This document shows positions 1 to 64,000 of a stretch of 64,000 bases of DNA, one piece after another. Positions within the stretch are counted from its first letter, which is position 1. Every line of letters starts with the position of its first letter. The position numbers and the translations under genes are program-made. Source of the stretch: Sphingomonas sp. EC-HK361 (GTDB lineage Bacteria; Pseudomonadota; Alphaproteobacteria; Sphingomonadales; Sphingomonadaceae); contig NZ_LR701494.1 of assembly GCF_902498785.1 (NCBI RefSeq), forward strand, positions 805,022 through 869,021, given 5' to 3'. The notes beneath the pieces are model-generated. The model ran no database searches and was not told where the DNA came from. It saw only the letters and a program-made list of their open reading frames with translations.

Positions 1-85
1 CGAGCAGGACGATCGCCGGGACCGCAACAAGCGCCCAGCGCAGGAACGACATCCGCAACTGGTCCTTCGACGCCAATCCACCCAC
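1..85 (-). CDS. Partial N-terminus of a membrane protein, possibly TspO/MBR family
   Basis: An open frame runs off the left edge on the minus strand. A GTG at 85 is preceded at 5 nt by a GAGAGGGGA ribosome-binding site, and an in-frame ATG lies at 52. The visible peptide is a short polar stretch and then the start of a hydrophobic helix (MSFLRWALVAVPAIVLL). That pattern recalls the first helix of sphingomonad TspO/MBR tryptophan-rich sensory proteins, but only 28 residues are visible, so the family is a guess from memory. The gene is co-directional with tlyA and about 90 nt downstream of it, so they could be cotranscribed. Confidence 0.4.
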   Translation of the reverse strand, partial: MGGLASKDQLRMSFLRWALVAVPAIVLL

Positions 86-174
86 GCCTGTCCCCTCTCG
101 ATGTTCAGGCGCGCTTCTGCCCGGAACCGCCACGCGGGTAAACAGCCCGGAACAGCCTGGTGTCCCGCGGCGGA

Positions 175-909
175 TCAGGCTTTCCCGGCGCCGATCAGGA
201 ATTCGATATTTCCCTCCGGCCCGGTGATCGGGCTCTGCGTGACGCCCTCGACCGTCCAGCCCTCGCCGACGAGCCACGCCGCAACCTCGTCGCAGACACG
301 TGCGTGGATTGCAGCATCCCGGACGACACCGCCCTTGCCGACCTCGTCGCGCCCCGCCTCGAACTGCGGCTTGATGAGCGCGAGCAGCCGCCCGCCGGGC
401 TTCACGAAGTCGAGCGGCACGGCGAGCACCTTGGCCAGCCCGATGAAACTCGCATCGCACACGACAAGGTCGATCGGCTCGGGAATGTGCGCCGGTGTGA
501 GAACCCGCGCGCTCGTCTGTTCGTGGACGACGACGCGCGGATCCTGCCGCAGCTTCCATGCGAGCTGGTTCGTGCCGCTATCGACCGCAAATACCTTCGC
601 CGCGCCGCGCGTCAGCAGCACATCGGTGAACCCGCCTGTCGAGGACCCCACATCGATCGCGACCGCCCCCGCTACATCCCATCCGAATTGATCGAGCCCG
701 TGCGCCAGCTTGATTCCCCCGCGCGAAACCCAGGGGTGGTCGCGCCCGCGCACGTCAAGAATCGCGTCTTCGGCGAGCGCCTGCCCCGGCTTCTCGACCT
801 TGCGCTCGCCCGCGAAAACCAGCCCTGCCATGATGAGCGCCTGCGCCCGCGTGCGCGACTCGGCGAGCCCCCGATCGACGAGCATCTGGTCTGCGCGCTG
901 CTTGGCCAT
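175..909 (-). CDS. tlyA: TlyA family rRNA 2'-O-methyltransferase
   Basis: The 244-residue protein has an N-terminal S4 RNA-binding domain (about residues 1-65, with RADQMLVDRGLAESRTRAQ) followed by an FtsJ-like Rossmann methyltransferase. The SAM-binding motif DVGSSTGGFTDVLL and the later PQFEAGR segment are intact. TlyA enzymes methylate ribose in 16S and/or 23S rRNA; the older 'hemolysin A' label is misleading. I chose ATG 909 because the S4 domain begins directly after it. An in-frame ATG at 927 would add MSLNPK, but it lies inside the arm of the palindromic element upstream. The leader of this gene is therefore made of that element, and no good Shine-Dalgarno is visible for either start. 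Confidence 0.9.
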   Translation of the reverse strand: MAKQRADQMLVDRGLAESRTRAQALIMAGLVFAGERKVEKPGQALAEDAILDVRGRDHPWVSRGGIKLAHGLDQFGWDVAGAVAIDVGSSTGGFTDVLLTRGAAKVFAVDSGTNQLAWKLRQDPRVVVHEQTSARVLTPAHIPEPIDLVVCDASFIGLAKVLAVPLDFVKPGGRLLALIKPQFEAGRDEVGKGGVVRDAAIHARVCDEVAAWLVGEGWTVEGVTQSPITGPEGNIEFLIGAGKA

Positions 910-913
910 CTTA

Positions 914-1183
914 GGGTTCAAACTCATTCAGAACGAGGTCGAGACGGAGCCGATTTTGGCACACAGGTAGGAGCAAGGAGGGAGCGATGCCAATGCATCG
1001 TGACCGACGCCGCGACGCCGCTGTGCGCCAAAATCGGCCCGCTTCCGTAGGGGGTCGCCCGTGGAGAGCCGCCGAGCGTCGTCGCTTGCTTGCGCGTAGC
1101 TTCAGCTACGCGACTGCGCGGCGCTTCTTGTCGGCGGCTCTCCACGGGCGATCTCGATCCTCGTTCTGAATGAGTTTGAACCC
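914..1183. repeat. 270-bp nested palindromic element upstream of tlyA
   Basis: Perfect 25-bp inverted arms lie at 914-938 and 1159-1183. Inside are a second inverted pair at 949-966/1021-1038 (17 of 18 matching) and a third perfect 21-bp pair at 1055-1075/1131-1151. The third pair encloses a perfect 8-bp stem with a 4-nt loop at 1093-1112. The left outer arm stops 4 nt from the tlyA ATG. No transposase is encoded, so the element looks like a non-autonomous palindromic or MITE-like repeat. The remaining DNA up to the hydrolase start at 1354 holds no gene that I can support. Confidence 0.8.
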
Positions 1184-1353
1184 CTCGTCATATCGCGGCA
1201 CTTTCGGATCGTAGCAACCCGCACTCCCCTGGTCGCCAAACCTATTGCCCATCGGAATAGTAGGAATGGCATTTGTGTCGGGGCGAGGCCGCGGCGCACG
1301 TGCCCCCTAGAGCGTCTGGCGCGGCCTCGCTTCATCCTGAACGGAGAGCGATC

Positions 1354-2037
1354 ATGGCGTCCTATCAAGCCGATTTCCACGGCCATGCGACCGTCCTCAC
1401 CATCCCCGGGCTGAACGGCTCCGGGCCGTCGCACTGGCAGTCGCTGTGGGAGGAATCGCGGGTCGATACCACGCGCGTCGATCTCGGCATGTGGACGATG
1501 CCGCACCGCAACGCCTGGGTGACGAAGATCGACCAGGCGGTGCGCTCGACCCGGGCGCCGATCATCCTCGTTGCGCACAGCCTCGGCTGCCTTTCCGTGG
1601 CATGGTGGGCGCAGTTGAGCCCGCAGCCCTATGGCTGGCCGGTCGCCGGTGCGTTGCTGGTCGCGCCCGCCGATGTCGATCGCACCGACGCGCGCGACGA
1701 GCTTCGCGGCTTCGCGCCCGCGCCGCGCACCCCGCTCCCCTTCCCCTCGATCCTGATCGCATCGAACGACGATCCGTGGATCGATATCGATCGTGCGCAC
1801 AGCCTTGCGGTCGATTGGGGGAGCCACTTCGTCGATGCGGGGCCGCAGGGCCATCTCAATGCCGCGAGCGGGATCGGCTGGTGGCCGGAAGGGCAGGAAC
1901 TGCTCGAACGCGTGATCGCCGCGTCAGGCGCCGCGCACGGCCGCAGCATGGCACCGGGCGACGCGCGCGCGATCCTCGCCGTCAACGCGACCGACGCCGC
2001 CGAAGCCCATTATCTGGGTGGGTCAATGATGCGGTAG
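1354..2037 (+). CDS. RBBP9/YdeN family alpha/beta hydrolase
   Basis: This 227-residue serine hydrolase resembles the RBBP9/YdeN group. The motif IPGLNGSGPSHWQ near residues 17-29 is typical of the family. AHSLG carries the nucleophile at about Ser76, SNDDPW supplies the acid near residue 134, and GPQGHLN the histidine near 161. The substrate is unknown. ATG 1354 follows GGAGAGCG at a good distance, so the longer upstream frame from 1273 is not needed. The C-terminal tail of about 40 residues after the GWWPEG motif is longer than the family core. The gene is monocistronic and is followed by a palindromic repeat. Confidence 0.82.
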   Translation: MASYQADFHGHATVLTIPGLNGSGPSHWQSLWEESRVDTTRVDLGMWTMPHRNAWVTKIDQAVRSTRAPIILVAHSLGCLSVAWWAQLSPQPYGWPVAGALLVAPADVDRTDARDELRGFAPAPRTPLPFPSILIASNDDPWIDIDRAHSLAVDWGSHFVDAGPQGHLNAASGIGWWPEGQELLERVIAASGAAHGRSMAPGDARAILAVNATDAAEAHYLGGSMMR

Positions 2038-2058
2038 AAATTTGATCCAGCGGCTACC

Positions 2059-2136
2059 GTGCTCCCGCGCAGGCGGGAGCCCAGAGTTACCGACCACGAC
2101 GCTCGCGGCTCTGGGCTCCCGCCTGCGCGGGAGCAC
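2059..2136. repeat. REP-like palindrome with perfect 28-bp arms
   Basis: The arms at 2059-2086 and 2109-2136 are exact reverse complements separated by 22 nt. The core is GCTCCCGCGCAGGCGGGAGC, so each arm also folds on itself. It sits between convergent genes and overlaps the 3' end of the small ORF that ends at 2087. The same family recurs at 8914, 10231 and 34795 with sequence variation. Confidence 0.9.
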
Positions 2137-2314
2137 TGTCCTTACGGTGCACCAAGACCTGGTTGCCCATGACATCGGGTCGATCCTCACGCCCCGCCCC
2201 TCCTCGCGCCGCAGCCAGCGCCCGTTGCATCCGCCGCCAGATCGACAGGTTGAACATCGCCAGCGCAAACACCGCCAGCACAGTGATCGCAATAACCTTG
2301 GCCGTGCCGGACAT
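2087..2314 (-). CDS. Small single-pass membrane protein downstream of dxs, repeat-derived C-terminus
   Basis: The 75-residue frame starts 5 nt after the dxs stop. Its N-terminus is one hydrophobic helix (KVIAITVLAVFALAMFNLSIW), followed by a basic patch (RRMQRALAAAR) and a polar tail. I do not recognise the family. The last 20 or so residues are encoded by the palindromic repeat at 2059-2136, so the native stop has probably been replaced by sequence read through the repeat. Close spacing suggests cotranscription and coupled translation with dxs, but nothing links the function to isoprenoid synthesis. Confidence 0.55.
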   Translation of the reverse strand: MSGTAKVIAITVLAVFALAMFNLSIWRRMQRALAAARGGAGREDRPDVMGNQVLVHRKDSAPAQAGAQSRERRGR

Positions 2315-2319
2315 TGAAT

Positions 2320-4242
2320 CTAAGCCCGCGCCTCGGCGATCCCGCCGGAATTATGCCGCAGCGCGGTCAGCACGGTATCGACGATCGCGTCCGCGTCGAG
2401 CCCTGCCTCGGCGTATTGCAGCTCGGGCTTGTCCTGGTCCTGGAACCGGTCGGGCAAACGAAGCGTGCGGATCTTCAGCCCCGCATCGGTCAGCCCGCCG
2501 TCGCTCGCCATCGTCAGCACATGCGCGCCGAGGCCGCCGACCGCATTCTCCTCGATCGTCACCGCGACCTCGTGCGTGGTCAGCAGCTTGCGGATCAGCG
2601 CCTCGTCCAGCGGCTTGGCGAAGCGCAGATCGGCCACGCTCGTCGACAGCCCCTTGGCCTCCAGCGTCTCCGCCGCCTTCAGCGCCTCGCCCAGCCGCGT
2701 GCCGAGGGACAGGATCGCCACCGTCTTGCCCTCGCGCACCATCCGGCCCTTGCCGATCGCCAGCCGCTCGGGCGCCTCGGGCAGCGCGACCCCGGTGCCG
2801 TTGCCGCGCGGATAGCGCACCGCGATCGGCCCGCTGTCGTGCAGCACCGCGGTATGCGTCATGTGGACGAGTTCGGCCTCGTCGGCGGGCGCCATCACCA
2901 CCATGTTGGGCAGCGTCGCCAGATAGGTCACGTCGAACGACCCCGCATGTGTCGCGCCGTCCGCCCCGACGAGCCCGGCACGGTCGATCGCGAAGCGCAC
3001 CGGCAGGTTCTGGATGCAGACGTCATGGACGACCTGGTCATAGGCGCGCTGGAGGAAGGTCGAATAGATCGCGCAGAACGGCCGCATCCCCTGCGCCGCC
3101 AGCCCCGCCGCAAAGGTCACCGCATGCTGTTCGGCAATCCCTACGTCGAAGAACCGGTCGGGATGCGCCTTCGCGAACCTGTCGAGCCCGGTGCCGGACG
3201 GCATCGCCGCGGTGATGGCGCAGATGCGCGGGTCGCTCTGCGCTTCCTTCGCCAGCGCCTCGCCGAAGACGTTCTGATATTGCGGCGGCCCCGGCGGCGC
3301 CTTCGCCTGCGTGCCGGTGATCACGTCGAATTTCTGGACGCCGTGATACTTGTCCGCCGCCGCCTCGGCCGGGGCATAGCCCTTGCCTTTCTTGGTCACG
3401 ACATGGACCAGGATCGGGCCTTCCTCGGCATCGCGCACATTTTCGAGCACGGGAATCAGATGGTCGAGATTATGCCCGTCGATCGGCCCGACATAATAGA
3501 AGCCCAGCTCTTCGAAGAGCGTGCCGCCCATCGTCATGCCGCGCGCGAATTCGTCGGTCTTTCGCGCCGCCTGGTGAAACGGCCGCGGCAGGCGGCGCGC
3601 GAACTTCTTCATCAGCTCGCGAAGACCCAGAAATTCGCGACTCGATACGATCCGCGAGAGATAGGCCGACAGCCCGCCGACCGGCGGCGCGATCGACATG
3701 TCATTGTCGTTGAGGATCACGACCAGCCGGTTGCCCGCCTGCTCGGCGTTGTTCATCGCCTCATAGGCCATGCCCGCGGACATTGCGCCGTCGCCGATCA
3801 CCGCGATCGCCTTGCCCGGCGTCCCCGCCAGCTTGTTGGCGACCGCAAAGCCGAGCGACGCGGAGATCGAGGTCGAGCTGTGCGCCGCGCCGAACGGATC
3901 GTACTCGCTCTCGGCTCGCTTGGTGAAGCCCGACAGCCCCCCGCCCTGACGAATCGTGCGGATACGGTCGCGCCGCCCGGTCAGAATCTTGTGCGGATAG
4001 CATTGATGCCCGACGTCCCACACCAGCCGGTCGTCGGGGGTGTTGAAGACGTAGTGGATGGCTGTCGTCAGCTCGACGACGCCCAATCCCGATCCGAGAT
4101 GCCCGCCGGTCGTCCCGACCGCGGAAATCGTCTCCGCGCGCAATTCGTCGGCGAGCTGGCGGAGCTGCTCTGGCTTCAGGTTGCGAAGGTCGGCGGGCGA
4201 AAGGACCGTATCAAGCAACGGGGTCGCGGGAAGTTCGGACAT
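2320..4242 (-). CDS. dxs: 1-deoxy-D-xylulose-5-phosphate synthase
   Basis: This 640-residue enzyme condenses pyruvate and glyceraldehyde 3-phosphate to DXP, the entry step of the MEP isoprenoid pathway. It also feeds thiamine and pyridoxal synthesis. The thiamine-diphosphate domain has [11 protein letters not shown] (His48 region) and the metal motif [18 protein letters not shown]. The second transketolase domain carries [15 protein letters not shown], and the C-terminal domain is complete. Length is normal for the family. The start [10 protein letters not shown] lies 88 nt from the divergent GNAT gene. The small membrane ORF follows directly downstream. Confidence 0.97.
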
Positions 4243-4330
4243 TCTATCCGTTTAGACCAACCCAAACGGGGTGTCGATTGCGCGCGAAAGGGTTGACGCG
4301 GGGCCGCAGGCGCGGTGATCCGCGTGATCC

Positions 4331-4867
4331 ATGTCCCGCCCCGCCATCCGCATCGCGACGACCGCCGATATTCCCGAGATCCGGGAGCTGATGCGCCGCG
4401 CGATCGACACGCTGCAACGCGACTTTCTGGGCGAAACCCAGATCGCCGCGAGTCGGCAGGTGATGGGGCTCGACACGCAGCTGATCGAGGACGGCACCTA
4501 TTTCGTCGCCGAACTGGGCGGCGTCATCGCCGGATGCGGCGGGTGGAGCCGGCGCGCGACGCTCTATGGCGGCGATCACTCCGCCGAGCTGCGCGACGCA
4601 ACGCTCCTCGATCCAGCCCAAGACGCCGCCCGCATCCGCACGATGTTCACCCATCCCGATTTCACTCGCCGCGGAGTCGGCGCGGTGATCCTGCGTGCAT
4701 GCGAATCGGCCGCCTTCGCTGCGGGATTCGAGCGTGCGGAAATGATGGCGACGCTCGCCGGAGAGCCGCTTTACCGCGCGGCAGGCTATGTCGTGATCGA
4801 ACGCACTGCGGCAGCTCCTGTCGAGGGCGTCGTGGTCCCGCTGGTCAGGATGGGAAAGCTGCTTTGA
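4331..4867 (+). CDS. GNAT family N-acetyltransferase
   Basis: This 178-residue acetyltransferase has the acetyl-CoA-binding region FTHPDFTRRGVGAVIL near residue 105 and a conserved LAGEPLYRAAGYV block near residue 143. The N-terminal strand (IRIATTADIPEIRELM) is also typical of GNAT enzymes. The substrate cannot be told from sequence. It is divergent from dxs and followed by a palindromic repeat, so it is probably a single-gene unit. Confidence 0.85.
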   Translation: MSRPAIRIATTADIPEIRELMRRAIDTLQRDFLGETQIAASRQVMGLDTQLIEDGTYFVAELGGVIAGCGGWSRRATLYGGDHSAELRDATLLDPAQDAARIRTMFTHPDFTRRGVGAVILRACESAAFAAGFERAEMMATLAGEPLYRAAGYVVIERTAAAPVEGVVVPLVRMGKLL

Positions 4868-4878
4868 GCCGCCCATCC

Positions 4879-4941
4879 CGCTTGCCCTGAGCGTAGTCGA
4901 AGGGCGTGAATATGTGCTTCGACTTCGCTCAGCACGAACGG
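4879..4941. repeat. REP-like palindrome (CTGAGCGNAGTCGAAGG family)
   Basis: The left arm contains CCCTGAGCGTAGTCGAAGGG and the right arm GTGCTTCGACTTCGCTCAGCAC. They pair imperfectly across a short loop. The element separates the convergent GNAT and Zur-like genes. Family members recur at 5934 and 31089. Confidence 0.8.
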
Positions 4942-4961
4942 ACAGGCCTACCGGCTTCGCC

Positions 4962-5426
4962 CTAGTTCGTCGCGCAGTCGGCGCATTTCCCGCGCACCTC
5001 GATCACCGGCCGCACCGGCGTGAAGCCGTGCGCCAGCGCCGCCTCGCGCACCCCGCGGGTCAGCCGGTCGTCGTCGATATGCGTCGTCTGTCCGCAACTG
5101 TCGCACACCAGGAAGATGCAGTCGTGCAGGCAATCCGGATGCGCGTTGGCGATATAGGCGTTGGCGCTCTCAACCCGCCGCGCGAGGTTCGCGCCAACGA
5201 ACAGGTCGAGGATCCGGTAGACGCTGTTCGCCGCGACCCGCCGCCCCTCGCGCTTCGACACCGCCTCGGCAATGTCATAGGCGGACGCAGGCTTGTCGAA
5301 CCCGGCCAGCGCCTCGAAAACGCTCGCGCGCATCGCGGTCCACTGCTCGCCCGATTGCTCGAGCCGCCCCTGCGCCGCTACGGTGAGGTCGTCGCCCTGC
5401 GGCTCGTGATGATGATGTCCCGGCAT
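4962..5426 (-). CDS. zur: Fur family regulator, probably zinc-responsive (Zur-like)
   Basis: The 154-residue protein has a Fur-type winged helix (AYDIAEAVSKREGRRVAANSVYRIL). It is followed by a dimer domain with CDSC and a C-terminal CADC pair, the structural-zinc arrangement kept in Zur and many Fur proteins. The N-terminus is His-rich (MPGHHHHEPQG). Absence of the usual Fur HHDH sensor motif, and the MerC-like partner 40 nt upstream in the same direction, favour a zinc or other metal sensor over an iron sensor. A second Fur homologue lies at 49671. Zur is my best assignment, but not proven. Confidence 0.75.
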   Translation of the reverse strand: MPGHHHHEPQGDDLTVAAQGRLEQSGEQWTAMRASVFEALAGFDKPASAYDIAEAVSKREGRRVAANSVYRILDLFVGANLARRVESANAYIANAHPDCLHDCIFLVCDSCGQTTHIDDDRLTRGVREAALAHGFTPVRPVIEVRGKCADCATN

Positions 5427-5466
5427 GAACTGAACCTAAGGTCGCTGCGAACGCCTCGCAAGCGGT

Positions 5467-5844
5467 TCAGGCAATGGCGCGCCGATTGAGATCATGCCCC
5501 ATCGCCAGCAGACCGACGCCGATGACCGTCCAGATCGTCTCGGCATGGCCGGCATCATGCGGCAGCGTGATCGCCCCAGCCATGATGCCGAGCCCGAGCG
5601 ACCCCATTGCGACCGGCATGATATAGCCATGCGCCATCACCCCGCGGCCCAGCGCGACCGCGCCGAGCCCGATCGCGATCGTCAGCCCCACCTCGTGAAA
5701 GATCGGATCGGCGAGCAGCCCGCCGACCGTTGACAGCATCGCCAGCAGCACCGCGCTCGCCAGGCAATGCACGACGCATAGCCCCGACAGTCCGATCGCC
5801 AGGCGATCCAGACCCGGAAACCAGGCGTAGCGAGTCGTCGTCAT
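5467..5844 (-). CDS. MerC domain membrane protein
   Basis: The protein is about 125 residues with four hydrophobic helices. The first begins LDRLAIGLSGLCVVHCLASAV and holds the Cys...HC pair typical of MerC-like domains. MerC proteins carry mercuric ion in mer operons; chromosomal copies beside Zur genes are thought to move zinc or other metals, which is inference here. I prefer ATG 5844 (MTTTRYAWFPG); ATGs at 5853 and 5871 are possible. It lies 40 nt upstream of the Zur-like gene and is probably cotranscribed with it. Confidence 0.75.
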   Translation of the reverse strand: MTTTRYAWFPGLDRLAIGLSGLCVVHCLASAVLLAMLSTVGGLLADPIFHEVGLTIAIGLGAVALGRGVMAHGYIMPVAMGSLGLGIMAGAITLPHDAGHAETIWTVIGVGLLAMGHDLNRRAIA

Positions 5845-5871
5845 GCGCCGCATATACGCCGCGCAGATCAA

Positions 5872-5886
5872 GGTTACAATATCACA
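5872..5886. promoter_or_regulatory. Possible Zur-type operator
   Basis: Read on the minus strand, the site is TGTGATATTGTAACC. It matches 11 of 15 positions of a TGTTATAATATAACA-type Zur core that I know from other proteobacteria. It lies 28-42 nt upstream of the MerC-like ATG, where it could autoregulate the merC-zur unit. Confidence 0.35.
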
Positions 5887-5933
5887 TCGCGTAATTGGAC
5901 GTGGATTGCTTTATGAAATGCAAAACCCACCCA

Positions 5934-6055
5934 ACCCGTTCGCACTGAGCCTGTCGAAGTGCTGTCTTGAGCGACGACCTTACGGACAGCCGCACCAGAT
6001 CGTCCCTCGGTCGTCGCGAAAAGGCAGTGCTTCGACAAGCTCAGCACCAACGGGT
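5934..6055. repeat. REP-like palindrome, 122 bp
   Basis: Imperfect arms of about 45 bp begin ACCCGTTCGCACTGAGCCTG on the left and end GCTCAGCACCAACGGGT on the right. Both contain a TGTCGAAG(T/C)(G/A)CTG core. It lies between the MerC-like gene and rplS and belongs to the same family as 4879 and 31089. Confidence 0.8.
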
Positions 6056-6081
6056 CGAGCACACAGTTCGTCGCTACCGAC

Positions 6082-6104
6082 AAGAAAAGAGGCGCGGAAG
6101 CCTC
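6082..6104 (-). terminator. Rho-independent terminator after rplS
   Basis: On the minus strand, GAGGC-TTCCGC-GCCTC forms a 5-bp GC-rich stem followed by TTTTCTT. It lies 40 nt downstream of the rplS stop and fits the end of the trmD-rplS transcript. Confidence 0.65.
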
Positions 6105-6143
6105 GCTCCCGCACCCCGATTTCTTCCATGCATTTCGCTCCGA

Positions 6144-6539
6144 TTACTCGGCGGCGGCGACGGTGCCCTTGGCCGGACGCGTGTCGCGGCGCTCGGCGAT
6201 GCGCGCCGACTTGCCGGTGCGGCCACGCAGATAATAGAGCTTGGCACGACGCACCGCACCCTTGCGGACGACTTCGATGCTGTCGATGTTCGGCGAGTAG
6301 AGCGGGAAGACGCGCTCGACGCCCTCGCCGAAGCTCATCTTGCGCACGGTAAAGTTCGAACCCATGCCCTTGTTCGAGCGCGCGATGCACACGCCTTCGT
6401 AGTTCTGGACGCGGGTGCGCTCGCCTTCGACGACCTTCACGCCGACCTTCAGCGTGTCGCCGGGGCGGAATTCGGGGATCTTCTTCGCGTCGAGAAACTT
6501 GGCGATGTTCTCGGCTTCGAGTGTCTGGATGAGATTCAT
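6144..6539 (-). CDS. rplS: 50S ribosomal protein L19 (bL19)
   Basis: The 131-residue protein starts [15 protein letters not shown] and carries the bL19 core: [40 protein letters not shown] and [15 protein letters not shown]. The short C-terminal extension after ARIAERR is common in alphaproteobacteria. ATG 6539 lies one base after the trmD stop, so the two are translationally coupled. A rho-independent terminator follows. Confidence 0.97.
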
Positions 6540-6540
6540 C

Positions 6541-7272
6541 TCATTCGTCCTTCGTTCGTCGCTGCGCACCAGAGGGCGACTGGACCCGAGCGCCGATATG
6601 GCGCTCCCAAAGATCCGGCCGCCTTAGCCGTGTATCGGTCTCGGCCTGCGCTTTACGCCAGGCCGCGATCCTCGCATGATCCCCCGATCGCAGCACTTCG
6701 GGGATCGTGCGCCCTTCCCACATCTGCGGTCGGGTATAATGCGGATATTCGAGGAGGCCGCTTTCGAAGCTTTCCTCGTCTCCGCTGGAAGCCGCGCCCA
6801 TTACGCCGGGAAGCAGCCGAACGCAAGCGTCGAGCAGCACCAGCGCCCCCATCTCCCCACCCGAGAGGACATAGTCGCCGATCGACACCTCTTCGATCGA
6901 GCGCGCCTCGAACAGTCGCTCATCGAATCCCTCGAAACGACCGCACAAAATGGTCGCCCCCGGACCCGCCGCCAGTTCGCGCACCCGCGCCTGCGAAAGC
7001 GGCCGCCCACGCGGTGTCATCGCCAGCACCGGCGCCGTCCCGCCCAAGCTGTCGAGCGCGCTTGCGACGACATCGGCCCGCAGCACCATCCCCGCGCCGC
7101 CGCCCGCCGGGGTATCATCCACCGTCCGATGCCTGTCGGTCGCGAAATCGCGGATGTTGATCGCCTCAAGCGACCACCGCCCCTCCGCCAGCGCCCGCCC
7201 GGCGATCGAATGACCCAGCGGCCCGGGAAACATGTCCGGGTAGAGGGTAAGAACCGTGGCGGCGAAGGTCAT
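6541..7272 (-). CDS. trmD: tRNA (guanine-37-N1)-methyltransferase
   Basis: The 243-residue SPOUT enzyme methylates G37 of tRNAs that read CNN codons, which prevents +1 frameshifting. It begins with [20 protein letters not shown]. The [17 protein letters not shown] region is followed by the trefoil-knot SAM site ([32 protein letters not shown]). The start codon shares ATGA with the vapC stop, so its translation is apparently coupled to a toxin gene rather than to rimM. Confidence 0.97.
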
Positions 7273-7658
7273 CGGGTCCAGTTCTCGATCTTCAGCCCCG
7301 ATATGTCGGCAAAGTCGCGCTCGTTATTCGTTACGAGAGTCGCGTCGATCGCAAGCGCATGGGCGGCGATCAGCCGATCGAAACTGCCGCGCCGGACACC
7401 CGCCTGCTTGGCAAGCCTTCCATAGGCCGAAGCAGCCGCCTCGTCGAAAGACGGGACTATGACCGAGGCCAGGAATTGCTCCACGCGGCGCGCATCCCTT
7501 TCCGGATCTTCCGAAGTCTTGTTGCCGACGCGAAGCTCGGCCGCGGAAATGATCGATACCGCCAGGCGGCCGAACTGTCGTTCGATCCTTCCGGCAAGCG
7601 ATGCACTGCGACCAAGCAGAAAATCGAGACAGGCGTTCGTATCCAGAAGATAGGTCAC
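7269..7658 (-). CDS. vapC: VapC-type PIN domain toxin
   Basis: This 129-residue PIN endoribonuclease starts at a GTG that overlaps the antitoxin stop (GTGA). Acidic active-site residues are visible in [32 protein letters not shown] and [11 protein letters not shown]. VapC toxins cut tRNA or rRNA; the target here is unknown. The stop codon overlaps the ATG of trmD by 4 nt, an unusual junction with an essential gene. Upstream frames that would extend the N-terminus lie inside the antitoxin gene and are not needed. Confidence 0.88.
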
Positions 7659-7927
7659 GCTGCCGCCGCCGAGCCGGTCCCCGGACGCCAGTCCCGTTCC
7701 TCCTGCTCGATATCGCCGCGCCCCTCGGCCATGTATCCCGGCGACATGCTGCCATACAGGGTCATCAGCACCGCCGCTGAATCGCTCTCGCGCCAGAAGC
7801 TGCACGAACCGTCGGCGTGCGCCACGATCTTCACATCCTCGCCGTCTGCAAAACCGAAGGCTTTGGGCAATCGGATCGCCAACGAATTGCCCGACTTGAA
7901 CACCTTGGCACGATATTCGACACCCAT
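7655..7927 (-). CDS. vapB: AbrB/SpoVT-fold antitoxin (VapB-like)
   Basis: The 90-residue protein opens with the AbrB/MazE swapped-hairpin motif (YRAKVFKSGNSLAIRLPKAF), which binds DNA. It ends with an acidic, Trp-containing tail (DIEQEERDWRPG) suited to toxin neutralisation. ATG 7927 follows a strong GGAGGCGG site; the longer frame to 7981 overlaps the divergent gene and is unlikely. It pairs with vapC through a GTGA overlap. Confidence 0.85.
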   Translation of the reverse strand: MGVEYRAKVFKSGNSLAIRLPKAFGFADGEDVKIVAHADGSCSFWRESDSAAVLMTLYGSMSPGYMAEGRGDIEQEERDWRPGTGSAAAA

Positions 7928-7940
7928 GACCGCCTCCGTT

Positions 7941-7977
7941 ATTACGACATGTATATACGCGCTACCAAGGATGTAAT
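7941..7977. promoter_or_regulatory. Candidate vapBC operator/promoter
   Basis: The 53-nt gap between vapB and the divergent oxidoreductase holds a perfect 8-bp palindrome GTATATAC at 7951-7958. Inverted ATTAC/GTAAT half-sites lie at 7941-7945 and 7973-7977. VapB antitoxins usually bind such palindromes to repress their own operon. The AT-rich core may also serve as a -10 element. Confidence 0.35.
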
Positions 7978-7980
7978 GCA

Positions 7981-8886
7981 ATGGACGACTGCATCATCAT
8001 CGGCGCCGGCCCCGCGGGCCTGACCGCCGCGATCTACCTCGCCCGTTTTCATCTTTCGATCCGGCTGTTCGATTGCGGATCGAGCCGCGCCGCGCTCATC
8101 CCACGGTCGCACAACCATGCGGGCTACCCCGCTGGAATAGCAGGCAAGGACCTGCTCCAGCGGATGCTCGCCCAGGCTGAGCTCTACGGCGCGGTGCGGG
8201 AGGAGGCGCGGGTCGATGCGATCACGTCGAATGGGGAGAATTTCGAGGTCCGCGTCGGCGACCGCGTGATGCCGGCGCGCGCGGTGCTGCTCGCAACGGG
8301 GGTCGTGAACCACCGCCCGGATATGGACGATGCGCTCCATGACGCCGCGCTCACCCGCGGTCTTCTCCGCTACTGTCCGATCTGCGACGGCTATGAAGTC
8401 ACCGACAAGCGCGTCGGCGTCGTCGGCACCGGCGATCACGGCATGCAGGAGGCGCTGTTCCTGCGCGGCTACACCGCCGACGTGACGGTCATCGCCCCCG
8501 GCGCCGCGCACGATCTCGACGAAGACTGCCGCCGCGCGCTCGACGATGCCGGTATCGCGCATGTCGATGGCCCATGCGGTGGCTGGGCGATCGAGGGGAC
8601 GCGCCTCGCGGTCGACACCGCCGCCGGGCGGATGGCCTTCGACAGCATCTACCCCGCACTCGGCTCCGACATCCGCTCCGACCTCGCCGTCGCCGCCGGC
8701 GCCCGCGCGACCGAGGACGGCTGCCTGGAGGTCGATGCACACCAGCGCACCAGCGTGCCAGGTCTGTATGCGGCGGGCGATGTCGTGAAGGGGCTCGACC
8801 AGATCAGCAACGCGATGGGCCAGGCCGGCGTCGCCGCGACGACGATCCGCAACGACTTGACGAAACGAAAGCCGCTGCGGCGTTAG
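7981..8886 (+). CDS. Thioredoxin-reductase-like FAD/NAD(P) oxidoreductase
   Basis: This 301-residue flavoprotein has an N-terminal FAD motif (IIGAGPAGLTAAIYLARF). A central CPIC redox pair lies in RYCPICDGYEV, a nucleotide-binding motif in VGVVGTGDHGMQEALF, and the C-terminal FAD segment is YAAGDVVKGLDQISNAMGQ. The order matches class II thioredoxin reductases, but CPIC differs from the common CATC, so the partner may not be thioredoxin. The gene is divergent from vapB and splits the rpsP-rimM and trmD-rplS halves of the translation block. Confidence 0.85.
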   Translation: MDDCIIIGAGPAGLTAAIYLARFHLSIRLFDCGSSRAALIPRSHNHAGYPAGIAGKDLLQRMLAQAELYGAVREEARVDAITSNGENFEVRVGDRVMPARAVLLATGVVNHRPDMDDALHDAALTRGLLRYCPICDGYEVTDKRVGVVGTGDHGMQEALFLRGYTADVTVIAPGAAHDLDEDCRRALDDAGIAHVDGPCGGWAIEGTRLAVDTAAGRMAFDSIYPALGSDIRSDLAVAAGARATEDGCLEVDAHQRTSVPGLYAAGDVVKGLDQISNAMGQAGVAATTIRNDLTKRKPLRR

Positions 8887-8913
8887 CGCGCGTAACAGTA
8901 GATTGAAACCAAT

Positions 8914-8966
8914 GTATCCCCGCGAAGGCGGGGATCCAGACTGGGCTCCCGCCTTCGCGGGAGCAC
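8914..8966. repeat. REP-like palindrome between convergent genes
   Basis: Left arm TATCCCCGCGAAGGCGGGGA and right arm GCTCCCGCCTTCGCGGGAGC each fold on themselves and pair with each other with a few mismatches. The element lies between the oxidoreductase and rimM stops and could act as a bidirectional transcript end. Confidence 0.85.
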
Positions 8967-9004
8967 ATAAAAGCGGCCTATCGGACTGTCAGTTTAACTG
9001 AAGA

Positions 9005-9481
9005 CTATTCGACGTAAGCCGAATCCACTGTCAGCGCCTCATCATCCCAGTGCGGCACCGCATCAAGACGCATCGGCACCATGAAGCGCTTGCCCGCGCG
9101 GCCATCCACCGGCGCGCGTTCGATCTCGATCACGTCGCCGGCACCGAAATTCTCCACATCGACCACAGTGCCCAGCACCGTCCCATCCCTCGATTTCGCC
9201 GGGAGCCCGATCAGATCGAAGTGATAATATTCCCCGTCTGCGAGCGGCGGCAGCATGCTGCGTGGCACGCGCAGTTCGGTGCCGCGCAGAGCCTCGGCGG
9301 CGGTGCGATCGGGCACCTCGCCAAAGCGCGCGATCGTGCCGTTCGCGCCGCCGCGGATCGACGTCGCGTTGAGCGCGCCGCCGTTGAAGCTGCGATACGC
9401 CGCAAGATCGTCAGCAAAGACCTTCAGCCGGCACTCGCCGCCGACGCCATGCGCGCCGATGACGACGGCCAGCGTCACCAT
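9005..9481 (-). CDS. rimM: 16S rRNA processing protein RimM
   Basis: This 158-residue assembly factor helps mature the 30S head by binding S19. It begins VTLAVVIGAHGVGGECRLKV, has the LRGTELRVPRSMLPPL segment, and has the PRC-barrel part DLIGLPAKSRDGTVLG. I prefer ATG 9481, directly before the conserved strand. A start at 9598 would add 39 Pro/Lys-rich residues without family support and without a Shine-Dalgarno. In that interval another frame encodes a short acidic ORF with a better ribosome-binding site. Confidence 0.93.
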   Translation of the reverse strand: MVTLAVVIGAHGVGGECRLKVFADDLAAYRSFNGGALNATSIRGGANGTIARFGEVPDRTAAEALRGTELRVPRSMLPPLADGEYYHFDLIGLPAKSRDGTVLGTVVDVENFGAGDVIEIERAPVDGRAGKRFMVPMRLDAVPHWDDEALTVDSAYVE

Positions 9482-9494
9482 CCGCTCGCCGGTT

Positions 9495-9635
9495 TCAGCC
9501 TGCGGGCGATCCGGGTCCGGGTTCGTCGTCGGCGCCTTCGGCCGGCTCTTCGCTGGAGACGCCTTCATTTTCGGTGGGGGTGGCGTCTTCATGGTCATCG
9601 GGCGCCGTTCGTGGATCGGGGTCGAGATCGGGCAT
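9495..9635 (-). CDS. Possible 46-residue acidic ORF between rpsP and rimM
   Basis: A short frame starts at ATG 9635 behind AGGAG with about 8 nt spacing and ends 13 nt before the preferred rimM start. It encodes a Asp/Glu/Pro-rich peptide (begins MPDLDPDPRTAPDD). I know no family for it. The good ribosome-binding site and its place in the operon argue for translation. Low complexity and the GC-rich context argue for caution. Confidence 0.35.
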   Translation of the reverse strand: MPDLDPDPRTAPDDHEDATPTENEGVSSEEPAEGADDEPGPGSPAG

Positions 9636-9695
9636 CGCGCATCTCCTGTTCAACCGTTCGGCCAAGGGAAACGCGCGACGCCCGACATTCGATGC

Positions 9696-10205
9696 TTACT
9701 GCTCGGAGGTAGCCTCGGCGACCTTCTCGCCCTCGGCGGTCGGCTCTTCGGTCGCGGCCTCGACCTCGCCGGCGATGACGGCCTCGGCCTCCTCGTTGCT
9801 GTCGGCGGCGGGCGCCTCTTCGACCGAAGCGGGCTTGGCAGCGGCCTCGGCGGCGGCTTCTTCAGCGGCCTTCTGCTTCTCGGCGCGCTCTTCCGCACGC
9901 TCCTTCGCCTTCTCGCCCGGCTCGGCCTTTTTCGGGTTGTTGCGCGCAGGCCGCTCCTTCACGCCGGCAACGTCGAGGAAGCGTGCGACGCGATCGGTCG
10001 GCTGCGCGCCGACGCCGAGCCAGTGCTTCGCCCGATCGGCGTCGATCTGCACCCGCTTCTCGTCGTCCTTGGCGAGCAGCGGGTTGTAGTTGCCGATCTT
10101 CTCCAGGAACTTGCCGTCCCGCGGGCTCCGCGCGTCGGCGACGACGATGCGGTAATAGGGACGCTTCTTCGAGCCGCCGCGCGACAGGCGAATGCTGAGT
10201 GCCAT
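9696..10205 (-). CDS. rpsP: 30S ribosomal protein S16 with acidic, Ala-rich tail
   Basis: The 169-residue protein has the bS16 core in its first 85 or so residues ([49 protein letters not shown]). An approximately 80-residue tail follows that is first Lys/Glu-rich and then Ala/Glu-rich. Many bacterial S16 proteins are only 80-90 residues; long tails occur in sphingomonads and relatives. ATG 10205 fits the core (MALSIRL). It lies downstream of ffh across a palindromic repeat and upstream of rimM. Confidence 0.95.
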
Positions 10206-10230
10206 TGGTGTTTTCTTCCTTCTTCTCAAT

Positions 10231-10325
10231 CGTCACCCCAGCGAAGGCTGGGGTCTATCTCTGGTTGAACAACGCGTGCCTCTCATGATGAAGAGACATG
10301 GACCCCAGCCTTCGCTGGGGTGACG
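10231..10325. repeat. REP-like palindrome with perfect 25-bp arms
   Basis: Arms at 10231-10255 and 10301-10325 are exact reverse complements (core CCCCAGCGAAGGCTGGGG) around a 45-nt loop. It lies between ffh and rpsP, within what may be one transcript. Confidence 0.9.
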
Positions 10326-10328
10326 AAC

Positions 10329-11843
10329 CTACTTTTTTCCGAACCCGCCGAACCCCGGCGGAAGCCCCTGGCCCGGTCCCGGCAATCCCGGTAACCCACC
10401 GCCGGCCTTGTCGAGCATCCCGCCAAGCTCCGGTCCGCCCAGCGCATTGCCCAGACCGCCCATGCCGCCCCCAAGACCGCCCTTGCCGAGCATCGCCATC
10501 ATCCCCTTGATGCCGCCCATCTTCTTGATGCGCTTCATCGCGGTGGCCATTTCCTGATGCATCTTCATCAGCTTGTTGACGTCCTGCACGGTCGTGCCGG
10601 AGCCCTTGGCGATCCTGATCTTGCGCTTGGCGTTGATGAGCTCCGGCCTGGCGCGTTCCTTGACCGTCATCGATCCGATCATCGCGTCCATCCGCACGAG
10701 GATTTTCTCGTCGACCGCGCCCGACGCCATCGCCGCCTGCGCCTTCTTCATGCCGGGAATCATCCCCGCCAGCGCACCCAGCCCGCCCATGCGGCGCATC
10801 TGCGCGAGCTGATTGCGCAGGTCGTTCAGGTCGAACTGGCCCTTCGCCATCCGCGCGGCCATCCGCTCGGCATCTTCTGCCTGGATCGACTCCGCCGCCC
10901 GCTCGACCAGCGACACCACGTCGCCCATGCCGAGGATGCGGCCCGCGACCCGCTCCGGATGGAACGCCTCGAGCGCATCCATCTTCTCGCCGGTGCCCGC
11001 GAACTTGATCGGCTTGCCAGTGACGGCGCGCATCGACAGCGCCGCGCCGCCGCGCGCATCGCCGTCCATCCGGGTCAGCACGACGCCGGTCAACGGCACC
11101 TGTTCGGAGAAATTCTGCGCGACGTTGACCGCGTCCTGCCCGGTCAGCGAATCGACGACGAGCAGGATTTCCTGCGGCCGCGCCACATCGGCGACCGCCT
11201 TCATCTCGTCCATCAGCGCCTGATCGACGTGCAGCCGCCCGGCGGTATCGAGCATCAGCACGTCGAAGCCCTGCAGCTTCGCCGCCTGGAGCGCGCGACG
11301 CGCGATATCGACCGGCTGCTGCCCCGCGACGATCGGCAGCGTCGCGACCTCGACCTGCGTGCCCAGCGTCGCCAGCTGCTCCTGCGCGTTCGGCCGATTG
11401 ACGTCGAGCGACGCCATCAGCACCTTCTTGCGCTCGCGCCCGCCGCCACCAACGGAGACCTGCCCGGCCGCCAGCCGCTTCGCGATCTTCGCGGTCGTCG
11501 TCGTCTTGCCCGAGCCCTGCAGCCCGACCATCATCACGATTGCCGGCGGCGCGACGCCCAGCTCCAGCTCGGACGATTCGGCGCCCAGCATCTCGACGAG
11601 CCCGTCATGGACGATCTTGACGACCTGCTGCCCCGGCGTGACCGACCGCAGCACCTGCTGGCCGACCGCTTTTTCGGTGATGCCGTCGACGAACTGGCGC
11701 GCCACCGGCAGGGCCACGTCCGCCTCGAGCAGCGCGACCCGCACCTCGCGCATCGCCGCGCGCACATCGGCCTCGGTCAGCGCCCCGCGTCCGCGCAAGC
11801 GGTCGAAGACGCCACCAAGCCGGTCGCTCAGGCTTTCAAACAT
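10329..11843 (-). CDS. ffh: Signal recognition particle protein Ffh
   Basis: This 504-residue GTPase binds 4.5S RNA and signal sequences to target membrane proteins. The N domain (MFESLSDRLGGVFDRLRG) precedes the G domain with GLQGSGKTTTTAKIAKRL, DTAGRLHVD and TRMDGDARGGAALS. A Met-rich M domain ends in a long Gly-rich tail. ATG 11843 matches the family N-terminus; the frame continues upstream to 12011 without family support. It heads the ffh-rpsP-rimM block and is divergent from the EAL protein across 238 nt with no other gene. Confidence 0.97.
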   Translation of the reverse strand: MFESLSDRLGGVFDRLRGRGALTEADVRAAMREVRVALLEADVALPVARQFVDGITEKAVGQQVLRSVTPGQQVVKIVHDGLVEMLGAESSELELGVAPPAIVMMVGLQGSGKTTTTAKIAKRLAAGQVSVGGGGRERKKVLMASLDVNRPNAQEQLATLGTQVEVATLPIVAGQQPVDIARRALQAAKLQGFDVLMLDTAGRLHVDQALMDEMKAVADVARPQEILLVVDSLTGQDAVNVAQNFSEQVPLTGVVLTRMDGDARGGAALSMRAVTGKPIKFAGTGEKMDALEAFHPERVAGRILGMGDVVSLVERAAESIQAEDAERMAARMAKGQFDLNDLRNQLAQMRRMGGLGALAGMIPGMKKAQAAMASGAVDEKILVRMDAMIGSMTVKERARPELINAKRKIRIAKGSGTTVQDVNKLMKMHQEMATAMKRIKKMGGIKGMMAMLGKGGLGGGMGGLGNALGGPELGGMLDKAGGGLPGLPGPGQGLPPGFGGFGKK

Positions 11844-12081
11844 GCGCGCAACACTCCAAAATCCGTGCCCGAACCGCCAAACGCAAAAGCGCCGGCGGGC
11901 GAAACCTCGCCGGCCAGCGTACACGCCCGGCCGGTGCCGAGGGTGCTTGATACAGTCGCGTCCGATGATCGGAACAGGACGGCCCTTAGCCGCGCCCGCC
12001 CCCAAAGGCAAGTCTGCCGCCGTTTACGCCTCCTTCATGCGCCCGTGCGAAATGCCGGGCAGCGATAGCGCTGGGGGTGGC

Positions 12082-13644
12082 ATGGCGAAGGAAACCGAGT
12101 TCGGCGAGGTTGCGTTCCGTGCCCGCGAGATCGCGGTCGTTGCGATCACCGGCATCGCGATCCTGCTGTTCGTGGCGCTTGGCGGCACAGCCCTCGGCGG
12201 CACCGTCAACCGGCTGCTCGGCGGTCCGGACGTGCGCAATACGGTGCTGCTCTCCGCGCTCATCCTCAACGTCGCGCTCATCCTGATGGGCTGGCGGCGC
12301 CAGCGCGACCTGTCCGCCTATAACCATACCGCCGATCGCGCCCGCGTGCTTGCGAACCAGGATTTGCTCACCGGCCTTTCCACCCGCCGCCATCTCGCCG
12401 AACAGGGTGGCGACCTGCTCCGCCTCGCCGCGCGCCGCGACAAGGCGGTCGCCGCGATCCTGTGCGACATCGATGCGCTGAAGGACGTGAACGATCGCCA
12501 CGGCACCGATGTCGGCGACGCGCTGCTCGTCCACGTCGCGCGGTTGCTGGAGAGCGCCTGCCCGCGCGGCGCGCTGATCGCGCGCTTCGATGGCGATCGC
12601 TACGCGGCGTGCTTCCTCTTCGATCCGCATCTGCCCCAGACGATCGACAGCGCCGTCGAGCGCTTCGTCGCGGCCGTCGCGCGACCGGCCGAGATTGCGG
12701 GAATCACCCTCGCCGCAACCACCACCATCGGCCTTGCGCGGTCGGACGAGGTGCCAGGCGGCATCGATACGCTGCTGAACGCCGCAGCGCGCGCGCTCGC
12801 CGCCGCCGACGCCGCGGGGCGCAACCGGCAGGCATGGTTCGACGCGAGCATGACCGCCGGCAGCGGCACCGACACCGGCCTCGACACCGCGCTCACCGGC
12901 GCGGTCGAGCGCGGCGAGATCGTCCCCCATTTCGATCGCCAGATCGATCTCGCGACCGGCACGCTGCGCGGGTTCGAGGTGCTGGCCCGATGGGCGCATC
13001 CCGATCACGGCCTGCTGTCGGCCTCGCGCTTCCTGCCCGCCGCCGATCGCCGGGGCCTGACCGCGGCGATCACGCTGGAGGTCATGCGCCAGGCCTTCAT
13101 CGCCGCGCGCGACTGGGATGCCGCGCTGACGCTCTCGGTCAACATCTCCGCTGCGCAACTGAAGGACCCGTGGCTCGCGCAAAAGATCGTGAAGCTCCTC
13201 ACCGAAACCGGCTTCGCGCCCGGCCGGCTGGAGATCGAGATCACCGAATCCGCGCTCATCGACACGCTCGCGCTCAGCCGTTCGCTCGTCGAGAGCCTGC
13301 GCTCTTACGGGGTCGGCGTCGCGCTCGACGATTTCGGCACCGGCTATTCCAGCCTCACCCATCTGCGCGCGCTCCCGTTCGACCGGATCAAGATCGATCA
13401 CAGCTTCGTCGCCGCCCCCGATTCGGACCGCGACAGCGCAGCCCTCGTCCGCGCGATCGTCCAGCTTGGCGAGAGCCTGAACATCACCGTCACCGCCGAA
13501 GGGATCGGCTCGCTCGCCGCGATGGAGCAGCTTCGCGCGCTGGGTTGCGCCCGCGGGCAGGGCCGTCATTGGGGCGATCCCATGCCCGCCGCCCACGTCC
13601 GCCGCCTGCTCGCCGAACAGGCAATGCTCGTGCGCTCCGCCTGA
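12082..13644 (+). CDS. Membrane GGDEF/EAL protein, probably c-di-GMP phosphodiesterase
   Basis: The 520-residue protein has two N-terminal membrane helices (about residues 15-36 and 50-70). A GGDEF-like domain is followed by an EAL domain. The cyclase signature is replaced by DGDRY (ARFDGDRYAAC), so synthesis is unlikely. The EAL domain keeps EVLARW, NISAAQL, EITES, ALDDFGTGYSSL, KIDHSFV, TAEG and GQG, which are the metal and substrate residues of active enzymes. It is divergent from ffh and stands upstream of an SDR gene. Confidence 0.88.
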   Translation: MAKETEFGEVAFRAREIAVVAITGIAILLFVALGGTALGGTVNRLLGGPDVRNTVLLSALILNVALILMGWRRQRDLSAYNHTADRARVLANQDLLTGLSTRRHLAEQGGDLLRLAARRDKAVAAILCDIDALKDVNDRHGTDVGDALLVHVARLLESACPRGALIARFDGDRYAACFLFDPHLPQTIDSAVERFVAAVARPAEIAGITLAATTTIGLARSDEVPGGIDTLLNAAARALAAADAAGRNRQAWFDASMTAGSGTDTGLDTALTGAVERGEIVPHFDRQIDLATGTLRGFEVLARWAHPDHGLLSASRFLPAADRRGLTAAITLEVMRQAFIAARDWDAALTLSVNISAAQLKDPWLAQKIVKLLTETGFAPGRLEIEITESALIDTLALSRSLVESLRSYGVGVALDDFGTGYSSLTHLRALPFDRIKIDHSFVAAPDSDRDSAALVRAIVQLGESLNITVTAEGIGSLAAMEQLRALGCARGQGRHWGDPMPAAHVRRLLAEQAMLVRSA

Positions 13645-13686
13645 CATTGCGCTAGGCGCGGCCTCGAACCATTAAGGAGGCGGCAC

Positions 13687-14466
13687 ATGGACCTGGGACT
13701 TCGCGGGCGCACCGCGCTCGTCTGCGCATCGAGCCACGGGCTGGGACGCGCCTGCGCGACCGAGCTTGCCCGCGCCGGCTGCACCGTCATCATCAACGGC
13801 CGCGAGCAAGCGCCGCTCGACGAAACCGCAGCCGCGATCCGGCGGGAAACGAATGCGACGGTGATCGCGATCGCCGGAGACGTTGCCGATCCCGCTGTGC
13901 AGGACGCGCTCATCGCCGCCGCGCCCGCGATCGACATCCTCGTCAACAACAATGGCGGCCCGCCGCTCAAGGACTTCCGCCAGCTCGATTCCGCCGCGAT
14001 CCATGCCGGGCTCGACGCCAACATGGTCACCCCGATCACCCTCGTGCAGCGCGTCATCGGCGGCATGGTCGAGCGCAAATTCGGCCGCATCGTCTGCATC
14101 ACGTCGGCCAGCGTGAAGTCCCCCACCCCCGGCCTCGACCTCTCCAGCGGCGCGCGCGTCGGCCTCACCGGCTTCCTCGCCGGGGTCGCGCGGCAGGTCG
14201 CGCATGCGAACGTCACGATCAACTTCCTCCTGCCCGGCCTCTTCGCCACCCGCCGCCTCGCCGGCGTCCACGCCTTCGCCGCGCAAAAGGCCGGCATCGA
14301 TCCCGACACCGCCGCCGCCGCCAGCCGCGATCGCATCCCCGCCAAACGCTTCGGCGAACCCGACGAGTTCGGCGCCGCCTGCGCCTTCCTCTGCTCCGTG
14401 CACGCCGGCTACATCACCGGGCAGAGCCTGCTGCTCGACGGCGGCGCCTATCCCGGTATCCTCTGA
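13687..14466 (+). CDS. SDR family protein lacking the canonical Tyr/Lys
   Basis: The 259-residue Rossmann protein resembles FabG-type reductases: cofactor region [19 protein letters not shown], then DILVNNNGG, a Ser in CITSASVKS, and the C-terminal [15 protein letters not shown]. Where active SDRs have YxxxK it reads [11 protein letters not shown], so Tyr aligns with Ser and Lys with Arg. Some FabG-like subgroups share a GARxGLTGF signature, so this may be a real subfamily with altered chemistry. AAGGAGGCGG lies just before the ATG. Confidence 0.85.
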
Positions 14467-14542
14467 TACCTTTCCTTCGTTGCGCGAACGGCACGCTTCG
14501 CGCATGGAAATATCTTTCGCGCTTCAGATGGACTCGACCGAA

Positions 14543-15913
14543 ATGGCCGCAAAATGGGCCCCCGATAGCTGGACGAAGGCCGAGGCCCGCCAGCTTCCGC
14601 ACTATCCCGATGCCGCCGCGCTGAAGGCGGCGACCGACACGCTCGGCACCTTCCCGCCGCTCGTCTTCGCCGGCGAAGCGCGCAATCTCACCGCCGATCT
14701 GGCGAAGGTCGCGGAAGGCAAGGCGTTCCTCCTCCAGGGCGGCGACTGCGCCGAAAGCTTTGCGGAGCACAGCGCGAACAACATCCGCGACACCTTCCGC
14801 GTCATCCTTCAGATGTCGGTGGTCCTCACTTATGCCTCGAAGCTGCCGGTGGTGAAGCTCGGCCGCATGGCGGGCCAGTTCGCCAAGCCGCGCTCGACCG
14901 ACACCGAAATCATCGACGGCGTCGAGCTGCCCAGCTACCGCGGCGACAACGTCAACGACATCGCCTTCACGCCGGAAAGCCGCATCCCCAATCCGGCCCG
15001 CATGATCCGCGCCTACTCACAGAGCGCGGCGACGCTCAACCTGCTGCGCGCCTTCGCGCAAGGCGGCTACGCCAACCTCCACCAGGTCCACCGCTGGACC
15101 CACGACTTCATGGGCCGCAGCCCGTGGGCGAAGAAATACAGCGAGATGGCGGAGAAGATCGGCGAGGCGCTGGAGTTCATGGCCGCCTGCGGGATCGATC
15201 CCGAAACCGTTCCGCAACTCGCCCAGACCGCCTTCTACACCAGCCACGAGGCGCTGCTGCTCCCCTTCGAGCAGGCGATGACGCGCGAGGATTCGCTGAC
15301 CGGCGACTGGTACGACACCTCGGCGCACTTCCTGTGGATCGGCGATCGCACCCGGTTCGAAGGCAGCGCGCACGTCGAATATCTCCGCGGCATCGGCAAC
15401 CCGATCGGCATGAAGTGCGGACCCAGCCTAGAGCCGGACGCGCTCCTGCGGATGCTCGATACGCTCAACCCGGCGCGCACGCCCGGCCGGATGACGCTCA
15501 TCACCCGCTACGGCTACGACAAGATCGAGGCGGCGCTACCCAGGCTCGTCCGGGCGGTGAAACGCGAGGGGCACCCGGTGGTGTGGTCGTGCGATCCGAT
15601 GCACGGCAACGTCATCAAGGCCGCCAACGGCTACAAGACGCGACCCTTCGACCGAATCCTCGGCGAAGTCCGCGGCTTCTTCGCCGTCCACCGCGCAGAG
15701 GGCACGCACGCCGGCGGCATCCATGCCGAGATGACCGGGCAGAACGTCACCGAATGCACCGGCGGCGCGATCGACGTGACCGAGCAGAGCCTCGCCGATC
15801 GCTACCACACCCACTGCGACCCGCGCCTCAACGCCAGCCAGAGCCTCGAGCTCGCGTTCCTGCTGGCCGAAATGCTCAACGCGGAAATGGCGGAGCGGCG
15901 CAAGGCGGCCTGA
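14543..15913 (+). CDS. aroG: Class II 3-deoxy-7-phosphoheptulonate synthase
   Basis: This is a plant-type (class II) DAHP synthase, the first enzyme of the shikimate pathway, joining PEP and erythrose 4-phosphate. Recognisable blocks are [84 protein letters not shown] and [18 protein letters not shown] 14543 gives 456 residues, the normal length; in-frame ATGs at 14528 and 14504 are possible. No chorismate-mutase or regulatory fusion is present. The symbol follows common usage for this class. Confidence 0.93.
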
Positions 15914-15934
15914 ACCGTGGCGCCGTGCGTCCCG

Positions 15935-16321
15935 TCAGGCGGCGGCAGCGCTTTCGTCGAGCAGCCACCGCTCCGCCTCCGCCACATCGGCGAAATAGGC
16001 CGCACCGCGATCGGCCGCCGCGCGCTGCGCCTGCAGCCGCGCCAGCGACCGCGCGACGACAAAGGCGATGCGCCGCGATTGGCTCGCCGGGTCCGCAAGC
16101 ACGCGCTGGAACGCCGCGACGCTGTCCTGCGCCTGGATCTGCATGTCGCGGATATCGACCAGCGTCACATGCTGGTTGGGCGCCGACAGCAATTGCCGGT
16201 GCGCGGTGTTGCGCGCCTGGGTGAAGCGGGCGATCTCGTCCGCCTCGAAAAAGCCCGCCAGCGTGATCCGCACGAGGCTTTGCTGCGGATCGACAACGAT
16301 GGAAAAGTCGGCCTTGGTCAT
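15935..16321 (-). CDS. Small STAS/SEC14-like hypothetical protein
   Basis: The 128-residue soluble protein alternates strands and helices: FSIVVDPQQSLVRITLAGFF, then HVTLVDIRDMQIQAQD, then RIAFVVARSLARLQAQR. This resembles STAS/SEC14-like domains of unknown function (SpoIIAA-like fold), a family often found as single-domain proteins in sphingomonads. Function is unknown. ATG 16321 is preceded by a small perfect inverted repeat. It converges with the DAHP synthase gene. Confidence 0.6.
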   Translation of the reverse strand: MTKADFSIVVDPQQSLVRITLAGFFEADEIARFTQARNTAHRQLLSAPNQHVTLVDIRDMQIQAQDSVAAFQRVLADPASQSRRIAFVVARSLARLQAQRAAADRGAAYFADVAEAERWLLDESAAAA

Positions 16322-16330
16322 GCCGCGGTC

Positions 16331-16348
16331 GTAACGCGTAAACGTTAC
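16331..16348. promoter_or_regulatory. Inverted repeat, candidate operator
   Basis: GTAACG-CGTAAA-CGTTAC is a perfect 6-bp inverted repeat with a 6-nt spacer, placed 10-27 nt upstream of the STAS/SEC14-like ATG. The stem is too AT-rich and lacks a T-run for a terminator, so an operator is more likely. No cognate regulator is apparent nearby. Confidence 0.35.
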
Positions 16349-16362
16349 CAGAGATTTTCCGC

Positions 16363-17502
16363 TCAGGGCGCCGCGATTTCCTCGGCCGCCGTCTGGCGCG
16401 CCAGCCTGCGGGTTCCGAAATGCGCAAGAATGCTCCGCCCGAGGCTCTGCCCGGGTCGCTCGATCAGAAAATACGTGGCGCAGGCGATCGCATAGACGAC
16501 CGGCGCGACGATCATCAGGGTGACGCCAAATCGCGCGGCGCTCGACATGCCGACGTCCCACGTCGCGATGGTCCACGCCGCGACCCGGTGCAGCACGAGC
16601 AGATGGAGGAGATAGGCGCCGAACGACAGCTCACCCAGCCAGTGAAACACCGGCGATCCAAGCGTCCTCGACACGCGCTCGATCCCCGGAAGGGTCCGCC
16701 CATGCACCAGCGCGAAGAATCCGATCAGCAACGTTTCGCGCACCACCAGGTGCAGCGCGTCATTCTGCCCACCGATCGGGATCGCGGCGAGCAGCACCGC
16801 AACGCCCAGATACGCCAGCCGCTGCCCGTCGAGCGCGGCCGCGATCAGCATCCCCGCCAGGAACAGGTGCATCTTGAGCGGCAGGAATGACGGCATCGGA
16901 AATGCGACCCCTCCCGCCTTCGCCGCATAGGCGACGACCGCCGCGATGATCGCGATGACCACCGCGGCGCGCAGCCATCCCGTCTTGCGCACCAGCAGGA
17001 TCGCAAAGGGAAACACCGCATAGAACTGCATCTCCAGCCCCAGCGACCAGTCCGGCAGCGGCGTCCGAAAAGCATAGTCCGGCAGAAGACCGAACGCGTA
17101 GGTCAGGTGAAGCACGATATTCTTCGCGCTGCCGTCGGTATAGCGCTCGGCACTTTGCGGCGCGTGGTGGAGGAAATTGTCGATCAGCAGCCGGTCCGCA
17201 TACATCTGCGTCCCCGCCATCAACGCGACGATCAGCAGGCAGAAATAGAGCGGAGAGAGCCGAAAGAACCGCCTGACCCAAAAGCCGATCCAGGTCGCGG
17301 GCGCACCCCAGTCTTCGCGACCTTTGCGAAGATCATACTGGAATGTCATGAGAAACCCGGAAAGCAGGATGAACAGGTCCACCCCCAGGTCGGGCTGACC
17401 GAGCACCGGCAAATGAAATCCGGTCAGTATCATGCAATGCCCGATCAGCACCCAGAGCGCGGCAAGCCCTCTCAGGCCGTCGAGATGGTCGATCCTGTTC
17501 AT
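16363..17502 (-). CDS. Acyltransferase family 3 (OafA/YrhL-like) membrane protein
   Basis: The 379-residue multi-pass protein begins RIDHLDGLRGLAALWVLIGH, the family signature that includes the conserved catalytic His, and has VDLFILLSGFLMTFQY and WVRRFFRLSPLYF. About ten hydrophobic helices follow, with SLGLEMQFYAVFP in the middle. Such enzymes O-acetylate polysaccharides, lipid A or peptidoglycan at the inner membrane; the substrate is unknown. It ends about 40 nt before the STAS/SEC14-like gene and may be cotranscribed with it. Confidence 0.87.
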   Translation of the reverse strand: MNRIDHLDGLRGLAALWVLIGHCMILTGFHLPVLGQPDLGVDLFILLSGFLMTFQYDLRKGREDWGAPATWIGFWVRRFFRLSPLYFCLLIVALMAGTQMYADRLLIDNFLHHAPQSAERYTDGSAKNIVLHLTYAFGLLPDYAFRTPLPDWSLGLEMQFYAVFPFAILLVRKTGWLRAAVVIAIIAAVVAYAAKAGGVAFPMPSFLPLKMHLFLAGMLIAAALDGQRLAYLGVAVLLAAIPIGGQNDALHLVVRETLLIGFFALVHGRTLPGIERVSRTLGSPVFHWLGELSFGAYLLHLLVLHRVAAWTIATWDVGMSSAARFGVTLMIVAPVVYAIACATYFLIERPGQSLGRSILAHFGTRRLARQTAAEEIAAP

Positions 17503-17873
17503 GTAAGTGCACCCGAATTGCCGGCGATCTCTTTACCGCTCGACTCGGTTGCTGGCCTTACCCAGGCCTTATCGCGCGCACCACCGGGCGCGCCCCCAAA
17601 CCCCGCTCAACCGAAAGCTGCGAACGGCGAAGCCCGTCAAGCGCACCGCGCACGGCTATCGGACGACGGCCCGGCGAGCGCGAAGGCCTGAAGCGAGGAC
17701 TCATTCCGCCCTTTTCGAAACCCGCCAACCGGCCACTGCTCAATATCAGTAATTGGGTGGTTTGCGGACAGGCCGGTTCGGGAGTGATCTGTGGAGTGCG
17801 GTCGCTTGTTTAGCGGGCTTGCATGACTAACATCCCCCCTCGGAAATACCTAAGGAATCAAAAAACTCGATGG
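17503..17873. other. Gene-free stretch, 371 bp
   Basis: No supported gene. Short frames here (for example 17507-17752) are compositionally noise-like, and the 73-residue frame 17823-18044 is antisense to the DUF2971 gene. Base composition drops toward the right, into the accessory-looking segment. Confidence 0.5.
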
Positions 17874-18836
17874 TCAGCCCTGCTGTCGCAGTGGAATTGC
17901 AGCGATCGAGATTTTACCTGCTGGGTCGATGCCAAGACCACGCAGAATCTCTTGGAACGCCCAAGCAACCTGATTGGGATAGACGCATGGACCAATGATT
18001 ATGCGATTGAGCAGCTGGTCGAGGTTAAGCCAGGGCATTTCTAATCCAGGCTGATCGCATAGCGGCACTTTGCAGATCATCTGTGGGATGCCGCGGACTG
18101 TTTCGATGCTTGTCGGAATGTAAGCCGACGCATCGGTAAGCGGACGATGGATTACTCGCCATTCCTGCTCCTCCGCGAAGGCGGGATGCTTGAACGATAG
18201 CGTGGCGAACTGAAGCGCGTTGCTCATGATTGCCTTCGCATTGTTGAACGGCACCCGCTTGAGAATGTCGGCGTTGGCAGCAATGCCCGTGACAATCGCA
18301 TTAAGGTGTTCGGCCATAATGAACTGGTCGCCGTATGCAACCGGGCTAGAGTATGTGTTCAGCTGACCGCTCTCATGTTCGAACACTTCAGTATTAAATA
18401 TTAGCGCGACGCCCGATGTTGGGCCGCCATAAGCCCGCCACATAGATAAGCGACCAAGGAAATCGTCAGGGTCATGAGCGGACAACGAGGTGAGGTAGGT
18501 TTGCGTCCTCGTCTGCCATTCAATCTCATTGAGGAAATCAGCGATCGCCTTCCATAATCCTGGATGAGCGGCATCAAGTGCCTGCTGCAAACCTGCTCCC
18601 TGTCCGCCTTCGAGTGCAAGCTGTAGGCAGCTTGTGCCGTAAGCCACCTCGGAAAAGTCGTTCATCAATTGCGCGTTCCGAAGCCAGAGCGCTCGGTTCT
18701 TGAGGATCAATGCTGCGTTCTCGGCGGTAGTGTAATGGGCCATCTTCAAGCCCTTTTCCGCAACCTCTTGAAACCGTCGCATCTCATAAGGGAATGCTAG
18801 GCTGCTAAACGCTTCGATCGCTTCGTTTTCGTTCAT
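17874..18836 (-). CDS. DUF2971 domain protein
   Basis: The 320-residue protein fits the DUF2971 pattern. KMAHYTTAENAALILKNRAL lies near residue 31, then LWLRNAQLMNDFSEVAYG, a central SGVALIFNTEV segment, and EEQEWRVI near residue 225. The biochemical role of the family is not established. Its members are often found alone or in variable islands, and the H-Y-T/ND-E/E-W-R spacing is vaguely like ADP-ribosyltransferase folds (inference only). Lower GC than its neighbours and long gene-free flanks suggest horizontal gain. It has no partner gene. Confidence 0.75.
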   Translation of the reverse strand: MNENEAIEAFSSLAFPYEMRRFQEVAEKGLKMAHYTTAENAALILKNRALWLRNAQLMNDFSEVAYGTSCLQLALEGGQGAGLQQALDAAHPGLWKAIADFLNEIEWQTRTQTYLTSLSAHDPDDFLGRLSMWRAYGGPTSGVALIFNTEVFEHESGQLNTYSSPVAYGDQFIMAEHLNAIVTGIAANADILKRVPFNNAKAIMSNALQFATLSFKHPAFAEEQEWRVIHRPLTDASAYIPTSIETVRGIPQMICKVPLCDQPGLEMPWLNLDQLLNRIIIGPCVYPNQVAWAFQEILRGLGIDPAGKISIAAIPLRQQG

Positions 18837-19387
18837 ATAGCGACGCTAACAGTGTCATCGATCCAGAGGAAGCGCCTCTCGTCTCCGCTAAGTTTTTGAT
18901 GAAATGGTTAACAGCGCGGTCTGCTCTAGCCTTAAGGATCGATGCGACTTGGCGTCATCATTAAGAGGCTAAGGATGCCAGTTCGAAAGCGGCCTAGGTC
19001 CAGCCGTGGCTCAACACTTGAACGAGCATCCAATTTTGGCTTGAGCTGAGGTCGCCGGCAATGTCCTGCTATGGGGCGAAAGTTGCCGTAGAAAGGTCGA
19101 AGACAGTGCCGTCGCCCTAACGCGGTGTCCTGCCGCGCAAACCAGCGCTTTGACGGCACTTGGGCACGCGACCCCTGTCCTACACCGTGCCCCTCGCATT
19201 ATGACCTGTACCGCTCTTTCAAACCGTCGATACCCGCTGTCCTACAGCCCCGGCTTCATGCAACGCGCGGGTGCGCGCGCACACGCGCCTAGGTGTCAAC
19301 CGTGTCAACCTGTGGCGATTTCCGCAAGGAAACACAGTTACTTGATCGATTTCCGAATCACACGCCACGCAACGCTTGCCGCCTGCC
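18837..19387. other. Gene-free stretch with short direct repeats, 551 bp
   Basis: No gene is supported on either strand. It holds two copies of CTGTCCTACA (about 19173 and 19238), two looser TGTCCTGC sites further left, and an exact tandem duplication of GTGTCAACC at 19293-19310. The left half is AT-richer, like the DUF2971 gene. It may be the remnant edge of an insertion or the promoter zone of the DUF2971 gene. Confidence 0.5.
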
Positions 19388-20086
19388 CTACCGCTTCACC
19401 CAGTTCCCCTCGCGGAACCATTTGGTGATGATGTATTTCACCCCCTCCACCACCGGCATGCCCTCGTGCAGGGTCGCGGTGTTGGGGCTGCCGTCGGCGC
19501 CCATGTTGTTCCACGCGAGCAGCAGCCCGCGCGCCGGCGCCACGCGGATGCCCGCCTGGGGAAACCACGTCGCCCCGCCCTCCTCGACATCGTTCAGGTA
19601 GATCATCGCGGTCCATGTCCGCTGGCCGCCGCTCTCGCGCATCTTGGGCCAGTAGCTTTCGCCTTCGTGGAAGTAGTCATGATGCACGCGGAATTGCTGG
19701 CCCGGCGCATAGCGCTGACCCTGCATCGTCTCACCCTGATCGGGTTCGATGCCGAGCGACGCCGCGATCGCCTCGTCGATCGGCTGCACCTCGGGCGACC
19801 AGCGCGCCATGTCGCAGCTTTCGGAGGTACGGAACGCGGAATTGCCGCGATCGGTGAGCAGCGTCGATGGCCGGCGGTTGGCGTCGATCATCGCGATCAG
19901 CGCTGCGCATTGGTCGCCCGAGAGATAGTTGCGCGCGGCATAAGCCTGCATCGCCGGCACCTGCAGCCGCTCGAACCGCGGGTCGCCGTTAAGCCGCGCC
20001 GCGACCTCGCGACCGACCCTGGCACGAAGCGCGGAGGGCTGGCCGGGGCTCGCCGGAGCCTTGGAACGGGATTTGAAGAACGCCAT
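19388..20086 (-). CDS. Prolyl 4-hydroxylase-like 2-oxoglutarate/Fe(II) oxygenase
   Basis: This 232-residue protein has the catalytic fold of P4H oxygenases. The conserved SAFRTSESCDMARW block is followed by QRYAPGQQFRVHHDYF with the HxD iron ligands. The distal His lies in TATLHEGMPV and the 2-oxoglutarate-binding Lys in GVKYIITKWFRE. The target protein in bacteria is unknown. ATG 20086 (MAFFKSRSK) is preferred over the frame opening at 20164. It follows the RcnB-like gene in the same direction. Confidence 0.87.
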   Translation of the reverse strand: MAFFKSRSKAPASPGQPSALRARVGREVAARLNGDPRFERLQVPAMQAYAARNYLSGDQCAALIAMIDANRRPSTLLTDRGNSAFRTSESCDMARWSPEVQPIDEAIAASLGIEPDQGETMQGQRYAPGQQFRVHHDYFHEGESYWPKMRESGGQRTWTAMIYLNDVEEGGATWFPQAGIRVAPARGLLLAWNNMGADGSPNTATLHEGMPVVEGVKYIITKWFREGNWVKR

Positions 20087-20164
20087 CCCTGCAATCCTTG
20101 CCGGCTGCGCGGCGCAAGGCAAGCGCCCGGCGCGCTTCATAGGCGCGCCGGGCGTGAAGTTCAC

Positions 20165-21097
20165 CTACCAGAAGATGTCGTAGATCGTGTCGACGACCTC
20201 GCCGGTATCCAGATCGACGAGCAGCGCGTCGTTGTAGTAGCGCACCCAGCGATACGGGCCATATGCCTCCGGCAGGCGGTAGTCGTACGGATCGTCGATC
20301 CAGTAGCTCTGCGCGAACAGGATAGGCGACAGCCGGAACCCGATCGAGAAGCGGCGATAGCCATAGTCCCAGCCGTGCGGCGCATAATAGCGCGGCAGGT
20401 GGAACGCGCCGCGATTGCTCGTCCGGTAGCGGTTCCAGTCATAGCGATTGTCCTGCCGCCAGCCGCGATTCCAGTTGCCGCCGCGATTGCCCGACCAGCC
20501 CGAATTGCCCTGCCAGCCGCGATTATCCCAGCCGCGATTGTCGGTCCAGTTGCCGCTGTTGCGATTCCAGTCGCGGCGGTCGTCGCGGCGATACTGGTCG
20601 CGGGCATTGTCGCGCCAGTCGGCATCGCTGCGATCCCAGCTGCGCTGCACCTGCTGGCGCTGTTGCTGCTGGCGTTGCTGCCAGACGCGGCGCGCGTCCT
20701 GCTGATCGGGGCGGTCGCCGTTCTGGAACGCCGGGCGATCGTCGCGCCGCTCGCTGCGCCACGACTGCCAATTGCCCTGGCGCTGCTGGCCATCGTCGCG
20801 GCGCTGACGGGCCTGCTCCTGTCCCTGCGGCTGAGCCTCGATCCGTCCTTGGGGCGCCGGCTGCTGCACGGGCTGCGGACGGGTCCAGTTGCCGCGCTGG
20901 ATGTCGGGGCGACCTTCCATCCGCTGCGGGCGCACGCCCATGTCTGCGCGCGGCTGCTGAGGGCGCTCCACCCGTTCGGGGCGTCCACCGCGGTCGCCGC
21001 GCGGCCCGCGCCGGTCGCCGTCATTCTCCTGCGCGTGCGCGATCGCCGGCACCAGCGCCGAGGCCGCAAGCAGCGTTGCCACAACCGTCTTCAACAT
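20165..21097 (-). CDS. Secreted RcnB-like protein, Gln/Arg/Trp-rich
   Basis: The 310-residue protein begins with a Sec signal peptide (MLKTVVATLLAASALVPAIA, cleavage probably after HAQ). About 190 residues of low-complexity Arg/Gln/Asp/Trp repeats follow, including several NRGW-type units. It ends with a compact domain (WDYGYRRFSIGFRLSP, SYWIDDPYDYRLPEAYGPYR, VDLDTGEVVDTIYDIFW) of the RcnB type. RcnB in E. coli is a periplasmic factor in Ni/Co homeostasis. These long sphingomonad homologues have no demonstrated role. Confidence 0.8.
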   Translation of the reverse strand: MLKTVVATLLAASALVPAIAHAQENDGDRRGPRGDRGGRPERVERPQQPRADMGVRPQRMEGRPDIQRGNWTRPQPVQQPAPQGRIEAQPQGQEQARQRRDDGQQRQGNWQSWRSERRDDRPAFQNGDRPDQQDARRVWQQRQQQQRQQVQRSWDRSDADWRDNARDQYRRDDRRDWNRNSGNWTDNRGWDNRGWQGNSGWSGNRGGNWNRGWRQDNRYDWNRYRTSNRGAFHLPRYYAPHGWDYGYRRFSIGFRLSPILFAQSYWIDDPYDYRLPEAYGPYRWVRYYNDALLVDLDTGEVVDTIYDIFW

Positions 21098-21229
21098 GAT
21101 CCGGATCCTGTATCCTGCCGGCGCACAAGCCGGCCCTACGATAGCCACGCATTGCCCGATTCGCGTTGAGCGCAGGCTGAACCCGCTCGTCAGCCGATTG
21201 AAAGATTCGCAGGTCCGCCGACCGCTCCG

Positions 21230-22759
21230 TCAGGACTTTCCCCAGTATTCATCGCGCAACAGCCGCTTGTAGAGCTTGCCCGTATCGTGCCGCGGTAGTT
21301 CTGCACGAAAGTCGATCCGTCGCGGCGACTTGACGTGGCTCAGATGCACCCGCGCAAACGCCGTCAGTTCCGCCGCCAGCGCCTCCCCCGCCTCCGCCAT
21401 GTCACGCGGCTGGACCACCGCAATCACTTCCTCCCCCATCTCGTCATGCGGCGCGCCGATCACCGCCACGTCGGCGACCTTGGGATGGGTGACCAGCAGG
21501 TTCTCGATCTCGGCCGGGTAGATGTTCACGCCGCCCGAAATGATCATGAAGCTCTTGCGGTCGGTAAGATAGACATACCCGTCCTCGTCCATCCACCCGA
21601 CGTCGCCGATCGTCGTCCAGCCATGCCGGTTGCGGCTCTCCGCGGTCTTGGCGGGGTCGTTGTGATATTCGAACGTCGCATTGCCAGCGAAATAGATCGC
21701 GCCTTCCTGGCCGGGCGGCAGCGGCTCGCCCGCGTCGTCACAGATCTTCGTTTCCGAGGTGAGATTGCGCCCGACCGACCCCTTGTGCGTCAGCCATTCC
21801 GCCGTCGAGATCGCGCAGAACCCGTTGCCCTCGGTCCCGGCATAATATTCGTGAACGATCGGCCCCCACCATTCGATCATCGCGTCCTTGACCGGGATCG
21901 GGCACGGCGCGGCGGCGTGCCACACCGCCTTCAGCGACGACAGATCATGGCGGGTCCGCGCCTCCGCCGGCAGCTTCAGCATGCGGACGAAATGCGTCGG
22001 CACCCATTGCGCATGGGTCACGTGATAGCGCTCGATATACGCCAGCGCCTTTTCGGGATCGAAGTGCTCCATCACCACGACGGTGCCGCCCAGCTGCTGC
22101 ACCGCCATCGTCCAGCGCAGGGGCGCGGCGTGATAGAGCGGCGCAGGCGACAGGTAGATCATGTCCGGCGTGAAACCGTAGAGTGCGGAGCCCAGCATCA
22201 CGAGCGCGCTCGGGGTCGTGCCGAACGGCTCGTCGGACAGCGCGTGCTTCACGCCCTTCGGCTTGCCGGTGGTGCCAGAGGAATAGAGCATGATCTGCCC
22301 CGTCTCCGGGGCGTCGATCATCAGGGTATCGAACCCGGCACGCGCCTCTTCGAAGCTGTCATATCCCGGGATGGTCCCGTCGCACATGAACCGCCGCAGA
22401 TCGCCCAGCGGCGCAACGAGCTCCGCCGCGCACCGCGCCACGCCGATGCTCGCGATGAATATCTGCGCGGCTGCGTCGCGGACGATATATTCGATTTCCT
22501 CGGCGACCAGCTTCGACGATATGCAGGTGCAATAGATGCCGACGCGCTCGGCCGCCCAGACGACCTCGAAATAGCGCGGCGAATTGTCCATGAAGACCGC
22601 GATGCCGTCGCCGCGTTTCAGCCCGAGCGAGCGCAGCAACCGCGCCCCCTGGTTCGCCCGCGCCTCCAGTTCGGCATAGGTCACCGTCTCGCCGCTCTCC
22701 GCCATGATGTAAGCGGGCTTGTCGGGCGTGGCGGCGGCATGGGCGCTGGGATGAAGCAT
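21230..22759 (-). CDS. Acyl-CoA synthetase (AMP-forming)
   Basis: The 509-residue member of the ANL superfamily activates a carboxylic acid to its CoA thioester. The P-loop LYSSGTTGKPKGVK, the EYYAGTEG motif, the hinge (DVGWMDEDGYVYLTDRKSFM) and the C-terminal catalytic Lys region (PRHDTGKLYKRLL) are present. The substrate is unknown. ATG 22759 shares a base with the thiolase stop (TGATG), so the two are cotranscribed. The cluster points to fatty or aromatic acid breakdown, probably under the divergent TetR regulator. Confidence 0.9.
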   Translation of the reverse strand: MLHPSAHAAATPDKPAYIMAESGETVTYAELEARANQGARLLRSLGLKRGDGIAVFMDNSPRYFEVVWAAERVGIYCTCISSKLVAEEIEYIVRDAAAQIFIASIGVARCAAELVAPLGDLRRFMCDGTIPGYDSFEEARAGFDTLMIDAPETGQIMLYSSGTTGKPKGVKHALSDEPFGTTPSALVMLGSALYGFTPDMIYLSPAPLYHAAPLRWTMAVQQLGGTVVVMEHFDPEKALAYIERYHVTHAQWVPTHFVRMLKLPAEARTRHDLSSLKAVWHAAAPCPIPVKDAMIEWWGPIVHEYYAGTEGNGFCAISTAEWLTHKGSVGRNLTSETKICDDAGEPLPPGQEGAIYFAGNATFEYHNDPAKTAESRNRHGWTTIGDVGWMDEDGYVYLTDRKSFMIISGGVNIYPAEIENLLVTHPKVADVAVIGAPHDEMGEEVIAVVQPRDMAEAGEALAAELTAFARVHLSHVKSPRRIDFRAELPRHDTGKLYKRLLRDEYWGKS

Positions 22760-24012
22760 CACACCCGCTCGATGATGATCGCCGGCGCCATCCCGCCGGC
22801 CGCGCACATGGTGACGAGGCCATAGCGTCCGCCCGAGCGCTCCAGTTCGTCCAGGATCGTCCCGATCAGGATCGCGCCCGTCGCGCCGATCGGGTGGCCG
22901 AGCGCGATCGATCCGCCGTTTACGTTCACCTTGGTGCGGTCGAGATCGAGATCGCGAATGAACTTCTCCGCCACCACCGCGAACGCCTCGTTGATCTCCC
23001 ACAGATCGATATCGTCCTTGGTGAGACCGGCCTTGGCGAGCGCCTTCTTCGCGGCCGGCACCGGCGCGTTGAGCATCAGTGTCGGATCGTCGCCGACATT
23101 GGCGTTCGCGACGATCCGCGCCCGCGGTTTCAACCCATGCGCTTCGGCATAATCCTTCGACGCCAACAGCACCGCCGCCGCGCCGTCCACCACGCCCGAC
23201 GAATTGCCGGCATGGTGGAAATGCTCGATCGTGAGGTCAGGGTATCTGGCGTTGATCTGCTTGCGGAAGGTCGATCCCTTGTCGTCATAGGGCCAGTCCG
23301 CCATCGCCGCGAAGGCAGGTTTCAGCGCCGCGAGCCCTTCCGCGGTCGTCTCGGGCCGGGGGTATTCGTCGCGGTCGAGCAGGACGGTGCCATCGTCCGC
23401 GACGACCGGCACGATCGACCGATCGAAGCGTCCCTCGGCCATCGCCCGCGCCGCGCGGCGCTGGCTTTCAAGCCCGAGCGCGTCCAGCGCTTTGCGGTCG
23501 ATGCCTTCCATGCTCGCGATCGCGTCGCCGCAAATGCCCTGATGCGACTGCGGATGGCGCGCGTTCAGCCGCTCGTTGCCCGATCCTATCAGCGCGGGCG
23601 GCTTGCCCGCCGCCTGATCCTCCGCCGCCATCGTACCGGTCAGCGACATCATCTCGGTGCCGCCTGCAATGACGAGGTCCTCCATGCCGCTCATGATCTG
23701 TGCCGCGGCGAAGTTCACCGCGGTAATCCCGCCGCCGCAGAACCGATCGAGCGTCGTCCCGCTCGCCTTCACGTCATATCCGGCGTCGAGCGCCGCCATC
23801 CGGCCGAGGTCGCCAGCCTGCTGGCCGCGTTGGCTGGATGTGGACCAGATGATGTCATCGACGTCGCCGGTATCGAGGTGGTTGCGCTCGGCGATCGCCT
23901 TCAACACCGTCGCGGCCAAGTGCTGCGGATGCCGGTCGGCCAGCGCGCCCTTGCCCTGCTTGCCAACGCCCCGCGGGGTGCGGCAAGCATCGATGATGTA
24001 CGCCTCGGCCAT
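22759..24012 (-). CDS. Acetyl-CoA acyltransferase (thiolase)
   Basis: The 417-residue thiolase has the nucleophile Cys in TTLDRFCGGG, HPIGATGA carrying the catalytic His, and CAAGG with the second Cys. It opens with AYIIDACRTPRGVGKQGKGA. It cleaves 3-ketoacyl-CoA in beta-oxidation, or runs in reverse for acetoacetyl-CoA formation. It is the first gene of a two-gene unit with the acyl-CoA synthetase and is divergent from a TetR gene across 60 nt that hold a palindrome. Confidence 0.92.
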   Translation of the reverse strand: MAEAYIIDACRTPRGVGKQGKGALADRHPQHLAATVLKAIAERNHLDTGDVDDIIWSTSSQRGQQAGDLGRMAALDAGYDVKASGTTLDRFCGGGITAVNFAAAQIMSGMEDLVIAGGTEMMSLTGTMAAEDQAAGKPPALIGSGNERLNARHPQSHQGICGDAIASMEGIDRKALDALGLESQRRAARAMAEGRFDRSIVPVVADDGTVLLDRDEYPRPETTAEGLAALKPAFAAMADWPYDDKGSTFRKQINARYPDLTIEHFHHAGNSSGVVDGAAAVLLASKDYAEAHGLKPRARIVANANVGDDPTLMLNAPVPAAKKALAKAGLTKDDIDLWEINEAFAVVAEKFIRDLDLDRTKVNVNGGSIALGHPIGATGAILIGTILDELERSGGRYGLVTMCAAGGMAPAIIIERV

Positions 24013-24059
24013 CGCGCTCTCCAGACCTGTTACGCGCCTTGCCCGGCGCGCGCTTCCGG

Positions 24060-24075
24060 CATAACCTTCGTTATG
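24060..24075. promoter_or_regulatory. Candidate TetR operator
   Basis: CATAAC-CTTC-GTTATG is a perfect 6-bp inverted repeat with a 4-nt spacer in the gap between the divergent thiolase and TetR genes. It overlaps the ATG at 24073, which argues that translation of the regulator starts at ATG 24085. A shared operator controlling both directions is the usual TetR arrangement. Confidence 0.5.
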
Positions 24076-24663
24076 GTCGAAGCGATGTCAAGCGCACTCC
24101 ACCCGCCTGCTGCGGCTCCACGTCAACCCGATCTGACGCCCGGCGACTGGCTGGAAGCGGGGCAGTCGCTGCTGCGCCGGGGCGGGCTGAAGGCACTGAA
24201 ACTGCGGCCGCTCGCCGAAGAGCTCCGCGTCTCGACTGGCAGTTTCTATCACCACTTCGCCGATTTCGACGGATATCAGGGCGCGCTTGCGCAGTATTTC
24301 GCGCAGGATCAGGTGACAGACATGGTGGACGCGATCCGGCGCGCCACTGCCGATCCGGTCGATCGCATCCGCCTGCTAGCCCAGACGGTGCGCCGGCGCG
24401 GGATGTCCCGACTGTCGATCGCGATGCGCGCCTGGGCGGAAAGCGACCCCCGCGCGCAGGCTGCTGTCGAACGCCATGACGACCTGTTGATGGCCTTCCT
24501 CACCGATTGCCTGGAACAGGCCGGCTTCGCGAACGAGGAAGCCGGCGTGCGCGCCTATGCGCTGATCGCGCTCGGCCTCGGCAAGGTCCACGCGCCCCAT
24601 CTCGACATGGAAACGCTGATGGAGCAGCTGATCCGGATCCTCTGCGTGCCGCCGGCGAAATGA
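24073..24663 (+). CDS. TetR/AcrR family transcriptional regulator
   Basis: The protein is 196 residues from ATG 24073, or 192 from ATG 24085. Its N-terminal helix-turn-helix (GGLKALKLRPLAEELRVSTGSFYHHFADF) is followed by an all-helical ligand domain. ATG 24085 may be the real start because the first ATG lies inside a palindrome. It is divergent from the thiolase/acyl-CoA synthetase pair and overlaps the quinone oxidoreductase gene by ATGA, so it probably senses an acyl-CoA or related metabolite and represses the cluster. Confidence 0.88.
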   Translation: MVEAMSSALHPPAAAPRQPDLTPGDWLEAGQSLLRRGGLKALKLRPLAEELRVSTGSFYHHFADFDGYQGALAQYFAQDQVTDMVDAIRRATADPVDRIRLLAQTVRRRGMSRLSIAMRAWAESDPRAQAAVERHDDLLMAFLTDCLEQAGFANEEAGVRAYALIALGLGKVHAPHLDMETLMEQLIRILCVPPAK

Positions 24664-25619
24664 AGGCGCTGGTCGTCCACGCTCTGTCGGACGATCTTTC
24701 GGGCACCGCGCTCGCGGACGTGGCCGATCCCGCGCCAGCGCCGGGCCAGATCCTGATCCGCGTTCGCGCCGCATCACTCAATTATCCCGACCTGCTGATG
24801 ACGCGCGGCGGCTATCAGTTGAAGCCGCCCCTGCCCTTCACGCCGGGCATGGAGGTGGCGGGCGAAGTCGTCGCCGGCGAAGGCTTCCAAGGCGGCACGC
24901 GCGTGGTCGCGGGAACGCGGATCGGTGGATTCGCGGAATTGGTCGCGGTCGATGCGGGGAGCGTGCGGGTGATCCCCGAGAACCTGTCCTTCGCGGAAGC
25001 GGCGAGCGTGGGCGCCGCCTATCTCACCGCCTATGTCGCGCTCGTTCGCCTCGCCAGCGTGCAGCCGGGCGAGTGGGTGCTCGTGCACGGCGCGACCGGC
25101 GGCGTCGGACTCGCCGCGGTCGATCTCGCCAAGGCGCTGGGTGCAAGAGTCATCGCCACCTCACGCTCGCCAGAGAAACTCGCGGTCGTGCGTGCGCTCT
25201 ACGCCCCGGATGCGACCCTGCCCGCCTCCGGTTTCCGCGAACAGGCAAAGGCGCTCACCGATGGCGGAGTGGACGTGGCCTTTGATCCGGTCGGCGGCGA
25301 CGTGTTCGACGAGACGACACGGACCATGGCGTTCGGGGGCCGGCTGCTGGTCATCGGCTTCACCTCGGGGCGAATCGCGACCGTTCCCACCAATATTCCG
25401 CTCATCAAGGGCTTTTCGGTCATCGGTGTGCGCGCCGGCGAATATGGACGACGCTTTCCCGAGCGAGGCCGCGAGAATCTCGACGCGGTGTGGGCGATGG
25501 CCGCGGATGGTCGCATCCGTCCGCACGTGCATGCCGAGGTCGCGCTCGACGACTGGCGCGCGGCGTTCGACGCGATGGAACACAGCGCGGTGGTCGGCAA
25601 GCTTGTGCTGGTCCCCTGA
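24660..25619 (+). CDS. NADPH:quinone oxidoreductase family (zinc-independent MDR)
   Basis: The 319-residue medium-chain dehydrogenase/reductase of the quinone oxidoreductase type has VRAASLNYPDLLMTRGGYQ, LPFTPGMEVAGEV, and the NADPH site LVHGATGGVGLAAVDLAKAL. It lacks the Cys/His zinc ligands of alcohol dehydrogenases. Members reduce quinones or enoyl-CoA-like substrates. The start overlaps the TetR stop (ATGA), and the GMC oxidoreductase follows, so the three probably form one operon. Confidence 0.88.
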   Translation: MKALVVHALSDDLSGTALADVADPAPAPGQILIRVRAASLNYPDLLMTRGGYQLKPPLPFTPGMEVAGEVVAGEGFQGGTRVVAGTRIGGFAELVAVDAGSVRVIPENLSFAEAASVGAAYLTAYVALVRLASVQPGEWVLVHGATGGVGLAAVDLAKALGARVIATSRSPEKLAVVRALYAPDATLPASGFREQAKALTDGGVDVAFDPVGGDVFDETTRTMAFGGRLLVIGFTSGRIATVPTNIPLIKGFSVIGVRAGEYGRRFPERGRENLDAVWAMAADGRIRPHVHAEVALDDWRAAFDAMEHSAVVGKLVLVP

Positions 25620-25655
25620 AACGAGAACGAACACGACAACGAGAACGAACACGAT
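25620..25655. repeat. Two tandem 18-bp units
   Basis: Units at 25620-25637 and 25638-25655 (AACGAGAACGAACACGAC and the same ending in T) lie in the 62-nt gap between the quinone oxidoreductase and GMC genes. A degenerate third partial copy follows. The stretch is unusually A-rich for this genome and directly precedes the GMC ribosome-binding site. Confidence 0.75.
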
Positions 25656-25681
25656 AACGACAAACGATACGGAGAATGAGG

Positions 25682-27304
25682 ATGCCCGGATTCGATTACG
25701 TCATCATCGGCGGCGGTTCGGCCGGCTGCGCCCTCGCGGCACGGCTGAGCGAGGACCCGGCGGCCAGCGTCTGCCTGCTGGAGGCCGGCGGCGCGAATAC
25801 CGAGATGCTGGTGCGGATGCCCGCGGGCGTCGGCAACCTCATCAAGGCGAAGGGCAAGCATAATTGGGGCTTCTGGACCGAGGCAGAGCCGCACCTCGAC
25901 AATCGACGGCTTTGGTGGCCGCGCGGGCGCGGGCTAGGCGGCAGCTCCGCGATCAACGGCATGATCTACATGCGCGGCCACCCGCAGGACTATGACGAAT
26001 GGCGCCAGATGGGGCTGACCGGCTGGGCCTGGGACGATGTCCTCCCCTATTTCCGCCGGCTGGAGGGGCATCACCGCGGCGGCGATCTGCACGGCAGCGA
26101 TGGTCCCCTCACCGTCTCGGCGGGTGAAAGCGACAGCCCGTTCAACGATGCGGTGATCCAGGCGGGGAAGGAGGCCGGCTACCCTGTCACGGAAGATTTC
26201 AACGGCGCGGCGCAGGAAGGGTTCGGCCGCTATGACCTGACCATCGCGGACGGGAAACGCTGGTCGACCGCGGCGGCGTATCTGGCGATGGCGGCGAACC
26301 GGCCGAACCTGACCGTCATCATCGGCGCCCGCACGACCGGGATTGTGCTCGATCGCGGTCGCGCGGTCGCGGTCGATTACGTTACCGGCAAGACCCGCGA
26401 GCGCGTCGAGACCTCGGGCGAGGTGCTGCTGTGCGCGGGCGCGGTGCAGAGCCCGCAAATCCTCCAGCTATCGGGCATCGGCGATCCGGCGCGGCTGAAG
26501 GCCGCGGGCGTGCGCCCCCTCCACGACCTGCCCGGCGTCGGCGAGAATCTGCAGGATCACCTTGACATCATCATGAACTGGCGCAGCCAGGGGCTGGCGA
26601 GCGTCTACAGCGTGACGAAGGGGCTGAAGCAGCTTGGCGTTGGCCTGCAATATCTGTTCAAGGGCGCTGGGCCGGGACGTCAGAATTTCCTGGAATCGGG
26701 TGCCTTCCTCTGCTCGCGCGAAGGGCTGTCGCGTCCCGACGTGCAGATCCACGCGGTGCTCGCGATCATGCGCGATCACGGCAAGGTCAAGGCGACCGAG
26801 GACGGCTTCTCCTTCCATCTGTGCCAGCTACGTCCCGAAAGCCGTGGGCGGATCGGCATCGCCAGCGCCGACCCGTTCGCCGATCCGCTCATCTTCGCCA
26901 ATTACCTCGCGAGCGAGGTCGATCGCCGGGTCATGCGCGACTGCGTGAAGATCGGCCGCGACGTGGCGGCGCAGGCGGCACTCGATCCGTATCGCGGCGA
27001 CGAACTCGCCCCCGGCAAGGACATCCGCACCGACGCCGAAATCGACGCCTGGGTGCGCGCGACCGCGGAGACGATCTACCATCCCGTCGGCACCTGCAAG
27101 ATGGGGCTGGACGGCGACGCGATGGCGGTCGTCGGTGGTGACCTCAAGGTGCGCGGACTGGAGGGGTTGCGCGTGGTCGATGCCTCGGTGATGCCCACGC
27201 TCGTCGGATCGAACACCAATGCGCCGACCATCATGATCGCGGAAAAAGCCGCCGATCTCATCCGCGGACGCGTGGCGGAGCGGCGCGAGCGACACGCGGC
27301 TTGA
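25682..27304 (+). CDS. GMC family FAD-dependent oxidoreductase
   Basis: The 540-residue flavoenzyme is of the choline dehydrogenase/alcohol dehydrogenase (AlkJ-like) group. Visible are the FAD site YVIIGGGSAGCALAARLSED, GMC signature 1 (RGRGLGGSSAINGMIYMRG), signature 2 (GAVQSPQILQLSGIG), the catalytic His in YHPVGTCKMG, and the closing SNTNAPTIMIAEKAAD. It oxidises an alcohol; the substrate is not evident. ATG 25682 is preferred, with GGAGAATGAGG before it; ATG 25676 is too near that site. Confidence 0.92.
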   Translation: MPGFDYVIIGGGSAGCALAARLSEDPAASVCLLEAGGANTEMLVRMPAGVGNLIKAKGKHNWGFWTEAEPHLDNRRLWWPRGRGLGGSSAINGMIYMRGHPQDYDEWRQMGLTGWAWDDVLPYFRRLEGHHRGGDLHGSDGPLTVSAGESDSPFNDAVIQAGKEAGYPVTEDFNGAAQEGFGRYDLTIADGKRWSTAAAYLAMAANRPNLTVIIGARTTGIVLDRGRAVAVDYVTGKTRERVETSGEVLLCAGAVQSPQILQLSGIGDPARLKAAGVRPLHDLPGVGENLQDHLDIIMNWRSQGLASVYSVTKGLKQLGVGLQYLFKGAGPGRQNFLESGAFLCSREGLSRPDVQIHAVLAIMRDHGKVKATEDGFSFHLCQLRPESRGRIGIASADPFADPLIFANYLASEVDRRVMRDCVKIGRDVAAQAALDPYRGDELAPGKDIRTDAEIDAWVRATAETIYHPVGTCKMGLDGDAMAVVGGDLKVRGLEGLRVVDASVMPTLVGSNTNAPTIMIAEKAADLIRGRVAERRERHAA

Positions 27305-27382
27305 CACGTGCCTGCCCCGCCTGACAACTCCGTCATAAGCGCGTCACCGTCGTCATAAACGGGACTGCTTAAGGGGCGCGGC

Positions 27383-30300
27383 GTGACAAAACCGATCTTC
27401 TTCGACCCCACCGGCGCCCGCAAGCGCTGGTCGCTGCGCGGCGTGCTGCTGCTGATCGCTGCGATCGTGGTGGCGAGCGGGGTGTTCGCGACGACGATCA
27501 TCGCGGTACCCGCGGGCGAGCCGCTACCGATACGCTACGAGGCGCGTCAGCCGCTGCCGCTCAAGGCGCAGGTCGCGGCGATCGGCCACCGGCTGCGTGG
27601 TGGCCTGCGCGCCATCGGCTGGCTGCCCGCGCATCCCAAGGTCAAGCCCGGCGCTGCTCTGACGGTCGGCTTCTACGTGCCATGGGACGATGCGAGCCGT
27701 GCGTCGCTTTCTGCGCACATGGGTCAGCTCGACTGGGTCGTGCCCTCGACGATGACGATCGAGGGGCCGAACCACGGCCTGATCCATACGCCGGACGTCG
27801 CCTTCGAACGAATCCTCGCGGGATCGATCCGCCATCCCGCGGTGCTGCCGATGGTGCAGAACATGGCGAACGGCAAATGGGACGGGGCGGGCGCCGCGCA
27901 GATGCTCGCCAGCCCGGCGGCACGGCAGAAACTGATCGCCGATCTGGGCGCCGAACTCACCCGCCTGAAAGCTGCCGGTGCGGTTTTCGATTTCGAGGAC
28001 ATGCCGCGCGCTTCGCTCCCGGCCTATGCGTCGTTCCTGCGACAGGCGAACCTGGCGTTCAACCGCCAGCATCTGCTCGTCACCGCAACCGTGCCGGCGG
28101 GCGACCCCGACTGGAACCTGCCGCTGTTCGCCGCTGCGACCGACAAGCTGTTCCTCATGGCCTATGACGAGCATTGGCAGGGCGGCACCGCAGGACCGAT
28201 CGCGTCGCAGCCATGGTTCGTCGCGCAACTGCGCAGCGCCATCCGCACGATCGGGCGCGACAAGCTGATCGTTGCGTTCGGCAGCTACGGCTATGACTGG
28301 CATGGCGGGCAGGTCGATGCGCTGACAGCTGAAGAAGCGTGGCTTGCCGCCCATGACAGCGGCACCCCGATCACCTTCGACCCGACGAGCGGCAACAGCC
28401 ACTTCGCCTATTCGGACGATGACGGCGCCCACGACGTGTGGATGCTCGATGCCGCCTCCGCCTGGAACGAGCTGGCCGCAACCCGCGCTCTCGGCCTGTC
28501 GGGCGTTGCGCTGTGGCGGCTCGGCAGCGAGGATCCGGGCGTATGGGACGATCTCGCGAGCTGGCGGACCGGCGCGCGACCGGACCTCACGCGGGTCAGC
28601 CCGATCGGCAATGTCGATGTCGAGGGCAATGGCGAGATCCTGCGCATCGCCGCCACGCCCACGGATGGTGCACGCCAGGTGACGTTCGACGCGCGCGGGC
28701 TCATCCGCGACCAGCGCTTCACTGCCCTTCCCACGCCCTACATCGTCGAGAAGACCGGCGCACGCGACCGGCAGATCGCGCTGACCTTCGACGACGGGCC
28801 GGACGCCGACTGGACTCCGAAAATCCTCGACATCCTGAAGGCGAAGCAGGTGCCCGCGACCTTCTTCATCGTCGGCGAGAACGGGCTTGCCCACCCGCTC
28901 ATCCTGCGCCGCATCGTCGACCAGGGCAGCGCGATCGGCAACCACAGCTACACTCATCCCAACATGGCGGAGAGCTCGCCGACGTCGGTCGGGCTGGAGC
29001 TGAACGCGACACAGCGGCTGATCGAGGCGTATACCGGCCGCTCGACGCGGCTCTTCCGCGCCCCCTATTTCGGCGATGCCGAGCCGACGACGCCGGACGA
29101 GCTCAACCCGGCCCTGATCGCGCAGGAACACGGCTATACGGTGGTGGGCCTGCACGTCGATCCCGACGACTGGAAGCGGCCCGGCGTCGATGCGATCGTC
29201 AACCGGGCGATCGCGCAGGTGCTTGCCGGCCAGCCCGGTGCCGATGTCGATAACCGGTCGGGCAACATCATCCTCCTTCACGACGGCGGCGGCGATCGAT
29301 CGCAGACGGTCGCCGCGCTGCCGCGGATCATCGATGGCCTGCGCGCGCGCGGTTATCATTTCGTGCCGGTCGCCACGCTCGCGGGCCTCACGCCTTCGCA
29401 GGTCATGCCGCCGGTCTCGGGCGCCGATCTGGCCGCGGTGCGCGCCGATGTCGGTGTCTTCGCGATCCTCGCGGGGATCGTGTGGCTGCTGAAATGGCTG
29501 TTCTTCGTCGCGATATCGCTTGGCATCGCGCGCGCCGTCCTGATGGCTGCGCTCGCCCTGCGCAACGCCCGGGCGGAGCGTGGCCTTGTCCCCCCGCCGC
29601 TCGCGCCCGAGCGGCTCGTGTCCGTCATCATCCCCGCCTACAACGAAGCCCGGGTCATCGCCGCCTCGGTGACTCGCGTTCTCGCCAGCACCGACGCGAA
29701 TATCGAGGTGATCGTCGCCGACGACGGATCGAAGGACGGTACCAGCGCGATCATCGCGGACGCGTTCGGCGACGATCCGCGGGTGAAGCTGCTGACTCTC
29801 GAAAACGGCGGCAAGGCCTCAGCGCTCAACCGCGCACTCATTCATGCGAAAGGCGACATCATCGTCGCGCTCGACGCGGATACCCAGTTCGAGGCGGGCA
29901 CGATCGCGAAGCTTGTTCGCTGGTTCGAGGACGAGACGCTCGGCGCGGTCGCTGGCAACGCCAAGGTGGGCAACCGCGTCAATCTGCTCACCCGCTGGCA
30001 GGCCGTGGAATATGTCACCGCGCAGAACCTCGAACGCCGCGCGCTCGCCCGGTTCGACGCGGTCACCGTCGTGCCCGGGGCTGTCGGCGCGTGGCGGCGT
30101 GCGGCGCTCGACAGCGTCGGCGGCTATCCGGAATCGACGCTCGCCGAGGACCAGGATCTGACAATCGCGATCCAGCGCGCCGGTTGGGAGGTACGCTACG
30201 ATATCGATGCGGTCGCGTGGACCGAATCGCCCGAAACCTTCCGCGCGCTCGCCAAGCAGCGCTTCCGCTGGGCGTTCGGGACGCTGCAATGCCTGTGGAA

Positions 30301-30739
30301 GCACCGCGCGATCCTCAGCACGCGCAAACCTGCCGGTCTCGCCTATGTCGGCCTGCCGCAGGCGTGGGTGTTCCAGATCGTCTTCGCCGCGATCTCGCCG
30401 GTCATCGATCTCGCGCTTGCGCTCTCGATCATCGGCACCGCGGTGCGGATCGCGCAGCATGGCTGGGCGCAGACGCAGACCGACGTGATCCAGATGGGCG
30501 TCTACTGGATCGCCTTTACCGCAATCGACGTCATCTGCGGCTGGATCGCCTACCGGCTGGAACCGCGCGAGAAGCGCTACCCTGCGCATCTGCTCGTCGC
30601 GCAGCGCTTCGTCTATCGCCAGCTCATGTATTGGGTGGTGCTGAAGGCGATCGGGGCCGCGGTCGGCGGCAAGGGTCAGGGTTGGGGCACGCTGGAACGT
30701 TCAGGAAGGGTCGCTGCCCCGGCCACGGCTACACCGTAA
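27383..30739 (+). CDS. Trimodular GH18-like / polysaccharide deacetylase / GT2 membrane protein
   Basis: This 1118-residue fusion starts at GTG with an N-terminal membrane helix (residues 18-40). A GH18-like domain spans about residues 90-400, with the acidic motif DFED at 203-206. A CE4/NodB deacetylase spans about 455-690: TFDDGP with Asp470/471, HSYTH (His521, His525), RAPYF and LLHDGG. After a helix near 700-725 comes a processive GT2 domain: VSVIIPAYNE from 747, VADDGSKDG, LDADT near 830, AEDQDL near 922 and QRFRW near 959. C-terminal membrane helices follow. By analogy with PgaB/PgaC it could make, deacetylate and trim a beta-linked hexosamine polymer in one chain. That role is inferred. 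Confidence 0.88.
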   Translation: MTKPIFFDPTGARKRWSLRGVLLLIAAIVVASGVFATTIIAVPAGEPLPIRYEARQPLPLKAQVAAIGHRLRGGLRAIGWLPAHPKVKPGAALTVGFYVPWDDASRASLSAHMGQLDWVVPSTMTIEGPNHGLIHTPDVAFERILAGSIRHPAVLPMVQNMANGKWDGAGAAQMLASPAARQKLIADLGAELTRLKAAGAVFDFEDMPRASLPAYASFLRQANLAFNRQHLLVTATVPAGDPDWNLPLFAAATDKLFLMAYDEHWQGGTAGPIASQPWFVAQLRSAIRTIGRDKLIVAFGSYGYDWHGGQVDALTAEEAWLAAHDSGTPITFDPTSGNSHFAYSDDDGAHDVWMLDAASAWNELAATRALGLSGVALWRLGSEDPGVWDDLASWRTGARPDLTRVSPIGNVDVEGNGEILRIAATPTDGARQVTFDARGLIRDQRFTALPTPYIVEKTGARDRQIALTFDDGPDADWTPKILDILKAKQVPATFFIVGENGLAHPLILRRIVDQGSAIGNHSYTHPNMAESSPTSVGLELNATQRLIEAYTGRSTRLFRAPYFGDAEPTTPDELNPALIAQEHGYTVVGLHVDPDDWKRPGVDAIVNRAIAQVLAGQPGADVDNRSGNIILLHDGGGDRSQTVAALPRIIDGLRARGYHFVPVATLAGLTPSQVMPPVSGADLAAVRADVGVFAILAGIVWLLKWLFFVAISLGIARAVLMAALALRNARAERGLVPPPLAPERLVSVIIPAYNEARVIAASVTRVLASTDANIEVIVADDGSKDGTSAIIADAFGDDPRVKLLTLENGGKASALNRALIHAKGDIIVALDADTQFEAGTIAKLVRWFEDETLGAVAGNAKVGNRVNLLTRWQAVEYVTAQNLERRALARFDAVTVVPGAVGAWRRAALDSVGGYPESTLAEDQDLTIAIQRAGWEVRYDIDAVAWTESPETFRALAKQRFRWAFGTLQCLWKHRAILSTRKPAGLAYVGLPQAWVFQIVFAAISPVIDLALALSIIGTAVRIAQHGWAQTQTDVIQMGVYWIAFTAIDVICGWIAYRLEPREKRYPAHLLVAQRFVYRQLMYWVVLKAIGAAVGGKGQGWGTLERSGRVAAPATATP

Positions 30740-31079
30740 AGCTCTCCCCGCAGCCGCACGCGCCCTTCGCATTGGGGTTGGCGAAGACGAAGCCGGCGGT
30801 AAAATCGTCCTCCACCCAGTCCATCGTCGATCCGATGAGGTAGAGGATCGATCCGCCGTCGACGAACAGCGTGCCGCCCGGCGTGTCGATGCGTTCGTCG
30901 AATGCGGCGGCGTCGCTCACGTAGTCGACCGAATAGGCGAGCCCCGAACAGCCCCGCCGCGGCGTCGAGAGCTTGACCCCGATCGCCCCTTCCGGCGCCC
31001 GCGCCATCAGCGCCGCAATCCGCGCCTCGGCGGCGGGGGTGAGGATCAGCGCCTTTGGTCGCTCGCGGGTCGTGGTCAT
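30729..31079 (-). CDS. sufA: A-type Fe-S carrier (SufA/ErpA-like)
   Basis: This 116-residue HesB/IscA-family protein holds or transfers Fe-S clusters. It starts TTTRERPKALILTPAAEARI, and the cluster Cys residues are in RRGCSGLAY and GACGCGES. It is the last gene of the suf operon, behind sufT and a palindromic repeat. Its stop overlaps the 3' end of the convergent fusion gene by 11 bp. SufA is chosen from context; ErpA or IscA naming is equally possible. Confidence 0.92.
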   Translation of the reverse strand: MTTTRERPKALILTPAAEARIAALMARAPEGAIGVKLSTPRRGCSGLAYSVDYVSDAAAFDERIDTPGGTLFVDGGSILYLIGSTMDWVEDDFTAGFVFANPNAKGACGCGESFTV

Positions 31080-31088
31080 ATCGAAACT

Positions 31089-31166
31089 TCCGTTCGTCCT
31101 GAGCGAAGTCGAAGGACCTGCGGGGGAGAACGATGACGTGCTTCGACTTCGCTCAGCACAAACGGA
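31089..31166. repeat. REP-like palindrome between sufT and sufA
   Basis: Arms of 29 bp (31089-31117 and 31138-31166) match with a few changes around CTGAGCGAAGTCGAAGGAC. This is the same family as 4879 and 5934. It separates two genes of one operon and may process the transcript or weaken expression of the distal gene. Confidence 0.85.
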
Positions 31167-31182
31167 GTGATGTTGGTGGCCA

Positions 31183-31653
31183 TCACAGCATTCCGAGTTC
31201 CAGCCGCGCCTCGTCGGACATCTTCGCCGGATCCCAGGGCGGGTCCCAGACGAGATTGACGTCCGCAAAGGCGATCCCCGGCACCGCGGCGACGCGCATC
31301 TCGACCTCGCCCGGCATCGATTCCGCCACCGGACAGTGCGGTGTCGTCAGCGTCATGGTGATGGTCGCGTGCCCGTCATCGGTCACATCCACGCCGTAGA
31401 TCAGCCCGAGGTCATAGATGTTCACCGGGATTTCGGGATCGAAGATGTCCTTCAGCGCTGCGATTACCGCCTCGTACAGGTCGCCGCCGGGCGCGCCGGG
31501 CGCGTCGCTGGCTGGCTTCTGCTTCAGGAACCCTTCGAGATAGTCGCGCTTCCGCGCGAATGTTTCGCCCGCCGTCTCCGCCGCATCGTCCACGCGGGCG
31601 CGCGGCGGCTGGTCCACCACATCGACTTCTTCCACCCGGATCGCCTCACTCAT
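31183..31653 (-). CDS. sufT: SufT / MIP18 family Fe-S assembly protein
   Basis: The 156-residue protein has an acidic linker of about 65 residues and then a DUF59/MIP18 domain: AVIAALKDIFDPEIPVNIYD, LGLIYGVDV, MTLTTPHCPVAESMP and LVWDPPWDPAKMSDEAR. SufT proteins help Fe-S maturation. The Cys in PHCP is the conserved one. The gene lies 10 nt after sufS. An in-frame ATG at 31671 overlaps the sufS end; ATG 31653 is more likely. Confidence 0.92.
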   Translation of the reverse strand: MSEAIRVEEVDVVDQPPRARVDDAAETAGETFARKRDYLEGFLKQKPASDAPGAPGGDLYEAVIAALKDIFDPEIPVNIYDLGLIYGVDVTDDGHATITMTLTTPHCPVAESMPGEVEMRVAAVPGIAFADVNLVWDPPWDPAKMSDEARLELGML

Positions 31654-31663
31654 CCGAAAATCC

Positions 31664-32974
31664 CTACCCAAAAATCCGCGTCACGCGCGCCACGCCGCGC
31701 ACCAGCGCATCAATGTCCTGCGAGCCGTTATAGACGCCGAAGCTCGCCCGCGCGGTCGCCTCCACGCCGAGCGCCGCCATCAGCGGCTGCGCGCAGTGGT
31801 GGCCGGCGCGGATCGCGACCCGTTCCTCGTCCAATATGGTCGCGACGTCATGGGGATGCACCCCCTTGACCGCAAAACTCACGATCCCCGCCGCATCGTC
31901 CGGGCCGAACAGCCGCACTGAATTGATCTGCGACAGCGCATCGCGCGCCTGGCGGACCAGCGCGGTTTCGTGCGCATGGATGCGGTCAAGCCCAAGTCCC
32001 GCGACATAGTCGATCGCCGTGTGCAGCCCGAGCGCACCGACGATATGGGGCGTCCCCGCCTCGAACCGCCCTGGCGGCGGCGCATAGGTCGTTTTCTCGA
32101 ACGTGACGCGGTCGATCATCGATCCGCCACCTTGCCAGGGCGGCATCGCCTCCAGCAATTCGGGCCGCGCCCAGAGCACGCCGATACCGGTCGGGCCATA
32201 GAGCTTGTGCCCCGAAAACACGTAGAAATCACAATCGAGTTCCGCCACGTCCACCGCGATCCGCGGCACCGCCTGACAGCCGTCGAGCAGCAGCTTCGCC
32301 CCCACGCCGTGCGCCAGCGCCGCCGCACGGCGCGCATCGAGCACCGAACCCAGCACGTTCGAGACATGCGCGAACGCGACGAGCTTGTGCCGCGGCGTCA
32401 GCATCGCTTCGATCGCGTTGAAGTCGATCCGGCCGTCATCGGTCAACGGCGCGACATCGATCGCGGCGCCGATCCGCTCCGCGACCATCTGCCACGGCAC
32501 GATGTTCGAATGATGCTCCAGCGTCGAAAGCAGGATGCGGTCGCCGGCCTCGAGGTGAGTCGCGGCCCAGCTCTGCGCGACGAGATTGATCCCCTCGGTC
32601 GCACCGCGCACGAAGACGATCTCGTCGGGTGATCCGGCGCCGATGAACTCAGCCACCCGCCGCCGCGCCGCCTCATAGGCCAGCGTCATCTCGGCCGAGC
32701 GCTGATATACACCGCGGTGAACGGTAGCGTAGGTCTCGCCGTAAGCGCGCGTGATTGCATCGACGACGATCTGCGGCTTCTGCGCGGTCGCCGCGGTATC
32801 GAGATAGGCCCAGCCCGCGGGAATTGCGGGGAAGTCGGCGAGGGTGTCGAGAGCCTCCCCTCCCTCGAAAGGAGGGGTTTGGGGTGGGTTGTCGGCGAGG
32901 GAACGCCCGGCCTCGAACCGACCCACCCCCGGCCCCTCCCTTCCAGGGAGGGGAGAAACCACGCCTTCACTCAC
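31664..32974 (-). CDS. sufS: Cysteine desulfurase SufS with repeat-encoded N-terminus
   Basis: This 436-residue PLP enzyme removes sulfur from cysteine for Fe-S cluster assembly. Family motifs include YLDTAATAQKP, VFVRGATEGINLVAQSW, LEHHSNIVPW, the PLP Lys in FSGHKLYGPTGIGVL, RAGHHCAQP with the sulfur-carrying Cys, and TARASFGVYN. The GTG start overlaps the sufD stop (GTGA). Residues 7-40 or so are encoded by a palindromic repeat of the CTCCCCTCCC family, which makes the protein about 30 residues longer than typical SufS (405-410). Confidence 0.93.
   Translation of the reverse strand: MSEGVVSPLPGREGPGVGRFEAGRSLADNPPQTPPFEGGEALDTLADFPAIPAGWAYLDTAATAQKPQIVVDAITRAYGETYATVHRGVYQRSAEMTLAYEAARRRVAEFIGAGSPDEIVFVRGATEGINLVAQSWAATHLEAGDRILLSTLEHHSNIVPWQMVAERIGAAIDVAPLTDDGRIDFNAIEAMLTPRHKLVAFAHVSNVLGSVLDARRAAALAHGVGAKLLLDGCQAVPRIAVDVAELDCDFYVFSGHKLYGPTGIGVLWARPELLEAMPPWQGGGSMIDRVTFEKTTYAPPPGRFEAGTPHIVGALGLHTAIDYVAGLGLDRIHAHETALVRQARDALSQINSVRLFGPDDAAGIVSFAVKGVHPHDVATILDEERVAIRAGHHCAQPLMAALGVEATARASFGVYNGSQDIDALVRGVARVTRIFG
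32855..32955. repeat. REP-like palindrome inside the sufS reading frame
   Basis: The left arm begins CTCCCCTCCCTCGAAAGGAG and the right arm ends CCTTCCAGGGAGGGGAG. They pair over about 45 bp with some mismatches, through GGGGTGGGTT/GACCCACCCC and CGAGG/CCTCG segments. The whole unit is read in frame as Pro/Gly-rich residues of the SufS N-terminus. It is related to the element at 43099. Confidence 0.85.
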
Positions 32975-34053
32975 AGCGCCTTCTCCAGCCACGAATCGGC
33001 ATCCGCCTCGAACGCCGCGCGCACCGCCTCGTCGCCGATCCGCGCCAGCGAATCCGCCACGAACGCGTGGGTCAGCAGCGCCTTCGCCCGACTGTCCGGA
33101 ATGCCGCGGCTCGCCATGTAGAAAAGCGCGCGGGCATCGAGCTCCCCGACCGTCGCGCCGTGCGCGCACTTCACGTCGTCGGCAAAGATCTCGAGCTCCG
33201 GCTTCAGGTTCACCGTCGCCGTGCGTTTCAGCAGAAGACCCCGCAAAGATTGCTCGCCATCGGTCTTCTGCGCATGCCGCGCGACCTCGACCGCGGCGGC
33301 GAGGCTCACGGTGCTCGTATCGGCCGCGACCGCGCGCCAGAGCTGGTGCGACTGGCCGTTCGGCGCTGCGTGGCGGATGCGCACCGCGCATTCCTGCCGC
33401 TGATCGCCCGCGGTCAGCAGCGCGCCGCCGAATTCTGCAAAGGCGCCCTCGCCGCTTGTCGTAACCGCCGCGTCGATCCGGCTGCCCGCCTGCCCCGCGC
33501 CGAGGAACACCGCGACCAGGCTCGCCGCCTCGCCGACGTCCGCTTCCTCGCGCAGGCTCACGAAACCGCCGGCCTGGAGCATCCGCACCGATCGCATCAG
33601 CCGCGCACCGCGACCCAGCCGAAGGCGCGCGAAGCGGTTCGTCCAGCCGATGCCCAGATAGGTTTCGACGATCTCCGCCGCTGCGTCCTCCGCCAGCACG
33701 ATCTCGCAGGGTAGATGGTTCGCCCCGCCGCTCGCGACATGGACGATCTGCACCGGGTCGGCCGCCGCATCCTTGGCGAGGTCGAGCGCCCAGCCCGCAC
33801 CGCCGGCCTGCTTGCCGAGCGGATGGTCGCCACCGTCGATGGCGCGAATCGTCACACGGTGCAGATCGCTCGCGTCGCGATCGAGAACGCCATCGCGAAA
33901 CACGATCCGCGCGCCGGGGCGATCGATCCACCAACAGGCTGGGTCGGGCCGCGCCTCGCTATGCGGCAGCGCGACTGCGGCCGCGATCGCCTCCGGATCA
34001 GACCATCGCCACGCCTCCTCGCGGGTGGATGGGAGGGTGAGCGCAGCTGTCAT
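32971..34053 (-). CDS. sufD: Fe-S cluster scaffold subunit SufD
   Basis: The 360-residue SufD forms the SufBC2D scaffold with SufB and SufC. Its C-terminal beta-helix region contains LRGLLLKRTATVNLKPELEI, FADDVKCAHGATVGELD and FYMASRGIPDSRAKALLTHAF, all family signatures. The N-terminal part is variable, as usual. It overlaps sufS by GTGA and is separated from sufC by 166 nt, mostly a palindromic element. Confidence 0.95.
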   Translation of the reverse strand: MTAALTLPSTREEAWRWSDPEAIAAAVALPHSEARPDPACWWIDRPGARIVFRDGVLDRDASDLHRVTIRAIDGGDHPLGKQAGGAGWALDLAKDAAADPVQIVHVASGGANHLPCEIVLAEDAAAEIVETYLGIGWTNRFARLRLGRGARLMRSVRMLQAGGFVSLREEADVGEAASLVAVFLGAGQAGSRIDAAVTTSGEGAFAEFGGALLTAGDQRQECAVRIRHAAPNGQSHQLWRAVAADTSTVSLAAAVEVARHAQKTDGEQSLRGLLLKRTATVNLKPELEIFADDVKCAHGATVGELDARALFYMASRGIPDSRAKALLTHAFVADSLARIGDEAVRAAFEADADSWLEKAL

Positions 34054-34076
34054 GCCGCGGTTCGCCTGAAGAGGTA

Positions 34077-34210
34077 TTCACGCGGAGGCGCGGAGACGCG
34101 GAGTGACCGCGCTTCTCCGCGCCAAAGGCGCAGCAATGTGCGCACGAAGACCCAAAGCCTCTTCTGCGGCTGCGCCGCGTCTTCTCCGCGTCTCCGCGCC
34201 TCCGCGTGAA
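34077..34210. repeat. Palindromic element with perfect 27-bp arms between sufC and sufD
   Basis: Arms 34077-34103 and 34184-34210 are exact reverse complements (core ACGCGGAGGCGCGGAGACGC). The 80-nt centre has further GCGCCAAAGGCGC and CTGCGGCTGCGCCGCG foldbacks. It fills nearly the whole sufC-sufD spacer, where most suf operons have only a few bases. This is a family distinct from the other repeats in the window. Confidence 0.9.
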
Positions 34211-34219
34211 CCAACGCCT

Positions 34220-35047
34220 TCACGCCGCCACCTCTGCATAGCCTTCACGCTCCAACCGGTGCGCCAGTTCCGCCCCGCCCGTCCGCGTGATCCGTCCACC
34301 GTCGAGCACATGGACGAAATCCGGCTTCACATAATCGAGCAGCCGCTGGTAATGCGTGATCAGCAGCACTGCCTTGTCGGGCGCGCGCATGATCCGGTTG
34401 ATGCCGTCGCCGACGACACGGAGCGCATCGATGTCCAGCCCGCTGTCGGTCTCGTCGAGGATCGCGAAGCGGGGGTCGATGACGCCCATCTGGACCATCT
34501 CGTTGCGCTTCTTCTCGCCGCCGGAGAAGCCGACATTGACCGGGCGCTTGAGCATCTCGGCATCCATGTCGAGCTTGCGCGCTTCCTCGCGCGCGAGCTT
34601 CAGGAACTCGCCGCCGGACAGCGGCTTCTCATCCCGCGAGACGCGCTGCGCGTTGAGCGCCTCGCGCAGGAACTGGACGTTGGAGACGCCGGGAATTTCG
34701 ACAGGATACTGGAAGCCGAGGAAAACCCCCGCCGCCGCGCGCTCATGCGGTTCGAGCGCGAGGAGGTCGATCCACTCGCTTCCCACCTCATCACCACCCC
34801 GGCGAAGGCCGGGGTCCAGTTGCGAGCCGTCCGATCCTGGGCCCCGGCCTTCGCCGGGGTGGAAGAGAACGGAACCCTCCGTCACCTCATACCCAGGCCG
34901 CCCACCGAGCACATACCCAAGCGTCGACTTCCCCGCCCCGTTGGGCCCCATGATCGCGTGCACCTCCCCCGCGTTCACGGTGAGCGAGAGGCCCTTGAGG
35001 ATCGGCTTGCCGTCGATCTCGGCGTGGAGGTTTTCAATCTTGAGCAT
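34220..35047 (-). CDS. sufC: Fe-S assembly ATPase SufC with an in-frame palindromic insertion
   Basis: This 275-residue ABC ATPase of the SufBCD complex has Walker A in MGPNGAGKSTLGYVLGG (about residues 33-49), the Q-loop in FQYPVEIPGV, signature LSGGEFLK and FSGGEKKRNEMVQMG, and Walker B with DETDSGLDIDALR. Between Walker A and the Q-loop, at about residues 63-90, lies HPGEGRGPGSDGS...LRRGGDEVGSE, which ordinary SufC (about 250 residues) lacks. It is encoded by a REP-like palindrome. Catalytic motifs are intact, so it is probably functional. ATG 35047 (MLKIENL) is preferred; ATG 35053 is possible. Confidence 0.93.
   Translation of the reverse strand: MLKIENLHAEIDGKPILKGLSLTVNAGEVHAIMGPNGAGKSTLGYVLGGRPGYEVTEGSVLFHPGEGRGPGSDGSQLDPGLRRGGDEVGSEWIDLLALEPHERAAAGVFLGFQYPVEIPGVSNVQFLREALNAQRVSRDEKPLSGGEFLKLAREEARKLDMDAEMLKRPVNVGFSGGEKKRNEMVQMGVIDPRFAILDETDSGLDIDALRVVGDGINRIMRAPDKAVLLITHYQRLLDYVKPDFVHVLDGGRITRTGGAELAHRLEREGYAEVAA
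34795..34862. repeat. REP-like palindrome inserted in frame within sufC
   Basis: Left arm CACCCCGGCGAAGGCCGGGG (34795 onward) and right arm CCCCGGCCTTCGCCGGGGTG (to about 34861) pair around a short loop. They are flanked by TCCAG/CTGGG-type bases, as in the intergenic copies at 8914 and 10231. The length keeps the sufC frame open. It adds about 26 codons between the Walker A and Q-loop regions. Confidence 0.9.
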
Positions 35048-35309
35048 CTTCATCTTTCTTGAGCGCCACGATGATCTGCGTAGCTCGATCATTTGCGATG
35101 GCTGCATCTTCCGACGAAATCGTCGGCGCCACGTGCGGACCAACCTCACGCAAAATGCGCTGCCGCCAGTTCTCCAGGCGAGCATCAGCGAAAGTGTGGT
35201 TTTCGAAATCATCCCACTCGTAAGGAGCCAGCCCGGGCGCTCGCCCGAAAAACCGCTCCAGCATTGCTGCAATGTCGGCGGTGGTCGAAAGGCGAGGGCT
35301 GGCACTCAA
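35034..35309 (-). CDS. Small uncharacterised protein encoded between sufB and sufC
   Basis: The 91-residue frame starts at TTG 35309, overlapping the sufB stop (TTGA), and ends inside the first codons of sufC. Both ends thus look translationally coupled. The sequence ([20 protein letters not shown], then [20 protein letters not shown]) is soluble and charged, predicted mainly helical. I do not recognise a family. A later ATG at 35264 is an alternative start. Position implies a part in Fe-S assembly, but there is no direct evidence. Confidence 0.6.
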
Positions 35310-36778
35310 CCGACACTCCCTTCAAGCGAAATCCCGAGCAGCTTCTGCGCCTCGACCGCAAACTCCATCGGCAGCTGCTGCAACACCTCTCGCGCGAAGC
35401 CATTGACGATCAGCGCCACCGCCGCCTCCGAATCCAGCCCGCGCGACATCGCGTAGAACATCTGGTCTTCGCTGATCTTCGAGGTCGTCGCTTCATGCTC
35501 GATCTGCGCGGACGGGTTGCGCACCTCGATATACGGCACGGTATGTGCGCCGCACTGGTCGCCGAGCAGCAAGCTGTCGCACTGGGTGAAATTGCGCACG
35601 CCCTCCGCGGTCGGCGCCACGCGCACCAGCCCGCGATAGGTGTTGTCGCTGCGCCCTGCCGAGATCCCCTTCGACACGATCGTCGATTTCGTGTTCTTGC
35701 CGAGATGGATCATCTTGGTGCCGGTATCGGCCTGCTGGCGGTTGTTCGTCACCGCGACCGAGTAGAACTCGCCGACCGATCCATCTCCCGCCAGCACACA
35801 GCTCGGATATTTCCACGTGATCGCGGAGCCAGTCTCGACCTGCGTCCACGACACCTTGCTGTTCCGCCCCTGGCACAGCGCGCGCTTGGTGACGAAATTA
35901 TAGATGCCGCCGACGCCGTTCTCGTCGCCGGGATACCAGTTCTGGACGGTCGAATATTTGATCTCGGCATCGTCCAGCGCGACCAGTTCCACCACCGCGG
36001 CGTGCAGCTGATTCTCGTCGCGCATCGGCGCGGTGCAGCCTTCGAGGTAGCTGACGTAAGCGCCCTTGTCGGCGACGATCAGCGTGCGCTCGAACTGCCC
36101 GGTATTTTCGGCATTGATGCGGAAGTAGGTCGACAACTCCATCGGGCAACGAACGCCTTCGGGGATGTAGACGAAGGTCCCGTCGCTGAAGACCGCGCTG
36201 TTCAGCGTCGCGAAGTAGTTGTCGCGCTGCGGCACGACCTTGCCGAGCCATTTGCGGACGAGATCGGGATATTCCCTGATCGCCTCGCTGATCGAACGGA
36301 AGATGACCCCCGCCGCCTCCAGTTCCTTGCGGAAGGTCGTCGCGACCGAAACCGAATCGAACACCGCGTCCACCGCGACACGGCGCGGCGGCGTGCCGCC
36401 CTCGACGCCCGCGAGCAGCTTCTGCTCCTCGATCGGAATGCCAAGCTTTTCGTAGACACGCAAAATCTCGGGATCGACCTCGTCCAGCGACCCCAACTTC
36501 GGCTTCGCCTTCGGCTCCGCGTAGTAATAGGCGTCCTGATAATCGATCGGCGGAATGGCGAGCTTCGCCCAGTCCGGCGGCGTCATCGTGAGCCACAGGC
36601 GATACGCCTTCAGCCGCCAGTCGAGCATCCATTCGGGCTCGCCCTTCTTGGCGCTGATGTAGCGGACGGTATCCTCGCTCAACCCCTTGGGCGCGAATTC
36701 CTGCTCGATGTCGGAGGAGAAACCCCATTCATAGGTCTTGGCGACCGCGGCATGGGCTTCTGCGTTCTTCGTCGCCAT
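35306..36778 (-). CDS. sufB: Fe-S cluster scaffold subunit SufB
   Basis: The 490-residue SufB is the cluster-holding subunit of SufBC2D. Blocks such as [80 protein letters not shown] and [20 protein letters not shown] are typical. ATG 36778 overlaps the regulator's stop (TAATG). The frame continues upstream to 36877 only through the regulator gene. It is the first structural gene of the operon. Confidence 0.97.
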
Positions 36779-37194
36779 TACGCGCGCACCTCTGCACTCA
36801 AACTGGCGAGCGACACACCCGCCAGAGCGCCGCGGACGGCGCCGTTCACGACATTCCAGTGCGGCTTCACGCGGCAATTCTCCTCGATGGCGCAGTCATG
36901 GCGTCCTTCCTCGACACAGGCCGTCATCGCGATCGGTCCCTCCACCGCCTCGACGATATCCGCGAGACTGATCGCAGCGGGCGGCCGCGCGAGGCGAAAG
37001 CCGCCTCCAGTGCCGCGCGCGCTCTCCAGCAATCCGGCCGCCGAAAGCCGGCTCACCAGCTTCTGCGCGGTCGGCAGCGGCACGCCCGTCTGCCCGGCGA
37101 GCAGCGTCGCGTTCAACCTGCCGCTCGCGCCGCAATGCCGCGCGGCCGCGGTCATCATCACGACGGCATAGTCGGCAAGGCTGGATAAGCGCAC
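36778..37194 (-). CDS. Rrf2 family regulator of the suf operon
   Basis: The 138-residue Rrf2/IscR-type protein has a winged helix ([20 protein letters not shown], then [33 protein letters not shown]). Three Cys in [16 protein letters not shown] are spaced as in Fe-S-binding IscR and SufR-like regulators. It overlaps sufB by one base. It most likely senses Fe-S status and represses the operon it heads. Confidence 0.92.
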
Positions 37195-37212
37195 TGTTGC
37201 GAACCACTCTCA

Positions 37213-37235
37213 AATCGGACGGTTTCGATCCGATT
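37213..37235. promoter_or_regulatory. Candidate operator upstream of the suf regulator
   Basis: AATCGGA at 37213-37219 and TCCGATT at 37229-37235 form a perfect 7-bp inverted repeat with a 9-nt spacer. It lies 19-41 nt upstream of the Rrf2 gene start. The position suits autoregulation of the suf operon. Confidence 0.4.
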
Positions 37236-37285
37236 GCCATGTGGTCGCGCGACGCCGCTACGTCAACCGCCCTTGCGGCGTTCGC

Positions 37286-38140
37286 TCAGGTTTCGCTGAT
37301 GAGCGGCGACACCATTCCGGAAAGCGCGTGGCGCTGGTCGATCGTCAGCCGGGCGAGCACGCCGGGCTCCGTCCGGATCTGGCGCGGGGTCAGCCCGGTG
37401 AACTGCTTCAACTCGCGGATCAGATGCGACTGGTCGTAGAACCCCTCGCCGATCAGGATATCGGCGGACGAATGCCCGCTCGCCAGCGCGACAGCCGCGC
37501 GGAGCGCCCGGTATTTCCGCGCCAGCACCTTGGGCGGCGCGCCATAGAGCGCCTTGCACCGCCGCTCGATCTGGCGCCGCGAAAGCCGGGTAAGCGCGAC
37601 GAGGTCGTCGATATCGGGCGAGGTATCGCTCGTCAGCCAGGCATCGATCGCCTGCGCGAACCCGGCCTCGCGCGCGCCGCGATCGGCGACCATGCGGCGA
37701 ACGACCCCTTCCAGGAACGCCATCTTGGCATCGTCGCCCGGCGCATTGCGCATCGCGACCAGAGCCTCCAGCGCGCCATCGCCGAACAGCAGCGCGCCGT
37801 CGACGACCCGGTTGTGCATGGTCGAGGCGTCGATCCCGAGCATCGCGGCCCAGCCTGCCGGCTGCAGGCCGAGTCCCACGACTTCCACCGGCCCCGCCGC
37901 GCGGGTGCGAATCGCGCCGGTCGTCGGGCCCAGAATGTGGACGGCCGTCGCTGGTTGGCTGCTGCCATCGGGAAACCGATAGTCGCCGTCACCCCGGCTC
38001 AGGCGAAACCGCAGCTGCGCATGATCAGCGCGTTCGATATCGTCAAAGACAGGCACATCTGCCCGAAAGTGGTAGAACAGGGTAACGAAGGGCTGGAGGT
38101 CCTCCGCCGGCACGCGATAGTCGAGTGCAACTCCGCCCAT
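37286..38140 (-). CDS. AraC family transcriptional regulator
   Basis: The 284-residue protein has an N-terminal cupin-like sensor part and a C-terminal double helix-turn-helix. The latter includes LTRLSRRQIERRCKALYGAP and SSADILIGEGFYDQSHLIRE, then FTGLTPRQIR. No neighbouring target operon is evident. It begins 50 nt downstream of an orphan terminator, so premature termination in its leader is possible. It ends about 90 nt before the suf regulator, in the same direction. Confidence 0.88.
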   Translation of the reverse strand: MGGVALDYRVPAEDLQPFVTLFYHFRADVPVFDDIERADHAQLRFRLSRGDGDYRFPDGSSQPATAVHILGPTTGAIRTRAAGPVEVVGLGLQPAGWAAMLGIDASTMHNRVVDGALLFGDGALEALVAMRNAPGDDAKMAFLEGVVRRMVADRGAREAGFAQAIDAWLTSDTSPDIDDLVALTRLSRRQIERRCKALYGAPPKVLARKYRALRAAVALASGHSSADILIGEGFYDQSHLIRELKQFTGLTPRQIRTEPGVLARLTIDQRHALSGMVSPLISET

Positions 38141-38190
38141 CTTGTCCCCCGAACATCTTGTCGAGGATAAGCTTACTCCACTATTGCTGC

Positions 38191-38229
38191 ATATAAAAGA
38201 AGGCCCGACCGCGAAGCAGCCGGGCCTTT
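38191..38229 (-). terminator. Orphan rho-independent terminator upstream of the AraC gene
   Basis: On the minus strand, AAGGCCCG and CGGGCCTT form an 8-bp stem with a 13-nt loop, followed by TTCTTTTATAT. The plus-strand reading has only TTTA after the stem, so the direction is minus. No annotated minus-strand gene lies upstream for more than 3 kb, so it ends either an unrecognised small RNA or an attenuated leader of the AraC gene. Confidence 0.65.
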
Positions 38230-38300
38230 AGGTAAGAACCCCTTGAGGAGTCCTTCGGGTCGCATGTCTGTTAAACGACGAATGCCCCTGAAAATATTGG
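38191..38300 (-). ncRNA. Candidate small RNA or attenuator leader
   Basis: Directly upstream of the orphan terminator lies a second stem-loop at 38236-38253. Its RNA GGACUCC-UCAA-GGGGUUC has a 7-bp stem with G-U pairs. It displays a CUCCU tract like the anti-Shine-Dalgarno loops of many sRNAs. The 5' end is not defined and I see no convincing promoter. A 30-codon frame that crosses the terminator is an alternative leader peptide. Confidence 0.35.
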
Positions 38301-38387
38301 ACAGATTCGACAGCGCCACGGATTTTGTAAGATTCTGACGAAGCCCGATTGCGCCTGTGCCGAATTGGTGCGAACCGCCCGATGGTT

Positions 38388-39431
38388 ATGGATTTTACCC
38401 GCGTTCGTTCGATTCTCTTCAAGATGGATGCCGAACGCGCGCATCACCTGACCGTCGCGCTGCTGGGAGCGTGGGGAAGGGTGGGAACGCCGCTCGCCCA
38501 TAAGGAACCGCCCGAACCATCGCTCGCGACTCGAGTCGCGGGGATCGACTTCGCGACTCCGATCGGGCTGGCGGCTGGCGTCGACAAGGATGCGCGCGCC
38601 ATTGCGGGCTTCCTCGCGCTTGGCTTCGGCAGCGTGGAGGTCGGCACGCTCACCCCCCGCCCGCAGCCCGGCAATCCGCACCCGCGGCTGTTCAGGCTTC
38701 CCGAAGATGGCGCAGTCATCAACCGGATGGGGTTCAACAATGGCGGCCTGCCCGGCGCGCTGCCGCGAATCCGTGAAGCGACGCGGACTGGCGTGCTTGG
38801 CGTGAACGTCGGCGCAAACAAGGACGCGGTGGACCGGGTCGCGGACTATGTTGCCGGCGTATCCGCGGCGGCGCCGCTCGCTGACTATGTGACGATCAAC
38901 GTCAGTTCGCCCAACACGCCGGGCCTGCGCGATCTCCAGCACGGCGCCGCGCTTGCCGAACTGCTCGGCGCCACGCGCGACGCGACCGGTGCGACGCCGC
39001 TGTTCCTGAAGGTCGCGCCTGATCTGGAGCCGACGCAGATCGACGACATCGCGCGCGCCGCGATCGACGCGCGAATCGACGCGCTGATCGTCGGCAACAC
39101 GACGATCTCGCGGCCGGTCCTGCAATCCGCGAATCGGACGGAAACCGGTGGCCTGTCCGGCGCGCCGCTCCGCAGCCTCGCAGCAAAGCGCCTGACCGAC
39201 TTCCGCACCGCCACCGGCGGTGCGCTGCCGCTCGTCGCGGTGGGCGGGATCGACAGCGGCGCGGAGGCGTACGCCCGCATCCGCGCCGGCGCGAGCCTTG
39301 TCCAGCTTTACACGGCTCTGGTCTTCAGCGGGCCGGGGCTGGTCCGCAAGATGACCCGCGATCTCGCTGCCTGCCTGGCGCGCGATGGCTTCGGTTCGAT
39401 AGCGGAAGCCGTGGGCACGCCGGAGACGTGA
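38388..39431 (+). CDS. pyrD: Dihydroorotate dehydrogenase (quinone), class 2
   Basis: The 347-residue flavoenzyme oxidises dihydroorotate in pyrimidine synthesis and passes electrons to quinone. The N-terminal quinone-binding helices (SILFKMDAERAHHLTVALL) mark class 2. GLAAGVDKDARAI, FGSVEVGTLTPRPQPGNPHP, NRMGFNNGG, NVSSPNTPGLRDLQ with the catalytic Ser, LFLKVAPDL and VGGIDSG follow. ATG 38388 or 38382 may be used. A separate gene (ggt) follows after 46 nt. Confidence 0.96.
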   Translation: MDFTRVRSILFKMDAERAHHLTVALLGAWGRVGTPLAHKEPPEPSLATRVAGIDFATPIGLAAGVDKDARAIAGFLALGFGSVEVGTLTPRPQPGNPHPRLFRLPEDGAVINRMGFNNGGLPGALPRIREATRTGVLGVNVGANKDAVDRVADYVAGVSAAAPLADYVTINVSSPNTPGLRDLQHGAALAELLGATRDATGATPLFLKVAPDLEPTQIDDIARAAIDARIDALIVGNTTISRPVLQSANRTETGGLSGAPLRSLAAKRLTDFRTATGGALPLVAVGGIDSGAEAYARIRAGASLVQLYTALVFSGPGLVRKMTRDLAACLARDGFGSIAEAVGTPET

Positions 39432-39477
39432 CGCGACGGGTTGCGCACACGGCGCGCGCCGCTACCGTTGCGCCCCG

Positions 39478-41244
39478 ATGAAGCGCCACCTTCCCCTCCT
39501 CGCCCTCCTCCTCACGGCTGCGTGCACGACTACCGGGTCGCCTCCCCCTCGCACGGCGACAACCATCGATGCACGAGCGCAAGCCCCCGGCATGGTCAGC
39601 GCCGCCGATCCGCGCGCCGCGGCGGCTGGCGTCGAAATCCTGAAGGCGGGCGGCAGCGCCACCGATGCCGCGATCGCGACGCAGCTGGCCCTGAACGTCG
39701 TCGAGCCGCAAAGCTCGGGGATCGGCGGCGGCAGCTTCTGGGTCGTGCATCAGGCCGGCGGGGGCATCAGCACGATCGACGCGCGCGAGGCGGCACCCGC
39801 CGCCGCAGGGCCGCGCTGGTTCTACACCGCCGACGGCAAGCCGCTCAGCCATGAAGACGCGGTCCCCGGCGGGCGCAGCGTCGGCGTTCCGGGCGCGCTG
39901 CGTGGCATGGCGATGGCGCATCGCCAGTCGGGCAAGCTTCCCTGGGCGGCGCTCTTCCAGCCAGCGATCCGGCTCGCGCGGGATGGCTGGCAACTCTCGC
40001 CACGCTTCGTGAACGGGCTTGCGAGCTATGGCGGACATATCACCCCCGAACTGCGCGCGATCTTTTCCGGCCCGGACGGGCAGCCGCTGACCGCCGGCGC
40101 GACGGTGCGCAACCCGGCGCAGGCGGCGCTTCTGGATAGGATCGCGAAGCTGGGGCCGGACACCTTCTATGTCGGCCCGCAGGCGCAGAAACTCGTCACG
40201 CGGGTCAACACCGCGGCGCGCAACCCGTCGAAGATGACCACCGGCGATCTCGCCGCCTATGACGCGAAGCCGCGCGATCCGGTGTGCGTGCCCTATCGCA
40301 GTTACCGCGTCTGCGGCATGGGGCCGCCTTCGTCGGGTGGCCTGACCGTGTTGATGATCCTGAAGGAACTCGAACGCTTCGACATGAAGCGGCTGGGCAA
40401 GGATTCGCCCGTCGCGTGGCATCTCTTCGCGGAGGCCTCGCGCCTCTCCTTCGCCGATCGCAACCTCTATATCGGCGATCCCGATTTCGTGCGTGTGCCG
40501 GTGGCCGGGTTGCTCGACCCCGCCTATCTCGCCGCACGCTCGGCGCTGATCTCGCCCGATCGCACCATGGCGAGCGTTACCGCGGGAACCCCGCCAGGCG
40601 CCCCGCCACGCATGCCCGTGCCGGCAAGCGAAACCGCCGGCACTACCGACCTTGCCGTCGCCGATCGCCAGGGCAATGTCGTCGAGGTGACGACGACGGT
40701 CGAGGGCGTGTTCGGATCGGGGCTCGAAGTCGACGGGACGGTACTCAACAACCAGCTCACCGATTTCGACATCGTCCCGGACAAGGACGGTTATCTCGTC
40801 GCGAACCGGGTGGAGGGCGGCAAGCGGCCGCGCAGCTCGATGGCGCCGACGATCGTCTACGACGCTGATGGCAAGGTGCGGCTCGCGATCGGTGCCGCCG
40901 GCGGCCCGACGATCATCGCGCAGATCGCCAAGGCGCTCATCGGAGTGCTCGACTGGGATTTGAGCGCACAGGACGCAATCGCGCTCGGCCTCATCTATGC
41001 CCCCGGTCTCGATGCGGTCGCGGAGGAAGGGACGGAGCGCGCGGCAATGGTCCCGGCGCTCCGCGCGCTTGGCGAGCGCATCAAGGTTGCGCCGCTCGGC
41101 CTGAAGGCCAATGCGGTCGAGTGGGTGGGCGGCCGCTGGGTCGGCGCGGCCGATCCGCGCAGCGAAGGCGTCGCGATCGGCGAGGACGGCAGCGTCACGA
41201 AGATTCGCCGCTTCGATGCGCAACCCGGCCGGCCACCCGAATAG
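39478..41244 (+). CDS. ggt: Gamma-glutamyltransferase, lipoprotein-type signal
   Basis: The 588-residue N-terminal-nucleophile hydrolase transfers or hydrolyses gamma-glutamyl groups of glutathione. The N-terminus is a lipobox signal (LLLTAACTTTGS), so it may be a lipoprotein facing the periplasm. The precursor processing site is the Thr pair in SETAGTTDLAVAD (Thr389/390). Other markers are GIGGGSFWVVH, FAEASRLSFADRN, LNNQLTDFD and RPRSSMAPTIV. Confidence 0.92.
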   Translation: MKRHLPLLALLLTAACTTTGSPPPRTATTIDARAQAPGMVSAADPRAAAAGVEILKAGGSATDAAIATQLALNVVEPQSSGIGGGSFWVVHQAGGGISTIDAREAAPAAAGPRWFYTADGKPLSHEDAVPGGRSVGVPGALRGMAMAHRQSGKLPWAALFQPAIRLARDGWQLSPRFVNGLASYGGHITPELRAIFSGPDGQPLTAGATVRNPAQAALLDRIAKLGPDTFYVGPQAQKLVTRVNTAARNPSKMTTGDLAAYDAKPRDPVCVPYRSYRVCGMGPPSSGGLTVLMILKELERFDMKRLGKDSPVAWHLFAEASRLSFADRNLYIGDPDFVRVPVAGLLDPAYLAARSALISPDRTMASVTAGTPPGAPPRMPVPASETAGTTDLAVADRQGNVVEVTTTVEGVFGSGLEVDGTVLNNQLTDFDIVPDKDGYLVANRVEGGKRPRSSMAPTIVYDADGKVRLAIGAAGGPTIIAQIAKALIGVLDWDLSAQDAIALGLIYAPGLDAVAEEGTERAAMVPALRALGERIKVAPLGLKANAVEWVGGRWVGAADPRSEGVAIGEDGSVTKIRRFDAQPGRPPE

Positions 41245-41299
41245 AGGCCGATAGGGTATAATCATGGCAAGCGCCGAAAGAAGCGCGCCGGGAGAGAGA

Positions 41300-43090
41300 A
41301 TGACACGCAGGCTCGAACATTTCCCCAATCTCGTGACGATGTTCTTCACGCGCGCAAAGGCGAAGGGGGACGTGCCGTTCCTGTGGGCCAAGCGCGGCGG
41401 CAAATGGCAGTCGATGAGTTGGGCGGAGGCCGCGCGCCAGGTCGCCAGCCTCGCCACCGCTTTGAAGGCGATCGGTCTGGAACGCGGCGACAGGGTGATG
41501 CTGGTCAGCGAAAACCGCCCCGAATGGTGCATCGCCGATCTCGCGATCATGGCCGCGGGCTGTGTGACGGTGCCGACCTACGTCACCAATACCGAGCGCG
41601 ACCACGCGCACATCATCGAAAATTCGGGCGCGCGCGCGGTCATCGTCTCGACACAGAAACTCGCCAACGTGCTGATGCCCGCGGTGCTAAAATCCCTCCA
41701 TGCGCAGATGGTCATCGGCATCGACCCCGTACGGCTCGGCCAGTCGAACATCGACGTCCACGACTACAAGACGCTGATCGCGCGCCACTTCGCCGATCCG
41801 GAGCCGGTTGCGGCCGAGGCGACGTTCAAGCGCGAGGACCTGGCCTGCATCATCTACACCAGCGGCACCGGCGGCGCCCCGCGCGGGGTGATGCAGCATC
41901 ACGGTGCGATCCTCCACAACGTCAACGGCTGCTGCACCGTGATCTCGGAGGATTTCGGCTGGGACGACGAGGTCTTTCTCTCGTTCCTTCCCCTCTCCCA
42001 CGCCTATGAACATACCGGCGGGCAACATTTCCCGATCGGACTCGGCGGGCAGATCTACTATGCCGAGGGGCTCGACAAGCTGGCGAGCAATATCGAGGAA
42101 GTGCGCCCGACGATCATGGTCGTCGTGCCGCGCCTGTTCGAGGTGCTGCGCACCCGCATCACCAAGACGATCGAGAAGCAGGGCGGGCTCGGTGAGCGGC
42201 TGCTCGGCCTCGCGCTCGATGTCGGGACGAAACGCTATGAGGACCGGCTCCGCCTGCTCGACCGGCCCGGCGCGCTCGTCGTCGATGCGCTGTTCAAGAA
42301 GAAGATCGGCAAGAAGTTCGGCGGACGGATCAAGGCGATGGTCTCGGGCGGCGCGCCGCTGACGCCCGAGGTCGGCGTGTTCTTCCAGTCGCTCGGCGTC
42401 ACCTTCCTGCAGGGCTATGGCCAGACCGAGGCGGCGCCCGTCATCTCCTGCAACCGGCCGAGCGTCGGGCTGAAGATGGATACGGTGGGCCCGCCGCTTG
42501 CCAACACCGAGGTGCGGATCGCCGACGACGGCGAGATCCTGGTGCGCGGCGAACTCGTCATGCACGGCTATTGGCGCAACGACGCGGAAACAGCGCGGGT
42601 CCTGAAGAACGGATGGCTCCACACCGGGGATATCGGCGAGATCGACGCGAAGGGCCGCATCAGGATCACCGATCGCAAGAAAGACCTCATCATCAACGAC
42701 AAGGGCGACAATGTCGCGCCGCAGAAGGTCGAAGGGATGCTGACCCTCCAGCCCGAGATCGTCCAGGCGATGATCGCGGGCGACCGAAAGCCGCACATGG
42801 TCGCGGTGATCGTGCCGGACCCCGAATGGACGCAGGAATGGTGCGCGAAGAATGGCGACGCGTGCAACTTCGCCCGCCTTGCCGAAAACAGCAGCTACCG
42901 CACCGCGCTCGCCGCGGCAGTGGAACGGGTCAATAAAGACCTGTCCGTCACCGAACGTGTGCGCCGCTTCATCCTGGCGGACGAGCCGTTCACGATCGAG
43001 AACGAGCAGCTTACACCCAGCCTCAAGATCAGACGCCACGTCCTGAAACAGGTCTACGGCGAAAGGCTGGACGCGCTGTATAAGGTGTGA
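41300..43090 (+). CDS. Long-chain acyl-CoA synthetase (AMP-forming)
   Basis: The 596-residue FadD15-like ligase has the P-loop IIYTSGTGGAPRGV, where the usual SGTTG(K) reads SGTGGAPRG. It also has LSFLPLSHAYEHTGGQ, VSGGAPLTPEV, LQGYGQTEAAP, GWLHTGDIGEIDAKGRI and DRKKDLIINDKGDNVAPQ. It activates long-chain fatty acids at the membrane. ATG 41300 is preceded by GGGAGAGAG; the in-frame ATG 41264 has no such site. A palindromic repeat follows the stop. Confidence 0.9.
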   Translation: MTRRLEHFPNLVTMFFTRAKAKGDVPFLWAKRGGKWQSMSWAEAARQVASLATALKAIGLERGDRVMLVSENRPEWCIADLAIMAAGCVTVPTYVTNTERDHAHIIENSGARAVIVSTQKLANVLMPAVLKSLHAQMVIGIDPVRLGQSNIDVHDYKTLIARHFADPEPVAAEATFKREDLACIIYTSGTGGAPRGVMQHHGAILHNVNGCCTVISEDFGWDDEVFLSFLPLSHAYEHTGGQHFPIGLGGQIYYAEGLDKLASNIEEVRPTIMVVVPRLFEVLRTRITKTIEKQGGLGERLLGLALDVGTKRYEDRLRLLDRPGALVVDALFKKKIGKKFGGRIKAMVSGGAPLTPEVGVFFQSLGVTFLQGYGQTEAAPVISCNRPSVGLKMDTVGPPLANTEVRIADDGEILVRGELVMHGYWRNDAETARVLKNGWLHTGDIGEIDAKGRIRITDRKKDLIINDKGDNVAPQKVEGMLTLQPEIVQAMIAGDRKPHMVAVIVPDPEWTQEWCAKNGDACNFARLAENSSYRTALAAAVERVNKDLSVTERVRRFILADEPFTIENEQLTPSLKIRRHVLKQVYGERLDALYKV

Positions 43091-43098
43091 TTTGAGAA

Positions 43099-43221
43099 TC
43101 CTCCCCTGAAAGGGGAGGGGGACCGCGCGCAAAGCGCGTGGTGGAGGGGTATCCCTCTATCGATAGGCTGATACCCCTCCGTCAGCGCTGCGCGCCGCCA
43201 CCTCCCCTTGCAGGGGAGGAT
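43099..43221. repeat. REP-like palindrome between convergent genes
   Basis: Left arm ATCCTCCCCTGAAAGGGGAG and right arm CTCCCCTTGCAGGGGAGGAT pair at the ends. Inside, GGTGGAGGGGTATC pairs with GATACCCCTCCGTC around ATCGAT. The element fills the gap between the acyl-CoA synthetase and M16 protease stops. It is the intergenic relative of the copy inside sufS. Confidence 0.88.
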
Positions 43222-43227
43222 TTAGCG

Positions 43228-46110
43228 TTACTTCGGCACCACCGCCATCGTCCAGTCCTTTTCCGGCCGCAGATATTTCGCCGCGGTCGCCTGGATTTCG
43301 GCGGGGGTTATCCCCTTCAGATCCTGCGCGAGCTTGCGGGTATTTTCGATCCGGTTCTGGTCGAATGCGCCGCCCGACACCTGACGCAACCAGAATTGGT
43401 TCCCCGACGATGCGCGGATGAGATACTGGATCATCGGCTGCAGCGTCCTCTGAAACTCGTCGGCATCGACCGGCTTCGCGACCAGTTCCGCCGCGATCTG
43501 GCGGGAGAGCTGGAAGAAGAGCGCCACCTTGTCGGGCGCGACCTGCCCCACGGCGATCAGCCGCCCCCCGCTCGCCAGCCCGTCGGGCCACTGGCTCGCA
43601 ACGCTGGGGCTGTAGCTGGCGCCCGCGACCGAGCGGAGCCGGTCGAACAGCCGGTCGGAGAAGATCGCCGCCAGCACGTCGAGCCGCCGCTGTTCCGCTG
43701 AATCTCCCGACCCACCGCCGGTCGGCCACGCGATCACCGCGGCGGCCTGCGTGTCGGCGCCGCTGTGCGTGCGCATCACCGGGCTGGCGACATGCGCGGG
43801 AAAGCGCACGGGGGGCGCCAGTGCCGCATCCGCCGCCCGTGCCTTCAGCGCACCGAACGTCGCCGCCACCGCCTTGATCGCAGCGTCGGCCGTCGTATCA
43901 CCGAAGACATCGACCTCGATCGGGCCGGACGCGAGAATCGGCGCCCAGAACGCCTTGAATGCGGCGGGCGTCAGCTTCTCGACATCGGTCTGCTCGGGCA
44001 CGCCCCAGCGCGGATCGCCGTCGCGCAGCAGGCGCTCCATGTCGCGTGAGAGCACCGCATCGGGCGACGCCTCGAACCCGGCATAGCCCGAAAGCATGAC
44101 GGCGCGCGCGCGCATGACAGGCGCCGGGTCCCAGGACGGGAAGGCGAGTTTCGCCGCCATCAGCTTCAGATTGTCGCCATAATCGGCGGGCGTGCTGACC
44201 GCGCCGATCGTGAACGCATCGTCGTCGATCCCGAAATCGAGCCCCATCTGCCGGCCGTTGGTCAAGGCGTCGAGATCGCCCTGGTTGAGCTTGCCGATCC
44301 CGCCCGCGGCGAGCGCGAGATCACCCGCCCAGGCCGGCGTCGCACGATCGTTCGGCAAGGCATTGTAGCCGCGACCGAATCGCACCCGCAGATAGACGCG
44401 GCCGGTCTCGGCGGTGCTCGGAAAAACCAGCATCCGCACGCCGTTGGCGAACGTCACCTTCTCCATACCGAGATCGGCGATCGGCTCGCGTGCGGTAACC
44501 TTGCCGGGCGTGCCCAGCTTCGGCAGCTTCGAAAAGCTGACCGCCGCCTGCTTGGCGCGCGCGCCCGCCAGCTTCGACACATCGGCCTTCAGCGCATCGG
44601 CGAGCTTTGCCGGCGCGGTCGCATCGGCGACCTTGGTGTTGACGACCGCCCGCGTCGCATCCCCCTTGAACACACGCTGCGTCGATTCGAGCAGCGCGGC
44701 GGGCGTGAACATCCCCTTCTTCTCGGCATCGCGCAGGATATCGTAGGAGGTCTGCGGCCCCGCCACGGTCTCGCGGATGTCGAGCGCGGAGACCATGTCG
44801 TCGGCCTGGTTCGCGCCCATCTCGACCCGGGCGGTTTCCACCTGGTTCTTCATCGCCGCGTCGAACTCGGCAAGCTCGCGCTGGACCTCGGTCACCGTCG
44901 CGGCGTTCTTGCCCGCGTCCTCGATCACCGCGCGCACGTCCTTGAGCGCCGCCGCCCAGTCGTCGCCGATCGGCACGATGTTTGTGAAAGTGCCGTTCGC
45001 GGAGCGCGATACGTCGTCAAGGCTGACCGACGCCTGGAGGAAGCTGCCCCCGGCGCGCGCGCGCGTCTCCAGTCGGCGGTTGATCAGCCGCACCGCGAGC
45101 AGATCGACGAGCCGCTTCTGGTTGAAGATGATCGTGTCGTCCCGGAAAGTCCACGGGCGCAACACCGCGGTCGCGACGATATTGGGCAGCGACGGCTCCG
45201 CGATCGCCGCGGTTTCCGGCGCCTTCGGGTCAGGCTTGCCGAAATCGGGATCGGCCGGGTTCGGGCCCTTGCCCTGCCAGCCGCCAAAATTCTTGACGAC
45301 CAGCTGCGCCAGCACGGCTGGATCGAGATCACCCGAAACGACGACGACCGCGCGTTCGGGGCGATACCAGCGATCATGAAATGCCGCGACAGCCGCAGGC
45401 GTCGCCGCCTGCAACGTGTTGATCGTTCCGATCGGCGAGCGATCGGCCAGCGGCTGCCCGGCAAAGAACGTCTCGCGCATCTTGTCCGACCAGCGGACCT
45501 GTGCACCGGGCATCTCGCGCTGCTCGGCCATCACCGCGGGGCGTTCCGAATCGAGGTTGGCCTGGGTGATCGTCGGCGACGCCATCATGCCCGAAAAAAT
45601 CTTCAGGCTTTCGTCCAGCTTCGCATCCGTCGCGCTCGGCAGGTCGAGCTTGTAGACGGTCTGTGTCGGGGTGGTCGACGCGTTCGAATCCGATCCGAAG
45701 GTCGCGCCGAAGCGCTGCCACACCCGCTTCGCTTCGCCATCGGGCACATATTTCGATCCGCGGAACGACAGATGCTCGATCAGGTGGGCGTAGCCTTGCT
45801 GCGCATCGTCTTCGTAGAGCGAACCGGCGTCGATCCGCACCCGCACCGCGACCTGGCCGGGCGGCACGCCGTTCCTGCGCACGGCATAGCGCAAGCCATT
45901 GGGCAGCCGTCCGAAATGCCACTGCGGATCGGGCGGGATATCCGATCCCTTGAACAGCCACGGCGACGTATCGACCCGCGACATGTCCACCGCACCGGCC
46001 GCCGGTTCCGCCGGTTGCGCAACGGGCGATGCCATTTGCTGGGCGGCGATCGGCGACGCGATGGCGAGGAGAAGGGCAAGCGGCGACACTGCGCGCAATC
46101 GGGGATGCAT
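43228..46110 (-). CDS. M16 family metallopeptidase (double-domain, secreted)
   Basis: This 960-residue zinc peptidase has a signal peptide (LRAVSPLALLLAIASPIAAQ) and two M16 halves. The inverted zinc motif HLIEH lies at residues 109-113 (GYAHLIEHLSFRG). The second half is catalytically inactive, as in pitrilysin-type enzymes. WHFGRLPNGLRYAV and VVSGDLDPAVLAQL are typical. It is probably periplasmic. ATG 46110 fits the signal peptide; the frame continues to 46206 without support. Confidence 0.92.
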   Translation of the reverse strand: MHPRLRAVSPLALLLAIASPIAAQQMASPVAQPAEPAAGAVDMSRVDTSPWLFKGSDIPPDPQWHFGRLPNGLRYAVRRNGVPPGQVAVRVRIDAGSLYEDDAQQGYAHLIEHLSFRGSKYVPDGEAKRVWQRFGATFGSDSNASTTPTQTVYKLDLPSATDAKLDESLKIFSGMMASPTITQANLDSERPAVMAEQREMPGAQVRWSDKMRETFFAGQPLADRSPIGTINTLQAATPAAVAAFHDRWYRPERAVVVVSGDLDPAVLAQLVVKNFGGWQGKGPNPADPDFGKPDPKAPETAAIAEPSLPNIVATAVLRPWTFRDDTIIFNQKRLVDLLAVRLINRRLETRARAGGSFLQASVSLDDVSRSANGTFTNIVPIGDDWAAALKDVRAVIEDAGKNAATVTEVQRELAEFDAAMKNQVETARVEMGANQADDMVSALDIRETVAGPQTSYDILRDAEKKGMFTPAALLESTQRVFKGDATRAVVNTKVADATAPAKLADALKADVSKLAGARAKQAAVSFSKLPKLGTPGKVTAREPIADLGMEKVTFANGVRMLVFPSTAETGRVYLRVRFGRGYNALPNDRATPAWAGDLALAAGGIGKLNQGDLDALTNGRQMGLDFGIDDDAFTIGAVSTPADYGDNLKLMAAKLAFPSWDPAPVMRARAVMLSGYAGFEASPDAVLSRDMERLLRDGDPRWGVPEQTDVEKLTPAAFKAFWAPILASGPIEVDVFGDTTADAAIKAVAATFGALKARAADAALAPPVRFPAHVASPVMRTHSGADTQAAAVIAWPTGGGSGDSAEQRRLDVLAAIFSDRLFDRLRSVAGASYSPSVASQWPDGLASGGRLIAVGQVAPDKVALFFQLSRQIAAELVAKPVDADEFQRTLQPMIQYLIRASSGNQFWLRQVSGGAFDQNRIENTRKLAQDLKGITPAEIQATAAKYLRPEKDWTMAVVPK

Positions 46111-46310
46111 GGCGGCAATGTAGACGCTCACGCGCGGCAGCGAAACTCCCCGCAGAATGAGGCGCTGCCCGATCACTTCCCCGGCATTGCCATGTTTTGG
46201 ACCCATGGGCGGCGTATCCGGTGACGTCCGCGCGATCAGGCGCGACGGCCAGTTACTCCCGCCGCCCGCGAAGAACCTGCGCGCGGCCCGACAAGACGGT
46301 GTTGCGACTC

Positions 46311-47144
46311 GTGAACGTTCAGACCAAAGCAGCCAATTGCGCCCACCCCGCTGATTTGTGGCAAAAATCCGGCCAGTCGAGCGCTGCCACCGAAACCGCC
46401 GGCACGCTGCGCGCCGAGAGCGGGCGCCCGCTCATCATCCGCTTCGGCAAGCATCTGCGCGGCGCCTTCGATCGGCTGATCGCATCCTCCTCGCTGGTCG
46501 CCAACGATCCGGTGCTCGACATGCGCGACTTTGCCTGGACGAAGCTGCTGCGCGACGATTGGCGCACGATCCTGGACGAAGCGCGCGCCGTCGCTCTGCG
46601 CGGCGAGGCGGCGCCCAGCCTTGCGACCATCTCCCCCGATCACCGGTCGATCGCCGAGGTCGGCAAGTGGCGGTCCTTCTTCCTGTGGGGCTATGGCTAT
46701 CCGATCGACGACAATCTCGCACGCTGCCCGAAGACCGCCGCGATCGTGGCGCGCATCCCGGGACTCAACAGCGCCTTCTTCTCGATCCTCGCGCCCGGCA
46801 CCCACATCCCGGCGCATCGCGGCGTGACGAAGGGGCTCATCACCTGTCACCTCGGCCTGATCGTCCCGCGCGATGGCGATGTCCGGATGCGGGTGGCCGA
46901 TCGCTATGTCCGGTGGGCGGAAGGCGAGACGCTGGTCTTCGACGACACCTATGATCACGAAGTCTGGAACGACACCGACGGCACCCGCGTCGTCCTGCTC
47001 GTCCAGTTCGAGCGCCCGCTGAAGAACCCCGGCAAATGGTTCGCCGACCTGTTCCTCGGCTTCGTGAAGCGCTCCGCCTTCGTGCAGGAAGCGCGGACCA
47101 ACATCGGCCGGTGGAATGCGGCGCTGAAACAACTCGACGTGTAA
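46311..47144 (+). CDS. Aspartyl/asparaginyl beta-hydroxylase family protein
   Basis: The 2-oxoglutarate/Fe(II) oxygenase has FFSILAPGTHIPAHRGVTKG with the first ligand His, HLGLIVPRDGDVRMRV, and the distal DDTYDHEVWNDTDGTRVVL. This group includes LpxO, which hydroxylates lipid A acyl chains, so the substrate may be lipid rather than protein. The start is uncertain: GTG 46311 gives 277 residues, GTG 46296 is similar, and neither has a good Shine-Dalgarno. It is divergent from the M16 protease. Confidence 0.82.
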   Translation: MNVQTKAANCAHPADLWQKSGQSSAATETAGTLRAESGRPLIIRFGKHLRGAFDRLIASSSLVANDPVLDMRDFAWTKLLRDDWRTILDEARAVALRGEAAPSLATISPDHRSIAEVGKWRSFFLWGYGYPIDDNLARCPKTAAIVARIPGLNSAFFSILAPGTHIPAHRGVTKGLITCHLGLIVPRDGDVRMRVADRYVRWAEGETLVFDDTYDHEVWNDTDGTRVVLLVQFERPLKNPGKWFADLFLGFVKRSAFVQEARTNIGRWNAALKQLDV

Positions 47145-47254
47145 GCGGGCAGGACACAAAGGACGGTAATCCCCGCGGAGGCAGGGGCGACGCGCTCCCG
47201 GGAAACCCATCGTTCCCCCAATCCCGGCTTGATCCCCGCGCCCGCGAGGGCCAC

Positions 47255-47836
47255 ATGCCCGCCATGCTGATCGAGACCGAACCCACGCCCAACCCGGCGA
47301 CCCTGAAGTTTCTCCCCGGCCAGACGGTGATGGCGGCGGGCACGCGCGATTTCGCCGATCCCGAAGAGGCCGAGGCTTCGCCGCTGGCGAACGCGCTGTT
47401 CGGGCTTGGCGACGTGACGGGCGTGTTCTTCGGCTATGATTTCGTGTCGGTCACTGCTGCGCCGGGGGTCGAATGGCGTGACCTGAAGCCGGACGTGCTC
47501 GCAATCCTGATGGACCATTTCACCGCGCAGATGCCGCTGTTCATGCCGGGCGCGGCGGACTTCGCGGTTGCCGCCGACGAAGCGGCGATCGCGGACGATC
47601 CCGCCGACGCAGACATCGTCGCGCAGATCCGCGAGCTGATCGATACGCGCGTTCGCCCGGCGGTCGCCAACGACGGCGGCGATATCGTCTATCGCGGCTT
47701 CGACAAGGGCAAGGTCTATCTGCGGATGCAGGGTGCGTGCTCGGGCTGCCCGTCCTCGACCGCAACGCTGAAGAACGGCATCGAGCAGCTGCTCAAATAT
47801 TACGTGCCCGAAGTCACCGAAGTCCGCGCGGTCTGA
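47255..47836 (+). CDS. nfuA: NifU/NfuA-like Fe-S carrier protein
   Basis: The 193-residue protein has an N-terminal Nfu domain ([37 protein letters not shown]) and a C-terminal NifU domain. The cluster-binding CSGC lies in [20 protein letters not shown]. It carries Fe-S clusters to apo-targets and complements the suf operon of this window. ATG 47255 is used; ATG 47264 is possible. The 110 nt upstream hold degenerate repeat fragments only. Confidence 0.92.
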
Positions 47837-47873
47837 CCGCCGTTTCCCAAACATAAAACAGGATCGCAACCAC

Positions 47874-48467
47874 ATGGGCACGCCGCTTGACGACGCCGGT
47901 CTCGACACGCTGTTCCGCAACGCGCGGACCTATAACGGCTATACCGACGAACCGGTGAGCGAGGCCGAGTTGCGCGCGATCTGGGACCTGATGAAGATGG
48001 GGCCGACATCGGCCAACCAGCTTCCGGCGCGACTCGTCTGGTGCGTGTCGGATGCCGCGAAAGCAAAGCTTGCCGCGGCCTGCTCCGCACAGAACGCGCC
48101 CAAGGTGCTGAAGGCGCCGGTTTCGGTCGTCATCGGCATGGACATCGATTTCCACGAGCATCTGCCCGAACTCTTCCCCCATGCCGACGCGAAGAGCTGG
48201 TTCGACGGCAACGAAGCGCTCCGCCGCGAATCGGCGATGCGTAACTCCTCGCTGCAGGGCGCGTATTTCATCATGGCGGCGCGCGCGCTCGGGCTCGATA
48301 CCGGGCCGATGTCGGGCTTCGACGCGACAATGGTGGACGCCGCCTTTTTCGCCGATACGCCGAACGTGACGACGAACTTCATCGCAACACTCGGCCACGG
48401 CGATCCCGCGACGATCTTCGCGCGCAGCCCGCGGCCGGCGTTCGAAACGTTCAACACGATTGCTTAA
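47874..48467 (+). CDS. Nitroreductase family protein, RutE/malonic semialdehyde reductase-like
   Basis: The 197-residue FMN flavoprotein resembles the RutE/HadB group, with [35 protein letters not shown] and [20 protein letters not shown]. RutE reduces malonic semialdehyde in pyrimidine breakdown. No other rut gene is present, so the substrate here is unknown. It lies 37 nt after nfuA and may be cotranscribed with it. Confidence 0.87.
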
Positions 48468-48476
48468 TCGGATCGG

Positions 48477-48530
48477 CCCGGCGAAGGCTGGCATCTCCCT
48501 TTGATTACGAGATGCCCGCGCGCGCCGGGA
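48477..48530. repeat. Degenerate REP-like palindrome
   Basis: CGGCGAAGGCTGGCATCTC on the left pairs partly with GAGATGCCCGCGCGCGCCG on the right. It lies in the 70-nt gap between the nitroreductase and tsaB, ending 8 nt before the tsaB ATG, so it could occlude that start. Confidence 0.6.
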
Positions 48531-48537
48531 TGACGCA

Positions 48538-49152
48538 ATGAGCCTGACCCTCGTCATCGATACCGCCACTGCCGCCTGCTCGGTCGCGCTGATCGAGGAC
48601 GGAGGCGTCGTGGCGCGCGTGCACGAGACGGTCGGGCGCGGTCATGCCGAGCGGCTGGTGCCGATGATCGCGACGCTGCCGGGCGGCGGACGCGCGCCGC
48701 ACATTCTCGTCGATGTAGGGCCGGGCAGCTTCACCGGCATCCGCGTCGGGCTCGCCGCCGCGCTCGGACTCGGGCTTGGCTGGAGCGCGAAGGTATGCGG
48801 ATACAGCTCGACCGCGCTCATTGCCGCCGCCGCCTTCGATGCGGCCGATACGGACATGCTTGCGGTCGTGCTGGAGGGCGGGCACGGTGAGGTCTTCATG
48901 CAGGGCTATCGCCGATCCCCGTTCGCCGAAACCGACGCGCTCGTATCGTTGACGCCCGATGCGGCCATAGCCGCGCTCGGCAATCGCCCTGCCTTCGGCA
49001 ACGGCGTCCGGCGGCTCGGCGAGGGTGTGGGCACCGAGATGCTTCCCGATGCGGCATTCGCACAACTGCTCTCGCCAGACTACACCGCCCTGCCCCCGCG
49101 TCCTATCTACGGCCGCGCGCCCGACGCCAAGATTCCGCCGGTGCGCGCATGA
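48538..49152 (+). CDS. tsaB: tRNA threonylcarbamoyladenosine protein TsaB
   Basis: The 204-residue ASKHA-fold protein partners TsaD in making t6A37 of tRNA. TLVIDTATAACSVALIEDG and the conserved DVGPGSFTGIRVGLAAALGL are visible. It overlaps rimI by ATGA, a common tsaB-rimI pairing. The start lies directly after a degenerate palindrome and has no clear Shine-Dalgarno. Confidence 0.94.
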   Translation: MSLTLVIDTATAACSVALIEDGGVVARVHETVGRGHAERLVPMIATLPGGGRAPHILVDVGPGSFTGIRVGLAAALGLGLGWSAKVCGYSSTALIAAAAFDAADTDMLAVVLEGGHGEVFMQGYRRSPFAETDALVSLTPDAAIAALGNRPAFGNGVRRLGEGVGTEMLPDAAFAQLLSPDYTALPPRPIYGRAPDAKIPPVRA

Positions 49153-49625
49153 GTACGCGGCTGCGCTTCGTCGAGCTGGAGTCTGGAAAGCCGTCCGATA
49201 TCGGCATCGTCGATGCGCTGATGATCCAAGCGTTCGATCCGCGTTATGGCGAGGCGTGGACGCGCGCGCAGTGCCTCGGCATCCTGTCGATGCCGGGCGT
49301 CGCGCTGACCATCGCGCGGGTCGATGGCGCCGCTGCGGGCTTCGCGCTGACCCGGACGGTGCTCGACGAGGTCGAGCTGCTGCTGCTGGCCGTCACGCCG
49401 CAATTCCGCCGCCGCGGCGTCGCCCGCGCGCTGCTGAACGGATTTCTGGCGGATGCGCGCGGACGCGGGCTGAAGACCGCGCATCTGGAGGTTCGCGCCG
49501 GCAATCCGGCAGTCGCGCTTTATACTGCGGCCGGCTTCGCCAAGCGGGGCGAGCGCCGCGCTTATTACCGCGGCAACACCGGCGAGGTGTTCGACGCGCA
49601 CAGCTATACGCTGAATCTCGCCTAA
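49149..49625 (+). CDS. rimI: Ribosomal-protein-alanine N-acetyltransferase RimI-like
   Basis: This 158-residue GNAT protein has the acetyl-CoA-binding segment LLLAVTPQFRRRGVARALL and the LEVRAGNPAVALYTAAGFAK block typical of RimI, which acetylates the N-terminal Ala of S18. The start overlaps tsaB, and fur follows after 45 nt. Assignment rests on motif and context. Confidence 0.88.
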   Translation: MSTRLRFVELESGKPSDIGIVDALMIQAFDPRYGEAWTRAQCLGILSMPGVALTIARVDGAAAGFALTRTVLDEVELLLLAVTPQFRRRGVARALLNGFLADARGRGLKTAHLEVRAGNPAVALYTAAGFAKRGERRAYYRGNTGEVFDAHSYTLNLA

Positions 49626-49670
49626 GCCCGCTCGACTGGCGCGGTTCGAGACATTACATCGTCATCCGAT

Positions 49671-50093
49671 ATGGCGCGAAAGATCGACCTCGAAGCCCTG
49701 TGCAACCAGAAGGGCCTGCGGATCACCGAGCAGCGGCGGGTGATCGCCCGCGTGCTTTCCGAAGCGGAAGACCATCCCGATGTGGAAAAGGTCTATGCCC
49801 GCGCATCGGCGATCGACCCGGGCATCTCGATCGCCACGGTCTATCGCACCGTGCGGTTGTTCGAGGAGGCAGGCATCCTCGACCGCCATGATTTCGGCGA
49901 CGGCCGCGCCCGCTATGAACCGGCGCCCGAGGCACATCACGACCATCTGATCGATGTCGAGACCGGCAAGGTCATCGAGTTCGTCGATCCCGAGCTCGAG
50001 CAGCTGCAAAAGGCGATCGCCGAGAAGCTGGGCTTCCGCCTGGTCGATCACAGGATGGAGCTTTACGGCGTGTCGCTCAGCCGCAAGGATTGA
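49671..50093 (+). CDS. fur: Fur family transcriptional regulator (Fur/Mur)
   Basis: The 140-residue regulator has an N-terminal winged helix (LCNQKGLRITEQRRVIARVL, PGISIATVYRTVRLFEEAGI) and the metal motif EAHHDHLIDVETGKVIEF. The Cys that usually follows HHDHLI in Fur is missing, and there is no CxxC pair, as in many alphaproteobacterial Fur/Mur proteins that answer to iron or manganese. It overlaps the acyltransferase start by 4 nt. Confidence 0.92.
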   Translation: MARKIDLEALCNQKGLRITEQRRVIARVLSEAEDHPDVEKVYARASAIDPGISIATVYRTVRLFEEAGILDRHDFGDGRARYEPAPEAHHDHLIDVETGKVIEFVDPELEQLQKAIAEKLGFRLVDHRMELYGVSLSRKD

Positions 50094-50809
50094 GGCTGGC
50101 CGCGTTCCGCTTCTGGCTGCGCCTGGCCGCGATCATCGTGACGCTGGCCGGTGCGGTTCCCCTTCATCTGCTGTGGCGGCTGTTCCGCCTGCCCTCGCCA
50201 TGGCCACGACTCTATCTTGGCGGCCTTGGATGGATCGTCGGTGCACGGAAGCAGGTCATTGGTCGTCCGCTGAAGCGAAACGTCGTCTTCATCGCCAATC
50301 ACCTCAGCTGGATGGATATCCCGATCCTCGCCGGCGCTACCGGCACCGCGTTCGTGGCGAAGGCGGACCTGCGCGATGTCCCGCTAGTCGGCTGGCTGTC
50401 TACCCTCAACCGCACCATCTTCGTGCGCCGCGAGGACAGGCTTGGGATCGCGGACCAGATCGCGCTCCTGCGCGGAGCGCTCGCCGAGGCGTGGGCGGTG
50501 ACGTTGTTTCCGGAGGGCACGACGAGCGACGGCACGACGATCCTGCCGTTCAAGGCGTCGTTGCTCGCGGTCCTCGATCCGCCGCCCGCGGGCGTCCTCG
50601 TCCAGCCGGTCCGGATCGATTACGGCGACGCGACCGCCGAACTGGCGTGGGTCGGCGACGAGCACGGCAAGGAGCACGCGACCCGTGTGCTGCGCCGCCC
50701 CGGCCACTTCACCGTCCACCTGACCTTCTGCGACCCCTTCGATCCCGCAGCCTATGACGGCCGCAAGGCCATCGCCGCCGAGGCGCGGCGCCGGATCGAA
50801 GTGATTTAG
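50090..50809 (+). CDS. plsC: 1-acyl-sn-glycerol-3-phosphate acyltransferase (PlsC-like)
   Basis: The 239-residue membrane-bound acyltransferase has an N-terminal hydrophobic helix, the catalytic NHLSWMD (HX4D), the substrate motif LFPEGTTSDG, and later PVRIDYGD. It makes phosphatidic acid or acylates a related lysolipid such as lyso-ornithine lipid. The start is TTG 50090, overlapping the fur stop (TTGA); no better start lies downstream before the first helix. Confidence 0.88.
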   Translation: MRLAAFRFWLRLAAIIVTLAGAVPLHLLWRLFRLPSPWPRLYLGGLGWIVGARKQVIGRPLKRNVVFIANHLSWMDIPILAGATGTAFVAKADLRDVPLVGWLSTLNRTIFVRREDRLGIADQIALLRGALAEAWAVTLFPEGTTSDGTTILPFKASLLAVLDPPPAGVLVQPVRIDYGDATAELAWVGDEHGKEHATRVLRRPGHFTVHLTFCDPFDPAAYDGRKAIAAEARRRIEVI

Positions 50810-50810
50810 T

Positions 50811-50831
50811 TCCTCCCCGGCACGGGGAGGA
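50811..50831. repeat. Short GC-rich hairpin between plsC and miaB
   Basis: TCCTCCCC-GGCAC-GGGGAGGA is a perfect 8-bp stem directly after the plsC stop and 18 nt before the miaB ATG. It looks like a single arm of the CTCCCC repeat family. It has no strong T-run, so it is a weak terminator at best. Confidence 0.6.
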
Positions 50832-50848
50832 TTTGCTACGGGCACCGC

Positions 50849-52171
50849 ATGACCGCCCCGAAAACCTTCGCCGTCAAGTCGTTCGGCTGCCAGATGAACG
50901 TCTATGACGGCGAGCGCATGGCCGAGCTGATGGCTGCCGACGGCCTCGTCCCCGCCGCCGACCCCGCCCATGCCGACCTCGTCGTCCTCAACACCTGCCA
51001 CATCCGCGAACGCGCCACCGAGAAGGTCTATTCCGACATCGGCCGCCTGCGAAAGGACGCCGCAAAGCGCGGTGCGGTGGCGCCGATGATCGCCGTCGCC
51101 GGCTGCGTCGCGCAGGCCGAGGGCGCCGAGATCGTGCGCCGCGCGAAGGTCGATGTCGTCGTCGGTCCGCAGGCCTATCACAACCTGCCCGCCCTCGTCG
51201 CGAAGGCCGCGGCGGGGGAAGCCGGGCTCGACACCGACATGCCGGTCGATTCAAAATTCGGCCACCTCCCCGCCCGCCGCCGCGTCGGCCCGACCGCCTT
51301 CCTGACCGTGCAGGAAGGCTGCGACAAATTCTGCACCTATTGCGTCGTCCCCTACACCCGCGGTGCCGAGGTCAGCCGATCCTTCGCTGCGATCGTCGAC
51401 GAGGCAAAGGCGCTGGTCGATGCCGGCGCGCGTGAGATCACGCTGCTCGGCCAGAACGTCAACGCCTGGGAGGACGAAGACGGCCGCGGGCTCGATCACC
51501 TCATCCGCACGCTCGATCGCATCCCCGGCCTCGCGCGCATCCGCTACACGACAAGCCACCCCAACGACATGCGCCAGGGCCTGATCGACGCGCACCGCGA
51601 CGTCGAGAGCCTGATGCCGTTCCTCCACCTCCCGGTCCAATCAGGCAGCGACCGCGTGCTAAAGGCGATGAACCGCAGCCACACGACCGACAGCTACCTC
51701 CGCGTCATCGACCGCGTCCGCGCCGCGCGCTCCGACATCGCGCTGTCGGGCGATTTCATCGTCGGCTTCCCCGGCGAGACTGAAGCCGAGTTCGCCGACA
51801 CGCTGCGGCTGGTGGGTGCAGTCGGCTATGCGCAGGCGTTCAGCTTCAAATACAGCCCCCGCCCCGGCACCCCCGCCGCCGACATGGCTGATCAGATCGC
51901 GCCGGACGTGATGGACGACCGCCTCCAGCGGCTCCAGGCCGCACTCAACCGCGATCAGGCCGCATTCAACGCCGCCGCCGTCGGGCGAACCTGCGACGTG
52001 CTGATCGAACGCAAGGGCAAGCTGCCCGGCCAAATGCTCGGCAAATCGCCCTGGTTGCAGTCGGTGCACCTGATCGGCAACCACGCGATCGGCGATCTGG
52101 TGACGGTGGAGTTGGTGGAAGCGGGCCCGAATTCGCTGACGGGACGGATGCCGGGTCGGATTGCTGCGTGA
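50849..52171 (+). CDS. miaB: tRNA-2-methylthio-N6-isopentenyladenosine synthase MiaB
   Basis: The 440-residue radical-SAM methylthiotransferase modifies A37 of tRNAs. The N-terminal UPF0004 domain has cluster Cys in SFGCQMN, LNTCHIR and AGCVAQ. The radical-SAM triad is [27 protein letters not shown] and [16 protein letters not shown] follow, with a C-terminal TRAM domain. It needs Fe-S clusters supplied by Suf. The 277 nt before phoH hold only a weak hairpin (52207-52232). Confidence 0.97.
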
Positions 52172-52447
52172 ATTATAAAACGGGCGGCCTGCGATCGTTC
52201 GCCAGATAATCCTGCCCCGCCAGGGGGAGGATTACGAAGAAGAACGCCCATGCGGCCCATCGGCAACGCCCCGCGCAAAAACGCATCGCTGCCAGAAACC
52301 GGCTGTCCGAGGCCCCCCGCACCTGTCAGACTTGCCCACGATGCCACCGCGTCCATCCGACTCGCGCGCCTGTTCTAGCCGCCGTTCGGCGCGCGCCCGC
52401 CGGGACGCGAATGCACCTCTCTTTTTCACGCAGCGCAAAGGAGCCGC

Positions 52448-53449
52448 ATGAGCCGCAAGCCCGTTCCCGCCCAGACCGGCGACCGCAGCCGGGTCGAGCT
52501 TCTCTTCGACAAGCCGCAGCTTTTGAGCGTGCTCTTCGGCCAGTATGATCGCAACCTGGTGGCGCTGGAGAACCGGCTGGGGGTGTATATCACTGCCCGC
52601 GGCAACCGCATCGGGCTGGAAGGCACGGCCGAGCAGGTGGCGATGGCGCGCGATGTGCTGAACGATCTCTACAAGCGTATCCAGCGCGGCGAGGAGATCG
52701 ACACCGGGCTGGTCGACGCCTCGATCGCGATGGCGGCGGAGCCAGCGCTCGACGGCATCATCCGCGCCGATGCGGGCGACCGCGCGCCGACGGTTATGAT
52801 CCGCACCCGCAAGAAGACGATTGTCCCGCGCACGCCGGCACAGGCGCATTATATGCGCGAGCTGACCAGCCACGAGATGATCTTCGCGCTCGGGCCCGCG
52901 GGCACCGGCAAGACCTATATCGCGGTCGCGCAGGCGGTGTCGCAGCTCATCACCGGCAGCGTCCAGCGGCTGATCCTGTCGCGCCCCGCGGTGGAAGCGG
53001 GGGAAAAGCTAGGCTTCCTGCCCGGCGACATGAAGGAAAAGGTCGATCCCTATCTCCGCCCGCTCTACGACGCGCTGAACGATTGCCTCCCCGCCGAGCA
53101 GGTCGAACGCCGCATCGCGAGTGGGGAAATCGAGATCGCGCCCATCGCCTTCATGCGCGGGCGCACGCTGGCCGACGCGTTCATCATCCTCGACGAGGCG
53201 CAGAACACCACGCCGGCGCAGATGAAGATGTTCCTGACCCGCTTCGGCGAGAACAGCCGCATGGTGATCTGCGGCGACCCGAACCAGACCGATCTGCCGG
53301 GCGGCGTCCGTGCCTCCGGGCTCGCCGACGCAACCACGCGACTGGAAGGGATCGACGGCATCTCGCTGTGCCGGTTCGGTGCGGGCGACGTGGTCCGCCA
53401 CCCGATCGTCGGGCGCATCGTCGAGGCGTATGAGGGCGTCGATGCTTGA
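52448..53449 (+). CDS. phoH: PhoH family ATPase
   Basis: The 333-residue P-loop protein resembles PhoH/YbeZ. It has an N-terminal KH-like region (LENRLGVYITARGNRIGLEG), Walker A FALGPAGTGKTYIAVAQAV, Walker B FIILDEAQNTTPAQMKMFLT and sensor MVICGDPNQTDLPGG. PhoH proteins act in RNA metabolism together with YbeY. The stop overlaps the ybeY start by 8 nt. Confidence 0.96.
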   Translation: MSRKPVPAQTGDRSRVELLFDKPQLLSVLFGQYDRNLVALENRLGVYITARGNRIGLEGTAEQVAMARDVLNDLYKRIQRGEEIDTGLVDASIAMAAEPALDGIIRADAGDRAPTVMIRTRKKTIVPRTPAQAHYMRELTSHEMIFALGPAGTGKTYIAVAQAVSQLITGSVQRLILSRPAVEAGEKLGFLPGDMKEKVDPYLRPLYDALNDCLPAEQVERRIASGEIEIAPIAFMRGRTLADAFIILDEAQNTTPAQMKMFLTRFGENSRMVICGDPNQTDLPGGVRASGLADATTRLEGIDGISLCRFGAGDVVRHPIVGRIVEAYEGVDA

Positions 53450-53954
53450 GATCGCGCTCCTTGCCGAACCTCCCTGGCCCGAGACGGTCGATTGGGACGC
53501 GCTGGCGGAGCGCGCGGCGCGGGCGGCGATCACGCGGACGCCGCACGGCGATCTGCTGGCGTCAGACGCGGCGATCGAGATTTCGGTGCGGTTGACCTCG
53601 GACGAGGAGGTTCACACGCTCAACCGTCAGTATCGCGGCAAGGACAAGCCGACCAACGTGCTCTCCTTCCCGATGGTGCAACCCGACCTCATCGAAACCG
53701 TCACGCAGAACAGCGACGACGGCGAAGTGCTGCTGGGCGATATCGTCCTGGCGCACGGCGTCTGCGTAGCGGAAGCGGCGGAGCGCGCGATATCAGTCGA
53801 GGCACACGCCACGCACCTGCTGGTCCACGGCACCTTGCATCTGCTAGGCTATGACCATCTGGAGGATGTAGAGGCCGAGGCGATGGAGGCGATCGAACGC
53901 GATGCGCTCGGCAGTCTTGGGCTCGACGACCCCTATCTGATACGAGAGGACTGA
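53442..53954 (+). CDS. ybeY: rRNA maturation endoribonuclease YbeY
   Basis: The 170-residue metalloprotein acts in 16S rRNA 3' maturation and ribosome quality control. The zinc motif HGTLHLLGYDH and the upstream LNRQYRGKDKPTNVLSFP are intact. It starts inside the end of phoH (ATGCTTGA) and is followed after 9 nt by the corC-like gene, giving the common phoH-ybeY-corC order. Confidence 0.96.
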   Translation: MLEIALLAEPPWPETVDWDALAERAARAAITRTPHGDLLASDAAIEISVRLTSDEEVHTLNRQYRGKDKPTNVLSFPMVQPDLIETVTQNSDDGEVLLGDIVLAHGVCVAEAAERAISVEAHATHLLVHGTLHLLGYDHLEDVEAEAMEAIERDALGSLGLDDPYLIRED

Positions 53955-53963
53955 CCCACGGCC

Positions 53964-54875
<912 letters not shown>

Positions 54876-54939
54876 CCGAACCTGGCAACCGCACGGACGG
54901 TCAGCAGTTCTCCCATCAGCCCCTTATCCACGGGACATC

Positions 54940-56268
54940 ATGCGCAAGCACCTTCTCCTCGTTATCGCCCTTATCGTCGTCATCGCGATTCTCGGGATCG
55001 TCTGGCTGGGCTGGCCCGACAAGGCAAAGGTTCCGTTCGCCAACGTGACCGGCCAGCGTCCGTCGATCACCGACCCGCGCCGCCAGGTCATCCCGACGGT
55101 GAAGGTCGCGTCGGTCGTCGGCTGGCAGGGCAACGCGAAGCCCGTCGCGGCGCCCGGCCTGCAGGTCGCGGCCTTTGCGGCGAACCTCGATCACCCGCGC
55201 TGGCTCTATCAATTGCCCAATGGCGACGTGCTGGTCGCGGAGAGCAACTCCCCGCCGCGCGAGGCGCACGGAATCGCCGACTATGTGATGGGCTGGCTGA
55301 TGGGCAAGGCCGGCGCGGGCGTGCCGTCCGCCAACCGCATCACGCTGCTGCGCGATGCCAATGGCGACGGCGTGGCAGAACAACGCAGCGTGTTCATGAG
55401 CGGCCTCAACTCGCCGCTTGGCATGGCGCTCATGGGCGACTGGCTCTATGTCGCCAACACCGACAGCCTCGTGCGTGTGGCCTACAAGACGGGCGATACG
55501 AAGATCACAGCCAAGCCGCAGGTCGTCGTGCGCTATCCCGGCGGCGGCAATCACTGGGCGCGCGGGCTGATTCCTGCGGAGGACGGCAAGACGCTCTACC
55601 TCTCGGTCGGCTCGTCATCGAACATCGCTGACAACGGCATCGATGCGGAAAAGAACCGCGCAGCGATCCTGCAGGTCTGGCCCGAGGACAAGTATTTCCG
55701 CATCTACGCAACCGGCCTGCGCAACCCGCAGGGCATGGCGCTGGAACCGCATTCGAAACAGCTGTTCACCGTCGTCAACGAACGCGACATGCTCGGATCG
55801 GACATCGTCCCGGATTACCTGACCGGGGTCGAGCTCGGCGACAATTTCGGCTGGCCCTGGTATTATTGGGGCGGCTATCCCGATACTCGCGTTGAGCCGG
55901 CCAAGCCCGAACTCCAGCAATATTCGAAGCGCCCGGATTACGCGCTCGGCCCCCATGTCGCCGCGCTCGGCCTGGCATTTGCGGATGGCGCGAAGCTCGG
56001 CGCCCGCTTCACCAATGGCGCGTTCATCGGCGAGCATGGGTCGTGGAACCGCGTGCCGGTGTCGGGCTACAAGGTGGTCTATGTCCCCTTTGGTGAGATC
56101 GGCTTTCCGGCCAAGGGCGCGAAGCCCGTCGATGTCCTGACCGGCTTTCTCGACAAGGACGGCAAGGCGCAGGGCCGACCGGTGGGCGTCATCACCGATG
56201 CCAGGGGTGGCCTTCTCGTCGCCGACGACGTCGGCAACCGCATCTGGCGAGTCAGCGGGGCGCGGTGA
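54940..56268 (+). CDS. Membrane-anchored L-sorbosone dehydrogenase/PQQ-type beta-propeller protein
   Basis: The 442-residue protein has an N-terminal membrane helix (HLLLVIALIVVIAILGIVWL) and a six-bladed propeller of the glucose/sorbosone dehydrogenase family. RWLYQLPNGDVLVAESNSPP, YPGGGNHWARGLI, YATGLRNPQGMALEP, GDNFGWPWYYWGG and FIGEHGSWNRVPVSGYKV are typical. It probably oxidises a sugar or aldehyde in the periplasm with PQQ; no PQQ synthesis genes are in view. Its stop overlaps the UVR gene start (GTGA). Confidence 0.88.
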   Translation: MRKHLLLVIALIVVIAILGIVWLGWPDKAKVPFANVTGQRPSITDPRRQVIPTVKVASVVGWQGNAKPVAAPGLQVAAFAANLDHPRWLYQLPNGDVLVAESNSPPREAHGIADYVMGWLMGKAGAGVPSANRITLLRDANGDGVAEQRSVFMSGLNSPLGMALMGDWLYVANTDSLVRVAYKTGDTKITAKPQVVVRYPGGGNHWARGLIPAEDGKTLYLSVGSSSNIADNGIDAEKNRAAILQVWPEDKYFRIYATGLRNPQGMALEPHSKQLFTVVNERDMLGSDIVPDYLTGVELGDNFGWPWYYWGGYPDTRVEPAKPELQQYSKRPDYALGPHVAALGLAFADGAKLGARFTNGAFIGEHGSWNRVPVSGYKVVYVPFGEIGFPAKGAKPVDVLTGFLDKDGKAQGRPVGVITDARGGLLVADDVGNRIWRVSGAR

Positions 56269-56543
56269 GCGGCCAAGCCTCCATCACCGATCTGCGGGAG
56301 CAGATGGAGGCAGCGGCGGCCGCGCTCGATTTCGAACAAGCGCGGCGGCTGCGTGACAGGATCGCGGTGCTGCGCGCGGGCGGTGACGCGCAGGCAGCGG
56401 ATGCGGCAGCTGGTGCGGAGCTGGCGCGCCAGACGCCTGGCGCGATGGGGCTCGGCACCAGCCAGCAGCGTGTCTCCCAGCCCAAAGGCTGGCGCCCGCC
56501 GCCAAAGCCCGATCCGATGACGAAGAACCGCAACCGGCGCTGA
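56265..56543 (+). CDS. Small UVR-motif protein
   Basis: The 92-residue protein starts at GTG 56265. It has one UvrB/UvrC interaction motif (ITDLREQMEAAAAALDFEQA, then RRLRDRIAVLR), the helical hairpin by which UvrB and UvrC contact each other. The basic C-terminus (KGWRPPPKPDPMTKNRNRR) is disordered. It is too short to be a nuclease subunit; a regulatory or adaptor role is possible. It overlaps the upstream dehydrogenase and converges with a truncated gene 3 nt away. Confidence 0.8.
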   Translation: MSGQASITDLREQMEAAAAALDFEQARRLRDRIAVLRAGGDAQAADAAAGAELARQTPGAMGLGTSQQRVSQPKGWRPPPKPDPMTKNRNRR

Positions 56544-56546
56544 GCC

Positions 56547-56843
56547 TCAGCGCTTGGCGAGCGCCCTACCGATCGCAGCCTCGGCGAGCGGCGCGGGGCC
56601 GAAAAAGGCCGGCATCTTGTCGCGCCAGCCTTCGGTGATCGAATCGCCGATGAAGACGACGCGCGGCTTTACATGCGACGCGATCGGCGCCGCATCGTCG
56701 TCGCGATAACGCCCGAGCCATGCCCAATCGGTGTGGAGCCGCGTCTCTGGGTCCGAAGCTGGCGGCGGCACGACCGCCTGTTGCGCCGACACGCCCGTCG
56801 CGATCGCAGAAACCGCCAGTGCCGTCAGAAGCGCGCGCATCAC
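56547..56843 (-). pseudogene. Truncated SGNH/GDSL hydrolase
   Basis: The 98-residue frame has a signal peptide (MRALLTALAVSAIATGVSAQ) and the first SGNH block (PRVVFIGDSITEGW) with the nucleophile Ser. It then ends after 25 unrelated residues. The remaining blocks (the Gly, Asn and the Asp/His pair, normally another 150 or so residues) are absent, and the UVR gene lies directly beyond. It is most likely a 3'-deleted remnant that cannot be catalytically active. A short functional exported peptide is less likely. Confidence 0.7.
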
Positions 56844-57146
56844 CTACTCCAGCAACTTGGGTCCTTCGCGCTGCAGCTTGGCGCGGATCTTGTCCGCGAA
56901 CAACGCCATGAACGCGGGCAGCTCGAACCTGGCGTGAACGACGGTGTCGGCTACATCGAGCCGCGCCGCGACGCGCTGGCCCATCCCCTCCACGACGAAC
57001 TCGAGCACATCGCCGTCCCATCGATGCTCGGTAATCGCGCCGCCGGGCACGAACTCGGCGAGCCGGCCGAAGCCGCCGCCGATCCGGCGCTTTGCTTCGT
57101 CGCGGCCCAGCTTGTGCGGCAGATCGACCTCGATCGGGACAGTCAT
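56844..57146 (-). CDS. Polyhydroxyalkanoic acid system family protein
   Basis: The 100-residue protein matches the small PHA-granule-region family: DLPHKLGRDEAKRRIGGGFG at the start, HRWDGDVLEFVVEGMGQRVA in the middle, and FELPAFMALFADKIRAKLQR at the end. The biochemical role is undefined. It lies 3 nt after the VOC gene, so they are cotranscribed. No PHA synthase gene is in the window. Confidence 0.85.
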   Translation of the reverse strand: MTVPIEVDLPHKLGRDEAKRRIGGGFGRLAEFVPGGAITEHRWDGDVLEFVVEGMGQRVAARLDVADTVVHARFELPAFMALFADKIRAKLQREGPKLLE

Positions 57147-57149
57147 CGC

Positions 57150-57587
57150 TTACGCCTCCACCGCGTGTTCGGTCGCAAAGATCATCGAATCCTGGGCAAA
57201 CGCCTTGAACTCCAGCGCGTTGCCGCTCGGATCACGAAAGAACATCGTCGCCTGCTCCCCGGCCTGCCCCTTGAAGCGGACGTGCGGCGCGATTCCGAAC
57301 GTGACGCCCGCCTCACCCAGCCGCGCGCTCAGCGCCTGCCAATCCTCCATCGCTAGCACCACGCCGAAATGCGGGACCGGCACGTCATGCCCATCCACGG
57401 GATTCGTCAGGCCGACCGGCCGGGCCGCAGGATCGAGATGCGCGACGATCTGGTGCCCGAAGAGATCGAAATCGATCCAACGGTCGCTCGACCGACCTTC
57501 GGGGCAGCCGAGCGTTCCGCCATAGAAGGCGCGCGCGGCGGCAAGATCGTGGACCGGAAAGGCGAGATGGAAGGGGCGTAGTGTCAT
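57150..57587 (-). CDS. VOC/glyoxalase superfamily protein
   Basis: The 145-residue protein has two beta-alpha-beta3 modules: [20 protein letters not shown] first, then [20 protein letters not shown], ending [14 protein letters not shown] with the last metal-ligand Glu. The first-module His in LAFPVHD is also present. The substrate is unknown. ATG 57587 fits the fold; the longer frame to 57770 runs into the divergent lnt region. Confidence 0.87.
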
Positions 57588-57753
57588 GGCGGCATGATAC
57601 ACCCGCACAGGCAAAGCGCCACCATCATCGTCGGGCCTGCCTTTCGACACGGCTTGTTCCAACGTCCGCGTCGGGGCAAGAGCCATGTGTGCGGCCTGCG
57701 CGGCACCGTGGATGCCGGAACCCGTCCGGCCTGACGTGAGGGGTATTTCCGTC

Positions 57754-59295
57754 GTGCGGTTCGTGCGCAATCATCCGTTGATCCTGTGTCTGTTGCTTGG
57801 CGCCGCGGCAGCGTGCGGGTTCGCGCCGCTCGGTCTCTGGCCGCTGACCCTCGCCTGTTTCGCCGCGTGGATGGTGATCGTCCACGAAGCACCGACGCTC
57901 CGGTCGGCGCTGTGGCGCGGCTGGGCGTTCGGGGTCGGGCACTTCACGATCAACGACAACTGGTTCCAGCACGCCTTTGATTTTCAGGACAAGATGCCGC
58001 CGGCGCTCGGCTATGCCGCACCGCTTGCGCTGGCGCTGTATCTGGCGGTGTATCCGGCGATGGCGGCGGGGCTCGCCTGGCGGTTCGGGCGACGGGACAC
58101 GCGCGACGGCGGCTATGTGCTGATCTTCGCCGCCGCGTGGGTGCTGACCGAATGGCTGCGCAGCGTCGTGTTCACCGGCTATGCGTGGGACCCGCTGGGG
58201 GTGATCTGGCTGCCCGTCATCAACGTCGCGCGCATCGCCGCCTTCATCGGAACCTATGCGCTCTCCGGGATGACGATCGTCGCCGCCGGCGTTCTTGCGC
58301 TCTACGCGCGGTGGAACTGGCGGTTTGCGCTGGAACTGACGATCGTGGCGGTCATCGCGGTCGTCGCCAGCATCGACGTGCACGTCCCGCGCCCCGTCGA
58401 TCGCGCCGCGCCCCGATTGCGCATCGTCCAGCCCAACGTCGCGCAGGACGAACGCGGGCAGGACGACGCAGCGCTGCTCATGGCCAAGCTGTCCGTGCTG
58501 TCGGGTCGGCCCGGCCCCGCGCCGCGGCTGCTGCTGTGGCCCGAAGGCGTCGTACGCGACATGATCGAAAGCGGCTACCCCGCCTACGCGTATATGGGGA
58601 CAAGCCCGCTCTACACCCGCTGGCAGATCGCGCGGCTGCTCGGGCCGAACGACGTCGCACTCGTCGGCGGCAGCACGCTGCGCTTCGACAAGGCCGAGGA
58701 CGTGAGCGGCGCGACCAACGCGGTCTTCGCGATCGATTCCCGCGCACGCATCATCGGCCGCTACGACAAGGCGCACCTCGTCCCCTATGGCGAATATCTG
58801 CCGATGCCGTGGCTGCTCAAGCCGCTTGGTCTGTCCCGCCTCGTCCCCGGCGATATCGATTTCCTCCCCGGCCCCGGGCCGCAGACGCTTGCTTTGCGCG
58901 GGTTCGGCGCGATCGGGGTGCAGATCTGCTACGAGATCATCTTCTCCGGTAAGGTCGTCGATGCCGCGCACCGCCCGCGCCTGATCTTCAACCCGTCGAA
59001 CGACGCCTGGTTCGGCAAATGGGGGCCGCCGCAGCATCTTGCGCAGGCACGGATGCGCGCGATCGAGGAGGGTCTGCCGATCGTGCGATCGACCCCGACC
59101 GGCATCTCCGCCGTCATCGCCGCCGACGGACGGCTCATCGCGCAAATCCCGCACCAGACCGCCGGCGCGATCGAGGTGCCCTTCCCGGCCCCCCTGCCGC
59201 CGACGCTCTTTGCGCGGATCGGCAACTGGATGGCGGCACTCGTCGGGCTGGCACTGATGCTCGGAGGCATTGCACTGCGGCGACGGCATCGTTAA
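57754..59295 (+). CDS. lnt: Apolipoprotein N-acyltransferase
   Basis: The 513-residue inner-membrane enzyme adds the third acyl chain to lipoproteins. About seven hydrophobic helices ([27 protein letters not shown]) precede a periplasmic nitrilase domain. Its catalytic set is the Glu in [11 protein letters not shown], the Lys in [14 protein letters not shown] and the Cys in [13 protein letters not shown] 57754 with an upstream GAGGGG is a likely start; an in-frame ATG at 57685 would add 23 residues. Confidence 0.93.
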
Positions 59296-59300
59296 AAGAC

Positions 59301-59316
59301 ATAAGGAAGTCTTTAT
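59301..59316. promoter_or_regulatory. Candidate SAM/SAH-responsive operator upstream of metK
   Basis: ATAAGGA-AG-TCTTTAT is a near-perfect 7-bp inverted repeat (one mismatch), 62-77 nt upstream of metK. It resembles the ATAAAGATATCTTTAT-type palindromes that I associate with ArsR-type methionine-cycle regulators in alphaproteobacteria. I see no recognisable SAM riboswitch fold in the 82-nt leader. Confidence 0.4.
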
Positions 59317-59377
59317 ATGTGGCGCATGGCGCCGCACGGACCCAGACAATCTGCTTTAGAAAACGTCAAGGAATCCC

Positions 59378-60598
59378 ATGCGCAAGTCCTTCCTCTTCAC
59401 GTCTGAATCGGTTTCCGAGGGCCATCCCGACAAGGTCGCGGACCAGATCAGCGACTCGATCGTCGATCTGTTCCTGTCGAAGGACCCCGAAGCGCGCGTC
59501 GCGTGCGAGACGATGACGACCACCAACAAGGTCGTGCTCGCCGGCGAAATCCGTGGGCGCGGCGTCTACGAGAACGGCCAGTGGGCGCCGGGCGTCGAGG
59601 CGGAGATCGAGCGGACCGTACGCGATACCGTGAAGCGGATCGGCTATGAGCAGTCGGGATTCCACTGGGAAACCTTCGACTTTTCGAACAACCTGCACGG
59701 CCAGTCCGCGGAAATCGCGATGGGCGTGGACGAGAGCGGCAACAAGGACGAGGGCGCGGGCGATCAGGGCATCATGTTCGGCTATGCGACCGACGAGACG
59801 CCGGGGCTGATGCCGGCGACGCTCTATTACAGCCACAAGATTCTCGAGACGATGGCGGCCGATCGCCATTCGGGCAAGGCGCCGTTCTTGGAGCCTGACG
59901 CGAAGAGCCAGGTCACGCTGCGCTACGAGAACGAGCTGCCCGTCGCCGCGACCGCACTCGTCGTCTCGACCCAGCACGCCAAGGGCTATTGCGAAAAGGG
60001 CGAGAATGCCGACCCCGCGAAATATGCCGAACTGCGCGGTTATGTCGAAGGCGTGCTGCGCGCGACGCTGCCCGAGGGCTTCGTCACCGACGAGACCGCG
60101 ATCTACATCAACCCGACCGGCGCGTTCGAGATCGGTGGGCCGGACGGCGACGCCGGGCTGACCGGTCGCAAGATCATCGTCGACACTTATGGCGGTGCCG
60201 CGCCGCACGGCGGCGGCGCCTTCTCGGGCAAGGATCCGACCAAGGTCGATCGCTCGGCCGCCTATGTCGCGCGTTATCTGGCGAAGAACGTCGTTGCCGC
60301 CGGCCTCGCCCGGCGCTGCACCATCCAGCTCAGCTACGCGATCGGCATTGCAGAGCCGCTGTCCGTCTATGTCGATACCCACGGCACCGGCACGGTGGAC
60401 GAGGCGAAGCTGGAAGCAGTGCTGCCGCAGCTCGTTCGCCTGACGCCCAAGGGCATCCGCGAGCACCTGAAGCTCAACGCGCCGATCTATTCCAAGACCG
60501 CCGCCTACGGCCATTTCGGCCGCGACGCCGAGGGCGCGCTGTTCACCTGGGAAAAGACCGATCTGGCCGACAAGCTCAAGGACGCGGTCGCCGCGTAA
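59378..60598 (+). CDS. metK: S-adenosylmethionine synthetase
   Basis: The 406-residue enzyme makes SAM from ATP and methionine. [40 protein letters not shown] and [20 protein letters not shown] (the phosphate loop) are conserved. It supplies SAM to the many methyltransferases of this window (tlyA, trmD, trmB, miaB). A candidate operator precedes it and a strong terminator follows. Confidence 0.98.
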
Positions 60599-60626
60599 CG
60601 GCTTGAACGACTGACGATTTCGGATA

Positions 60627-60659
60627 GCCTCTCCGGTAATTAACCGGGGAGGCTTTCTT
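60627..60659 (+). terminator. Rho-independent terminator of metK
   Basis: GCCTCTCCGGT (60627-60637) pairs with ACCGGGGAGGC (60643-60653), 11 bp with one G-U, around the loop AATTA, and TTTCTT follows. The 3' arm contains the GGGGAGG that serves as Shine-Dalgarno for the next gene. Confidence 0.8.
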
Positions 60660-61698
60660 GTATCGTGTCATGGCGGTCGTCGCTGCGCTGTGCGCGGTTC
60701 CCGCAACCGCGCAGCAGCGCGATCTTCCCGTGCCTGCGGACAAGGGGTGGGGGCATGCGGCAACCGGCGTCACGTTTCCTGCGAGACTTGCCGGCCTGCC
60801 CCGAACCAGCATCCGGGACAGCACCGCCGACGAGCGCGACGTGTCGCTGAACTTCGAAACGCCCGATCGCGCGACTGTCGTCACGATCTTTCTGTTTCAC
60901 CCGGCCCTCGCCAACGCCGCCATCTGGTTCGACCGTTCCGAAGCGCAGATCGCCCTGCGCACGGACTGGCACGGCGCGACACCTGCCGATCAGAATCCGA
61001 CCGCTTTCGCGCGGCCAGGCAGCGCCGTATCTGCGGGACTCAAACAGGCATATCGCACGGGCAGCAAGGATTACCCGACGACCGCGCTTGCTGTCGTGCC
61101 CGTTGGCGAATGGCTCGTCGCCGTCCGCTACAGCGCGCGCGACGTCGATATTCCCGCCCTGCGGCAGCGGTTGAACGGCGTGATCGACGCGATCCGCTGG
61201 CCTGCCGAAACGGGCGTGCCACCGCCTGCCGCCAGACCGATCGCCGCCTGCGCCGACACGCTCCGGTTCGGCAAGGCGAAGATGATGAAGCGGAACATCA
61301 ACATGGGGTTGATGGGCGGGCTGCTGTCCGGATTGATGGTGAAGCCAGCGACCGACGCCAAACCGGAGGCGCCGCGGGAGTTGTGCCGTGACGGCACTCC
61401 GACACTCGAATATGGCATGTACCGCGCGGCGGGCAGCGATGGCTACACGATTGCGTTCGGTGACGCGGGGCGCGTTGCCTATGTCGCAAAGGGTATCGAG
61501 ATTCCCGGCATGAACGGTTCAGGCGGCTATACGGTGACCTTTGGAAGCGTCGACGGGGCGATGGCGACCTATCAGAGTTTCGATCGCCTGCCGTCCCCAA
61601 AACAGGTCATGGACGAGATCAACAGCACCACACCCGTCAGCCGCACAAACCTTGATTCGGAGGGTAAAACGCAGATTCATATCGACGCGCCCAAATAG
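60658..61698 (+). CDS. Exported protein of unknown function
   Basis: The 346-residue protein has a short Sec signal peptide (MYRVMAVVAALCAVPATA, then QQ). I do not recognise the family. Notable segments are FETPDRATVVTIFLFHPALA near residue 70, a Met/Gly-rich MMKRNINMGLMGGLLSGLMV near 205-225, and a C-terminal part with Gly-rich strands. TTG 60658 is favoured because it gives the signal peptide a basic N-region and stands 5 nt after GGGGAGG. ATG 60670 would lose both. It abuts the convergent channel gene with no gap. Confidence 0.7.
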   Translation: MYRVMAVVAALCAVPATAQQRDLPVPADKGWGHAATGVTFPARLAGLPRTSIRDSTADERDVSLNFETPDRATVVTIFLFHPALANAAIWFDRSEAQIALRTDWHGATPADQNPTAFARPGSAVSAGLKQAYRTGSKDYPTTALAVVPVGEWLVAVRYSARDVDIPALRQRLNGVIDAIRWPAETGVPPPAARPIAACADTLRFGKAKMMKRNINMGLMGGLLSGLMVKPATDAKPEAPRELCRDGTPTLEYGMYRAAGSDGYTIAFGDAGRVAYVAKGIEIPGMNGSGGYTVTFGSVDGAMATYQSFDRLPSPKQVMDEINSTTPVSRTNLDSEGKTQIHIDAPK

Positions 61699-62538
61699 CT
61701 ATTCAGCCGCCTTCGTCTCCGCCATCTCGCCCTTGACCTGCGCGTGCGCCAGCAGCGCGAAGAGGCCCGCGCCGCCGATGAGGTTGCCGAGCAGCGCTGG
61801 CAGCAGAAAGCCGAGCAGCGTCGGCCCCGCGCCTGCTACGCCCGACAGCAGCAGCAGGAACGCCTCGACCGAACCGACGATCGAATGACTGAAGTGCCCG
61901 GCCGCCACGACGAAGCCGATGACGAAGATGACCAGCACCGACTGCTCGCGTGCGCTCGGCAGCACCCATGCGACCACCGCGATCAGCATGCCGGCGGGGA
62001 TCGCGTTGACGAACACCATGGCCGGCGGCAGCTCGACGACCTTCATCGACACTGCGGTCATCGCGTCGCGCAGGCCCGGATCGGCGCCAAGGAAGCCGGA
62101 GGCGATCGCCGCTGCCGCCACAAAGGTGCCGAGCAGGTTTGCCCCGATGACGATTCCCCACAGCCGCAGCGTCCGGCGCAGCGCCCATAACGACGGCTTG
62201 GTGACCAGCGGCAGCATCGCGGTGACCGTGCTTTCGGTGAACAACTGCATCCGCCCGAGGATCACGATGACGAAGCCGATCGGATAGCCAAGCGCGACGA
62301 CGACATCGCGCCACGGCGCATCCGGAAGAGCGCCGTGGATCGCACCCTGCGCCAGCAGCGTGGCGGTGATCGCGAGTCCGCCGGCAAAGGCGGACCAGAA
62401 GAGCGACGCTGCCGGGCGGTCCAGCTCCGCCTCGCCCTCGGCGCGGACGGCGCGGTGGAGCTCCTTGGCCTCGACCGCGGTTTCGGCCTGTCCCTCGCCT
62501 TCCGGCTCTGTCGCGTCCTGATCCCGTTTGTTCGTCAC
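61699..62538 (-). CDS. Formate/nitrite transporter (FNT) family protein
   Basis: The protein is about 279 residues with six hydrophobic helices after a hydrophilic Glu-rich N-terminus of about 55 residues. FNT-like helix regions include LFWSAFAGGLAITATLLAQG, GRMQLFTESTVTAMLPLV, LWGIVIGANLLGTFVAAAAI and GHFSHSIVGSVEAF with the central His. The pore probably carries small monovalent acids. GTG 62538 is preferred; the frame from 62646 would overlap the divergent trmB gene. Confidence 0.85.
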   Translation of the reverse strand: MTNKRDQDATEPEGEGQAETAVEAKELHRAVRAEGEAELDRPAASLFWSAFAGGLAITATLLAQGAIHGALPDAPWRDVVVALGYPIGFVIVILGRMQLFTESTVTAMLPLVTKPSLWALRRTLRLWGIVIGANLLGTFVAAAAIASGFLGADPGLRDAMTAVSMKVVELPPAMVFVNAIPAGMLIAVVAWVLPSAREQSVLVIFVIGFVVAAGHFSHSIVGSVEAFLLLLSGVAGAGPTLLGFLLPALLGNLIGGAGLFALLAHAQVKGEMAETKAAE

Positions 62539-62626
62539 GCCTCGCAAACGAGCGCCCGCCGGTTTGGCTCCGCGCGACCGCCTTTTCGCTTTTGCATGAG
62601 CGCCGCCGCCGGTTAAGGCGCGCGCG

Positions 62627-63307
62627 ATGAACGATCCGATCACCATCCGCCGCCTCTACGGCCGTCGCCAGGGCCACAAGCTGCGTCAGGGGCAAGCCGC
62701 GCTGGTCGAGGACCTGTTGCCGGTGGTGTCGGTGCCGGACGACGGTCCGGTCGATTCACATGGGCTGTTCGGCGACGACCGCTCGCTGGAGCTCGAAATC
62801 GGCTTCGGCGCGGGCGAGCATCTGGTCGGGCAGGCGGCGATGCGCCCCTCGCATGGCTTCATCGGCTGCGAGCCGTTCCTGAACGGCGTCGTCGGCGCGC
62901 TCGGCCATATCCGGGACGGCGAGCTCGAGAATGTCCGCCTGCACATGGGCGACGCGCTGACCGTGATCGAGCGGCTGCCCGATGCGAGCCTGTCGCGGGT
63001 CTACCTCCTCCACCCCGATCCCTGGCGCAAGGCGCGCCATGCCAAGCGCCGGATGGTCAATCACGGCCCGCTCGATCTGATCGCGGCGAAGCTGAAGCCG
63101 GGATGCGAGTTCCGGCTGGGCACCGACGATCCCACCTATTGCCGATGGGCGATGATGGTGATGAACCAGCGCCGCGACTTCGCATGGCAGGCGCGCACCC
63201 CGTCCGATTTCCTCACCCGCCCCGACGACTGGCCGGAAACCCGCTACGAACGCAAGGCGCGGCGGCAGGGCCACGAGGTCTGGTATTTCCGCTACATCCG
63301 GCAATAA
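62627..63307 (+). CDS. trmB: tRNA (guanine-46-N7)-methyltransferase
   Basis: The 226-residue enzyme methylates G46 in the tRNA variable loop. It has RRLYGRRQGHKLRQGQAALV at the N-terminus, the SAM site LELEIGFGAGEHLVGQA, GCEPFLNGVVGAL, and the conserved LLHPDPWRKARHAKRRMV. The C-terminus TRYERKARRQGHEVWYF is typical. It is divergent from the FNT gene across about 90 nt. Confidence 0.96.
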   Translation: MNDPITIRRLYGRRQGHKLRQGQAALVEDLLPVVSVPDDGPVDSHGLFGDDRSLELEIGFGAGEHLVGQAAMRPSHGFIGCEPFLNGVVGALGHIRDGELENVRLHMGDALTVIERLPDASLSRVYLLHPDPWRKARHAKRRMVNHGPLDLIAAKLKPGCEFRLGTDDPTYCRWAMMVMNQRRDFAWQARTPSDFLTRPDDWPETRYERKARRQGHEVWYFRYIRQ

Positions 63308-63314
63308 TCCGGCG

Positions 63315-63599
63315 ATGAGCCGATTTCCCCGACCGCCGCACCCCGATCGCACCGTCAGTCATGGAGAACGACGCGCGGTCGTCGGCTGGACGCATAACGA
63401 CCTTCCGCGTGGCATCGACCTATGCATCGAGAGCGCAGCGTCGCAGGCCGGCCTCGAGAACGACCGAATCGCGCGCGACCATTTCGCGCTGACCCACAAC
63501 CAGGCCCTGCTGCTCGCGCGCTATCTGCTCCAGTCGACCGGTCAGCGCCTCGAGGAGCCGTCGCGGGGCCTTTTGCGCAGACTATTCAGGCGGGTTTGA
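63315..63599 (+). CDS. Small uncharacterised protein downstream of trmB
   Basis: The 94-residue soluble frame begins 7 nt after the trmB stop. Its middle reads VVGWTHNDLPRGIDLCIESA and then HFALTHNQALLLARYLLQST, with a basic C-terminus (RGLLRRLFRRV). I know no family. The helical, charged composition and tight spacing support a real gene cotranscribed with trmB. Confidence 0.6.
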   Translation: MSRFPRPPHPDRTVSHGERRAVVGWTHNDLPRGIDLCIESAASQAGLENDRIARDHFALTHNQALLLARYLLQSTGQRLEEPSRGLLRRLFRRV

Positions 63600-63606
63600 G
63601 CCGCGG

Positions 63607-64000
63607 TCAGGCCGCCGCGCGGGCCTGTTGCCGGCGCTTGAGGTCGCCCTTCCAGCTGCGCGCGCGCCACCACATGATGATCCCCGTCACCGCCAGGATC
63701 GCCGGCAGCAGCCCGCCAAGGAAGATGATGACCTGCCATATCGGCCCCATCCCGGTGCCGTCGTGAATCCGGCGCATCAGCCGCGCGATGCCGGCCTGCT
63801 CGCGACGCGGCACCTCTGCGGCGATGCCGGTATCGTCCGCCACGGTCACACTGCGCTGCCCGAACGACACCGTCCAGTCGGGCTTCAGCGTCGTCGGCCA
63901 GGTGATCGCCTGCGCGCGACCGCCCGCCATTGCGCTCGCCTTCGCCACGACCTGATCGACGCCGAGCGCCGGCGTTGCGAGCGGCTTCGCGCGCATCATC
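63607..64000 (-). CDS. PepSY-associated membrane protein, C-terminal part
   Basis: The frame is open to the right edge; at least 130 C-terminal residues are visible. A PepSY-like segment (ALGVDQVVAKASAMAGGRAQ) and RREQAGIARLMRRIHDGTG precede a membrane helix (WQVIIFLGGLLPAILAVTGI, then IMWWRAR). A basic tail ends the protein. This matches the last helix of PepSY_TM proteins, which often neighbour TonB receptors or ferric reductases. The function of the whole protein cannot be judged here. Confidence 0.75.
   Translation of the reverse strand, partial: MMRAKPLATPALGVDQVVAKASAMAGGRAQAITWPTTLKPDWTVSFGQRSVTVADDTGIAAEVPRREQAGIARLMRRIHDGTGMGPIWQVIIFLGGLLPAILAVTGIIMWWRARSWKGDLKRRQQARAAA

Follow-up and report, generated by a model that had tools for sequence, protein, structure and literature searches.

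Recurrent in-frame occupation of a single SufC site by palindromic repeats in the Sphingomonadales

Introduction

The sufC gene of Sphingomonas sp. EC-HK361 is read in frame through a palindromic repeat, and the locus raises the question of how repetitive DNA comes to lie within a conserved housekeeping gene, how often it has done so at the same place, and what becomes of the peptide that it encodes. Protein-coding palindromes have so far been best known from Rickettsia, together with scattered REP cases. Rickettsial palindromic elements (RPE) are described, in the accessible text of PMC2229807, as lying in frame within conserved genes whose products tolerate them, guanylate kinase among them. 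The GTAG/CGTC-tagged REPs, according to the accessible text of Di Nocera et al. (2013; PMC3733652), are small palindromes occurring chiefly as head-to-head dimers, and those of the CGTC type are mostly alphaproteobacterial and have no associated transposase gene. More than half of the REPs located within ORFs are dimers or groups encoding 20-30 amino acids, and REP-bearing tRNA synthetases are named for E. litoralis and S. alaskensis. In-frame REPs are hence already known, sphingomonads included, and the first-pass annotation, which held that an in-frame element would be notable in a sphingomonad, is not supported on the point of novelty, given the intragenic REPs reported for these two species (PMC3733652).

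Results

A palindrome read in frame within sufC

The window analyzed here, a stretch of 64,000 nucleotides, contains a sufC gene flanked by sufB and sufD (Table 1). The first-pass annotation had placed a REP-like palindrome in frame within this gene, which is borne out by the inverted repeat, its fold stability and the open frame. Arms of 26 nt each (34794-34819 and 34837-34862) are 96% complementary, and 87% complementary when stretched to 31 nt. The RNA fold of the palindrome reaches -65.5 kcal/mol (z -7.7), whereas its dinucleotide shuffles lie at -38.9 (sd 3.45), and none of 200 matched its stability. The frame of sufC is open throughout the palindrome. The encoded protein scores 320.8 bits as a SufC (family cut-off 212.8) and, as the annotation had stated, retains the ATPase motifs, with GPNGAGKS, SGGE and QYPVE all found in its sequence. 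The annotation had also counted about 26 extra residues; the insert exists, but the net gain amounts to 28, because its 31 residues stand where 82 of the 118 orthologues compared have three.

Table 1. Coordinates of the suf genes and of the palindromes typed in the window
Feature	Position	Strand	Remarks
Palindrome, related subfamily	2056..2139	.	outside ORFs of at least 100 aa
Palindrome, related subfamily	8912..8968	.	outside ORFs of at least 100 aa
Inverted REP pair, subfamily of the SufC copy	10230..10326	.	CGTC at both ends; outside ORFs of at least 100 aa
sufD	32971..34053	-	tree input
Palindrome of another family	34077..34210	.	sufC-sufD spacer
sufC, Fe-S cluster assembly ATPase with in-frame insert	34220..35047	-	275 aa; TIGR01978, PF00005
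Insert of 31 codons (residues 63-93), replacing a three-residue turn	34769..34861	-	118 distinct SufC compared
REP-type palindrome, inverted arms 34794-34824 and 34832-34862	34794..34862	.	repeat search, folding, consensus match
sufB, start set at MATKNAEAH	35306..36778	-	tree input

An AlphaFold2 model built from 38 SufC sequences, those of the window and of named relatives, had a mean pLDDT of 85.2 and a pTM of 0.84. In agreement with the surface-loop position expected beforehand, residues 68-89 fall below a pLDDT of 50 and are flanked by two modelled strands, one at 53-62 and one of only two residues at 93-94. The model predicts an intact SufC ATPase with residues 68-89 disordered at the tip of a hairpin. 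Hairpins of this kind in ABC ATPases sit away from the nucleotide site.

Relatives of the element within the window

The annotation had assigned the SufC palindrome and three intergenic copies to one family. The copy at 10230-10326 does belong to the same subfamily: both of its arms equal the typed consensus exactly, and the SufC copy has one arm that fits this consensus with two mismatches, chance alone being expected to give no such match. Those at 2056-2139 and 8912-8968, which have one arm in common and a similar build, are here counted as relatives only, without a match to the consensus within three mismatches. Within the window, the element shows the repeated stem-loop and head-to-head pairing that characterize REPs. 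The SufC copy does not show the CGTC end, one arm having CACC and the other differing from the consensus by more than three mismatches; judged by its tag, it is a degenerate relative of the CGTC-tagged repeats.

Hairpins with a stem of at least 16 number 12 in the window; three single-base shuffles yielded 1, 1 and 3. Half of them (6/12) fall within some ORF of at least 100 aa, and among the strong REP-like hairpins only that of SufC is clearly intragenic.

Other features were noted around the locus. A palindrome of another family (32855-32955) separates sufD from the conserved part of sufS, and the sufS frame passes through it; sufS may start after this palindrome or have a repeat-derived N-terminus. 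A palindrome resembling class C (see below) lies at 31089-31166, immediately 5' of the SufA-like (Fe-S_biosyn) part of the ORF at 30729-31268, and between sufB and sufC (35034-35309) there is an ORF of 91 aa that matches no Pfam family. At 914-1183, a perfect 25-bp inverted repeat with arms 220 bp apart encloses two more hairpins and is possibly a small mobile element.

The SufC site across the order

SufC genes were gathered from a protein scan of bacterial genomes, from which the best 80 of 587 loci were used, and from a survey of an even sample of 396 genomes of the order, 392 of which had a SufC at E <= 1e-60. Among the matches listed, in which continuous ones rank first, 24 of the 396 genomes gave a continuous match spanning the insert. 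From the survey we added 22 of these 24 insert-positive genes (two were already included) and 18 insert-negative ones, and dropped three identical copies, which left 118 distinct SufC genes, the window's included. This set is non-random, having been chosen by similarity to the window and partly for the insert, and 24/396 serves as the estimate of frequency.

Between the conserved F and DLL, 34 of the 118 genes encode 27-45 residues; a further 82 have exactly three residues, and the other two have seven and nine. Each of the 34 inserts is open and has a length divisible by three; as RNA they pair at 52-80% of their bases, a range obtained without a shuffle control. Genes without the insert exist even among close relatives (L008, S. 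adhaesiva DSM 7418, with; L019, S. ginsenosidimutans, without), as the annotation had asked, and in inserted genes the three-residue turn is replaced, not retained; no target duplication was seen by eye at the SufC insert. Nor do the orthologues encode the same residues in non-palindromic codons, 82 having the short turn and the 33 other inserts being palindromic as well. An assembly artefact at sufC is unlikely, since 33 other distinct genes, from many genomes, hold in-frame palindromes at this site. In 11 genomes, ten of them inserted, the next match after SufC had an E-value of 6.7e-7 or weaker, so that no second SufC was found in them. In a search for spread beyond the order, 385 genomes drawn from the class yielded six SufC at E <= 1e-75, a threshold weak for distant genes, and none of the six was continuous across the insert.

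The nine-residue stretch belongs to L041 (Sphingopyxis granuli), the flanks of which resemble those of inserted Sphingopyxis genes; it may be a cut-down insert, that is, a deletion scar. In L079, a 283-aa SufC reading lacks the loop insert and has its additional length elsewhere in the frame.

Insert classes, trees and resident repeats

By peptide motif, and assigned by eye, the inserts fall into seven classes: A (ERSD..LLRSARND; three inserts), B (AGLDPAS..TPDQVRGD; five inserts plus two degenerate ones like them), C (RAEPVEA..STSSGRT and variants; 13 inserts), D, that of the window (PGEGRGP..DPGLRRG and variants; six inserts), and D2, E and F (two, one and two inserts). Insert state changes at least 21 times on a quick SufBCD tree (with SufC taken without the insert), 22 times on a quick SufB+D tree, 21 times on the SufC core and 23 times on a careful SufB+D tree; a first quick tree, with two short rows scored as uninserted, gave 22. 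Taking the classes as states raises the minimum to 26-27 changes (27 on the SufB/C/D tree). A single inserted clade is rejected (p-AU 1.6e-33), and the scatter on the trees and the differing classes do not support one insertion event. We also rejected the transfer of whole inserted sufC alleles, the SufC core requiring 21 changes against 22-23 for SufB+D, with linkage extending for about 30 nt.

Resident copies of the class cores were counted in 38 genomes, 32 of which have a SufC insert. Carriers of class C have a median of 25 copies of its core, against three in 25 other genomes (P = 0.0009), and carriers of class B a median of 34 against zero (P = 0.006), although the two degenerate carriers have none; for class A the medians are six and one, a difference that is not significant (P = 0.08). 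For two of the three classes tested, the class found at the SufC site is commoner in the carrier genome. Class D cores are present in 23 of the 25 genomes counted. Mobility driven by RAYT was considered and set aside as a general link, its domain (PF01797, Y1_Tnp) being matched in only 7 of the 38 relatives.

The same pattern in GlyS-beta and ValS

A scan of 800 kb from one relative (G182) found 98 strong hairpins and 36 overlaps of hairpins with ORFs, six of which had a coding signature; two of these looked ordinary by eye, and four are inserts in three genes, namely PutA, GlyS-beta and, twice, ValS (NCBIfam names). GlyS-beta was then matched in 37 of 38 genomes (32 of them SufC-insert carriers), in 24 of them continuously across the insert, and the insert lies at one site in 25 of the 30 loci read. 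Across the order sample, the match was continuous in 117 of 392 genomes; all 42 of these loci that were read (20 + 22) are inserted, the other 75 being scored by match length. The 22 inserts read from the order sample have 59-80% of their bases paired, again without a shuffle control. In the corresponding search of the class, GlyS was matched in 3 of 372 genomes at E <= 1e-42, a threshold weak for distant genes, and all three are in the order sample too.

ValS has two such sites, of which one is filled in 14 of 30 loci and the other in 6 of 29, as read in the 30 best-matching of the 38 genomes. Most GlyS and ValS inserts fold well below single-base shuffles; those of L177 (GlyS), L192 (both ValS sites) and L203 are not clearly below them (z -1.8 to 0.1), and L196 and L199 are weakly so (z -2.3), which suggests that some of these may be decayed. 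The GlyS-beta site and the two ValS sites repeat the pattern seen in SufC. In the ValS of L205, one site apparently holds a tandem of two palindromic elements.

Residues and codons around the insert

A tryptophan occupies the second-last position, followed by I/V ahead of DLL, in 9 of 11 inserts on the Sphingomonas side, spanning four classes, and in 0 of 23 elsewhere (the side being judged by eye). The last residue is hydrophobic in 32 of 34 inserted genes against 6 of 82 uninserted ones, and proline stands at insert position 2 or 3 in 28 of 34. Codons near the site vary with insert state, partly synonymously, in a comparison uncorrected for relatedness. Over the first 30 nt on either side, the tie to the nearest uninserted relative is weaker than in every one of 100 control draws; beyond 30 nt there was no consistent linkage, with one distant window of 19 (R210) also giving 0/100. 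The tryptophan at the loop end and the state-linked codons are not predicted by simple independent insertion, and the sharing near the site could stem from exchange of the core, from a convergent structural need or from local mutation at insertion.

As a version of the reading favored below, core exchange would mean that the long loop had a single origin or a few origins, in the Sphingomonas lineage at least, that its palindromic core was swapped between families, and that short turns were restored by recombination. The shared loop end and the decoupled flanks favor this reading, as do the apparent tandem in ValS and the presence of classes B, D and E within one Sphingopyxis-like clade. Against it, inserted genes are scattered on the trees, that of the SufC core alone included, linkage ends at 30 nt but for R210, and every loss among the 82 uninserted rows would need to have left three residues exactly; moreover, the pyrimidine-rich outer arm may yield proline without shared descent (judged by eye), and the hydrophobic residue could reflect convergent structural need. 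On balance, we hold this reading at somewhat under even odds. A wider version, in which the landing loops (SufC, GlyS-beta, two in ValS and perhaps one in PutA) exchange unrelated palindromic cores through a process that recognizes palindromes or extended loops rather than sequence, producing hypervariable exposed peptides of which some are domesticated, appears doubtful.

Hairpins along the suf locus and conservation of stems

Across the 118 loci, strong hairpins were found 15 times at the SufC site, three times elsewhere in sufC (near the filter limit), 26 times in the sufC-sufD spacer, nine times in the sufB-sufC spacer and 56 times elsewhere, under a strict filter that detects 15 of the 34 SufC inserts. 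None lies inside sufB (168 kb) or sufD (85 kb), one hairpin in L093 overlapping the end of sufD, and SufB and SufD gave one-piece matches in 118 and 117 of the 118 loci. With sufB and sufD empty and the spacers filled, the pattern therefore seems to be governed by tolerance of place, and not by a shortage of elements. In L229, L240 and L244 (G276, G305 and G245), a palindrome lies 3' of sufC, with a short loop common to these species.

Codons were compared over the first 96 nt only where insert lengths differed. Class B inserts of L086, L087 and L090 have a dS of 0.06-0.08 and a dN of 0.10-0.14, in genes with a dS of 0.42-0.49 after the insert, and the class C inserts of L052 and L056 have a dS of 0.10 and a dN of 0.07; the low dS and higher dN indicate that in these inserts the stems are conserved and the peptides are not. 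L086, L087, L088 and L090 have a common loop, absent from all resident copies read, and so look like one insertion. Twenty resident or spacer copies of class B were fetched, 18 of them with the left arm, on which the search had been based; among the 18 the right arm is exact in eight and has one mismatch in three, two in three and four in four, against an exact right arm in five of five class B inserts in SufC. This uniformity of the class B stem could result from gene conversion within the family or from a role at the DNA level.

The stems, together with the hairpins crowding the sufC-sufD spacer, lend some weight to the idea that the hairpin is retained for an RNA or DNA role, such as pausing or the balance of sufC and sufD expression, with the peptide as a by-product. 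We regard this as improbable: 82 of the 118 SufC genes do without the hairpin, classes and stems differ, and in the Sphingopyxis D-type insert synonymous changes exceed all others.

Translation of the insert

In that D-type insert, compared among the Sphingopyxis-like L007, L009 (Sphingopyxis sp. PET50) and L085, synonymous codon changes number 9-11 and others 2-6, with a dS of 0.45-0.88 and a dN of 0.03-0.11. Such a low dN and high dS are as expected for a translated, constrained peptide. Other frames of the insert DNA contain stops in 69 of 170 cases, and the frame in use exceeds the 101 open alternatives in hydrophilicity (P = 0.008); the genes came from protein searches as open frames, which favors open inserts.

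The low dN/dS in this one lineage, together with the hydrophobic residue and tryptophan at the loop end, might also be taken to mean that the added peptide is positively selected, for instance as a new binding surface of SufC. Given that the insert sequences are unrelated, their presence scattered and the loop disordered in the model, this is very unlikely. That the insert goes untranslated, through ribosome bypass of the hairpin or RNA processing, has a precedent in the bypassed palindromic elements of yeast mitochondria (Magnusiomyces; accessible text of PMC6649704) and is hardly credible here, with 34 of 34 inserts in frame and open, stops frequent in the other frames, a hydrophilic frame in use and a low dN/dS in the D-type insert.

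Discussion

The SufC site has been occupied recurrently in the Sphingomonadales. The reading that we favor, with a probability of roughly 0.76, is that palindromic elements repeatedly enter, or replace each other in, a few permissive loops, and that the peptide is translated and tolerated. The element would consist of two inverted REP units, in the manner of a REPIN or MITE and presumably mobile, at the tip of the SufC beta-hairpin. Elements of this type would land or be exchanged across the whole genome, selection would remove most intragenic copies, and the few exposed loops able to accept about 30 added hydrophilic residues would be refilled repeatedly. The peptide would be translated as a disordered loop, initially without a function of its own, and an old copy may come under selection at the protein level (L007, L009 and L085) or be trimmed (L041).

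A REPIN is a pair of REP units in inverted orientation, with a short spacer between them. The SufC element has the same two-unit build and differs from the REPIN/RAYT system in that PF01797 is found in 7 of 38 genomes only. It also departs from the CGTC-tagged REPs in that classes C and F have no CGTC end in the copies read (by eye). In the accessible text of PMC3733652, REPs within genes of one functional category occupy differing sites, Xanthomonas recB being the one case of a common site, whereas the Sphingomonadales use one site per loop, order-wide and with seven classes; in the main text of that paper, 'Suf' is matched solely in the word 'sufficient'. The likeness to RPE, as in-frame palindromes in conserved genes, is a likeness in kind: RPE are longer, at 105-146 bp in the accessible texts (PMC2229807, PMC6649704), and the Sphingomonadales are free-living and have several classes per site. 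Small variable segments (Touzain et al. 2010; PMC2884548) are likewise short, in frame, at a fixed locus and locally divergent; they are loci within species, and repeated order-wide capture of palindromes by a loop is absent from the accessible part of that text. In the literature searched, with subscription papers mostly outside it, we found no description of recurrent use of the same site by unrelated families.

These results suggest that a small number of exposed protein loops serve again and again as tolerated landing places for repeat DNA. When unrelated elements have filled one site many times over, the outcome amounts to a natural replicate experiment, and sites of the SufC type reveal which housekeeping-enzyme loops can take about 30 arbitrary residues. 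For annotators and modellers they are a caution, as a long, variable loop of low confidence in these proteins may derive from a repeat. Sister species that differ in the insert permit direct tests of fitness cost, and it can be traced here, in free-living, culturable bacteria, how repeat-derived peptides are gained, decay, are lost or become domesticated.
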